From Solirubrobacterales bacterium (lineage in GTDB: Bacteria; Actinomycetota; Thermoleophilia; Solirubrobacterales; Solirubrobacteraceae), in contig JAFAYV010000036.1 in assembly GCA_019240115.1 (NCBI GenBank), positions 1-44,658 on the forward strand: 44,658 bases of DNA. The letters run 5' to 3'. The notes under the pieces were generated by a model. The model made no database searches and was not told the DNA's origin. It saw only the letters and a list, made by a program, of their open reading frames with translations. Positions 1-44,658 of this stretch are shown in pieces. The stretch's first letter is position 1. The number at the start of each line of letters is the position of its first letter. The position numbers were made by a program, and so were the translations under genes.

Positions 1-59
1 TGGATGCGATTGCGTACGCGTCCTCAGCGAGCAGGTGAGTCGCTGCGCGCCGTCGCGGT

Positions 60-107
60 ACTTCCGCTCGGATCGCGGGCATCCAAGCCCGCGCCCCGAG
101 CGGAAGT
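60..107. repeat. long hairpin (21-bp inverted repeat)
   Basis: The arms 60-80 and 87-107 pair over 21 bp with two adjacent non-canonical positions, around a 6-nt loop (ATCCAA). No T tract follows on either strand. It lies about 100 bp beyond the stop codon of the minus-strand regulator at 206, so it could end that transcript. It could equally be a structural site of the element. Confidence 0.5.
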
Positions 108-205
108 CTTTGGGACCTCCGGACGGAGCGGGTCGCTCGGAGGATCATCTTCCCGTTCTTGTCGCTCGTCGTGGTGTCTCGGGACCGTCGACAGCATCGA
201 CGGGG

Positions 206-445
206 TTAGCTCGAGACACGGCGCCGCGGCCGCGTACGGCCGGCAGCTTTCAGCTGGAACGCCCAGCGCTCCATCTCGGGACGGAGCCAAAGCATGCAGC
301 GACCGCGACCGAGATTGACGACGGGGCGCGGCATGTCCGCGTAGCGGTGCTGGTAGACGCTGACGGTGTTGGGCGCCGAGAGCCCGAGGACTTCGGCGAC
401 GCCACGGGCATCGATCAGGTCTTCGGTGGCGACGAGAGGAGTCAC
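206..445 (-). CDS. AlpA/MerR-like helix-turn-helix protein
   Basis: A small (79 aa) DNA-binding protein. A winged-helix core such as LIDARGVAEVLGLS, followed by a short recognition segment and RPVVNLGRGRCMLW, matches the AlpA/excisionase-like HTH family used by integrative elements to control excision or transcription. I chose the GTG at 445 because the fold begins right after it; an ATG further upstream would add about 60 residues that run through the promoter region. A TATAAT hexamer (494-499) and an inverted repeat (460-480) lie upstream. It is divergent from the excisionase-like gene at 576. The exact regulatory role is inferred from the family and position. Confidence 0.7.
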   Translation of the reverse strand: MTPLVATEDLIDARGVAEVLGLSAPNTVSVYQHRYADMPRPVVNLGRGRCMLWLRPEMERWAFQLKAAGRTRPRRRVSS

Positions 446-459
446 GCTCGTGAGTGTGT

Positions 460-480
460 CGGACGGTGCGGATCCGTCCG
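460..480. promoter_or_regulatory. inverted repeat, possible operator
   Basis: CGGACGG (460-466) and CCGTCCG (474-480) form a perfect 7-bp inverted repeat with a 7-nt spacer, between the -10 element at 494-499 and the GTG start at 445. A site for an autoregulating HTH protein is a reasonable guess. It could also be a hairpin in the leader. Confidence 0.35.
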
Positions 481-493
481 GCGCATGATCTAG

Positions 494-499
494 ATTATA
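494..499 (-). promoter_or_regulatory. -10 element of the AlpA-like gene
   Basis: The minus strand reads TATAAT, a perfect -10 hexamer, in an AT-rich patch of otherwise GC-rich DNA. It would start transcription near 487 and leave a leader of about 40 nt before the GTG at 445. No good -35 box is visible at 17-18 bp. Confidence 0.5.
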
Positions 500-517
500 A
501 GCATCAACAAGCAAGAC

Positions 518-548
518 GGCCCCGGCAGTGTTGCAGCACCCCGGGGCC
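518..548 (+). terminator. hairpin in the leader of the excisionase-like gene
   Basis: GGCCCCGG (518-525) pairs perfectly with CCGGGGCC (541-548) around a 15-nt loop, 27 nt upstream of the ATG at 576. No T run follows. It could act as an attenuator or simply shield the operon from upstream transcription. Confidence 0.35.
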
Positions 549-575
549 TGGCCGGAACCGACTGGAGGTCCCGAC

Positions 576-776
576 ATGCAGAAGAGTATGCCGTCGCCGC
601 TCGACGAACTCGCGGGCAAGGCGACGATCACGATTGAGCAGGCCGCTCGGATCCTCGGCCTCGGGCGGACTGCCGCCTATGACGCCGCCCGGCGCGGAGA
701 GCTGCCGACCCGCCGCCTCGGGCGCCGACTGCTCGTGCCCGTGCCGGCGCTGCTCGAGTGGCTGGGAGCGGCGTGA
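576..776 (+). CDS. excisionase-family DNA-binding protein
   Basis: A 66-aa protein with one helix-turn-helix of the excisionase/MerR type: ITIEQAARILGLGRTAAYD, then ARRGELPTRRLGRRLLVP, the usual pattern in which a tyrosine-glycine or arginine-glycine turn leads into a wing. Such proteins bend DNA at attachment sites and push a tyrosine integrase towards excision. The ATG at 576 has a GGAGG at 564-568, seven bases upstream, which decides the start over an earlier ATG at 528. Its TGA shares an A with the integrase ATG (ATGA overlap), so the two are translationally coupled. Confidence 0.82.
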   Translation: MQKSMPSPLDELAGKATITIEQAARILGLGRTAAYDAARRGELPTRRLGRRLLVPVPALLEWLGAA

Positions 777-1956
777 TGCAGGGCCACATCCACAAGCGGG
801 TACGCACCGATCGGCACGGTAAGAAAACCGTCCGCTGGTACGTCGTCCTGAACCTCGGGTTCGATCACGAAGGTCGGCGCCGGCAGAAGTGGCACGGCGG
901 CTTCCGCACGAGGCGGGAGGCCGAGGCGGCCCGAGCCAAGCTCGTCACGGACCTGAACACCGGCTCGTACGTCCTCCCCGGACGGATGACGCTCGGCGAG
1001 TGGGTCCGGCACAGTTGGCTCCCGATGACCGAGCAGCGCGTCAAGCCGACTACATTCTACTCCTACAAGCGGAACCTAGAGCTCCACGTCGTCCCGGCGC
1101 TCGGGGCGAAGCTACTGCAGCAGCTGACACCTCCGATGCTCAACGGCCTGTACGCCAGCCTCGCGACGGGGTCCGAAAGCCGGAAGCCGCTGAGCGCCAA
1201 GACGATCAGCTATATCCACGCCACGGTCCATAAGGTCCTCGCCGACGCGGTGGATACCGGACTGCTGGGCAGGAATGCCGCCGCGGGGGCCAAACCGCCG
1301 CGCCCGAGTCGCCGAACGACCGGCTGGATCAACGCGTGGGAGCCAGAAGAGCTTGCTCGGTTTCTGGAGTTCGTTCAGGACACCCGGCTGGCGCCGATCT
1401 GGCGTCTCTCGGCCATGACCGGGATGCGGCGGGGCGAGATCCTCGGGCTGCGGTGGCAGGACGTCGACCTCGACCGCGCCCGGCTGTCGGTCCGCCAGGC
1501 GCTCGTCGCCGTCGGATACGAGGTCGTCCACTCGACGCCGAAGAGCCACAGCGCCCGGGTCATCGACCTCGATGCCGAGACCGTCGCGCAGCTGCGGGCG
1601 CACCGAGCTCGACAGGACGGCGAGCGACGCGAGTGGGGCGCCGACTACGAAGACCAGGACCTCGTCGTGGCCAAGGAGAACGGCGAGCCGATCCATCCGC
1701 ACACGTTCAGCCAGTCCTTCGAGCGGCTGATCGAGAAGGCCGCGCTGCGGACGATCCGGCTTCACGATCTGAGGCATTCGCACGCGACGCTGGCGCTCAA
1801 GGCGGCGTCCCGGTCAAGGTGATCAGCGAGCGGCTCGGGCACGAGTCGCCGGCGTTCACGCTCAAGCAGTACGCCCACGTCATCCCGGGCATGCAGGCCG
1901 AGGCGGCCGCGCAGGTCGCGGCGCTCATCGACCCGAGCCGTCCGCCGGACGTTTGA
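776..1956 (+). pseudogene. tyrosine site-specific integrase, frameshifted
   Basis: Phage-type integrase of about 390 aa. The first frame (776-1822) carries the N-terminal AP2-like/SAM-like part, the first catalytic Arg in GMRRGEILGLRW and the HxxR box HDLRHSHATL. The frame then ends with ASRSR-stop. The following frame continues the same protein with VPVKVISERLGHES and the Tyr in TLKQYAHV. Comparing the two frames suggests one G is missing near 1804-1806 (AAGGCGGCGTCC where AAGGCGGGCGTCC would keep frame). As written, the product lacks the second His box and the nucleophilic Tyr and should be inactive. A sequencing error is possible. It ends 81 bp before the tRNA-fMet fragment, where an integrase normally sits. 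Confidence 0.85.
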
Positions 1957-1984
1957 CATCCGTTTGACAACCCGCCGGAATGAC

Positions 1985-2009
1985 AAGAGCCCTGAATCTC
2001 GGGGCTCTT
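1985..2009. terminator. bidirectional terminator beside the left tRNA fragment
   Basis: AAGAGCCC (1985-1992) pairs with GGGCTCTT (2002-2009) over 8 bp with a 9-nt loop. It ends the integrase transcript on the plus strand. On the minus strand it lies just after the tRNA-fMet 3' end, where the tRNA terminator is found at the other copies. Confidence 0.65.
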
Positions 2010-2037
2010 CGTTAGCGGATATTTCCAGCGGTTTATT

Positions 2038-3260
<1,223 letters not shown>

Positions 3261-3281
3261 GCGTCGGATGATACCGCCTAC

Positions 3282-3299
3282 TGCTTGCTGCAAGCAAGC
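3282..3299. repeat. short inverted repeat upstream of the ATPase
   Basis: TGCTTG and CAAGCA face each other around a CTG spacer, followed by a further AGCAAG. It covers the TTG alternative start of the ATPase gene. It may be an operator; the case is weak. Confidence 0.25.
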
Positions 3300-3408
3300 A
3301 AGTCCGTATGCTCACGGCATGCAATTTCGTATACTCGCCGCAGGCGCGACTTCACCGTACGAGAGACGATCGTGCTGTCGCGCGAGGAAGGCCGGCCTGC
3401 GGGCGCCC

Positions 3409-6069
3409 TCATCCTCGGCCCGTTACCGATTCCTGGGCCCAGCCGGTGCCGTGCGCGCCGGCTGTCGCCGCCGCGGTGATGACGGTGGTTCCGGTCGGGG
3501 TCGGGATCGTGGCCGAGTACTCGCCGTGCGAGTCGGCGACGGTCGCAACTACGGTGCTGGTGTTGGCCGGAGATCCGGGCTGACCGGCGGCGACGTCGAT
3601 CCGGGCCCCCGGCGTCGTCCGCCCGGTCACGATCGAGTCAGCTCCGGTCACGGTCGCGCCATCGGCCGGCGAGTCGATCGTCACCGGCACGTCGGCCGGG
3701 GCCGCCGGATCGAGGTATCGGGCGTGGGTGATCTCGGGCTGGTCGATCAGCGTGCCAGCCTGGAGGTCGAGCACGAGCCTCAGGTACTCCGCCTGGCCCC
3801 AGATCAGCGGGGCGGCGGAGCCGGCGGCCTGACCGTTGGTGAAGCCGATCGAGGCGGTGGTGGGGTCCGCGCCGAACGGCGACGCCGGCGTGTCGGGGTC
3901 CTCCCACACCTGCTCGGGCACGTATCCCAGGCCCCACGTCATCCGCTGGAAATCGACCGCCAGGCCGGCGGCGGTGGCCGGGTCGCCGGACTGCAGGTCC
4001 TGCTCGGCGCGCTCGCCGGTGAGCAGGGGCCAGAGGTGACCGGAGCCGACCGAGTGGGTGAACCACGGCTGGCCGGTGGGTGAGCAGGTGGTCGGATCGG
4101 GGACGTAGCAGTCTCCGTAGCCGTCGGTGGCGCCATCGGCCTTGATTCCGTAGCGGTGCCAGCCGGGACCCGACGCGGTCTGGCTCTCCAGTACCGAGTC
4201 GACGACGCGCAGCGAAGCCTGCACGTCGGGGTCGCGCGCCGAAAGCTCGCCCATCCGTGTCAGCTCCAGGAAACCGGCGTCGATGATCGAGCGCTGGTCG
4301 ACATCGCTGAGGCTGCCGTTGCCCAGGTCGTAGGTCTGCGCCGTGTTGGGGTCGCCGTCGACCGACTCACGGATGAAGTACCGGGGCCCGTCGGGACCGG
4401 TTGTGGTCACCGTCCAGCGTTCGACGTTGCGCTGGTAGTCGTCGGCGGTGGCGAGGTACAGATCGGCGCGCGCGGTGTCGCCGGCCGCGGCGGCCAGCTT
4501 GCCCGCCGCGACCAGGCCGGCGATCTCCGACGCGATCGTCGCCGGTGAGAACCCGGGATGCTCCTCCCAGCGCTCGGCGCCGGTGCTCGGGCCGTGGTCC
4601 ACGATGTAGTCCGCCGCCGGGCGGATGTGGTCCTGGTAGAAGGACACGTTGCCGGCCAGGCCGGCCTGCCACGCCATCAGCAGCGGGTAGGCGACCTCAT
4701 CGATCTCTGACAGCCCGAACGTGTCGGGGGCGACCGAGCCGTCGAGCTCGGAGTCGCGCGGGAAGCTCCCGTCAGGCTGCTGGACGCGGTCGAATAGGAA
4801 CAGCGTCATGTCCCGGGCGCTGGTGGTGTCGCCGTCGGCGAGCAGCCCGGTGAAGGTCTCGTAGCTGTCGCGGGCGAACACCTCCCGATAGGTCCAGCCG
4901 GCATGCGTGGTGGCGGCCGGCACCGACTGGCCCCACGGGTCGGTCGGCGAGGCCACGAACGCGCCGACGTTCGTCTTGTCCTCAGCGGCCTTGATGACGT
5001 TGGCCGACACCCAGTAGGTGCGCTGCAGCGCGGCATCCTGGGCATCGGTGAGCCCGACCAGGCCCCGCGGTGGCGGGCGCAGAGCGGCGTCGTAGCCGTG
5101 CCAGCCGGCCAGGTACTGCGCCAGTGTCCGCGCAAACGGCTGGGCGGCGCTGCCTCGGGCGGCGGCGATCGCCCCGGCGGCGTCCGGCGCGAATCCCAGC
5201 GCCAGCGTGAACGACCGGCCCGGCGTCATGTTGACTCGGGCGGTCTGCACGACGTTCCCGTCGGTCGCCGAGCGGTATTCGTCGATGAGTTGGTGATGGG
5301 CGTCGAGCTGGCTCAGGCCGTCGCTCGCGCTACCGACAAACCCGCTGGACTCCGCTTGGAAGGGATGATTGGCCACCAGCGCGCCGACGACCTGCGCCGA
5401 GAACGGACCGGTCGGAGCGGTGGTGTCAGAGGAGACCAGAGCCGTCGTCGCCGGATCGATGGTGGCGTCATTGGGCCCGCCGTTGGCAGGCCCGCCCCCG
5501 CCCGTGTTATCGATGGTGGCGTCATAGCGGACGTAAACCTTGAGGTTGCGGACCGAGCGCGCGTCGGCGCCCATCGGCACCAGCGTCGTGTGGATGACGA
5601 CGCTGTCGCGCGCCGGATCGGTGACGTAGTCGCTGATCAGACGAAAGCCGTGGGCGTGGTCGGTGCTCGTCACCCGGCAGACCATGCCGCTGGGATCCGG
5701 CGAGCTGACTGAGTACGTCATGTTTCGCTGCTGCAGGTCAGCGAACGTGCGCCCGTCGGTGACGATGTACTGAACGGTGCTCACGTTGGTGTTCTCGATC
5801 GTCGGGGTGAACACGTCGGACAGCACGCCGTCGGCAACCGTGAACCACACCTTCGACGTCGTGTTGCGCGCCGTGCCGAAGCAGTCCTTGCGCGCCGTGT
5901 CCAAGTAGGACGGGGCGCCCGGCCCACCGGGAGCCTGGCCTGAGGGCGTAGCGGCTGCAGGGGCGGCCACCCCCAGCGCCGTCGGCGTGAAGCCCAGGAG
6001 CACGACGCACGTGGCCGCGCCCATCAGCCAGCGCCAGAGCGCCCCGAACTCGCTCGTCCGTGTCGACAT
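3409..6069 (-). CDS. secreted GH15 glucoamylase/glucodextranase
   Basis: An 886-aa exported glycosidase that would release glucose from the ends of alpha-glucans such as starch oligomers or dextran. Residues 1-40 are a signal peptide with a hydrophobic core (GAATCVVLLGFTPTALG). A glucodextranase N-domain follows (VWFTVADGVLSDVF, TIENTNVSTVQYIVTDG). The GH15 alpha/alpha-barrel carries the acid-bearing motif GLSEIDEVAYPLLMAW and, further on, the base-bearing SGHLWPLLTGERAEQD. The C-terminus is an Ig-like domain (IDSPADGATVTGADS). The ATG at 6069 has a strong GGAGGAGG eight bases before it; an upstream in-frame start would lack any ribosome site. Which glucan is used cannot be told. It sits inside the island as likely metabolic cargo. 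Confidence 0.88.
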   Translation of the reverse strand: MSTRTSEFGALWRWLMGAATCVVLLGFTPTALGVAAPAAATPSGQAPGGPGAPSYLDTARKDCFGTARNTTSKVWFTVADGVLSDVFTPTIENTNVSTVQYIVTDGRTFADLQQRNMTYSVSSPDPSGMVCRVTSTDHAHGFRLISDYVTDPARDSVVIHTTLVPMGADARSVRNLKVYVRYDATIDNTGGGGPANGGPNDATIDPATTALVSSDTTAPTGPFSAQVVGALVANHPFQAESSGFVGSASDGLSQLDAHHQLIDEYRSATDGNVVQTARVNMTPGRSFTLALGFAPDAAGAIAAARGSAAQPFARTLAQYLAGWHGYDAALRPPPRGLVGLTDAQDAALQRTYWVSANVIKAAEDKTNVGAFVASPTDPWGQSVPAATTHAGWTYREVFARDSYETFTGLLADGDTTSARDMTLFLFDRVQQPDGSFPRDSELDGSVAPDTFGLSEIDEVAYPLLMAWQAGLAGNVSFYQDHIRPAADYIVDHGPSTGAERWEEHPGFSPATIASEIAGLVAAGKLAAAAGDTARADLYLATADDYQRNVERWTVTTTGPDGPRYFIRESVDGDPNTAQTYDLGNGSLSDVDQRSIIDAGFLELTRMGELSARDPDVQASLRVVDSVLESQTASGPGWHRYGIKADGATDGYGDCYVPDPTTCSPTGQPWFTHSVGSGHLWPLLTGERAEQDLQSGDPATAAGLAVDFQRMTWGLGYVPEQVWEDPDTPASPFGADPTTASIGFTNGQAAGSAAPLIWGQAEYLRLVLDLQAGTLIDQPEITHARYLDPAAPADVPVTIDSPADGATVTGADSIVTGRTTPGARIDVAAGQPGSPANTSTVVATVADSHGEYSATIPTPTGTTVITAAATAGAHGTGWAQESVTGRG

Positions 6070-6568
6070 GACTCCTCCTCCCGACGGTATCCAGTGACGC
6101 CAGTAGAGATACCCCTGCCTCTCCGCCAGGCAAACCGCTGCCGTGCACGCCGGCTGCAACCCATATCCGGGATGGTCAACGACGAACCCGGGATAAGGGC
6201 GCCACGACGTGCCGGTACTCGGGACGGCTTCGGCCGGTCGATGCCGGCAAGCACGTCGCTGGCGGTCGAGTCGCGATCGAATCCGCTGCCGATCGGATGC
6301 TGAACGGTGGTCGCGAGATCCCCTTCATGGTCAGTCACGTTCGGGATCCATCGTTTCTCGGGGCGCATGGCGACGGAAGCACCGGTCCACGACCGCGAGC
6401 GACAGAGCTTGCCTCTCCCTCTGAATACGGGCGTCGAGTATCGCGAGATCGCCGGAAAGGTCGCCGCCGCGCTGCCGACCAGACGAATCCCCGAGCCACT
6501 TCGTCAAACGCAGTCATCGAACAAAGAAGTCTCCGCTTTCGCGGAGGCCTCGATTTTCAGCCGATTTG
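6070..6568. other. gene-free stretch upstream of the GH15 gene
   Basis: About 500 bp without a convincing gene. It must hold the GH15 promoter. An imperfect inverted repeat TATCCGGG (6164-6171) / CCCGGGATA (6187-6195) could be an operator. Short open frames across it have no ribosome site and run into the decayed tRNA fragment. Confidence 0.4.
6531..6546. terminator. hairpin terminator beside the middle tRNA fragment
   Basis: CTCCGC and GCGGAG pair perfectly around a TTTC loop. Read on the minus strand it is followed by ACTTCTTTG and lies downstream of the tRNA fragment at 6569, the place a tRNA terminator would have. Confidence 0.55.
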
Positions 6569-6612
6569 GAGTAGCGGGGGCGCGAACCCGCGATCTTCGG
6601 GTTATGAGCCGA
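6569..6612 (-). repeat. attachment-site copy, decayed: 3' part of tRNA-fMet (copy 2)
   Basis: It matches the tRNA-fMet 3' half but lacks five bases of the T arm (GGATT), has one C-to-T change and one missing C in the anticodon stem. The match continues a few bases past the 50-bp core (CGAGC), so it derives from the tRNA itself. It cannot fold as a T arm and is probably an old att scar. Confidence 0.75.
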
Positions 6613-6632
6613 CGAGCCGAGACAAGCCGTCG

Positions 6633-7016
6633 CTAAGCGGGCGCGAGCACGGTGATCCCGTGGTGACGGGCTCCGCGCGCGAGGCGTGCGTCGTATGTCA
6701 TCAGCGCGTCGAGTCGCTGCACGGAGAACAGCCGGAGCGCAGTTGCGAGATGGATGGCGTCGAGCGTTGCGATGGACGCGGGAGGGATGGTTTCGGCCGT
6801 GGCGAGAACAGCGTCGTCCGGAGGCAGCAGCGCAACTCCGCGGAGCAGGCGGTCGGCGTCGGCGAGCAGACCTTCATGCATTGCAAGACGACGGAGTTCT
6901 ATGCGGAGAAGCCAGCTCGCGACTCGCTGCTGAAATCCCCCCAGCCAGTTGAGCACGGCCGTTGCATCCGGCTCGCCGAGAAGGACGCGGCCCAGAGCGC
7001 TCGTGTCGAGATACAC
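6633..7016 (-). CDS. PIN-domain toxin (VapC-like ribonuclease)
   Basis: A protein of 127 aa with the PIN nuclease fold. The acidic set is present: the Asp of YLDTSALGRV at the N-terminus, a Glu in RIELRRLA, and Asp in ATLDAIHLATAL near residue 98. These residues bind the metal in VapC toxins, which cleave RNA and stop translation. It lies just after the Phd-type antitoxin gene on the same strand. The GTG at 7016 gives the usual VapC start one residue before YLD; a TTG at 7025 would add three residues and leave a 5-nt gap to the antitoxin stop. Its stop codon is 20 bp from the decayed tRNA fragment. Confidence 0.85.
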   Translation of the reverse strand: MYLDTSALGRVLLGEPDATAVLNWLGGFQQRVASWLLRIELRRLAMHEGLLADADRLLRGVALLPPDDAVLATAETIPPASIATLDAIHLATALRLFSVQRLDALMTYDARLARGARHHGITVLAPA

Positions 7017-7029
7017 CGTCGCCAAGAGC

Positions 7030-7311
7030 TCAGCTTGCGCGATTCGCTCGCGTCTCCTCGAGCAGAGCGTCAGTCGTTCCCGCGGGCCGGCATGGTGACG
7101 TGATCTGCTTGACGATGTTCTCGAGAGGCTCCAAGGGCACAGTCGCTCCAAACTGCGCAGCGAGTTCCACGTACGCATCCGCGCCGGCGGGCACAAGTCG
7201 CGCGACCGCGCGCCCTCGCTCGGTGACCACGAGGTCCTCTCCCTCCTTCACGCGCTCCAGGTAACGGCTGAGGTTCTGCCTGAGCTCTCGGACGCCAACT
7301 GTGTCAGACAT
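7030..7311 (-). CDS. Phd/YefM-family antitoxin
   Basis: A 93-aa antitoxin that should bind and neutralise the PIN toxin encoded downstream. The N-terminal DNA-binding half (GVRELRQNLSRYLERVKEGE, then VVTERGRAVARLVP) is a clear Phd/YefM pattern. The C-terminal 40 residues would wrap the toxin. The ATG at 7311 is the only sensible start. No ribosome site precedes it; a TACAGT hexamer ends 10 bases upstream and a perfect palindrome covers the start codon, so the messenger is probably nearly leaderless and autoregulated. Confidence 0.88.
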   Translation of the reverse strand: MSDTVGVRELRQNLSRYLERVKEGEDLVVTERGRAVARLVPAGADAYVELAAQFGATVPLEPLENIVKQITSPCRPAGTTDALLEETRANRAS

Positions 7312-7332
7312 GTGCTACGCACTGTAGCACAT
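7310..7332. promoter_or_regulatory. palindromic operator and -10 element of the TA operon
   Basis: ATGTGCTAC (7310-7318) and GTAGCACAT (7324-7332) are perfect 9-bp inverted arms around a 5-nt centre. The minus strand reads TACAGT at 7326-7321, a good -10, so the palindrome overlaps both promoter and start codon. Phd-type antitoxins bind such sites to repress their own operon. Binding by this protein is inference. Confidence 0.7.
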
Positions 7333-7719
7333 AAGGCCGTGCGTGCGCGTACTTCTGTATCGCTCAGCGGTACCGGGTGCGATGACCAATCGCCCATCCG
7401 TCCTCACGTCAAGCACCAGCTCTACAGCGTCGCGTCGACTCGGGCGCATTGCGCGCCAATCTTGGCGCGGATTCGCGGAACACCGCGCCCGTTGGTCCGT
7501 TCAGCATGGCCAGGCCCACCCGAGGGCGTGTCCGGCGGCTCAGTCCAGATCGAGCGGGCTCTCGGGACCCCGAGAGCGAGGCTGTGTCGACAGCAGCGAG
7601 CGAGCTCGTGGACGGCCGGCGGCAGCGGCGTTCGAGAACGAACGGTGCGCGCTTGGCGGAAACACCGCGAGCGGTCCCGCCCTTGCCTGTCATGGGCCGC
7701 GTAGTCTTGGTACGAGCTC
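7333..7719. other. gene-free stretch between the TA pair and the LLM gene
   Basis: About 390 bp in which I see no convincing gene. Open frames exist on both strands but encode low-complexity Arg/Ala/Ser-rich peptides without family features. A hairpin GCTCTCGG / CCGAGAGC with a 4-nt loop lies at 7558-7577. The promoter of the LLM gene is presumably near the right end. Confidence 0.4.
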
Positions 7720-8634
7720 ATGCGATGTGCGATCTCGATTCCCCAGTACGCCCACGGCAGCCGGTTCGACGGCGACGCGTTTCGGGCGCATCTGCGTCGC
7801 GTCGAGGAGCTCGGACTATTCGAGAGCGCGTGGACGCAGGAGCAGGTGATCGGCGCGGCCGACAGCCTCGCGCCGTTGCAGACGCTGGCCTACGCGGCGG
7901 CGTGCACCGACCGGCTGCGGCTGGCGTGTGCGGTGTTCGTGCTCCCGCTCCACAACCCGCTGCACCTGGCCAAGGCGATCACCTCGCTCGACTGCCTCAG
8001 CCAGGGCCGCGTCGAACTGGGGGTCGCGACCGGCGGCCGGGGGAGACCGTTCGAGGCTTTCGGCGTCGACCCCGATAGGCCCGTCGCCCGCTTCAACGAA
8101 GCGCTGGCGCTGATGAAGGCGTGCTGGACGGAGCCGGCGATCACGTTCGAGGGACGCTGGTGGAAGCTGCGAGGAGCAACGATGGAGCCCAAGCCCGTGC
8201 AGCGACCCCACCCGCCGGTCTGGTTCGGCGGCAGCGCACCGGCGGGCATGCGACGGGCGGTCCGGCACGGAGACGGGTTCATGGGCGCCGGCTCACAGAC
8301 GACCCCGCAGTTCGCCGACCAGGTCAAGGTGGTACGGCAAGCGCTCGCCGATCACGACCGCGACCCCGACACGTTCAGGATCGGCAAGCGCGTCTACGTC
8401 CACGTGGACGATGACACCGCACGCGGGCGTCAACGACTGGAGGACGCGCTTACCCGCCACTACGGTCGCGGCGGCTGGTCCGATCACATCCTCGCCGGCC
8501 CCGCGGAGGAGTGCGCCGCCGGCGTCCGCGCGGTGATCGACGCCGGCGCCGAGCTCATCCTGCTCAACCCGCTCATCGACGACGCCGAGCAGCTCGAGCG
8601 ACTCTCGGACGAGGTGATCCCGGCGCTGAGCTGA
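7720..8634 (+). CDS. LLM-class (F420/FMN-dependent) oxidoreductase
   Basis: A 304-aa TIM-barrel flavoenzyme of the luciferase-like monooxygenase family. Family features include the N-terminal ISIPQYAHG strand, the segment VFVLPLHNPLHLAKAITSLD, the loop SQGRVELGVATGGR and the late PVWFGGSAPAGMRRA. In actinobacteria most such proteins use coenzyme F420 to reduce or oxidise small molecules; the substrate cannot be told. The ATG at 7720 begins directly at the conserved strand. It faces the Mug gene tail to tail and lies within the tRNA-fMet island. Confidence 0.85.
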   Translation: MRCAISIPQYAHGSRFDGDAFRAHLRRVEELGLFESAWTQEQVIGAADSLAPLQTLAYAAACTDRLRLACAVFVLPLHNPLHLAKAITSLDCLSQGRVELGVATGGRGRPFEAFGVDPDRPVARFNEALALMKACWTEPAITFEGRWWKLRGATMEPKPVQRPHPPVWFGGSAPAGMRRAVRHGDGFMGAGSQTTPQFADQVKVVRQALADHDRDPDTFRIGKRVYVHVDDDTARGRQRLEDALTRHYGRGGWSDHILAGPAEECAAGVRAVIDAGAELILLNPLIDDAEQLERLSDEVIPALS

Positions 8635-8661
8635 CCCGACGCGGCGTCAACCGTCGATGAC

Positions 8662-8676
8662 GCCCGCCTCGCGGGC
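8662..8676. terminator. hairpin between convergent LLM and Mug genes
   Basis: GCCCGC and GCGGGC pair around CTC in the 52-bp gap between the two stop codons. A terminator for either strand is plausible. There is no T tract. Confidence 0.4.
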
Positions 8677-8686
8677 CGGCGCCGCA

Positions 8687-9235
8687 TTAAGCGGCGGCAA
8701 GCGTCGAGGTCGTCTCGTGGGCGTTGAGCCCGCTCGGGTTCGGGACCACCCAGAGCGCGGCGCCCGACCAACGGGCGGCGCAGTCGCCGGCTTGTGACTG
8801 GCGACCGAGAGTCGCGCGGCGCTCACCGAACGCCAGGCGGTAGGCGGTGATGCCGGCGATCGCCACCACCGCCGGCCGGTGTTCGGCGACGACCTCCAGC
8901 AGCCCCTCGCCGCCCTCGCGCAGTTCCGCGCGCGAGAGCTCGGAGGCCCGGGCGCTCGCTCGCCGCACGAGGTTCGTGATCCCGATCCCCCGCGACCTCA
9001 GATGGGCATGGTCCTCGTCACTCATCCCCTCGGCGGGGCTGATCGTGCGGTCGATGATCCCCGCCCGGAGAAGAGCCGGATAGAAGCGGTTGGCCGGGTG
9101 AGCGAAATGGGTCTGCACCGCCGCCGTCCAGAGGCCGGGGTTGATCCCAACGAACAACAGCTTCAGCTCCGGCCCGATGAGGTCCTCGACCTCCCGGCCC
9201 CGAAACCTCTCGAGCTCGGCACACGTGAACCCCAC
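8687..9235 (-). CDS. mug: G/U(T) mismatch-specific uracil-DNA glycosylase
   Basis: A protein of 182 aa of uracil-DNA glycosylase family 2, which removes uracil (and thymine or ethenocytosine) from mismatches with guanine to start base-excision repair. Both active-site blocks are visible: FVGINPGLWTAA (GINPG, residues 30-34) with HPANRFYPALLRAG after it, and NPSGLNAH near the C-terminus. The GTG at 9235 leads straight into GFTCAELERFRG, the usual start of actinobacterial members; an ATG at 9346 would add 37 residues unlike the family. It is the gene nearest the tRNA-fMet end of the island. Confidence 0.85.
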   Translation of the reverse strand: MGFTCAELERFRGREVEDLIGPELKLLFVGINPGLWTAAVQTHFAHPANRFYPALLRAGIIDRTISPAEGMSDEDHAHLRSRGIGITNLVRRASARASELSRAELREGGEGLLEVVAEHRPAVVAIAGITAYRLAFGERRATLGRQSQAGDCAARWSGAALWVVPNPSGLNAHETTSTLAAA

Positions 9236-9380
9236 GCTCAGGATCTTCCCGAACCGACCGTCCTGCCTCTGCGGCGCTGGGAGCGAACGTCGGCCAGACT
9301 CGGAGCGGGACGCGTCCGGCGCTCCTCCTTCCACACGCGGCACCATCACCCTGCGGTTCTGCGGGGTCAAACGCCGCCAA

Positions 9381-9408
9381 ACAAAAGCCCCCGATCGCTC
9401 GGAGGCTT
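9381..9408 (-). terminator. terminator of tRNA-fMet
   Basis: AAGCCCCCGA (9385-9394) pairs with TCGGAGGCTT (9399-9408) with one mismatch and a TCGC loop. On the minus strand the stem is followed by TTTTGTTTGG. It starts about 20 nt after the tRNA 3' end. Confidence 0.8.
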
Positions 9409-9429
9409 CAAACCGCCCTGCTATTCGAG

Positions 9430-9503
<74 letters not shown>

Positions 9504-9745
9504 GCGGACGTTCAGTAATAGCACAGCGGGAATGCCGCAGTCCACCTGCGGCCTTGTGCGCCTCTCGACCCTCTGCGCAGGCGATCGCCCCTGGCGTGGA
9601 CGAGTGCCAGCACCACGCCCCCAGGAAAACCGCACCCGCGGGATCTGGCCCACGATCGCGCCGGCGATCATCCCGCCTCGCCGCCGCTGGCGACGGAGAC
9701 CGGGAGACCTTCCGGGCGCGCGACGAGATCGCGACGCCCGAAGGC

Positions 9746-10159
9746 TTACAGGACGGCCGAGGACCAGAGCAGCGCCGAGAGGATCACGGTCACGCCGGCG
9801 ATGACGAGGCCGACGATCCAGCCCTGGGTCTTGCTCGAGGTCATGATCGCGCCGATCGCAACGCCGATCGCCACGATGCCGAAGGTGGAGATCACGCGGA
9901 CGAGCAGGCGCTCGAGCGCGGAGCGCTGCCGGGTCCGCGTCGGGAGCATGCCCTGGGCGTAGGTGTGCTCGGGCTCCGGCGACCGGTCGGGCTCGCGCGC
10001 CTCGGACTCCGGCCCGGGCTCGAGCGGCCGCTCGGCCGGCAGGTTGCGCTCCTCGGCCGGTCCCTCGAAGCCAGCCGCCCCCCGGGCCCCCGGCGCGGGA
10101 TCCGAGACATCGGGCTCGCGCGGCGCCACCAGCGGGTCGTCGTCGCGCTCCGGGCTCAT
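9746..10159 (-). CDS. hypothetical membrane protein
   Basis: A 137-aa protein I do not recognise. Residues 1-75 are charged and rich in Pro, Glu and Asp, likely disordered and cytoplasmic. Two hydrophobic helices follow at about 88-107 (TFGIVAIGVAIGAIM) and 113-133 (GWIVGLVIAGVTVILSALL). The layout of a soluble acidic tail with a helical hairpin occurs in small actinobacterial membrane proteins of unknown function. The ATG at 10159 is divergent from the kynureninase gene 52 bp away. Confidence 0.6.
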   Translation of the reverse strand: MSPERDDDPLVAPREPDVSDPAPGARGAAGFEGPAEERNLPAERPLEPGPESEAREPDRSPEPEHTYAQGMLPTRTRQRSALERLLVRVISTFGIVAIGVAIGAIMTSSKTQGWIVGLVIAGVTVILSALLWSSAVL

Positions 10160-10211
10160 TCAGAGGTATGTATCACCGCTGCGCACGCGGGGCAAACTTA
10201 TCCGAATCCGC

Positions 10212-11531
10212 ATGGCCGACCCCCCTGACCTTCCCGACCCTCCCGACCTTCGCGACCTCGCCGCCCCCGCCGAGCTCCCCGCCTCCGCCGGCCTCCCCTC
10301 CCCCGCCGAGCTCGACGCCGCCGATCCGCTCCGTGCCTTCCAGGACCGCTTTCGCCCCCTGCCGCCCGGACTCATCAACCTCGACGGCAACTCGCTCGGC
10401 CAGCTGCCGGCGGACACGCCCGTCCGGATCGCGCACCTGCTCGAGCGCGAGTGGGGCGAGCGGCTCATCCGGGCCTGGGAGGAGCGCTGGACCGAGCTGC
10501 CGCTCCAGGTCGGCGACCGGCTCGGGGAGCATCTCCTCGGCGCCGCCCCCCGCACCACGGTGATCGCCGACTCGACGACGGTCTGCTTCTACAAGCTGGC
10601 GGCCGCGGCCCTCCAAGTCCGCCCCGACCGCCCCGAGATCATCACCGACTCAAGCAACTTCCCCACCGACCGCTACGTCCTCGAGGGCCTGGCGGCCGCG
10701 CACGGACGCCGCATCACCTGGATCGAACCCGACCCGCAGGCCGGTCCGACCCCCGATCAGGTCGCCGACGTGATCTCCGACCGGACCGCTCTGGTCACCC
10801 TCTCGCACGTCGACTATCGCTCCGCGCACATCGCCGACCTCGAGCGCATCACCGCCACCGCCCACGACGCCGGCGCGCTCGTGCTCTGGGACCTCAGCCA
10901 CAGCGCGGGCGCGCTTCCCGTCGGCCTCGACGATCACCACGTCGACCTCGCCGTCGGCTGCACGTACAAGTACCTCAACGGCGGTCCCGGCGCGCCCGCC
11001 TTCCTCTACGTCCGCGAGGCGCTGCAGGCCGGGCTCCGCCAGCCCATCTGGGGCTGGTGGGGCCGGCGCGACCGGTTCGGGATGGCCGCCGGCTACGACG
11101 CCGCCCCCGGTCTGACCGGGATGCTCTCGGGGACGCCGCCGGTGCTCGGGCTCACGGCGTCCGCCGCCGGGATCGACCTCAGCATCGAGGCCGGCATCGA
11201 TGCCATCCGCGCGAAGTCCACGCGCCTGACCGAGTACGCGATCGCGCTCACCGACGCGCGCCTCGCGTCCCACGGCGTCGACGTCGGATCGCCCCGCGAC
11301 CCCGACCGCCGCGGCTCCCACGTCGCGCTCGTCCATCCGCGCGCCCGTGACCTCGCCCGACAGCTGATCGACCGCGAAGTGCTCGTCGACTTCCGCGAGC
11401 CCGACGTCATCCGGCTCGGCCTCTCCCCGCTGACGACGAGCTTCACGCACGTCCACGACGCCCTCGAGCGCCTGCACGACATCCTCACGGGGACCCACGG
11501 CCCGTCCTCCACCATCGCGCCGGCGCCGTGA
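10212..11531 (+). CDS. kynU: kynureninase
   Basis: A 439-aa PLP-dependent enzyme of aminotransferase fold type I that splits kynurenine into anthranilate and alanine in tryptophan degradation. Family signs are LINLDGNSLG (residues 54-63), VLWDLSHSAGALP with the cofactor-binding Asp227, and CTYKYLNGGPGAPAF with the Schiff-base Lys253, then WGWWGRRDRF. The first 35 residues are a Pro/Asp/Ala-rich extension with repeats (DPPDLPDPPDLRD) not seen in the family; translation could begin later, but no other ATG or GTG fits. No ribosome site precedes the ATG. No dioxygenase or formamidase of the pathway is adjacent. Confidence 0.88.
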   Translation: MADPPDLPDPPDLRDLAAPAELPASAGLPSPAELDAADPLRAFQDRFRPLPPGLINLDGNSLGQLPADTPVRIAHLLEREWGERLIRAWEERWTELPLQVGDRLGEHLLGAAPRTTVIADSTTVCFYKLAAAALQVRPDRPEIITDSSNFPTDRYVLEGLAAAHGRRITWIEPDPQAGPTPDQVADVISDRTALVTLSHVDYRSAHIADLERITATAHDAGALVLWDLSHSAGALPVGLDDHHVDLAVGCTYKYLNGGPGAPAFLYVREALQAGLRQPIWGWWGRRDRFGMAAGYDAAPGLTGMLSGTPPVLGLTASAAGIDLSIEAGIDAIRAKSTRLTEYAIALTDARLASHGVDVGSPRDPDRRGSHVALVHPRARDLARQLIDREVLVDFREPDVIRLGLSPLTTSFTHVHDALERLHDILTGTHGPSSTIAPAP

Positions 11532-11570
11532 CGACCACCCCGGAGGCGATCAAAGGCCTTCCCGATACCC

Positions 11571-11604
11571 CCCGCTGCGCGGGAGCGCGAAGCGTCCACG
11601 CGCT
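11571..11604. terminator. hairpins between convergent kynU and VOC genes
   Basis: CCCGC-TGC-GCGGG (11571-11583) and AGCGCG / CGCGCT just after it fill the gap between the two stop codons. They are likely terminators working in both directions. Confidence 0.45.
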
Positions 11605-12579
11605 CTAGCCCACCACCCGCTCCTCGGTCTCGATCGGCTCGAGCTCGCCGATCTCGGCGCGGCGGTGCTCCCAGTGCGGCGGGATGCACATGTGCGTGCC
11701 GAGCTCGTCGGCGCTCTCGTCGGTGAGCAGGCCCCTCTCGGTCGCGTAGCAGAGCTCGACGAGCAGGCCGCTCGGGCTGCGGCAGTACATCGAGAAGAAG
11801 TAACCGCGGTCCTTGGCCTCCGAGATGTCGGTGTAGCCGAGGCCGACGAGATGGTCCTTGACCACCTGCTGATTGTCGGCGGAGTCGACGTCGAAGGCGT
11901 GGTGGTGGATCGTGCCCTCGCCGAAGCACCAGGTCCCCTGGGGCAGGTCGGGCTCCTCGACGAACTCGAGGATGCGGCCGTGGCCCTCGTCGTCGCCGAT
12001 CCGGAACTGGTGATGGGCGCCCTCGGATCCGAGCTCGGTGGCGTTCATGCCGTCGATCAGGAACGCGACCATGGGCTCGAGGTCGCGAACCGAGGTCGTC
12101 GTGCCGTGGGCGCCGCGGATGCCGTGCTCGGCGCTGACGGGGCCGTCGTAGGGCGCGCGGGAGTCGGGCTCGGGCTCGCCGACGAGCGTGAACTCGATCC
12201 CGCAGGGGTGGCGGAAGCGCAGCCGCTCGGTGCCGAACAGCTCGGCGCGCTCGTGCTCGACGCCGAACTCCGCGAAGCGGTCAGACCAGAAGCCGATGGC
12301 GTCGGCGGGGATCGAGAGGTCGATCGACTTGGCCTGGTTGGTGCCCCGCTTGCCCATCCAGCCCGCCTGGCGATAGGGGAAGGCGGTCAGCAGCGTGCTG
12401 GCATCGCCCATCCCGTTGCCGTAGTACAGGTGGTAGATGGGGATCTCGCCGTCGAACAGCACCGTCTTCTTGACGCTGCGCAGGCCGAGCAGGCGGACGT
12501 GGAAGTCGTAGTCCTCCTGCGCGCCTCCGACGCAGAAGGTGAGGTGATGCGTGCCGCGCACGCGCCCGGGGTTGGCCAT
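11605..12579 (-). CDS. VOC-family ring-cleaving dioxygenase
   Basis: A 324-aa protein with two vicinal-oxygen-chelate domains, like the PcpA/MhqO group that opens hydroquinone-type rings. The metal triad is visible: His in GTHHLTFCVGG near residue 12, His in GTIHHHAFDVDS and Glu in GLLVELCYATE. Other conserved text includes YYGNGMGDASTLLTAFPY and GIRGAHGTTTSVRD. The real substrate cannot be read from sequence; glyoxalase-like activity is less likely given the length. The ATG at 12579 has AGGAGAG upstream. The deacetylase gene begins on the same strand further up, with a 52-bp gap, so the two may be one transcript. Confidence 0.82.
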   Translation of the reverse strand: MANPGRVRGTHHLTFCVGGAQEDYDFHVRLLGLRSVKKTVLFDGEIPIYHLYYGNGMGDASTLLTAFPYRQAGWMGKRGTNQAKSIDLSIPADAIGFWSDRFAEFGVEHERAELFGTERLRFRHPCGIEFTLVGEPEPDSRAPYDGPVSAEHGIRGAHGTTTSVRDLEPMVAFLIDGMNATELGSEGAHHQFRIGDDEGHGRILEFVEEPDLPQGTWCFGEGTIHHHAFDVDSADNQQVVKDHLVGLGYTDISEAKDRGYFFSMYCRSPSGLLVELCYATERGLLTDESADELGTHMCIPPHWEHRRAEIGELEPIETEERVVG

Positions 12580-12631
12580 GGGTCTCTCCTGTCGTTTACG
12601 GTCGCCGGCTGACCGGCTGACCGGCGGCCGG

Positions 12632-13360
12632 TCACGGCGGCGCGTGCCTCTGCGAGCCGCCGATCGTAGCCAGCAGCTCGCGCACCTGCGCGAACCACGC
12701 GGGGTCGAGCATGAGGAACGGGTGCAGGACGACGACGTCGCGCTCGTCGCCCGACCGGCGCCGCGCGAGGCGCCGGGCGAAACGCTCGGCGGCCTGCGCG
12801 GGGGCCAGCGGCTGCGCCGGATCGCCCCGCTCGCGGCGCAGGTCGGCGAACAGCGCCATCAGGTGATAGGCGTCCACGAGGTCCCAGTCAAAGGCACGGC
12901 GGACGAGCTCGGGATGACCCGCGACCGCCCGCTCCGGCGACCACCACGTGTAGCCGAGCTCGACGAGCAGGTCCGCGGTCGCGCCGGTCGCCGCGCCGCC
13001 GGGCGGTCGAAAGCCCCGGGCAGGTAGGCCGAGCGTCGCGAACGCCTCGGTCGCCCGCGTCAGCAGCTCGCGCTCGCGCTCGGCGCTCAGCTCGCCCCAC
13101 GGCTCGTGGCGCCAGCCGTGGACGCCGAGCTCGTGACCGCGGGCGGCAATCTCGTGCAGCGCGTCGGGATACATCTCGCAGTTGATCGCCTCGACGAAGA
13201 AGGTGGCGGTCAGCTCGCGGCGCGCGAGCTCTGAGAGCAGGGGCGGCAGCACCTCGGTGACCGAGGGATGCCGGCCGACCGGCTCGCCCTGCGGCCACGT
13301 GCCCCGCTCCAGCTCGGACGCCTCGCCGAGGTTGTCGAAGGTCAGCAGGACCCGGGGCAC
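12632..13360 (-). CDS. polysaccharide deacetylase-like (NodB fold)
   Basis: A protein of 242 aa of carbohydrate esterase family 4. The first motif is RVLLTFDNLGEAS (catalytic/metal Asp, but with one Asp where TFDD is usual). The metal His pair is in HGWRHEPWGE and the Arg motif is GFRPPGGAATG. No signal peptide is visible, so it may act inside the cell on a small substrate instead of cell-wall sugar. I chose the GTG at 13360, just before the first strand, with GGGGGAG upstream; a GTG at 13393 adds 11 residues. It is divergent from the dehydrogenase gene. Confidence 0.75.
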   Translation of the reverse strand: MPRVLLTFDNLGEASELERGTWPQGEPVGRHPSVTEVLPPLLSELARRELTATFFVEAINCEMYPDALHEIAARGHELGVHGWRHEPWGELSAERERELLTRATEAFATLGLPARGFRPPGGAATGATADLLVELGYTWWSPERAVAGHPELVRRAFDWDLVDAYHLMALFADLRRERGDPAQPLAPAQAAERFARRLARRRSGDERDVVVLHPFLMLDPAWFAQVRELLATIGGSQRHAPP

Positions 13361-13407
13361 GGGCCCGACCGTACTCCCCCGGCCGACCGCCACGCCGCCG
13401 CAGCCGC

Positions 13408-13413
13408 GACAAT
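13408..13413 (+). promoter_or_regulatory. -10 element of a leaderless gene
   Basis: GACAAT lies six bases before the GTG at 13420, so transcription would begin at or next to the start codon. No Shine-Dalgarno sequence is present. Confidence 0.45.
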
Positions 13414-13419
13414 CCGACC

Positions 13420-14343
13420 GTGGCCCGCTGCTTCGTCACCCGTCAGCTGCCCGGCACCGCGCTCGACCGCCTCGCCGAGGTTCACGAGGTCGACGTCTGG
13501 CCCGAGCGCCTGCCGCCCGATCCCGACGAGCTGCGCCGGCGCACCGCCGGCGCTCGAGGCCTGCTCTCGATGGTCACCGACCGGATCGACGGCGAGCTGT
13601 TCGACGGCGCGCCCGAGCTCGAGGCGGTCGCCAACTGCGCCGTGGGCTACGACAACATCGACGTCGAGGCGGCCCGCGAGCACGGGGTCGCGGTCGGCAA
13701 CACGCCCGGCGTGCTGACCGGCGCCACCGCGGACCTCACCTTCGCGCTGCTGCTGTCGGCGGCGCGGCGCCTGCCCCAGTCGGCGGCGTCGGTGCTCGAG
13801 GGCGACTGGGTGACGTGGGAGCCGGGGGCGCATCTCGGCTACGACGTGCACGGGGCGACGCTCGGGATCGTCGGCCGGGGCCGGATCGGCGAGGCGGTGG
13901 CACGCCGGGCGACGGGCTTTGACATGGAGGTGCTCGTGCACTCGCGCAGCTGCGGCGTCTCGCTCGACGAGCTGCTCGAGCGCTCGGACTTCGTCTCGCT
14001 GCACTGCCCGCTGACGCCCGAGACGCGACATCTGATCGACGCCGGGGCGCTGGCACGGATGAAGCCGACCGCGATCCTCGTCAACACCGCGCGGGGGCCG
14101 ATCGTCGACCCGGTCGCGCTCGGCCGGGCGCTGCACGAGGGCACGATCGCCGGCGCGGCGCTCGACGTCACCGACCCCGAGCCGCTCCCCGCCGACGATC
14201 CGCTGCTGAGCGCGCCCAACCTCCTCGTGGTGCCGCACATCGGCTCGGCCAGCCACGCGGCGCGCGAGAAGATGGCCGAGCTATCGGTCGACAACCTGCT
14301 CGCCGCGCTCGCCGGCGAGCCGATGCCCCACGCCGTCACCTGA
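13420..14343 (+). CDS. D-2-hydroxyacid dehydrogenase (glyoxylate reductase-like)
   Basis: A 307-aa NAD(P)-dependent dehydrogenase that would reduce a 2-keto acid such as glyoxylate or hydroxypyruvate. The dinucleotide motif is GIVGRGRIGEAVARRA (GxGxxG), and the catalytic trio is Arg in VNTARGPIVD, Glu in TDPEPLPADDP and His in VPHIGSAS. The segment between the second strand (VLVHSRS) and SLDELLERSDFVSLHCPLT is about ten residues shorter than in most relatives. The start is a GTG with a -10 hexamer directly before it. The next gene begins three bases after its TGA, so the two form an operon. Confidence 0.87.
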   Translation: MARCFVTRQLPGTALDRLAEVHEVDVWPERLPPDPDELRRRTAGARGLLSMVTDRIDGELFDGAPELEAVANCAVGYDNIDVEAAREHGVAVGNTPGVLTGATADLTFALLLSAARRLPQSAASVLEGDWVTWEPGAHLGYDVHGATLGIVGRGRIGEAVARRATGFDMEVLVHSRSCGVSLDELLERSDFVSLHCPLTPETRHLIDAGALARMKPTAILVNTARGPIVDPVALGRALHEGTIAGAALDVTDPEPLPADDPLLSAPNLLVVPHIGSASHAAREKMAELSVDNLLAALAGEPMPHAVT

Positions 14344-14346
14344 GTC

Positions 14347-15285
14347 ATGGCCGTCAACGTCGCCGTCGTCGACATCGGCTCGAACTCGACCCGGCTGCTG
14401 ATCGCGCGCCGCGACGGCGGGCGGATCGAGGAGCTCGAGCGGCGCACGAACGTGACCCGGCTCGGCGCCGGCGTCGACGCCGACGGGCGGCTGAGCGACG
14501 CGGCCATGCAGCGGGTCGACGACACGCTGGACGGGTACGCCGAGCTGATCGGCGCCCACGAGTGCTCGGCGGCGGTGGCGGTCCTGACCAGCGCGGTCCG
14601 CGACGCGGCGAACGGCCGGGAGTTCGCCGAGCGCGTCGGCGAGCGCTACGGCCTGAGGCCCCACGTCCTCAGCGGAGACCAAGAGGCCGAGCTGACGTTT
14701 CTCGGCGCCACGAGCGAACGCGACCGCGACGACCCCACCGTCATCCTCGTGCTCGACATCGGCGGGGGCTCGACCGAGATCGTCATCGGGACCGGCCACC
14801 GGGCCGACTTCCACGTCTCCACCCAGGCGGGCGTGGTGCGCCAGACCGAGCGCCATCTGCACTCCGATCCCCCCGGTGGCGCCGAGCTTGACCGGCTCGA
14901 GCAGGACGTGCGCGCGATCGTCGGCGCCGCGGTGCCCCAGGCGCGCCGGCGCGACGTCGGGCGCGGCATCGCGGTCGCCGGCACCGCGACATCGCTGGCG
15001 GCGATCGCCCAGCGGCTCGAGCCCTACGACCCGGCCCGGGTGCACGGCTACGAGCTCGACGCCGGGGAGGTCGACCGGATGCTCGGCGAGCTGGCGGCGC
15101 TGCCGGTGGCGCGCCGCCGCGAGGTGCCCGGGCTGCATCCCGACCGCGCGCCGACGATCGTCGCCGGCGCGGCGATCCTGCGCGAGGCGCTGGCGATGTT
15201 CGGGCTGGCGCGGATCGAGGTGTCAGAGCACGACATCCTGCGCGGCGCGGTCCTCGGCTTGGTGGACGACGCTCCGGGCGCCTGA
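14347..15285 (+). CDS. ppx: exopolyphosphatase / pppGpp phosphohydrolase family
   Basis: A 312-aa protein of the Ppx/GppA family (actin-like ATPase fold) that hydrolyses polyphosphate or pppGpp. Phosphate-1 loop: VVDIGSNSTRLLIA (residues 7-20). Phosphate-2 loop: VLDIGGGSTEIVIG near 137. Conserved GDQEAELTFLGA and AGTATSLAAIAQRL follow. It is the short two-domain form, as in mycobacterial Ppx1/Ppx2. The two activities cannot be separated by sequence alone. It is three bases downstream of the dehydrogenase gene. In mycobacteria a ppx lies just after eno and the ftsB-like gene; here it is about 15 kb away. Confidence 0.85.
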   Translation: MAVNVAVVDIGSNSTRLLIARRDGGRIEELERRTNVTRLGAGVDADGRLSDAAMQRVDDTLDGYAELIGAHECSAAVAVLTSAVRDAANGREFAERVGERYGLRPHVLSGDQEAELTFLGATSERDRDDPTVILVLDIGGGSTEIVIGTGHRADFHVSTQAGVVRQTERHLHSDPPGGAELDRLEQDVRAIVGAAVPQARRRDVGRGIAVAGTATSLAAIAQRLEPYDPARVHGYELDAGEVDRMLGELAALPVARRREVPGLHPDRAPTIVAGAAILREALAMFGLARIEVSEHDILRGAVLGLVDDAPGA

Positions 15286-15324
15286 GCGACCGCCGGCGCG
15301 CCGCCGCGGGGAGATCGCGGGCGC

Positions 15325-16983
15325 TCAGGCGAGCCGCGACCGGCGCGGGTAGACGACCTCGGGATCGGTGAGGACGTTGATAAGCGCCGGGGCCCCCGCA
15401 GCGAACGCCCGCTCCAGCGCGGGCCCCAGCTGGTTCGGCTCGCGCACGAGCTCTCCCGCGCAGCCGAGCGCCTCGGCGAGCCGGTCGTAGCGAGTCTCGG
15501 GCTGCAGGTCGGCGGCCACCGACCAGCCGTAGCGGCGCTCCATCGGATGCTTCTCCAGCGCCCAGATGCCGTTGTTGGCCATCACCGCCACGACCGCGAC
15601 ACCATGCCGGACGAGCGTGTCGAGCTCGATCGCCGAGAACCCGAACGCGCCGTCGCCGAGCAGCAGCACGACTTGGCGGTCGGGATGGGCGAGCTTGGCG
15701 CCGAGCGCGTAGCCGAGGCCGGAGCCGAGGCAGCCGTAGGGGCCGGGGTCGACCCAGCAGCCCGGCTCGTAGCTGTCCACGACGCGCCCCGCGAAGGAGA
15801 CGAAGTCGCCGCCGTCGCCGATGACGATCGCGTCGCGGTCCAGCCGCCGGCGCAGCTCGCCGTAGATCCGCATCGGATGCAGCGGCGCGCGATCGTCTGC
15901 GAGCTCGGCCGCCTCGCCGGCGCGGCGCTCCTCGTCAAGTGCGCGCAGCGACGCCAGCCAGCCCTCGCGATCCCCGACACGCCCACCCGCCGCGGCGTCA
16001 GCGAGCGCCTCAAGCGTCGCCGGCAGCGCCCCGTAGAGCTCGGCGGCGAGCGCGCGCGTCGATGCGCGCTGCGCGGGCGCGACGTCGATCGCGATCACCT
16101 GGGCGTCGTCGGCGAACACGCCGCCGAAGCCGAGCCGGAAGTCGAGCGGGACGCCGATGACGAGCGCCACGTCGGCTTGGCCGAGCCCCTCCGCGCGCGC
16201 CCGGGCGACCGAGAGCTCGTGGTCGGCGGGCACGCAGCCGCGGCCGAGGCCGTTCAGGAACACGGGGATGCGCAGCCTCTCGGCGAGCGCCAGCAGCTCG
16301 CGTTCGCCGTGGCCCCAGTACAGGCCGGTGCCGGCCATGATCACGGGCCGCTCGGCGTCGCGGAGCATGGCGGCGGCGCGGTCGATCGCGGCGGCGTCGG
16401 CGCCCGCGCCCCGCCACGGCTCGGGCAGCGCGCCCGGCGGCGGCGCCTCGGGGATCGCGCTGAACGCCGCGTCGAGCGCGACGTCGAGGAACGCCGGGCC
16501 GGTGCGCGGGGTCAGCGCGGCGTCCATGGCGCGCTGCAGCAGCTCCGGGATCTGGCCCGCCTCGGTGGCCGAGGCGGCGAAGCGGGCGAGCGGGGAGACG
16601 AAGGCCACGTGGTCGACCTCCTGCAGCGCGCCCTGGCCCCATTGAGCCTGCGGGGCGCGCCCGCCGAGCACGAGCATCGGCGAGTCGTTCGAGCTCGCCG
16701 CGGCGATCGCGCTCATCCCGTTGGTGACGCCGGGCCCCGCGGTCAGGGCGCAGACGCCGGGCGTGCGCGTGACCTTCGCCCAGCCCTCGGCGGCGAACGC
16801 CGCCGACTGCTCGTGGCGGACGTCGACGACGTCGATCCCCTCGGCACGGCAGCCGTCGTAGATCGAGAACAGGTGTCCGCCGGACAGCGTGAAGAGCTTC
16901 GTCACCCCCCAGGCGCGCAGTGCGCGGGCGACAAGCCGACCGCCGTGCAGCTCGCCGGTCGCGGTGTCCGTCGTGGCCGCCAT
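15325..16983 (-). CDS. thiamine-diphosphate enzyme, acetolactate synthase-like
   Basis: A 552-aa protein with the three domains of the ThDP decarboxylase/carboligase family. The catalytic Glu is at residue 58 in [17 protein letters not shown]. The N-domain continues with [17 protein letters not shown]. The cofactor motif is [15 protein letters not shown] through VMANNGIW in the C-domain. Overall it is closest in style to ILV-type or oxalyl-CoA decarboxylase-like members, not to the biosynthetic IlvB with its small subunit, and no ilvN is nearby. The reaction is therefore open. The ATG at 16983 lacks a ribosome site. It runs opposite to the ppx operon. Confidence 0.83.
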
Positions 16984-17004
16984 CGCGCCGCGGACGCTAC
17001 ACCA

Positions 17005-17826
17005 CTACTCCTCCGGCGCCGGCGGGCGAAGGCGCAGCGCGTTGACGATGGCGCCGCCGAGGATAATGATCGCCAGCACGTAGAACCAGCCGAGCATGAT
17101 CACGATGAACACGATCGTCGTGCCGAAGCGGGCGATCGTCGAGATGTGGGTGAGGTAGACCGGGAAGCCGTAGTCGACGACGCCGATCGCCAGCGTGGCG
17201 CCGAGGGCGCCCGGCCAGACCGCGCGCCACGGCATCGCGCGGTTGGGCACGCGCGCGTAGATGATCGCCAGACAGCCGAACAGGAGCGCGAGGCCGAAGG
17301 CGAGCGAGCCCACGTAGACGAGCACGGTCACGCGCGCGAGGTCGAGCGGCAGGTCGTCGACCCCGCCGCGCAGGATGCTCTGGGCGGTGGGCACGGCGAC
17401 GGTGGCGACCATGAACACGAGCACCACGAGGACCATCGAGAGGGCGAAGCGCTTCTGGCGCAGCCACGAGCGCGACTGGCCGCCGTAGATCCGCGAGAAC
17501 GCGGTGTCAAGCGCGCCCCAGAACGATGCGCCGAGGTAGAGGCTGGCCACGAGCGCGAGGATCCCCGTCCCGGTGGTCGAGTGGCGGATCTCTGACAGCA
17601 GCTGGTTCAGGGTGTTCTCGGCGCTGCCGGGGAACACCTCGCGCAGGTCGGCGAGGACGCTCGTCTCGATCGCGTTGCTCGCCAGGACCTGTCCGGCGAC
17701 GAAGAGGCCGAGCAGGGCGATCGGGACGATGCCGAGCAGCATGTTGTAGGCGACCATCGACGACAGCCCGGTGATGTTGGCCTCCCAGGCGACGCGCCAG
17801 AACCGGCGCACGGGCCGGGGGACCAT
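17005..17826 (-). CDS. YihY/BrkB-family inner-membrane protein
   Basis: A protein of 273 aa with six predicted membrane helices, of the YihY/virulence factor BrkB family. Conserved stretches are SSMVAYNMLLGIVPIALLG, the segment LYLGASFWGALDTAFSRIYG, and the last two helices with ARFGTTIVFIVIMLGWFYVL and ILGGAIVNA. A helix-poor periplasmic loop (residues 55-90) lies between helices 1 and 2. The family is old and widespread but its transport substrate is not settled. I took the ATG at 17826; a TTG at 17838 adds four residues. The neighbouring ThDP gene starts 22 bp after its stop. Confidence 0.87.
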   Translation of the reverse strand: MVPRPVRRFWRVAWEANITGLSSMVAYNMLLGIVPIALLGLFVAGQVLASNAIETSVLADLREVFPGSAENTLNQLLSEIRHSTTGTGILALVASLYLGASFWGALDTAFSRIYGGQSRSWLRQKRFALSMVLVVLVFMVATVAVPTAQSILRGGVDDLPLDLARVTVLVYVGSLAFGLALLFGCLAIIYARVPNRAMPWRAVWPGALGATLAIGVVDYGFPVYLTHISTIARFGTTIVFIVIMLGWFYVLAIIILGGAIVNALRLRPPAPEE

Positions 17827-17910
17827 GCGTCTGATCAATCCGACACCGCGGCTGTCATCGAGCGACAGTCTGTCAGCGGCGCCGGAACCCCCGCTGCGGC
17901 GGGTCCTGGC

Positions 17911-18549
17911 TCAGCCCACGGGAGCCAGCGGCGAGCGGAAGCGCCGCCCCGGCGGATGCGGCGCGGCGGTGGAGGCCAGCGCGACGTCGCCGCTGAACCA
18001 GCGACCTTCGAGATACACCGCCGGCAGCTCGCCGAGTCCCTCGGCGCGGAGCGTCGCGGCGGCCTCGACGAGCTGCTCGTCGCGCCAGGACTCCCCGGAC
18101 GCCTCCAGGCACGCGTCGAGCGGGATCCCCGCCGCGGCGGCGGCCTCGGCCAGCGTCTCGGGATTGTCGAGGTCGAACCCCCCGCAGAAGGCGAGCCGGC
18201 CCGCAGCCAGCGCGAAGCGCACCCCGGCCCCGATCTCGCAGGCGTACGCGGCCGCGCGCAGCGCGCACGGCGTCCGTTCCGGGAAGCGCTCGGGCCAGAC
18301 GAGCGGAAGGCGCAGCGCCTGCGCGCGCATCTCGCAGCGAGCGCGCAGGGTCGGCTCGTCGACGACCGGACCCGACGGCGCGGTGCTGTCGACGGCGACC
18401 CACTCGACGTCGCCGATCAGCCGCTCGACCTGCTCGGCCGCGAGGTACGAGCGCGGGCACGAGACGTCGAAGTAGAAGGAGGGCGCGCGGCGCGGCGGAG
18501 CCGTCGGCCGGCGCGACATCCGGGAGGCGAGGTCGATCAGCTCACCCAT
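17911..18549 (-). CDS. DsbA-family thioredoxin-fold protein
   Basis: A 212-aa protein with a DsbA-like fold. The first strand and active-site turn read SFYFDVSCPRSYLAAEQVERL (Cys31-Pro-Arg-Ser). The second cysteine of a CxxC pair is replaced by Ser, as in 2-hydroxychromene-2-carboxylate isomerases and other cytosolic relatives, so a glutathione/thiol-dependent isomerase or transferase is more likely than an oxidoreductase. The conserved cis-proline loop is ELPAVYLEGRW near the C-terminus. No signal peptide is present. AGGAG lies five bases before the ATG at 18549. It is divergent from an HxlR regulator, which often controls its neighbour. Confidence 0.75.
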   Translation of the reverse strand: MGELIDLASRMSRRPTAPPRRAPSFYFDVSCPRSYLAAEQVERLIGDVEWVAVDSTAPSGPVVDEPTLRARCEMRAQALRLPLVWPERFPERTPCALRAAAYACEIGAGVRFALAAGRLAFCGGFDLDNPETLAEAAAAAGIPLDACLEASGESWRDEQLVEAAATLRAEGLGELPAVYLEGRWFSGDVALASTAAPHPPGRRFRSPLAPVG

Positions 18550-18661
18550 CAGACTCCTATACGTGTCGAGTACAAAGGCGGATCACAGCTTTCTCGATCC
18601 CCTGCAACGACCTAGCGGACCGAAACTGACGCAAACGGATGGAAGATTTCCATAGTTGCGT

Positions 18662-18667
18662 TATGCT
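18662..18667 (+). promoter_or_regulatory. -10 element of the HxlR-type gene
   Basis: TATGCT precedes the GTG at 18702 by 34 nt and supports that start over an ATG at 18663 that overlaps the hexamer. No clear -35 is visible. Confidence 0.4.
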
Positions 18668-18701
18668 GGTTCGCGGTAAGTGCATCAACGGACGGATCGG
18701 A

Positions 18702-19412
18702 GTGACCATCCCGCACGTACCACCCGCAAAGCGGCATCCGTATGACCAGTGGTCGCCGGACGCTCGCGCACTGGATCTCGTCGGAGATAAGTGGACGCTG
18801 CTGATCGTACGCGACCTGATCTCGGGTCCGCGGCGATTCGTCGAGCTGCAGCGCGTGCTGCCCGGGATCTCGACCGAGCAGCTGCGCTCGCGCCTGAACC
18901 GCATGGTCGCCGACGGCATGCTGACCCGCAAGCGCTACCGCGAGGTGCCGCCGCGCGTCGACTACGAGCTGACCGAGCGCGCCGAGGAGCTCGCGCCGGT
19001 GCTCGGGGAGCTGGCTCGCTGGGGTTACCAGTGGGCCTGGGGCTCGCCCCGCGCCTCCGAGAACATCGACGTGGGCGCGATCTTCCGGCTCATCCCGGGC
19101 CTGCTGGACTCCGTGACCGGGGTCGCGGGCACGGTCGAGCTCGTGGTCACCGACGGTCACGACGGTCGTTCGGCGCGCTATCTGACGCGCGTCGGCCCGG
19201 CGCGCGCCACGCTGAGCGAAGGTGCCGAGAGCCACGCCGACGCCCGGATCAGCGGCTCGCTGACGGCGTGGATCGAGGCGCTCGGCCCGGCCGCGGATCG
19301 CGTCGAGCTGCAGGTCACCGGCAACCAGCGCCTGGCCGGGGTGTTGCTCGACCTTTTATCGCCGGCGCAGGGCCGCGCGCCAGCTCCGGCCATCGCTGAG
19401 GCCGCCGAGTAG
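18702..19412 (+). CDS. HxlR-type regulator with SCP2-like domain
   Basis: A protein of 236 aa. Residues 12-115 form an HxlR winged helix: DLVGDKWTLLIVRDLISGPR, then LPGISTEQLRSRLNRM and ELTERAEELAPVLGELARWG. Residues 120-225 resemble the sterol-carrier (SCP2) fold often fused to such regulators in actinobacteria, which may sense a hydrophobic ligand. HxlR proteins usually control an adjacent divergent gene, here the DsbA-like gene 152 bp away. I chose the GTG at 18702 because a TATGCT -10 lies upstream and the family starts there; ATGs at 18639 and 18663 are alternatives. Confidence 0.82.
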   Translation: MTIPHVPPAKRHPYDQWSPDARALDLVGDKWTLLIVRDLISGPRRFVELQRVLPGISTEQLRSRLNRMVADGMLTRKRYREVPPRVDYELTERAEELAPVLGELARWGYQWAWGSPRASENIDVGAIFRLIPGLLDSVTGVAGTVELVVTDGHDGRSARYLTRVGPARATLSEGAESHADARISGSLTAWIEALGPAADRVELQVTGNQRLAGVLLDLLSPAQGRAPAPAIAEAAE

Positions 19413-19451
19413 CGCCCGCGCCGGGCAGGCGCTAGCGTCACCGGGGCCGCC

Positions 19452-19534
19452 GCCCGGGTGGTGAAACTGGTCAGACACGGTCGCCTTAAGAGCGACTGCC
19501 TCACGGCATGAGGGTTCGAGTCCCTCCCCGGGTA
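19452..19534 (+). tRNA. tRNA-Leu (UAA)
   Basis: An 83-nt class II tRNA. The acceptor arms are GCCCGGG and CCCGGGT with discriminator A. The anticodon loop CTTAAGA gives UAA, the variable arm is long (CTGCCTCACGGCATG), and the T arm is GAGGG-TTCGAGT-CCCTC. CCA is not encoded. No attachment copy of this tRNA is seen in the window. Confidence 0.95.
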
Positions 19535-19663
19535 TCGATCTGACCCGCCGCTGATCCGGGATCGCCGCGGGCACGTAGCATTCCGAGGAGCGCCGCGACG
19601 AATCCCAGGGATGGACCGCAACTTCGGCGCGATGGCGGTGTCTTAGGCGTTCAGGGGTATTCC

Positions 19664-21277
19664 GTGGAAGTGTCAGCGCTCAAATATTCGGGAGGCATCG
19701 GACTGCACGGGCGCTCGCCGCTGCTGCGCCTGCAGTCCGACGATCGGCTGATCGCGCTGATGCGCCGAGGCAACCCCTCGGCCTTCGAGGTGCTCGTCGG
19801 GCGCTACGAAGTCCGGCTGCTCGCCTTCTGTCGGCACCTGCTCGGATCGCGCGAGGACGCCGAGGATGTGCTCCAGGAGGTGATGACGGCCGCCTTCAAC
19901 GCGATCCTCGCCGACGAGCGGGCGATCAACGTCCGTCCGTGGCTGTACCGCATCGCGCGCAACCGCAGCCTCAACCACCTGCGGCGGATTTCCGCGATCG
20001 GCGTCGACACGATGGACCACCACCTCTCCGAGCACGGCGCGAGCACCGCCGACAAGGTCGACGAGCGCGAGGAGTTCCGCCTGCTCGTCGGCGATATCCA
20101 GGAGCTCCCCGAAACCCAGCGGACGGCGCTCGTGCTGCGCGAGATGGACGCGCTCTCCTACGACCAGATATCTGAGGCGATGGAGACGACGGTCCCGAGC
20201 GTCAAGTCGCTGCTCGTACGCGCCCGGATCTCGCTCGCCGAGGCCGCCGAAGCGCGGCTGCTGTCCTGCGAGGAGGTGCGATTCGAGCTCGCCGAGGTCT
20301 CCGAGGGGCTGCTGCGCAAGGCCAGCCCCCTCGTGCGCCGCCACCTGAAGGACTGCAAGCGCTGCACCGTCTTCCAGGTGCAGCTGCGCCAGACGAACAA
20401 GGCGCTCGCCGCGCTGCTGCCGATCGGCCCGCTCGTGCTGCTCAAGAGGTTCGCCATCTTCCACATCGGCCATTCCGCGGGCTCGAGCGCCACCGCCGCC
20501 GGTTCGGGCGCCACCGCCGCGGGGTCGGGCGCGACCGCCGGCGCCGGGGCGACCGCCGCTGGTGCCGGGGCGACCGCGGCGGGGGCCACCGCCGCGGGAG
20601 CGGGAGCCGTCGCCGGCGCGGGCGCGATGGCCGGCTCCGGCAGCCTGCTGTCGGCGGGCGTCGGAGCGGTCGCGGGCAAGGCCGCCGCCGGCCTGGCCGC
20701 CGCGGCGCTCGTGGCCGCGGCCGGCGTCGAAGCCAACCACCACGCCGCTCACCACCACCCGGCGAGCACCCCGACGATCGCCGCCTCGGTCCCGCAGTCG
20801 ACGAGCCCGACGCCGGGTCCGAACGCGCCGGGGGGCCAGGGGGCCTCCGGTGGGACGCTGGCGCGCTCGCGCGCGCGCCGGCCGCTCAAGCACGGCAAGC
20901 GCGCCAAGGCGAAGATCGCGAAGACCCAGCCGACGACGACGAAGACCGCCACCACGACCACCACGACGCCCACCACCGCGACGTCGAGGACCCGCACGAC
21001 CTCGACGTCGACGACCCCCACCGAAACGCGGCCGAAGCGCGCGACCCGGCCGGGGCGCACGCAGGCCCAGCAGGATCCGACGGTGCTGCCGCCGACGACG
21101 ACCTCCCCGGCGCCGCCCGCGCCGCCGATCGCCGCGCCAACGACGACGACCACGACGTCGACGTTCCCGGCGACCACCACCACGACGACCACCGCGACGA
21201 CGATCACAACGGCGCCGACCACGACGACGATCGTCATCAGGCCCTCGACGACGTCGAGCACCCAGACCGACCCCTGA
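19664..21277 (+). CDS. ECF-type sigma factor fused to zinc-finger anti-sigma motif and Thr-rich tail
   Basis: A 537-aa protein. Residues 25-110 are sigma region 2 (FEVLVGRYEVRLLAFCRHLL, SREDAEDVLQEV, VRPWLYRIARNRSLNHLRR). Residues 140-195 are region 4 (LPETQRTALVLREMDALSYD, then SVKSLLVRARISL). Directly after this comes an anti-sigma zinc-finger pattern: Cys202, then His227-x3-Cys231-x2-Cys234. Residues 271-352 are almost only Ala/Gly and contain a plausible membrane helix (AAAGLAAAALVAAAGV), followed by a His cluster. The last 150 residues are Thr-rich with basic patches and look like an extended, perhaps outside, domain. The GTG at 19664 has AGGGG before it. A self-regulated, membrane-held sigma factor is my inference. 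Confidence 0.82.
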   Translation: MEVSALKYSGGIGLHGRSPLLRLQSDDRLIALMRRGNPSAFEVLVGRYEVRLLAFCRHLLGSREDAEDVLQEVMTAAFNAILADERAINVRPWLYRIARNRSLNHLRRISAIGVDTMDHHLSEHGASTADKVDEREEFRLLVGDIQELPETQRTALVLREMDALSYDQISEAMETTVPSVKSLLVRARISLAEAAEARLLSCEEVRFELAEVSEGLLRKASPLVRRHLKDCKRCTVFQVQLRQTNKALAALLPIGPLVLLKRFAIFHIGHSAGSSATAAGSGATAAGSGATAGAGATAAGAGATAAGATAAGAGAVAGAGAMAGSGSLLSAGVGAVAGKAAAGLAAAALVAAAGVEANHHAAHHHPASTPTIAASVPQSTSPTPGPNAPGGQGASGGTLARSRARRPLKHGKRAKAKIAKTQPTTTKTATTTTTTPTTATSRTRTTSTSTTPTETRPKRATRPGRTQAQQDPTVLPPTTTSPAPPAPPIAAPTTTTTTSTFPATTTTTTTATTITTAPTTTTIVIRPSTTSSTQTDP

Positions 21278-21618
21278 GCGCGAGCCCGGACATCGAGTTC
21301 GGCGACTTCCAGCGCGTCGACATGCGCGTCGGGCGCGTGCTCGCGGTGGACGACTTCCCCGAGGCGCGCCGGCCGGCGTGGAAGCTGACGATCGACTTCG
21401 GCCCCGAGATCGGGACCAAGCGCTCCTCGGCGCAGATCGCCCACTACGCGCGCGAGGAGCTGCTCGACACGCTCGTCGTCGCGGTCGTCAACTTCCCGCC
21501 CCGCCAGATCGGCCCCGTCATGTCCGAGGTGCTCGTGCTCGGCGCGCTCGACGACGAGCGCGGCGTCGTGCTGCTGCGCCCCGACCGGCGCGCCGCGCCC
21601 GGTTCGCCGATCGGCTGA
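21274..21618 (+). CDS. csaA: CsaA-like tRNA-binding domain protein (CTG start proposed)
   Basis: A 114-aa OB-fold protein of the CsaA/methionyl-tRNA synthetase C-terminal type, which binds tRNA-like RNA and has been described as a chaperone. The family text is clear: MRVGRVLAVDDFPEARRPAW, LTIDFGPEIGTKRSSAQIA, VVNFPPRQIGPVMSEVLVLG. The conserved lead-in EFGDFQRVD lies before the first ATG (21322), so the true start is earlier, but no ATG, GTG or TTG exists upstream in this frame. A CTG at 21274 overlaps the TGA of the sigma gene (CTGA) and would give the normal length. If it is not used, the 98-aa form from 21322 lacks the first strand. Confidence 0.75.
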   Translation: MSASPDIEFGDFQRVDMRVGRVLAVDDFPEARRPAWKLTIDFGPEIGTKRSSAQIAHYAREELLDTLVVAVVNFPPRQIGPVMSEVLVLGALDDERGVVLLRPDRRAAPGSPIG

Positions 21619-21621
21619 AGG

Positions 21622-22299
21622 TCAGGGCCCCGGAACCGCGCCGATCACGATCCGCGCCCGGGCGACGCCGTCGACGAGCACGCGGTGGGTCCCCGTGGCC
21701 AGGCCGCCGACCTCCTCGGCGGCGCTCGCCTCCGCGGCGACCGCGAGCGGCTTCGCCGCGCCCCCGGCGAGCGTGATCCGATGCGCCTTGGCATCCCGGT
21801 TGCGCACCTGCAGCTCGATCGTGATCTTCGTCGGGACCGAGATGAGCGGCGGGGTGAGGCGACCGCCGGGCTCGACCGTGAACGCCGCCGGGATGTGCGC
21901 GCCGGAGCTGGGCAGCGGATGGCGCGCGCGCTGGGTCCGGGTATCGGCGGGCGTAGGCGGCTGGGGACCGGCGGCCGGAATGCTCGTCGTCGTCGCGGAG
22001 GCCCGGTGCGTGCTCGTCGCGCTCGGGGTCGAGCTCGCGGAGCTCGAGCGCGACACGCTCGGCGAAGAGGCTGCGCTCGACGTTCGGGCGCCGGTCGCGG
22101 AGCTCGCGCTCTTGCTCGACCGGGTCGCGTGGCTCGACCCGCCGCACCCGGCGACGGCCGGTCCCAGCGCGACGGCGGCCGCGAGCGTGGCGGCAACCGC
22201 GCGCGTGGCAACAACCGCGCGCGTTGCGACGGCCGCCCACGAGGCGGCGGCCGCCCACGAGGCGGCGGCCGCGCGCGGGGCGAGCGGGGCGCGCGACAT
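21622..22299 (-). CDS. lipoprotein with cupredoxin-like domain
   Basis: A 225-aa exported protein. The lipobox is AVAGC, after an unusually long N-terminal region made of two duplicated hexapeptides (AAAASW twice, VATRAV twice). A Ser/Thr-rich linker of about 75 residues follows. The C-terminal 95 residues look like a cupredoxin-type beta sandwich (FTVEPGGRLTPPLI, TIELQVRNRDAKAHRITL), as in EfeO-like or plastocyanin-like proteins, but I see no complete set of copper ligands. It would sit on the outer face of the membrane. Its stop is 4 bp from the csaA stop. It is divergent from the glycosyltransferase gene. Confidence 0.65.
   Translation of the reverse strand: MSRAPLAPRAAAASWAAAASWAAVATRAVVATRAVAATLAAAVALGPAVAGCGGSSHATRSSKSASSATGARTSSAASSPSVSRSSSASSTPSATSTHRASATTTSIPAAGPQPPTPADTRTQRARHPLPSSGAHIPAAFTVEPGGRLTPPLISVPTKITIELQVRNRDAKAHRITLAGGAAKPLAVAAEASAAEEVGGLATGTHRVLVDGVARARIVIGAVPGP
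22187..22267. repeat. two 18-bp tandem duplications in the lipoprotein signal region
   Basis: An exact 18-bp duplication occupies 22232-22267 (GCCGCCCACGAGGCGGCG twice). A diverged 18-bp pair occupies 22187-22222. Both are six codons long and keep the reading frame. Confidence 0.8.
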
Positions 22300-22328
22300 C
22301 GGCGCACTATAGGCCCGGGGCCCCTGGG

Positions 22329-23558
22329 ATGATCGGCGCCGTGGCGATCGCGCTCGTGACCACCTACCTGAGCGACTACCGCCGGCCGCTGTACCGCCTG
22401 CTCGCGCGGCGCTACGACGTCGAGGTGCTCGCCTACGGCCGCGGCGAGCGCTACGTCCCGAGCTGGTTCGGCGACCTCGACGGCCAGCTGGCGGCGGCCG
22501 ACTTCCCCGCCCGGCGGCTGCCGGGGCTCGCCGAGGCGCTGGCGCTCGGGCGCCGCTACGACGCGGTGATCGCTCCGTTCGCCGGCGGCTCGATGCTGCC
22601 CGCCGCCTATCTCGGCGCGCGGGCGTGGCACCGCCCTTTCGTGCTCTGGGCCTCGGTGTGGCATCAGCCGCGCTCGCTTGCCCACCTGGTCTCGCTGCCC
22701 GTCGTCCGCCACATCTACCGCGACTCCGGAGCGGTGCTCGCCTACGGGGAGCACGTGCGCCGGTTCGTGGCCGGGATCCGCGGCCACGACGACGACGTGT
22801 TCGTCGCCCCCCAGACCGTCGAGCCCGAGCTGTTCCGACGCCCGGTCGCCGACGCGGAGGTCCGGTCGTTTCGCGCGGCGCACGGGCTCGGCGACGGCCC
22901 GCTCGTCCTCTACTGCGGACGACTCGTCCCCGAGAAGGGGGTCGCGACGCTCGCGGCCGCGTGGCCGCAGGTCTCCGAGCCGGCGACGCTCGCGGCCGCG
23001 TGGGCGCAGGTCTCCGAGCCGACGACGCTCGCGGCCGCGTCGCCGCGGGTGTCCGAGCCGGCGACGCTCGTGCTCGTCGGGGACGGCCCGCTGCGGGCGG
23101 CCTTCGCCGGGATGGCGGGCGCGCGCGCGATTGGGCCGCTCCCGCGAGCGCAGCTTCCGGCCGCCTATGCCGCAGCGCGGTTCGCGGTCCTGCCCTCGAT
23201 CCCGACGCCGCGCTTCCGCGAACCGTGGGGCCTGGTGTGCAGCGAGGCGGCCGAGCAGGGACGGCCGATGGTCGCCTCGAGCGCGGTCGGAGCCGTCGCC
23301 GGCGGCCTCGTCGTCGACGGTGTGACCGGGCGCGTCGTCGCGCCCGGGGATCCCGCCGCGCTCGCGCGCGCGATCGACGAGCTGCTCGCCGATCCCGCGC
23401 GGTGCGAGCGCCTCGGCGCCGCTGCCCGCGCGGCGGTGGCGCCGTACACCTACGAGGCGATGGCCGACGCGGTCGGGCGCGCCCTGGCCTCAGGCGGAGT
23501 GCGCCTCTCCGGGCTGCAGGATGACGACCTGCGAGCTCGTCGCCGACTCGACGTCTGA
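22329..23558 (+). CDS. GT4-family glycosyltransferase
   Basis: A protein of 409 aa with the GT-B fold. The C-domain begins with GPLVLYCGRLVPEKGVATL, and the donor-sugar site includes VLPSIPTPRFREPWGLVCSE (the Glu is the usual nucleotide-sugar contact). The N-domain (TTYLSDYRRPLYRLLARRYD) would hold the acceptor. Sugar and acceptor are unknown. Between the first strand and the next one (LVLVGDGPLRAAF) a 13-residue unit, TLAAAWPQVSEPA, is repeated three times; relatives would have one. The start is an ATG at 22329 (or GTG at 22341). Its last 69 bases overlap the convergent UPF0173 gene. Confidence 0.82.
   Translation: MIGAVAIALVTTYLSDYRRPLYRLLARRYDVEVLAYGRGERYVPSWFGDLDGQLAAADFPARRLPGLAEALALGRRYDAVIAPFAGGSMLPAAYLGARAWHRPFVLWASVWHQPRSLAHLVSLPVVRHIYRDSGAVLAYGEHVRRFVAGIRGHDDDVFVAPQTVEPELFRRPVADAEVRSFRAAHGLGDGPLVLYCGRLVPEKGVATLAAAWPQVSEPATLAAAWAQVSEPTTLAAASPRVSEPATLVLVGDGPLRAAFAGMAGARAIGPLPRAQLPAAYAAARFAVLPSIPTPRFREPWGLVCSEAAEQGRPMVASSAVGAVAGGLVVDGVTGRVVAPGDPAALARAIDELLADPARCERLGAAARAAVAPYTYEAMADAVGRALASGGVRLSGLQDDDLRARRRLDV
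22944..23060 (+). repeat. 39-bp unit in three tandem copies inside the glycosyltransferase
   Basis: The copies occupy 22944-22982, 22983-23021 and 23022-23060, followed by a 10-bp partial copy. The first two differ at 2 positions; the third has a few more changes. Each adds 13 codons. Confidence 0.92.
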
Positions 23559-24164
23559 CTTGAACGCCCGGTCATCGGTCTCGATCGGCGGCAACGTGTT
23601 GTAGTGGCACGGGATCACCGTCGTGGCGCCCACGAGTCCGGCGGCGTCGACGGCGTCGTGGCGGTCCATCGTGTAGTGGCCGCCGATGCACATCAGCGCG
23701 ACGTCGATCGGATGGCGCCTGCCGACGAGCGACAGGTCGGAGAACAGCGCCGTGTCGCCGAGGTGGTAGACGATCGTGTCCTGGAAGTTGATGAGCAGGC
23801 CGGCGGGCGTGTTGACGGTGCCCTTCGGCGTCGTCGAGGTGTGCCAGGCGGGGACGAGCTTGACCCAGCCCCAGGGATGGGTGATCGTGCCGCCGAGATT
23901 CGGGTCGGTGACCTCGAGCCCCTCCTCCCCGAGCTCGTGGGCGAGCTCGGTGATCGCGGTCACCGGCGCGCTCGCGCGCCGGGCGATATCGACGACATCG
24001 CCGTAGTGATCGCCGTGGCCGTGGGTGAGCAGGATCGTCGTCGCGTCGACCTCGTCGGCCGCCGCGGCGGCGACCGGATTGCCGGTGAGGAACGGGTCGA
24101 TGAGGACGGTCGTCGAGCCCGCGGACAGGGTGAAGCAGGCGTGGCCGAGAAAGCGAATCTCCAT
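23490..24164 (-). CDS. UPF0173 metal-dependent hydrolase
   Basis: A 224-aa member of the metallo-beta-lactamase superfamily, UPF0173 group. The metal motif is LLTHGHGDHYGD (His48, His50, Asp52, His53). More ligands are the His in KLVPAWHTS and the Asp in VYHLGDTALF, and the late IPCHYNT. The N-terminus MEIRFLGHACF is the usual start. The exact substrate of this widespread family is not established. The ATG at 24164 lies 8 bp after the upstream gene's stop, so the two are one operon. The 3' end overlaps the glycosyltransferase gene on the other strand by 69 bp. Confidence 0.88.
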   Translation of the reverse strand: MEIRFLGHACFTLSAGSTTVLIDPFLTGNPVAAAAADEVDATTILLTHGHGDHYGDVVDIARRASAPVTAITELAHELGEEGLEVTDPNLGGTITHPWGWVKLVPAWHTSTTPKGTVNTPAGLLINFQDTIVYHLGDTALFSDLSLVGRRHPIDVALMCIGGHYTMDRHDAVDAAGLVGATTVIPCHYNTLPPIETDDRAFKSDVESATSSQVVILQPGEAHSA

Positions 24165-24172
24165 CGTGGTGT

Positions 24173-24508
24173 CTACTCCTGGGATCGGGGGTCGTCGCCG
24201 CGCAGCGCGCGGGAGAGCTCGAAGCCCACGGCGACGCCGACGAGCATGCCGAGCCGCGTCTCCTCGGCCAGCAGGGCGCGCACGGCCTGCAGGCGCATCT
24301 CGGCATCCGCGGCGCCGATCGCCTCGCGCACCGCCTGGTCGTGGGCAGCGTCGAACCAGCCGCCCTCGGCGATCGCGGCGGCGAGCACGCGCTGCAGCGA
24401 TGGCGCGGCGCGCATGACCAGGTCCTGGGCCTCGCCGAGTCGGTCCGGGTCCGACACGTGGTCGATGGCGGCCTCGAGCTCGGCGTCGGTGTAGGCGCGT
24501 TCGGGCAT
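24173..24508 (-). CDS. hypothetical protein
   Basis: A 111-aa protein I do not recognise. It is mainly helical with acidic and Ala-rich segments (TDAELEAAIDHVSDPDRLGE, then RLQAVRALLAEETRLG) and ends in a short hydrophobic stretch (MLVGVAVGFELSRAL) that may touch the membrane. It is between the rhomboid-like gene and the UPF0173 gene on the same strand, with 8 bp to the latter. The ATG at 24508 is the first start after the previous gene. Confidence 0.6.
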   Translation of the reverse strand: MPERAYTDAELEAAIDHVSDPDRLGEAQDLVMRAAPSLQRVLAAAIAEGGWFDAAHDQAVREAIGAADAEMRLQAVRALLAEETRLGMLVGVAVGFELSRALRGDDPRSQE

Positions 24509-24615
24509 TCGCGGCGGGATCTTACGAGCGGGCTCGTCCGGGCGTGGTGGCGCGAACTCGCCCGGGACCAGCCGAGGCTCAGCCGGGCCGAGCGGCGCGA
24601 GCGGCAGACCGAACC

Positions 24616-25377
24616 TCAGCGGGGCCCGAGCCGCGCGAGCGGCAGGCCGAGCCCGAACCCGGCGACGACCCCGACGGCGTCGGAGATCCAGCTCGCCTCG
24701 GGCACGGCGAGCGGCATGAGGATGACCGCGGCGGCGATCGCGGCCACGCCGAGCAGGTCGCCCTCGATCTCGCCGCCCGCGCGCAGCTCGAGCAGGTCGG
24801 GCACCGCCCATGCGGTCAGCAGCGCGAGCGCCGCGCCGTTGGCGCCGAGCGCAACCGGGACCGCGTACAGCGCGGCGGTGGCCGCCAGGCCACCGATCCC
24901 GCCGACGAAGAACAGGGCGAGCACGACCGCCGGACCGTGCCGGCGCTCGAGCAGGAGGCCGAACAGGCCGATCGCCAGCAGGGCGACGAACGCGTAGCCG
25001 ATGTTGTCGTAAGTGAACGCGGCGCTGAACAGCCGCCACCACTCGGAGCCGGGCTTGCCGATGATGATCAGCTGGCTCTCGTCGACGACGCCGGTGCGCC
25101 ACAGCAGACAGCCGAGGAGACCGAGCAGGATGAGCCAGCCGGTGGCATAGGGCCGGCGGTCGGGGCGGATGCCGGGGATCTCGTCCCGGCGCAGGCGGGT
25201 CAGGAGCGGCGGTGCGGAGCGGCGCGGCTTGCGCTCGGTGACGCGCTGGTCGCGGTCGAGCTTCGGCGCCCGCTTGCGCAGGCGGCTGCCGCAGTACGGG
25301 CACTCGGTGATGTAGGGGCTGACCTCTGAGCCGCAGCTCTTGCAGATCACGAAGAGATCGGGGCCGCCCGTGCTCAC
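24616..25377 (-). CDS. rhomboid-family membrane protein, catalytic residues missing
   Basis: A 253-aa protein. Residues 11-31 are a zinc ribbon (CKSC ... CPYC, Cys12, 15, 26, 29). From about residue 79 there are at least six hydrophobic helices arranged as in rhomboid proteases (WWRLFSAAFTYDNIGYAFVA is the family's loop region). The position of the catalytic GxSG motif reads LGANGAAL, with Asn180 for Ser. The last helix has no His at all (SDAVGVVAGFGLG where HLGG would be expected). It therefore should not cleave peptides and may bind membrane proteins, as other pseudo-rhomboids do. The GTG at 25377 has a -10 hexamer six bases before it. Confidence 0.77.
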   Translation of the reverse strand: MSTGGPDLFVICKSCGSEVSPYITECPYCGSRLRKRAPKLDRDQRVTERKPRRSAPPLLTRLRRDEIPGIRPDRRPYATGWLILLGLLGCLLWRTGVVDESQLIIIGKPGSEWWRLFSAAFTYDNIGYAFVALLAIGLFGLLLERRHGPAVVLALFFVGGIGGLAATAALYAVPVALGANGAALALLTAWAVPDLLELRAGGEIEGDLLGVAAIAAAVILMPLAVPEASWISDAVGVVAGFGLGLPLARLGPR

Positions 25378-25383
25378 GTAGCG

Positions 25384-25389
25384 ATTGTA
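25384..25389 (-). promoter_or_regulatory. -10 element of a leaderless gene (rhomboid-like)
   Basis: TACAAT on the minus strand, six bases before the GTG at 25377. The first transcribed base would be at or beside the start codon. It is among the clearest leaderless promoters of the window. Confidence 0.6.
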
Positions 25390-25406
25390 GAGCCGCTCAG
25401 CGGTGC

Positions 25407-26507
25407 TCAGGCCAGGGTCGCGGCGACGATCTCGGACATCACCTCCCGCATGTCGTAGTTGGCCTCGTAGACGACCACTTGACGGTGGGCGCCGTTGCCC
25501 CGGGCGAGCAGGTCCTCGACCGCCTCGAGCTCGGAGATCGAGCCGAGATCGGTGCAGTGCTCGCGCATCCGATCGATCAGTCGACGCGCGAGCGCCCGGG
25601 TGGGGACTCGGTCCGAGCTCGGGAGATCGACGAGCTCGCCCTCGAGACCGTGGCGGGCGGCCAGCCACTTGTTCTCGTCGAGCATCTCGTGGGGGAAGGG
25701 CGACAGGCGCTTGCCGTCGTCGAAGTGGATCGCGAGCTCGCGGACGAGGGCCTGCACCAGGGCGGCCATCCCGAGCGCGTGCTCGATGTGGGTCTGGGAG
25801 TCCATCACCCGGACCTCGACGGTCCCGAACATCGGGTGCGGGCGCACGTCGTGCCACAGGTAGGTGTAGTCGGCGATCACCCCGGCGTTGATCATGAACT
25901 CGATCCGCCGCTCGTAGTCCTCCCAGTCCTCGTAGGTGGGCGGGATCCCCACCCGCGGGAAGGCACGGAAGATCGGCATCCGGGTCGAGGCCATGCCCGT
26001 GGTCGCGGCGCGCCAGAACGGCGAGTTGGCCGACAGGCCGAGCAGCACCGGGATGTGCACGCGCATCCCGTTGGCGACGTGGATCGCCTTGTCGGGCCCG
26101 TCGACCCCGACGTGGACGTGCATGCCGAAGATCAGCTCCTGGCGGGCGACGAACCGCAGCGCCGAGATCAGATCGCGGTAGCGCGGCCGGGCGACGATTC
26201 GCTGGTCCTCCCACATCGCGAACGGATGCGTGCCCGCCGAGCCGATCGCCAGCTCCTGGGCCGCGGCCGTGGAGGCCACCTGGCGGCGCAGCGCCCGCAG
26301 CTGCTCGGCGGCCTCGGCGACGTCGGCGCACGGCTCGGTGGAGATCTCGAGCACCGACTCCATCAGCTCGGGCTTGATGTCGCCCTGGGGCGCGGATTCG
26401 AGCATGCGCTCGATCGCGTTGACGAGCTCGAGCGACTGGGCGTCGAGGATCATGAGCTCCTCCTCGATCCCCAGGGTGTACGCGTGTCCCTGGAAGCGGT
26501 GCTCCAC
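25407..26507 (-). CDS. carboxylate-amine ligase, GCS2/YbdK family
   Basis: A 366-aa protein of the glutamate-cysteine ligase type 2 family, which joins glutamate to an amine such as cysteine using ATP. Conserved stretches are YTLGIEEELMILD near the N-terminus (metal-binding Glu set), ELIFGMHVHVGVDG, VLLGLSANSPFW and the late GTVEVRVMDSQT. YbdK-type members have weak glutamate-cysteine ligase activity in vitro; some actinobacterial relatives (EgtA) start ergothioneine synthesis, but no egt gene is here. The start is a GTG at 26507. A 29-bp gap separates it from the rhomboid-like gene downstream. Confidence 0.84.
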   Translation of the reverse strand: MEHRFQGHAYTLGIEEELMILDAQSLELVNAIERMLESAPQGDIKPELMESVLEISTEPCADVAEAAEQLRALRRQVASTAAAQELAIGSAGTHPFAMWEDQRIVARPRYRDLISALRFVARQELIFGMHVHVGVDGPDKAIHVANGMRVHIPVLLGLSANSPFWRAATTGMASTRMPIFRAFPRVGIPPTYEDWEDYERRIEFMINAGVIADYTYLWHDVRPHPMFGTVEVRVMDSQTHIEHALGMAALVQALVRELAIHFDDGKRLSPFPHEMLDENKWLAARHGLEGELVDLPSSDRVPTRALARRLIDRMREHCTDLGSISELEAVEDLLARGNGAHRQVVVYEANYDMREVMSEIVAATLA

Positions 26508-26568
26508 GGGCCCACAGCCTAGGGCTTCGCCACGACAACGATGCCCGGCGCGGCGGCGGGTTGACCCC

Positions 26569-26574
26569 TAGACT
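26569..26574 (+). promoter_or_regulatory. -10 element of the DUF2090 gene
   Basis: TAGACT lies 37 nt before the ATG at 26612, leaving a leader of about 30 nt that contains the ribosome site. Confidence 0.4.
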
Positions 26575-26611
26575 GAGCGCGACAAGGGCAATAGAGATGA
26601 AGGGTGGATCA

Positions 26612-27532
26612 ATGGGTCTGGGCTACGACGGCAAGCTGTACATCCTCGCGTTCGATCACCGCGGCTCGTTTCAGAAGAAGATGTTCGGGATCGAGGGCGA
26701 CCCGACGCCCGACCAGACGGCGACGATCGCCGACGCCAAGCACCTGATCTACGAGGGCATGGAGCAGGCGGTCAAGCGCGGGGCCGAGGCGTCGGCCACG
26801 GGCGTGCTCGTCGACGAGCAGTTCGGCTCCGACATCCCCGAGCAGGCTCACGAGCACGGCCAGAAGCTCGCCATGCCGGTCGAGAAGTCCGGCCAGAACG
26901 AGTTCGACTTCCAGTACGGCGCCCAGTTCGGCGAGCACATCGAGAGGTTCGATCCCGCGTTCTCCAAGGTCCTCGTTCGCTACAACCCCGAGGACCCCGA
27001 CGTCGAGATGAACCGCCGCCAGCTCGGCCGGCTCAAGGAGCTCGCCGACTGGCTGCACGAGCACGATCGGAAGTTCCTCTTCGAGCTGCTCGTCCCGGCG
27101 ACCGACGACCAGCTGGCCAAGGTCGACGGCGACTCGGACCGCTACGACGCCGAGTCGCGCCCCGAGCTCATGCGCCGCGCGATCGAGGAGATCCAGAACT
27201 TCGGGATCGAGGTCGACGTGTGGAAGATCGAGGGCGTCGACGAGCGCTCGGATGCGGTCATGCTCGCCGAGCAGGCGCGCTCGGGCGAGGGCCGCGAGGG
27301 CGTCACCTGCGTGCTGCTGGGCCGCGGCGCCTCGACTGAGAAGGTCGAGCAGTGGCTGCACGCCTCCTCCACCGTCGATGGGTTCATCGGCTTTGCGATC
27401 GGCCGCTCGATCTGGTGGGACGCGCTGAAGGGCTTCCTCGCCTCGGACACCGACCGCGAGACCGCGGCGTCGCAGATCGCCGACAACTATCTGCACTTCG
27501 TCGAGGTCTACGAGCACCAGCAGGTCGCCTGA
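26612..27532 (+). CDS. DUF2090 protein, 2-deoxy-5-keto-gluconate-6-phosphate aldolase-like
   Basis: A 306-aa TIM-barrel protein of the DUF2090 family, which forms the C-terminal half of some inositol-degradation IolC proteins and is linked to cleavage of 2-deoxy-5-keto-D-gluconate 6-phosphate. Family text: LYILAFDHRGSFQKKMFG at the start, GVLVDEQFGSDIP, FLFELLVPATDDQ, VDVWKIEGVD (possible active-site Lys) and FAIGRSIWWDAL. Here it stands alone, without iol genes, so the substrate may differ. The ATG at 26612 has AGGGTGG five bases upstream; earlier ATGs lack one. A perfect 15-bp hairpin follows the gene. Confidence 0.8.
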   Translation: MGLGYDGKLYILAFDHRGSFQKKMFGIEGDPTPDQTATIADAKHLIYEGMEQAVKRGAEASATGVLVDEQFGSDIPEQAHEHGQKLAMPVEKSGQNEFDFQYGAQFGEHIERFDPAFSKVLVRYNPEDPDVEMNRRQLGRLKELADWLHEHDRKFLFELLVPATDDQLAKVDGDSDRYDAESRPELMRRAIEEIQNFGIEVDVWKIEGVDERSDAVMLAEQARSGEGREGVTCVLLGRGASTEKVEQWLHASSTVDGFIGFAIGRSIWWDALKGFLASDTDRETAASQIADNYLHFVEVYEHQQVA

Positions 27533-27566
27533 GCGATCGCGGGCCCGCGGGGCCGTTTGCAGCATT

Positions 27567-27608
27567 TGCAGCATTTCGTGCGGGCGGCCGGCTGCACGAA
27601 ATGCTGCA
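27567..27608. terminator. perfect 15-bp hairpin after the DUF2090 gene
   Basis: TGCAGCATTTCGTGC (27567-27581) pairs completely with GCACGAAATGCTGCA (27594-27608) around 12 GC-rich bases. No T tract follows. A second GCAGCATTT precedes the left arm as a direct repeat. It probably ends the upstream transcript; being so perfect and AT-containing it could also be a protein site. Confidence 0.6.
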
Positions 27609-27627
27609 GCGTTGGTAGGCTCGCCGC

Positions 27628-27873
27628 GTGCCGATGAAGATGCGCCAGAGCCTCGCGCAGCTCGAGCAGGAGTTCCGCCACGAGACTCAGCTCGATCGCA
27701 ACCGGCGCGAGCGGCTCCAGCGCTCGACGGCCCGCCGCTCGCGCTTACGCACCCACGAACGCGCGGTCAAGCGCAGCTCGATGCGCTACTGGCTGCTCGT
27801 GCTCACGCTCGCGGCGACCGCGCTCATCGTCACCGCGGCGATGTTCGAGTCGCTGTACCTGCTGCTCGCGTAG
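27628..27873 (+). CDS. small single-span membrane protein
   Basis: An 81-aa protein I do not recognise. Residues 1-50 are strongly charged with many Arg, Glu and Gln, likely a helix in the cytoplasm (RQSLAQLEQEFRHETQLD). Residues 53-79 form one membrane helix (WLLVLTLAATALIVTAAMF). The GTG at 27628 is preceded by TAGGCT, six bases upstream, so the messenger is likely leaderless. It stands between the hairpin and csrA. Confidence 0.6.
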   Translation: MPMKMRQSLAQLEQEFRHETQLDRNRRERLQRSTARRSRLRTHERAVKRSSMRYWLLVLTLAATALIVTAAMFESLYLLLA

Positions 27874-27965
27874 CGTCCGCGCCCACAGGACGTGCAGATG
27901 GGGGCTTGGGTTGGCCCCGGGGGCAAATAGCTCGCCGCGGGCTGACGTGTCCCGTGCGGCGGGGA

Positions 27966-28205
27966 CTACTCGGAGTCGCCGAGGCTGCGCAGCGCGGCGT
28001 CGACCTCTTCGCGGGCGTCCTTGGGGTCGGCCTCGCTCGAGCGCTCCTGCTGGATCTCGAGGTAGACCTCCTTGCGGAAGACCGGAACGTCGCGCGGGGC
28101 CTGGATGCCGATACGGACCTTCTCGCCCATGATCGCCAGCACCGACACCTCGATGTCGTCGCCGATCATGATGCTCTGGTTGGACTTGCGCGTCAGTACC
28201 AGCAT
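27966..28205 (-). CDS. csrA: carbon storage regulator (mRNA-binding)
   Basis: A 79-aa post-transcriptional regulator that binds GGA motifs in RNA hairpins, often at ribosome sites. The sequence is canonical: [39 protein letters not shown], and [10 protein letters not shown] with the RNA-contact Arg region. The C-terminal 25 residues are an acidic tail longer than in enterobacteria. The ATG at 28205 has GGAGG six to seven bases upstream, itself a possible CsrA site. csrA normally lies by fliW and flagellar genes; none is in this window. A promoter is visible at 28276-28305. A candidate RNA partner is at 42076-42335. Confidence 0.95.
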
Positions 28206-28275
28206 CGTCTGCCTCCGGGCTGTGGCCAGGTGGACGGACCTTCACCACCGAGGCACGGCTTCAGTCCGGTTCGGA

Positions 28276-28305
28276 ACCATAGCGGTCGCGCCAGCGGCGT
28301 GACAA
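28276..28305 (-). promoter_or_regulatory. csrA promoter
   Basis: On the minus strand TTGTCA (28305-28300) and TATGGT (28281-28276) are 18 bp apart, a good sigma-70-type pair. Transcription would start near 28269 and give a leader of about 64 nt that contains two GGA triplets, one of them the ribosome site, so autoregulation by CsrA is possible. Confidence 0.6.
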
Positions 28306-28375
28306 CCACTCGACGCCTTTGCACGAATAAATGGTAACCGCGCCGGGACCGCCGTATCCCGGCCGTCGGCTGTAC

Positions 28376-28381
28376 TACTCT
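28376..28381 (+). promoter_or_regulatory. -10 element, near-leaderless gene at 28390
   Basis: TACTCT ends eight bases before the ATG at 28390, with no Shine-Dalgarno sequence between them. Confidence 0.4.
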
Positions 28382-28389
28382 CCGCTGCC

Positions 28390-28959
28390 ATGCCACGCCG
28401 ATCGCTCAGACCAGAGCTCAACCGGATCCGCGCCTGGGTGCGCCAGGGACGCACCGATGCGTGGATCGCCCACCAGCTGGAGGTGACCGTCCAGCAGATC
28501 CAGAGTTTCAAGCGCGAGCAGAAGCTCGAGCCCGGTGACGACGTCGACGGCGCGGGGCCGCCCGTCGATGTCGACGAGGAAGTTGACCTGCGCGCCGAGG
28601 ACGACGCCCTGATCGCCGCCGAGCTCGACGCGGTCGCCGCCGAGACCTCCGACGACGAGGACGAGTCCGACGACGAGGACGCAGACGCCGAGAAGCCCTC
28701 GCGCCGGCGGCGCAGCCGCCGCGGCGGCCGCGGCCGCGGGCGGCGCCGCCCCACCGGCACGCTCGAGGCCACCTTCGACCACGGCGAGGAGGGCTACGGC
28801 CTGTGGCTCGACCCCGCCGTCCAGGACGACCCTGTCTACGCCGAGCACTGGGCCGGCCACCGGCCGGTCGAGGTCGTGATCGAGGAGGACCAGATCGTCA
28901 TCCGTCGCTCGGGCGAGTCGGACTCCGACTCGGACTCCGACGGCGGCGACGGGGACTAG
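28390..28959 (+). CDS. HTH protein with acidic and Arg-rich low-complexity regions
   Basis: A 189-aa protein, not assigned to a named family. Residues 5-40 read as a short helix-turn-helix (RIRAWVRQGRTDAWIAHQLE, VTVQQIQSFKRE). An acidic stretch (DDEDESDDEDADAE) is followed by a basic one (RRRRSRRGGRGRGRRR). The C-terminal 60 residues look like a small fold (EEGYGLWLDPAVQDDPVYAE, VEVVIEEDQIVIRRS) and the end is a Ser-Asp repeat. It may bind nucleic acid. It is divergent from csrA and shares its stop codon region with the next gene on the opposite strand. Confidence 0.65.
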   Translation: MPRRSLRPELNRIRAWVRQGRTDAWIAHQLEVTVQQIQSFKREQKLEPGDDVDGAGPPVDVDEEVDLRAEDDALIAAELDAVAAETSDDEDESDDEDADAEKPSRRRRSRRGGRGRGRRRPTGTLEATFDHGEEGYGLWLDPAVQDDPVYAEHWAGHRPVEVVIEEDQIVIRRSGESDSDSDSDGGDGD

Positions 28960-28965
28960 TCCCCG
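28950..28965. repeat. 16-bp palindrome holding two opposite stop codons
   Basis: CGGGGACTAGTCCCCG is a perfect palindrome. Its central CTAG gives a TAG stop to the plus-strand gene (28957-28959) and to the minus-strand gene (28958-28956). Confidence 0.85.
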
Positions 28966-29282
28966 GCGATCCGGCGACCCGTCGTGTAGTCGATCGCCTC
29001 GCGGGCGTAGCGCGCGAACGCTGCGCCCGCGACGGTCGTCAGGTCCCACGCCGCCGGGGTGTCGGGCGCGACGCGCACGGCCACGTCGAAGCACCAGTCA
29101 GTCCCCTGCTTCTCGTACAGGCGTGCCAGCTCAGCGGTCGTGAACGCGCCGCCGAGCCGGCGGCGCAGCTGAGCCACGAGCTCGTCGACGACGCGCTCGA
29201 GCACCACGCGCTCGGACGGCTCGGAGCGGGCCAGGCGGCGCTGGCCCTCCTCCCAGAGACCGATCAGGTCCGGATAGCTCAC
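28956..29282 (-). CDS. conserved hypothetical protein
   Basis: A 108-aa helical protein that I do not recognise. It starts SYPDLIGLWEEGQRRLA, followed by a helical pair (VVLERVVDELVAQLRRRLGG, FTTAELARLYEKQGTDWCFD) and a conserved-looking end (AFARYAREAIDYTTG). No membrane helix is present. The start is the GTG at 29282. A 23-bp tandem duplication lies across this start and puts a second, out-of-frame copy of the first codons upstream. Its 3' end overlaps the plus-strand gene by 4 bp. Confidence 0.6.
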   Translation of the reverse strand: MSYPDLIGLWEEGQRRLARSEPSERVVLERVVDELVAQLRRRLGGAFTTAELARLYEKQGTDWCFDVAVRVAPDTPAAWDLTTVAGAAFARYAREAIDYTTGRRIAGD

Positions 29283-29310
29283 CGCGCCAGGTCCGGATAG
29301 CTCACCGCGC
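29265..29310. repeat. 23-bp tandem duplication over a start codon
   Basis: CAGGTCCGGATAGCTCACCG plus CGC is present at 29265-29287 and again at 29288-29310 without a mismatch. Confidence 0.92.
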
Positions 29311-29344
29311 GACCGCCGCCGCGTGTCCTGGCCGCGGTCGCGGC

Positions 29345-29384
29345 CGACGGATCGCTGGCCGTGGTCGCGGCCAGCGATCCGTCG
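29345..29384 (-). terminator. terminator of the eno-ftsB end of the cluster
   Basis: CGACGGATCGCTGGCC (29345-29360) pairs perfectly over 16 bp with GGCCAGCGATCCGTCG (29369-29384), loop of 8 nt. It begins three bases after the ftsB stop. No T tract, which is common in high-GC actinobacteria. Confidence 0.75.
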
Positions 29385-29387
29385 GGC

Positions 29388-29918
29388 TCAGCGTTGCGGC
29401 TGGCCGGTCATCGCGTAGGAGCGCTCGCCCGGGCGCACCATGCCGAGCGAGCGGGCGTCGCGCACGATCGTCACCGGATCGTTCAGCGCGCGCATCTGGC
29501 GCTCGAGACCGCGGTTCTGGCGCGCCAGGCGGCTGACGGCCGCCTGCTGCTGGTCGGCCTGGGAGCTCGTCGACAGGTATGAGACCGTGTGCTCGGCGTA
29601 CAGACCGACGACGATCGCCAGCACGAGCAGCAGCCCGTAGCGGCCGACGCGCTCCCAGCGGACGCGGAGCGCCGCGGAGCGGACCGGGACCCGCTGCGGG
29701 CGGCGCGCCTGGCGACGAGCCGCCGGCCGCGCGGTCGCGGGGCGCGCGGCGGAGCGGGAGCCTGTCGCGCGCGACGTCGCGGAGCGGGCGGCTGCGGAGC
29801 GGGCGGCTGTCGGACGCGACGTCGCGGAGCGGGCGGCCGTCGGGCGCGACGTCGCCGAGCGGGCGGAGGCGGAGCGGGCGGCTGCGGAGCGGGCGGCTGC
29901 GGAGCGGGCGGAGGGCAT
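29388..29918 (-). CDS. ftsB: FtsB/DivIC-type septum formation protein
   Basis: A protein of 176 aa of the septum-formation initiator family, a bitopic partner in the divisome. Residues 1-75 are a cytoplasmic tail rich in Ala, Arg and Ser with repeats (ARSATSRPTA twice). One membrane helix follows (RYGLLLVLAIVVGLYAEHTV), then an extracellular coiled coil (QADQQQAAVSRLARQNRGLE) and a short C-terminal part with DARSLGMVRPGE. The ATG at 29918 has AAGGCGG upstream. It follows eno, as in many Gram-positive bacteria, which supports the call. The repeats in the tail are also repeats in DNA. Confidence 0.85.
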   Translation of the reverse strand: MPSARSAAARSAAARSASARSATSRPTAARSATSRPTAARSAAARSATSRATGSRSAARPATARPAARRQARRPQRVPVRSAALRVRWERVGRYGLLLVLAIVVGLYAEHTVSYLSTSSQADQQQAAVSRLARQNRGLERQMRALNDPVTIVRDARSLGMVRPGERSYAMTGQPQR

Positions 29919-30001
29919 CCGGTACCGCCTTCGTTCGGCGGCCCGGCGCTCCTTCCTGCCGCATCGGATCGTGCACGCCGTCGAGAGCGCTCGCGCGCAG
30001 G

Positions 30002-32063
<2,062 letters not shown>

Positions 32064-32064
<1 letters not shown>

Positions 32065-33200
32065 TATGGGCTGGTCGCGGTGCCGCCGGCGCCTGGCGTC
32101 GCCGTGGTCGCCGTCTTCGGCGCCTTGTACCCCTTGCAGTCGCCCATCTTGTAGACGCCGCGACAGGTGGTCTTCGACTGCCAGTTCTTCCTGGCGTCGT
32201 TGTCGACCGCGGTCTCAGCGGCCTGCTGGTTCTCCGAGGTCAGCGTCTGCTTGATCAGCGCCGTCGACTGGGCGAGCGAGCGCTGGGTGCCGGGGGTGAT
32301 CTTGGTCACCTCGAGCACGTAGTAGCCGAACTGACCCTTGACCGGGCCGACGAGCTTGCCGACCGTGGCGGCGAACGCCGCCCGGCTGAGCGCCGCGTCC
32401 TGCTGGCCGGAGGTGACGTCCGTGAGCACGCCGCCCGTGTTCTTCGTCGTCGGGTCGGTCGAGTACTTCTTGGCCACGACCTGCCAGCTGCGGCCCGACT
32501 GCAGTGCCTTGCGCGCGGCGGCGGCGTTGGCGGCGGTCGTGGCCAGCACGATCCGCATGTTGCGCCGTTCGGGGGTGCCGAACTGCGACCTGTGGTTGGC
32601 GTAGTAGGTGGCGATCGCGGCGGGGGTGATCTGCGGCGTTTGCTTCGCCGACAGCTTGGTGAACACCTGGTTGACGCGGAACTTGTAGAGCAGGTCGGCC
32701 TGTGTCTGGCCGGTCTCCTTCAGGTAGCTCTGGTACGCGGACGTGGTGTGGAACTGGCTCTTGACCGCCGTGTTCAGCGCCGTCTGGACCTGCGCGTCGG
32801 TCAGCTTGATCCCCAGCCGGTGCGCGTCGGCCTGGTACCAGTAGGCCTTGATCAGGAAGTCGAGCGTCTCTGACGACAGCGAGGTGAACAGCTGCTGGCA
32901 GTCGGACCGTAGCTGGCTGTCCTTCAGCTTCTTCAGCTGCGGCAGCTGCTCGCGCGCCTGGGCGATGCAGCTGGTGAACTTCGGCGGATCGTTGGGCACG
33001 ATCACCGGCTGACCCGGCGACTCGGCGGCCTGGCTCTTGGCGGCCACGTACTCCCAGTGGTTGAACGCCTTCAGGCTGATCGGGTTGCCCGCCACCACTG
33101 CGACCGAGCTGCCCGGCACGCTCGAGCCGCAGCCCGAGACGACCGCGGCGACGAGCACAAAAAAGGCGCCGAGCGCCAAGATGAACGTCCGCGTCCTCAT
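32064..33200 (-). CDS. parvulin-type peptidyl-prolyl isomerase lipoprotein (PrsA/SurA-like)
   Basis: A 378-aa exported folding factor. Residues 1-24 are a lipoprotein signal (FILALGAFFVLVAAVVSGC, Cys24). A SurA-N-like helical region with LPQLKKLKDSQLRSDCQQL and many Gln/Lys follows. The PPIase domain spans about 215-315 (MRIVLATTAANAAAARKAL, VAKKYSTDPTTKNTGG, QFGYYVLEV). Three cysteines in the mature part (CIAQ, DCQQ, then TTCRG and GDCKG near the end) may form disulphides. The ATG at 33200 has a TACTAT -10 14 bp upstream. It is the same place where prsA- or surA-like genes occur in other mfd-mazG clusters. Confidence 0.87.
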
Positions 33201-33213
33201 TCCGACCCGGCCG

Positions 33214-33219
33214 ATAGTA
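33214..33219 (-). promoter_or_regulatory. -10 element of the PPIase-mazG-eno-ftsB operon
   Basis: TACTAT on the minus strand, 13 bases before the ATG at 33200. It gives the downstream half of the cluster its own promoter now that the DUF559 gene separates it from mfd. No convincing -35 box at 17 bp. Confidence 0.45.
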
Positions 33220-33295
33220 GCGGGGTCCCTCCGGCCGTCACGCAAGAGTTCCGCGCCGTCACCCACGCGGCACACGTTTTCCGCCACCGTCGCGT

Positions 33296-33397
33296 GGGTG
33301 GCCGCCGATAAGCCGCCGCCGCACGACCGAACGGCTACCACCCCGCGGGTGGCCGCCGATAAGCCGCCCCCGCACGACCGAACGGCTGCCACCCCGT
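33296..33397. repeat. 51-bp tandem duplication before the DUF559 gene
   Basis: Two copies begin at 33296 and 33347 (GGGTGGCCGCCGATAAGCCG...), with a few substitutions. The second runs into the GTG start at 33396, and its ACCGAACG segment appears once more inside the gene start. Confidence 0.88.
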
Positions 33398-34292
33398 GAC
33401 CGAACGCCCCGATCACGCGATCCTCGGCGTCGCCGGCCGCCAGCACGGCCTCGTGACGCGAGAGCAGCTGCACCAGCTCGGCGTCACGCGACACGACGTG
33501 GCGCACCGCGTCGCCCACGGCCGGCTCCACCCCATCCACCACGGCGTCTACGCAGTCGGACGTCCCGGGCTCGCCGGCGACGGTCGCCTGCTCGCCGCCG
33601 TTCTCGCGTACGGGCCGACCTCCGTGCTCAGCCATCGCAGTGCCGCCCACCGGTGGGGCCTCGTCGACGAGCGCCCGGGCCCGATCGACGTCACGGTGCC
33701 CGGCTCGAGCCATCGTCGACAGCGGGGCATCCGCGTGCATCGCGCGCGCCGGCTCGCGCCCCACGACGTGACGCGGGTCGCAGCGATCCCCGCCACCACG
33801 GTCTCGCGAACGCTCATCGATCTCGCGTCGACGATGGGCCACCGCGCCCTCGCGCGGGCCTTTGAGCGCGCCGACGCGCTTGGGCTGCTCGACCTCGACC
33901 AGGTCGGCGCTGCCCTCGAGCGGGTCCAAGGCCGCCGGAGTCTCGCCCGCGCCCTCCGCGTCCTGGCCGGCTATCGCCCCCTGGCGCCGGTGCGCTCCGA
34001 GCTCGAGCGCCTCTTCCTCGCGCTGGTGCACGACGCCGGGCTGCCGGCGCCGCAGGTCAACTCCCGCGTCGCCGGGCTCGAGGTCGACATCTGCTGGCCG
34101 GAGTGGCGGCTCGTGGTCGAGCTCGACGGACGCGCCTACCACTCGAGCCCCCGCAGCTTCGAGGCGGACCGGATCCGGGACGCCCGGCTCCAGCGGGCCG
34201 GCTTCCGGGTCCTGCGGGTCACCTACCGGCGTCTCATCGACGCGCCGGCCCGCGTGCTCGACGACATCCGGGCGCTCGCGGCCCTGGCGTAA
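33396..34292 (+). CDS. AbiEi-like winged helix with DUF559 endonuclease-like domain
   Basis: A 298-aa protein. The N-terminal 100 residues resemble the AbiEi antitoxin winged helix (LVTREQLHQLGVTRHDVAHR, IHHGVYAVGRPGL). The C-terminal 100 residues are a DUF559/Vsr-type nuclease fold: LEVDICWPEWRLVVELDG with Asp231, Glu242 and Asp244, then RIRDARLQRAGFRVLRVTY. This is a PD-(D/E)xK-like core. Such proteins are common and variable in actinobacterial genomes; the function is unknown and a defence role is only possible. It is antisense inside the otherwise one-directional mfd-PPIase cluster and flanked by repeats on both sides, which fits a late insertion. Start is a GTG. Confidence 0.8.
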   Translation: MTERPDHAILGVAGRQHGLVTREQLHQLGVTRHDVAHRVAHGRLHPIHHGVYAVGRPGLAGDGRLLAAVLAYGPTSVLSHRSAAHRWGLVDERPGPIDVTVPGSSHRRQRGIRVHRARRLAPHDVTRVAAIPATTVSRTLIDLASTMGHRALARAFERADALGLLDLDQVGAALERVQGRRSLARALRVLAGYRPLAPVRSELERLFLALVHDAGLPAPQVNSRVAGLEVDICWPEWRLVVELDGRAYHSSPRSFEADRIRDARLQRAGFRVLRVTYRRLIDAPARVLDDIRALAALA

Positions 34293-34368
34293 GAGGACAC
34301 GAGGCGTCGCCGCCGGTTGGATTGACGTTACAGGGTGGCAGCCCGGACGTTCGTCCTGGCCGGCTTAT

Positions 34369-34493
34369 TGGCGGCCACCCCCCACGAGGGGCACCCCCCA
34401 CGGCGGCACCCCCCACGCCCACGGGGCCACCCCCACGGCGGCCGCCCCCTCCACGGCGGCCACCCCCCACGCCAGCGGGCCACCGACGGCCGC
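34369..34493. repeat. C/G-rich degenerate tandem repeat
   Basis: About 125 bp of irregular units like CCACGGCGGCACCCCCCA, plus-strand C-rich and minus-strand G-rich with many runs of four to six G. It fills the gap between the convergent DUF559 and mfd genes. The G runs could fold as G-quadruplexes and stop transcription. Confidence 0.65.
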
Positions 34494-37901
<3,408 letters not shown>

Positions 37902-37911
37902 GGCTCGTCGG

Positions 37912-37917
37912 AGTCTA
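37912..37917 (-). promoter_or_regulatory. -10 element before mfd
   Basis: TAGACT on the minus strand ends ten bases before the GTG at 37901. mfd may thus be transcribed separately as well as with rplY-pth. Confidence 0.35.
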
Positions 37918-37956
37918 GGAACGCCGCCCCGGGGCGCGGATCGCTCGCGCGACCCG

Positions 37957-38553
37957 TCAGCCGTACCCCTCGCGGAGCACGGCCTCGGCGGCATCGGCGC
38001 CCCGTCCCACGAGCGCCGCCACCTCCTCGGGCGGCTCGGCGAAGCGTCCGAGCACGTAGGCGGCGACCCGGTCGGGATCGGTCGTCGGCGGGCGCCCCAC
38101 CCCGACCCGGACGCGGCCGAACTCGGTCGAGCCCAGGCCGCGGCGCAGCGACTTCAGCCCGTTATGGCCGGCCAGACCGCCGCCGAGCCGGACCCGGATC
38201 TCGCCGAAGGGGATGTCGATCTCGTCGTGGACGACGAGCAGCCGGTCCAGCGCGACGTGGAGCGCGCCCCGCGCCGGCCCGACCGAGTCGCCGGCGTCGT
38301 TCATGTAGGTCTGGGGCAGCAGCACCGCGACGCGGTCCCCGCCCATGACCCGGGCCCCGCTCACCCCGGTGCGCCCCTCGGTGATCAGACCCCGGTAGCG
38401 CGACCTCGGCGTGGGTAGCCGCCAGCGTTCGATCAGCTCCCGCGCGATGCGAAAGCCGACGTTGTGCCGGGTGCGCTCATACTCAGCCCCGGGGTTGCCG
38501 AGGCCGACGATCAGCCAGTCGACGGGAGCCCCACCGCTCCCGGGCGGGGCCAC
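37957..38553 (-). CDS. pth: peptidyl-tRNA hydrolase
   Basis: A 198-aa enzyme that frees tRNA from prematurely released peptidyl-tRNA. Signature text: LIVGLGNPGAEYERTRHNVGF with the catalytic His and the Asn of GLGNPG, LPQTYMNDAGDSV, VVHDEIDIPFGEIRVR with the conserved Asp, and GGGLAGHNGLKSL. The start is a GTG that directly follows the rplY TAG (TAGGTG), so translation is coupled. A short N-terminal extension of about 11 residues (PPGSGGAPVD) precedes the fold. The order rplY-pth-mfd is conserved in many Gram-positive bacteria. Confidence 0.95.
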   Translation of the reverse strand: MAPPGSGGAPVDWLIVGLGNPGAEYERTRHNVGFRIARELIERWRLPTPRSRYRGLITEGRTGVSGARVMGGDRVAVLLPQTYMNDAGDSVGPARGALHVALDRLLVVHDEIDIPFGEIRVRLGGGLAGHNGLKSLRRGLGSTEFGRVRVGVGRPPTTDPDRVAAYVLGRFAEPPEEVAALVGRGADAAEAVLREGYG

Positions 38554-39246
38554 CTACTCGGAGGGCTCGTCCGCGGGCTCGGCGTCGGCGGCGTCCTGCG
38601 CCGCGACCTCGGCGTCCTCGCCGGCCTCGCCCGCGCCGACGACCTCGGTCTCCTCCTCGATCTCCTCCTCGTCCTCGACCTGGAGTCGCGGCGGGGTGAG
38701 CGTGGCCAGGACGGTCTCGGGATCGTCGAGCAGGATGATCGTGGCGGGCGGGCGCAGCGCCTCGAGCATCGCGGTGTCGCCGATCTGCATCGTCGAGACG
38801 TCGTAGCTGAGCGCGTCGGGGATGTCGTTGGGCAGCGCCTCGATCGCCAGCTCGCGCGTGACGTGCTCGAGCACGCCGCCCTCGACGACGCCGGGAGCCT
38901 CCTCGGTCCCGGTCAGCTCGAGCGCGACCGTGGACTGGATCTTCTCGTCGAGGCGGACGCGGAGGAAGTCGATGTGGACCGCGTTGCCGGTCAGCGGGTG
39001 GCGGACGAGCTCCTTGACGACGACCGGGCCGCTGGCACCGCCCTCGATGTCGAGGTCGAGCACCGCGCCCGTGTCGGCGAGCGCCGCCCGCAGCGCGGGC
39101 GCCGGCACCTGAAAGCTGACCGGATCTTCGCCGCCGCCGTAGACGACGCCGAGGACATGGCCCTCGCGGCGCAGGCGCCGCGCCTGGCGCGAGCCGGCCG
39201 GCTCGCGCGGGGAGACCTTCAGCGCGGTGGATTGCGTGACCGCCAT
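38554..39246 (-). CDS. rplY: 50S ribosomal protein L25/Ctc, TL5-type
   Basis: A 230-aa 5S-rRNA-binding protein with the extra C-terminal beta domain (Ctc/TL5 form). The N-domain shows GSRQARRLRREGHVLGVVYGG and VHIDFLRVRLDEKIQ. The C-domain includes GGVLEHVTRELAIEALPNDI. A low-complexity acidic tail (VEDEEEIEEETEVV and on) ends the protein, as in several actinobacteria. The ATG at 39246 lacks a ribosome site; TACCAT lies 12 bases upstream as a possible -10. It normally follows prs; here about 4 kb separates them. Confidence 0.93.
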   Translation of the reverse strand: MAVTQSTALKVSPREPAGSRQARRLRREGHVLGVVYGGGEDPVSFQVPAPALRAALADTGAVLDLDIEGGASGPVVVKELVRHPLTGNAVHIDFLRVRLDEKIQSTVALELTGTEEAPGVVEGGVLEHVTRELAIEALPNDIPDALSYDVSTMQIGDTAMLEALRPPATIILLDDPETVLATLTPPRLQVEDEEEIEEETEVVGAGEAGEDAEVAAQDAADAEPADEPSE

Positions 39247-39276
39247 GAGCGGCGTTCGATGGTAGCGACGTCGCTT

Positions 39277-39318
39277 GCATTGCGCTCGCGCGCGCTCGCA
39301 TTGCGCTCGCGCGCGCGA
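39277..39318. repeat. 21-bp tandem repeat in a divergent promoter region
   Basis: GCATTGCGCTCGCGCGCGCT plus C occurs at 39277-39297 and again, one base different at the end, at 39298-39318. It lies between rplY and the small gene at 39332, on top of both promoters. Confidence 0.85.
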
Positions 39319-39322
39319 TAAC
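39317..39322 (+). promoter_or_regulatory. -10 element of the gene at 39332
   Basis: GATAAC ends nine bases before the ATG, next to the 21-bp repeats. No ribosome site lies between. Confidence 0.35.
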
Positions 39323-39331
39323 CTGATCGCA

Positions 39332-39655
39332 ATGTCGCAGGGCGCGCAGCTGATGTTGTGGATCGCGGGAGTGCACCTCGTCGGGCTGGTCTGCGTCGCG
39401 GTGCTGATGTTCCCGGCGCTACGCGACGCGCCCCCCACGCCCACGCCCAGGCGCGACGACGGCGAGGACGGCTGGGGCCGCGGCCCGCGGCCGCCCGCCC
39501 CGAAGCCCGGTCCGTCAGGCGGCGGGATCCCGCTCCCCGACGCGCGCCCGGCTAACGTGCGCCTGCGCGAGCCCGGACGGCTCTTCGACCACCTGCCCCA
39601 GCGCGAGCGCCGTCCGGCGCGGGAGCCCGTCCGCACCCCCGAGCGCGTCGGCTAA
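39332..39655 (+). CDS. small membrane-anchored Pro-rich protein
   Basis: A 107-aa protein I do not recognise. One membrane helix near the N-terminus (MLWIAGVHLVGLVCVAVLMF) is followed by a Pro/Gly/Arg-rich tail (PPAPKPGPSGGGIPLPDAR) likely outside or disordered. It could be a small envelope protein. The 3' end with its TAA lies in a 53-bp tandem duplication. Confidence 0.55.
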   Translation: MSQGAQLMLWIAGVHLVGLVCVAVLMFPALRDAPPTPTPRRDDGEDGWGRGPRPPAPKPGPSGGGIPLPDARPANVRLREPGRLFDHLPQRERRPAREPVRTPERVG

Positions 39656-39731
39656 TAGCTGCGCGGGCACACCGCGTCCCCGTCCGCACCCCCGAGCGCG
39701 TCGGCTAATAGCTGCGCGGGCACACCGCGTC
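39626..39731. repeat. 53-bp tandem duplication at a tail-to-tail gene junction
   Basis: Two exact 53-bp copies (39626-39678 and 39679-39731, phase uncertain by a few bases). Each contains the end of the plus-strand gene with its TAA and the end of the minus-strand gene with its TAG. Confidence 0.93.
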
Positions 39732-40157
39732 CGAGCGGATCCGGCGGCTGACGACGAGCAGCTGGATCCGAAAGCCGTCGAGCACGCTCCCGGCGCGGCG
39801 CACCCGGACGCATTGCACGCGCGGGAGCGAGTCGCCGACGATCCACGCTACGCGCGCCGTGCTCACGGCGGAGCGCAGGGCGAAGCCGGGCGGTCCGGTG
39901 ATCTGCAGGATCGAGACCATGCCCGACCGGCGCAGGGCGGACACGTTGATCGCCGCGCGGCCCCGGCACGTCGCGCCGCAGTCATGCATCAGGCCGGTGA
40001 TCCCCGCAACGTCGCCGCGCGCTTCGGCGCGCACGAGGTTGGTGATCGCCGCCTCCTCGGCTCCGCCGACGCTGAGCGCGCGAGTGAGCAGGGCGCTGAT
40101 CACCAGGAAGACGACGATCGCCACCACGATCAGGCTGATCACGTACCGGCGCCGCAT
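39705..40157 (-). CDS. hypothetical membrane-anchored protein
   Basis: A 150-aa protein without a recognised family. Residues 4-26 form a membrane helix (YVISLIVVAIVVFLVISALL). The outside part resembles the small NTF2-like or SnoaL-style lipoprotein domains of actinobacteria (ITNLVRAEARGDVAGITGLM, then LQITGPPGFAL and VAWIVGDSLPRVQCVRVRR), with three or four Cys that could pair. Its last codons lie in the 53-bp duplication; the second copy would offer another stop in a different frame. Confidence 0.6.
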   Translation of the reverse strand: MRRRYVISLIVVAIVVFLVISALLTRALSVGGAEEAAITNLVRAEARGDVAGITGLMHDCGATCRGRAAINVSALRRSGMVSILQITGPPGFALRSAVSTARVAWIVGDSLPRVQCVRVRRAGSVLDGFRIQLLVVSRRIRSDAVCPRSY

Positions 40158-40200
40158 CGGCGCCGGACCTTATCGGCGCCCACCCACCCGCCGGCGGGCG

Positions 40201-40905
40201 TCAGGAGTCCGAGATCTCGAGGAAGCGCTGCACCGACGCCTCCTGATGGGCGAGCTTCTCGGCGAGCGCGACCGCGTGCTCGGCGGCGAGCTCAAGGAAC
40301 TCCGCGACGCAGCGCTCGGGATCGTCGGCGAGGGGATAGACGCGCGCGAACTCCTGCTGGGCGCAGGCGATCCCCATCGGCGGCCGCCCGTCGGCGAGGG
40401 TCCGCGCGCTGCACACCGGAGTGACGACGACCTGGGACTCGGGAGCCACGAGCGCCGTCGGCAGCAGACGGTGCGCGGGCAGCCGGACCGCGAGCGAGAC
40501 CGAGTGGTCGATCGTCACCTGACTACCCGCCAGCTCGGACAGCGGCTCGCGCCAGACGTCGAGGACGGTGTCGGCGCCGACGAGCGCGTCGCGCAGGGCG
40601 GTCGCCTGCTCGACGTAGAGCTGTTCGGCGGCCGCGCGGTCCTCGGCGTCGGCCAGATCGAGGTCGCAGGGCACGCGCAGCAGTTCGCCGGCGGTGACCG
40701 TCGCGCCGGCGCCGCGGCTGCCGTTGGCGACGTAGGTCTGCAGGGTCCCGAGATCGCGCCGGCCGTGGAAGATCACCGTCACCGCCTCGGACAGCGGCAG
40801 ACCCGAGATCCGCAGCGAGACCGCGACCGCCGAGGACTCGTCGAGCAGCGCCCGGCGCAGCAGCTCGTCGGCCTCCTGACCCCGGGTCGACTGGTCGTCG
40901 GACAT
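40201..40905 (-). CDS. hypothetical cytoplasmic protein
   Basis: A 234-aa soluble protein that I do not recognise. It opens with an acidic helix (EADELLRRALLDESSAVAV), then mixed strands and helices (LPLSEAVTVIFHGRRDLGTL, AEQLYVEQATALRDALVGAD). A C-terminal helical segment (CVAEFLELAAEHAVALAEKL) ends it. The ATG at 40905 has AAAGGAGGG five bases upstream, one of the best ribosome sites in the window, so it should be well translated. No signal peptide or membrane helix. Confidence 0.65.
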   Translation of the reverse strand: MSDDQSTRGQEADELLRRALLDESSAVAVSLRISGLPLSEAVTVIFHGRRDLGTLQTYVANGSRGAGATVTAGELLRVPCDLDLADAEDRAAAEQLYVEQATALRDALVGADTVLDVWREPLSELAGSQVTIDHSVSLAVRLPAHRLLPTALVAPESQVVVTPVCSARTLADGRPPMGIACAQQEFARVYPLADDPERCVAEFLELAAEHAVALAEKLAHQEASVQRFLEISDS

Positions 40906-40992
40906 GGCTCCCTCCTTTGCCGGCTTCTCGGTGGATTATCCCAGGCGGAATCCCGCGCCAGCCGGCGCATCCGCGCGCGCCACGTCGACCGG

Positions 40993-40998
40993 TAGGCT
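40993..40998 (+). promoter_or_regulatory. -10 element of the gene at 41007
   Basis: TAGGCT ends eight bases before the ATG; the same hexamer precedes the gene at 27628 at six bases. Confidence 0.4.
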
Positions 40999-41006
40999 CC
41001 GCGACG

Positions 41007-41288
41007 ATGAGACTGCTCTACAAGCCCCTCGCGATCATCGCGGCGCTGATCTCCGCACGGATCGGCAAGTCGCTGTTCGAGAGCATCTGGTCGCGGATCG
41101 ACCGGGAGCCCCCGCCCGAGCCCGGCAGCGGCGAGGGCAGCATGACGAAGGTCGTAGCCGGTCAGGCGCTGCAGGCCGGGGTGATGGCGGCCACCGCCGC
41201 CTGGGTGGATCGCTGGTTTGCGCGGGGCTTTCACCACACGATCGGCGTGTGGCCGAAGAAGCCGCCCGCGCCCGAGGATCAGGACTGA
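41007..41288 (+). CDS. DUF4235-family small membrane protein
   Basis: A 93-aa protein matching the DUF4235 pattern: LLYKPLAIIAALISARIGKS at the start, a central polar part with Pro/Glu, and a second amphipathic helix (AGVMAATAAWVDRWFARGFH). Two weak membrane helices. Function unknown in the family. The ATG at 41007 is the start of the conserved part; an upstream ATG would add Arg/Pro-rich residues. Its end overlaps the convergent thioesterase gene by 10 bp. Confidence 0.75.
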   Translation: MRLLYKPLAIIAALISARIGKSLFESIWSRIDREPPPEPGSGEGSMTKVVAGQALQAGVMAATAAWVDRWFARGFHHTIGVWPKKPPAPEDQD

Positions 41289-41716
41289 GCCTCGGCCGCG
41301 TCGGGCCTGAGCCATGCCGACAGACTGTCGCGCGCCCACGCGGGAATCGCCAGCTTCGTCGAGCTGGCGGCCTCGACGAACACGTAGCGCATGTCGACGT
41401 GGCAGAGCGGCGCGCCGTCGGGGTCGCGCCGAAACGCGAACGCCATGCGCAGGCTCGTCGTCCCCATGTGGGTGATCAGCGTCTCGATCGCCACCACCTC
41501 GTCGAACCGGGCCGCCGCCAGGTAGCGCACCCGCGCCTCCGCAACGACGATGTCGGCCCCGCGGTCGAGCATCACCTGGTAGCCCCCGAACGCCGCCCGC
41601 CACATCTCGGTCAGGGTGTGGTCGACGTAGGCGAGGTAGTTGGCGTTGAACACGACTCCCTGCGCGTCGCACTCGGAGTAGCGCACGCGCATCCGGTGCA
41701 CGAACGGCTCAGCCAT
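41279..41716 (-). CDS. acyl-CoA thioesterase, hotdog fold (YbgC/4HBT type)
   Basis: A 145-aa enzyme that hydrolyses acyl-CoA thioesters. The active-site text is RYSECDAQGVVFNANYLAYV with the catalytic Asp17, as in 4-hydroxybenzoyl-CoA thioesterase and YbgC. GTTSLRMAFAFRR and DMRYVFVEA complete the sheet. The exact acyl group is unknown. The ATG at 41716 lies inside the end of the upstream gene (8-bp overlap), so the two are coupled. Confidence 0.88.
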   Translation of the reverse strand: MAEPFVHRMRVRYSECDAQGVVFNANYLAYVDHTLTEMWRAAFGGYQVMLDRGADIVVAEARVRYLAAARFDEVVAIETLITHMGTTSLRMAFAFRRDPDGAPLCHVDMRYVFVEAASSTKLAIPAWARDSLSAWLRPDAAEAQS

Positions 41717-42047
41717 CGGCCCGGAGGATGAACCCGCGCTCGGTCAGCGCGGCGACCTGGTCCTCGAAGGCCGCGAAGTCGCGGCGTGCCAGCGCGTCGA
41801 TCGGGCGCCCCCGGGGGCCGGCGGCGCGCACCCAGCGGCGCAGCACCGTCCCGCCGACCCGCGCGTCGGCCTCGTCGACGAGCGCGAGCAGGATCGGGAG
41901 CTCGGGACGATGCTCGAGCCGGCCCGAGAGCACGGTCAGCGGATCCGCATCGAGCACCGCGCAGAGCTCGTCCTCGGTCAGGCCGAGGCGCTCGAGCAGG
42001 CGCGATGCGTCCGCGCCCCGGGAGTTCACGCGCTCCGGGTCGATCAT
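41709..42047 (-). CDS. DUF2384-like (MbcA/ParS/Xre-type) protein
   Basis: A 112-aa helical protein. The N-terminal half looks like a divergent Xre helix-turn-helix (LLERLGLTEDELCAVLDAD). The C-terminal half fits the DUF2384 toxin-binding pattern (ILLALVDEADARVGGTVLRR, then GRPIDALARRDFAAFED). Such proteins are antitoxins of RES/MbcT toxins, but no RES toxin is adjacent; the partner here is a thioesterase gene that overlaps by 8 bp. The call rests on pattern only. The ATG at 42047 borders the hairpin-rich region. Confidence 0.5.
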   Translation of the reverse strand: MIDPERVNSRGADASRLLERLGLTEDELCAVLDADPLTVLSGRLEHRPELPILLALVDEADARVGGTVLRRWVRAAGPRGRPIDALARRDFAAFEDQVAALTERGFILRADG

Positions 42048-42075
42048 GGCCCCGACATTCTCGCGCTCCGTGGCA

Positions 42076-42335
42076 CAGGGCCCGTCCGGAGGAGAGAGGA
42101 GACGGGCCCTGCGGTGGGGGTTCTCCCACGCTGCGCGGACACCAAACTCCCCCGCTCAAGATTGACGGACCGACCGCACATTTCGCCTCCGGCCGCGAAA
42201 CTTCTCGCAGGAATCGGAGTTTCCATAACGGGGCGCTCGCATTTGGAGGGTCCGCCCAGGATGCCCGGGCGGACCCTCCAGCCACCTGCGCCCCCATGAC
42301 AGGGCCCGCCCCCGAGGAGGGAAAGACGGGCCCTG
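42076..42335. ncRNA. candidate structured RNA with GGA-loop hairpins
   Basis: The 461-bp space between two divergent genes contains three strong hairpins and one weak one. Stem 1: 42076-42086 / 42101-42111 (11 bp), loop CGGAGGAGAGAGGA. Weak stem: 42197-42202 / 42218-42223 (6 bp), loop with GCAGGAAT. Stem 2: 42245-42257 / 42267-42279 (13 bp), loop AGGATGCCC. Stem 3: 42300-42308 / 42327-42335 (9 bp), loop with GAGGAGGGA. Stems 1 and 3 share CAGGGCCCG. Read on the plus strand each loop offers GGA, the core of CsrA sites. On the minus strand the loops are CU-rich and could pair with ribosome sites. Neither flanking gene needs a terminator here. Strand and ends are not established. Confidence 0.45.
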
Positions 42336-42387
42336 CCGAGGCTCCCCTAGCCCAACACCGTCCTGTAACGCTCGGCGGGCCGCGAAC

Positions 42388-42422
42388 TTGCGCAAACCCT
42401 GCGCACGAGCGAGGTCTGCGCA
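42388..42422. promoter_or_regulatory. three TGCGCA sites upstream of the gene at 42509
   Basis: TTGCGCAA (42388-42395), TGCGCA (42400-42405) and TGCGCA (42417-42422) lie 11 and 17 bp apart centre to centre. They are self-complementary and could be repeated protein sites. Confidence 0.35.
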
Positions 42423-42508
42423 ACTTTGGCGAGAAGTGGCGCGTTCTGTTGAGTGACGGCAGGCGAGACCGGTGGACGCCGGCCTCGGGGCACTGCCGGG
42501 CGACCACA

Positions 42509-42751
42509 ATGGACGAGATCCCCTTGGGCACGATGGTGCAGGTGCTCGCCGACTTCGATCGGTTCGGCGGGGCCAGCCTCGGCCTGATCGCCTGGGAGCT
42601 CTTCGTCCCCGAGGCCGCGGTGGCGCCCGCCTGGAGCGCGGCGGTCGCCGGCGGCCTGGTCGCCGAGGCCGGCCACGACCCGACCTACGACGAGCGGCTG
42701 TGGCGGCTGACCGCGAGCGGGTGGGCGCGACTGCACGAACGTCAGGGCTGA
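42509..42751 (+). CDS. small winged-helix-like protein
   Basis: An 80-aa protein. The order of helices and the late LWRLTASGWARLHER suggest a compact winged helix like those in DUF-type or MarR-like fragments (VLADFDRFGGASLGLIAWEL is the first part). I do not recognise a named family. The ATG at 42509 is the first start that gives this fold; longer frames run through the hairpin region. No ribosome site is visible. Confidence 0.55.
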   Translation: MDEIPLGTMVQVLADFDRFGGASLGLIAWELFVPEAAVAPAWSAAVAGGLVAEAGHDPTYDERLWRLTASGWARLHERQG

Positions 42752-42869
42752 CGGCCCCAGTCGCGCCGAAACGTCCGCGCGCGGACCGGATGCTTAGGTT
42801 GTTGCCGGACCGGGCATTACGCTGCCACGTGGCCAGTTCGTGTCATCTCTCACGAAAGGCAGGTCCGCA

Positions 42870-43025
42870 TTGATCACCCTGGGCATCATCCTGCTCATCA
42901 TCGGCTTCATCGCGAAGGTCGCAATCATCTGGACGATCGGGATCATCCTGCTCGTCGTCGGGCTGATCCTCGTCGCGATGGGCATGTTGGGTCGGGCCGT
43001 CGGCGGTCGACGCCACTACTTCTAG
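42870..43025 (+). CDS. DUF6131-like small hydrophobic protein
   Basis: A 51-aa protein with two membrane helices: ITLGIILLIIGFIAKVAIIW and IGIILLVVGLILVAMGML, ending in GRAVGGRRHYF, the family's typical C-terminus. Such peptides are common and abundant in actinobacteria with unknown function. The TTG at 42870 has AGGCAGG six bases upstream and begins exactly as relatives do; a GTG at 42840 would add ten polar residues. Confidence 0.78.
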   Translation: MITLGIILLIIGFIAKVAIIWTIGIILLVVGLILVAMGMLGRAVGGRRHYF

Positions 43026-43078
43026 CGGCCCACGCAATCGCGCAGGCCGCTGCGCCGTTGTATCGGCACGGGGGCTGA

Positions 43079-43116
43079 GACGAGGCGATTTCCTGTGAAC
43101 CGCCGACCGCCTCGTC
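43079..43116. terminator. hairpin between convergent DUF6131-like and prs genes
   Basis: GACGAGGCG (43079-43087) pairs perfectly with CGCCTCGTC (43108-43116), loop of 20 nt. It likely ends the plus-strand gene. Confidence 0.5.
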
Positions 43117-43129
43117 AGGCCCTCGGCCA

Positions 43130-43146
43130 GCCCCGCTGAGCGGGGC
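43130..43146 (-). terminator. terminator of glmU-prs
   Basis: GCCCCGC and GCGGGGC pair around TGA, starting 9 bases after the prs stop codon. Confidence 0.6.
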
Positions 43147-43155
43147 CGCCGCCGC

Positions 43156-44223
43156 TCAGAAGAGCTGGTTCTCGCCGTTGAAGACGTCGCTGACCGAGCC
43201 GTCGGTGAAGATCTGGCGGATCGAGTTGGTCAGGAGGTCGGCGCAGGAGAGGACGCGGACGTTCTCGGGCGCGCCCGGGGGCAGCGGGATCGTGTCGGTC
43301 ACGACGACCTGCTCGAAGCCCGCGGCGGCGAGGTTCGCCCACGCGTCGCCCGAGAAGTTGCCGTGGGTGGCGGCGGCGTAGATGCGCCGGGCGCCGGCGT
43401 CGCGGACGGCCCGGGCGGCGGCGGCCAGCGTGCCGGCGGTCCCGATCATGTCGTCGACGAGCAGCGCGGTCTTGTCGCGCACGTCGCCGATGACGTAGCT
43501 GATCTCGGCGACCTGCTGGGCGGGGCGCTCTTTGTTGAGGATCGCGAGGTCGGCGCCGATCTTGGCGGCGAAGTTCTTGTTCAGCTTGACGCGGCCGACG
43601 TCGGGGGAGACGACGACGAGGTCCTCGAGCCCGAGATCGGCGAAGTACTGGGTGAGGATGAACAGCGCGGTCATGTGGTCGCAGGGCTTGGAGAAGAAGC
43701 CCTGGATCTGGCCGGAGTGCAGGTCCATGGTGAGGATACGATCGATCCCGGCCGCCTCGAGCATCCGCGCCACGAGGCGGGCGCTGATCGGCTCGCGCGG
43801 GGCCGACTTCTTGTCCTGGCGGGAGTAGCCGAACCACGGGGTGACCGCGATGACGCGGTGGGCCGAGCCGCCGACGGCGGCGTCGACCATCTCGACGAGC
43901 TCCATCAGCGAGTCGTTGGGGTTCATCCCCTCCTGGACGTTGGCGCACGTCGGCTGCACGATGAACACGTCGGAGCCGCGGACCGACTCCTCGAAGCGGC
44001 AGTAGACCTCGCCGTTGGCGAAGGTCTTGCGCTCCACGCCGCTGAGGTCGACACCGAGCTTGGCCGCGATCCGTCCCGCGAGCGCGGGGTTGGCGCGGCC
44101 GCTGACGAGCATGAGCCGCTTGTCGTAGTCGCGGCGCAGGACGGTGGCCGACTGACGGGTCTCGACGAGGCTCACCTCGTCGCCGAGTGTACGTCGCGCC
44201 GGCGACGACTCGGTGAAGGTCAC
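43156..44223 (-). CDS. prs: ribose-phosphate pyrophosphokinase
   Basis: A 355-aa enzyme that makes PRPP from ribose 5-phosphate and ATP for nucleotide, His and Trp synthesis. Family text: [38 protein letters not shown] (ATP loop), [31 protein letters not shown] (flexible catalytic loop region) and [13 protein letters not shown] (PRPP loop). It is about 35 residues longer than usual at the N-terminus; an ATG at 44112 would give normal length, but the GTG at 44223 overlaps the glmU TGA (GTGA) and fits coupling. Confidence 0.95.
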
Positions 44224-44658
44224 GCTCGCCTGGCCGCGTCGGCCTGCGCGCGCTCGCGGCGGCGCTCGGCGTAGCCCGCGACGTTGCGCTGCTCGGAACG
44301 CGCCACCCCCGGCGAGCCCGCGAGCGAGCCGTCGGGGACGTCCTGTCCGATGACCGAGCCCGCGGCGGTGTAGACCTCGTCGCCGACGGTCACCGGCGCC
44401 ACCAGCGTGGTGTCGACGCTCGTGCGCACGCGCGAGCCGATCGTCGTGCGATGCTTGCGGTAGCCATCGTAGTTGGCGGTGATCGTGGCCGCCCCGAGGT
44501 TGGTCTGCTCGCCGATGTCGGCATCGCCGATGTAGCTGAGGTGCGGGACCTTGGTGCCCGCGCCGACGTCGGAGTTCTTGATCTCGACGAAGGTGCCGGC
44601 CTTGGAGCCCTCGCGCAGCACCGTCCCCGGACGCAGGTAAGCGAACGGGCCGACGCTG
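44220..44658 (-). CDS. glmU: bifunctional GlmU, C-terminal part (runs off the window)
   Basis: The last 145 residues of the enzyme that acetylates glucosamine-1-phosphate and couples it to UTP to give UDP-GlcNAc. Only the acetyltransferase half, a left-handed beta helix, is visible: [60 protein letters not shown] with the catalytic region, and [17 protein letters not shown]. The tail is Arg/Ala-rich. The N-terminal uridylyltransferase lies beyond 44658. glmU-prs is a conserved pair. Confidence 0.95.

What the first reader, a model, noticed from the sequence alone, without database searches (positions are those of the whole stretch)
42048..42508. Candidate CsrA-titrating or regulatory RNA between divergent genes
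Three strong hairpins and one weak one have loops CGGAGGAGAGAGGA, GCAGGAAT-containing, AGGATGCCC and GAGGAGGGA-containing. GGA in an exposed loop is the CsrA recognition element, and CCAGGATG in stem 2 is close to the known best site. Stems 1 and 3 share their arms, as expected for a repeated module. The flanking genes are divergent and need no terminators here. CsrB-like RNAs are known from proteobacteria; to my knowledge none is described for this group. The other reading, on the minus strand, gives CU-rich loops complementary to Shine-Dalgarno sequences.
Basis: partly seen in the sequence, partly recalled or inferred. Interest (0 to 1): 0.75.

Follow-up and report, generated by a model that had tools for sequence, protein, structure and literature searches.

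The report
Hairpin cluster with anti-Shine-Dalgarno loops
A gap between two genes of a GC-rich bacterium holds three unusually strong hairpins that look less like a sponge for the regulator CsrA than like a small or leader RNA, read from the other strand, whose loops could cover ribosome-binding sites; no relative searched has it, so this remains a candidate.

Summary
The hairpins are real: H1 42074-42113, H2 42244-42280, H3 42298-42337, plus a weaker H4 42380-42432. The region folds better than all shuffles on both strands (z -3.6 plus, -4.8 minus). The CsrB-like reading is not supported: GGA is not enriched (13 against 12 in shuffles), only H1 and partly H3 expose it, stems are 11-17 bp where CsrA prefers short ones, and no DNA relative was found in 60 related genomes. 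csrA itself lies in this window; FliW was not found.

The minus strand fits better. There H1 and H3 are matching 14-bp hairpins with CU-rich loops (CCUCUCUCCUCC, UUCCCUCCUCGG). Anti-Shine-Dalgarno cores in loops exceed all 150 shuffles, and G.U pairs occur in all four stems where the plus strand has A.C mismatches. In most relatives the downstream gene directly follows prs; here about 1.1 kb intervenes.

Best reading: a lineage-specific minus-strand leader or small RNA that masks Shine-Dalgarno sequences, in the style of 6C, CcsR, AbcR and LhrC (0.4). U-less terminators or insulators are the main rival. No promoter motif, transcript or conservation supports it. Elsewhere in the genome I found a three-copy hairpin RNA family, two copies with CU-rich loops.

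The parts
42074..42113 (-). Hairpin H1: 14 bp on minus (two G.U), loop CCUCUCUCCUCC with anti-SD core; on plus 11 bp with loop CGGAGGAGAGAGGA
42244..42280 (-). Hairpin H2: 17 bp on minus with CAU loop; on plus 14 bp plus an A.C mismatch; outer pairs extend it to about 42228-42298
42298..42337 (-). Hairpin H3: second copy of the H1 stem, 14 bp on minus (three G.U), loop UUCCCUCCUCGG with anti-SD core (an inner 3-bp extension is also predicted)
42380..42432 (-). Weaker hairpin H4 (TTGCGCA / TGCGCAA arms), better paired on minus
42044..42181 (-). Possible 45-codon leader ORF with GGAGG site, overlapping the 112-aa gene start by ATGA and containing H1; codon usage atypical, may be chance
   Evidence: read directly from the sequence; not tested
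41709..42047 (-). 112-aa gene of unknown family, conserved in relatives, usually directly after prs
41279..41716 (-). Thioesterase-like gene following the 112-aa gene
42509..42751 (+). 80-aa ORF with a few relatives in the genus; divergent neighbour
42870..43025 (+). 51-aa hydrophobic ORF, DUF6131-type
43156..44223 (-). prs (ribose-phosphate pyrophosphokinase), ancestral upstream neighbour of the 112-aa gene
27966..28205 (-). csrA, 79 aa, the only csrA match in the genome

Best explanation
The region 42048-42340 is transcribed from the minus strand, as the leader of the 112-aa/thioesterase operon and/or as a separate small RNA. Two copies of one long hairpin (H1, H3) hold up CU-rich 12-nt loops with the anti-Shine-Dalgarno core CUCCUC, with an even stronger hairpin (H2) between them as protection or as an end signal. 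The loops would pair with GGAGG-type ribosome-binding sites, in trans on other mRNAs or in cis on the leader, and so lower translation. Shown: the hairpins, the repeated stem, the better minus-strand pairing, the loop composition and the gene context. Inferred: transcription, strand, pairing with targets and the effect.
For: Minus folds are stronger for every hairpin. A.C mismatches of the plus strand are G.U pairs on minus in all four stems. H1 and H3 keep the stem through a C-G to G-C swap and a U-A to U-G change. Anti-SD cores: 6 against 1.7, and 2 in hairpin loops against 0.04, none of 150 shuffles reaching either; 0.8-1.0 unpaired at the best sites in H1 and H3. The 112-aa gene has lost its usual place directly behind prs, so it probably needs a promoter of its own, and H1 lies only about 27 nt before its start. 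The same genome holds a three-copy hairpin RNA family, two copies with CU-rich loops.
Against: No transcript data. No TANNNT -10 element on either strand. No DNA relative in 60 genomes and no comparable hairpins at the syntenic site, so no covariation across species. Only two copies, and shuffling the two rows reaches the same score in half of cases. Part of the strand preference follows from base composition (minus has more G and T). Polar loops on strong hairpins are not enriched genome-wide. A leaderless transcript of the 112-aa gene would not include H1.
Confidence: 0.4

Rival explanations
1. The hairpins are U-less transcription terminators or insulators, possibly brought in with the extra 1.1 kb; they stop read-through on either strand, and their loop sequence does not matter.
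For: Long perfect GC-rich hairpins without a T tract sit at gene ends in this genome. Hairpin clusters without poly-U are reported as terminators (PMC8355165). Hairpins in a cluster would insulate the 112-aa gene from antisense read-through.
Against: The adjacent genes are divergent, so no annotated gene ends here. Two long CU-rich loops on a repeated stem, with anti-SD cores above all shuffles, are not needed for termination.
Confidence: 0.3
2. The hairpins are palindromic DNA (protein-binding sites, or leftovers of a rearrangement) with no RNA function; H1 and H3 resemble each other through local duplication.
For: Region absent from relatives, located in a lineage-specific stretch between prs and the 112-aa gene; no promoter-like elements.
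Against: The stem is kept through a compensatory swap between H1 and H3, and G.U pairs, which have no meaning in DNA, lie consistently on one strand. The arms are not dispersed in the genome.
Confidence: 0.2
3. A plus-strand RNA that titrates CsrA through GGA in its loops, like CsrB.
For: csrA is in the genome and in this window, FliW was not found, and GGA in hairpin loops is 3 against a mean of 0.5 (2 of 150 shuffles reach it).
Against: GGA count 13 against 12 expected; only about four are well exposed. E. coli CsrB has 22 GGA, and most SELEX ligands have four or fewer contiguous pairs (PMC7652899); here stems are 11-14 bp. Pairing is poorer on plus. Relatives with csrA lack the region.
Confidence: 0.05

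Closest known systems
6C / B11 small RNA of Actinobacteria (Rfam RF01066)
   Same: two hairpins whose C-rich loops pair with ribosome-binding sites (PMC10470900)
   Different: window region scores 19.8 bits against a gathering score of 47; loops CU-mixed, not runs of C; the two hairpins are about 190 nt apart with another hairpin between
CcsR / cuckoo RNAs (Rfam RF02791, conserved CCUCCUCCC motif)
   Same: hairpin loops with CCUCC-type anti-SD motifs, several copies
   Different: no match in the window up to E 5; known from alphaproteobacteria (own knowledge); the C28 locus elsewhere in this genome gives a sub-threshold match, 22.5 bits against 65.3
AbcR of rhizobia and LhrC of Listeria
   Same: CU-rich anti-SD motifs in unpaired regions, repeated within one RNA (PMC7143759; PMC4132741)
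   Different: no sequence relation tested or seen; stems here far longer
CsrB / CsrC
   Same: repeated hairpins, GGA in some loops on plus
   Different: GGA at background number, long stems, poorer pairing on plus
U-less intrinsic terminators
   Same: long perfect GC-rich stems without T tract, as at gene ends in this genome
   Different: not behind a gene; two long CU-rich loops on a repeated stem

Membership tests
CsrB/CsrC family | many repeated GGA sites (22 in E. coli CsrB) | tested here: not met
   13 GGA against 12 in shuffles; reference number from PMC7652899
CsrB/CsrC family | GGA exposed in hairpin loops or single strands | tested here: inconclusive
   three in H1 and one in H3 are well exposed, the H2 site only one third; loop count reached by 2 of 150 shuffles
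CsrB/CsrC family | CsrA present in the organism | tested here: met
   csrA at 27966-28205, Pfam PF02599
CsrB/CsrC family | RNA binds CsrA | not testable with these tools
   needs gel shift or pull-down
6C RNA (RF01066) | score above Rfam gathering threshold | tested here: not met
   19.8 bits against 47; none over threshold in 61 genomes
CcsR / cuckoo RNAs | match to the Rfam model | tested here: not met
   no match in 41900-42700 up to E 5
anti-Shine-Dalgarno-loop RNAs (functional class) | CU-rich anti-SD core exposed in a hairpin loop | tested here: met
   minus strand H1 and H3
anti-Shine-Dalgarno-loop RNAs (functional class) | transcribed, and pairs with target ribosome-binding sites | not testable with these tools
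   no RNA data; no promoter-like element found
intrinsic terminator | hairpin shortly downstream of a stop codon, or followed by a U tract | tested here: not met
   neighbouring genes are divergent; no T tract; U-less terminators of unannotated RNAs remain possible

The most novel reading that the evidence does not exclude
This genome uses a set of anti-Shine-Dalgarno hairpin RNAs of its own: the window locus with two matching CU-loop hairpins, and a separate three-locus family (contigs C28, C44, C68) behind a GGTTnGTTTCCAAC palindrome. That would be a riboregulator class not described for this group, distinct from 6C and CcsR.
Probability: 0.25. Interest if true: 0.6.

Novelty: new member of a known kind. 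Interest (0 to 1): 0.35.

Why it matters
If transcribed, it would be an anti-Shine-Dalgarno RNA or leader that arose within one lineage, seen next to genomes in which the ancestral gene order is still intact, in a group for which my few literature searches showed no small-RNA work. It also shows that GGA-in-loop sites found by eye in GC-rich hairpins can be the shadow of CU-rich loops on the other strand.

Tried and rejected
CsrB-like reading: rejected as the main one. Rfam membership: none at gathering threshold in this region; weak 6C, microRNA and snoRNA hits are chance level. Dispersed repeat or mobile palindrome: the arms occur at one other, unlike place only. Phage or plasmid DNA: no phage match, and on plasmids only the DUF6131 ORF matches. 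A covariance model of H1/H3 in 40 relatives: only weak hits, none with a matching CU loop on inspection. Syntenic sites in relatives: no comparable hairpins (the first version, ignored orientation and is discarded). Genome-wide excess of polar loops on strong hairpins: not significant. A reversed-sequence control keeps palindromes and is not a fair control, so it was dropped. The 146-genome search scored only three candidates per genome and says little about the hairpin part; one search is the better test.

Full report
Observation. The window is a whole contig (G000:C87) of a 4.03-Mb, 99-contig genome; the window is 72% GC. Between a 112-aa gene on minus (start 42047) and an 80-aa ORF on plus (start 42509) lie three strong hairpins, H1, H2 and H3, and a weaker fourth, H4. 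The 461 bases fold better than all 100 dinucleotide shuffles on either strand, z -3.58 on plus and -4.75 on minus. H1 and H3 have the same arms, found at only one other place in the genome, in an unlike hairpin.

Gene context. In 17 of the 25 relatives' loci fetched, prs ends within about 155 nt (mostly under 110) of where the match to the 112-aa protein begins, in the order glmU, prs, 112-aa gene, often followed by a thioesterase. Here about 1.1 kb separates them, holding two ORFs on the opposite strand: an 80-aa protein with few relatives and a 51-aa DUF6131-type protein common elsewhere in the group. Upstream of the 112-aa gene in the relatives there are no comparable hairpins, and the 461-base region has no DNA match in 60 related genomes. 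A covariance model of H1/H3 gives only weak matches in 40 relatives. The feature is therefore specific to this lineage as far as can be seen, and conservation cannot be used to prove function. One search covered 146 genomes of the family but scored only three candidates per genome, so it adds little for the hairpin part.

CsrA. The genome has one csrA match, in this same window at 27966-28205, and 55 of 61 genomes searched have one. FliW, the protein antagonist of CsrA, was not found in this genome, though several relatives have it. So what controls CsrA here is an open question. But the region is a poor CsrB: GGA occurs 13 times against 12 in shuffles; three lie in predicted hairpin loops against a mean of 0.5 (2 of 150 shuffles reach it); only those of H1 and one of H3 are well exposed. 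CsrB of E. [quoted passage not shown] Relatives that have csrA lack the region.

Strand. On the minus strand each of the four hairpins is more stable. H2 becomes a 17-bp stem with a CAU loop. H1 and H3 become two 14-bp stems with 12-nt loops, CCUCUCUCCUCC and UUCCCUCCUCGG. In all four hairpins, positions that are A.C mismatches on plus are G.U pairs on minus. The two copies differ in the stem by a C-G to G-C swap and a U-A to U-G change, the latter a pair only on minus. This is two sequences and about five independent positions, and the minus strand has more G and T to begin with, so it is suggestive, not proof. The anti-Shine-Dalgarno cores CCTCC/CTCCTC occur six times on minus against 1.7, and twice in hairpin loops against 0.04, with none of 150 shuffles reaching either; the best sites are 0.8 to 1.0 unpaired in H1 and H3.

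Mechanism. H1 lies only about 27 nt before the start codon of the 112-aa gene, and the opposing genes separate that gene from prs, so a transcript of it that is not leaderless would probably include H1 (inference). The most likely function is then pairing of the loops with ribosome-binding sites, in trans or in cis. Loops of this type act that way in 6C/B11 (PMC10470900) and LhrC (PMC4132741), and are proposed to in AbcR (PMC7143759). A 45-codon leader ORF (42181-42044, minus) that overlaps the gene start by ATGA, with a CCGGAGG site matching CCUCCGG at H1, is a possible cis target, but its codon usage looks atypical and it may be chance. Against the whole idea: no TANNNT -10 element on either strand, no U-tract terminator, no Rfam family.

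Main rival. This genome has long perfect GC-rich hairpins without a T tract at gene ends, so terminators of this type appear to exist here, and clusters of hairpins without poly-U have been reported as terminators (PMC8355165). The loops are what that rival does not explain. But one strongly polar loop on a strong hairpin is not rare: 3 of 50 hairpins of at least 11 bp in 1.27 Mb, against 2.5 expected. The case rests on two such loops on one repeated stem.

A second find. Reading 1.27 Mb of the genome in stretches for hairpins with CU-rich loops turned up loci on C28 and C44, and a pattern search added a third on C68. All have the palindrome GGTTnGTTTCCAAC (two on C68), followed further downstream by a 13-15 bp GC-rich hairpin whose stem shows two compensatory changes among the three. 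Two have 14-nt CU-rich loops (ACCCTCCTCCTCAG, TTGTCCCTTCCTCT); C68 has TTCATT there but a CU-rich stretch just before. The C28 copy gives a sub-threshold match to CcsR1, 22.5 bits against 65.3. The exact palindrome was found once each in two of 60 relatives, without such hairpins. This looks like a real, lineage-specific RNA family and makes CU-loop regulation in this organism more plausible, but the window locus lacks the palindrome and is not shown to be related to it.

Verdict. Real and unusual hairpins; CsrB-like reading not supported; minus-strand anti-Shine-Dalgarno RNA or leader the best guess at 0.4; U-less terminators close behind.

Noticed in passing
L105 9583-9701 (G000:C28), L121 1749-1879 (G000:C44), L162/L163 (G000:C68, upstream part at 61069-61125): Three-locus noncoding family in the same genome: palindrome GGTTnGTTTCCAAC (two copies on C68), then a 13-15 bp GC-rich hairpin with compensatory changes, two of the three with 14-nt CU-rich loops; C28 matches CcsR1 below threshold.
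   Followed up: partly
27966-28205: csrA is present, and in 55 of 61 genomes searched, while FliW was not found in this genome and in most of the relatives searched; what controls CsrA there is open.
   Followed up: partly
42048-43155: About 1.1 kb with two opposing small ORFs separates prs from the 112-aa gene that directly follows it in most relatives' loci fetched.
   Followed up: yes
L043 757-837 (G025:C57): In a same-genus genome, a very long perfect hairpin with a run-of-C loop, then a second hairpin and a T tract; sub-threshold match to 6C, 29.8 bits.
   Followed up: partly
L045 1505-1573 (G035:C1): In another genus of the family, two adjacent hairpins with CU-rich loops (one stem GGCCCGTC/GACGGGCC), sub-threshold match to 6C, 30.2 bits.
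   Followed up: partly
L094, L095: Two metagenome-assembled genomes titled Bifidobacterium breve carry the 112-aa gene at 60% identity; the titles look wrong.
   Followed up: no
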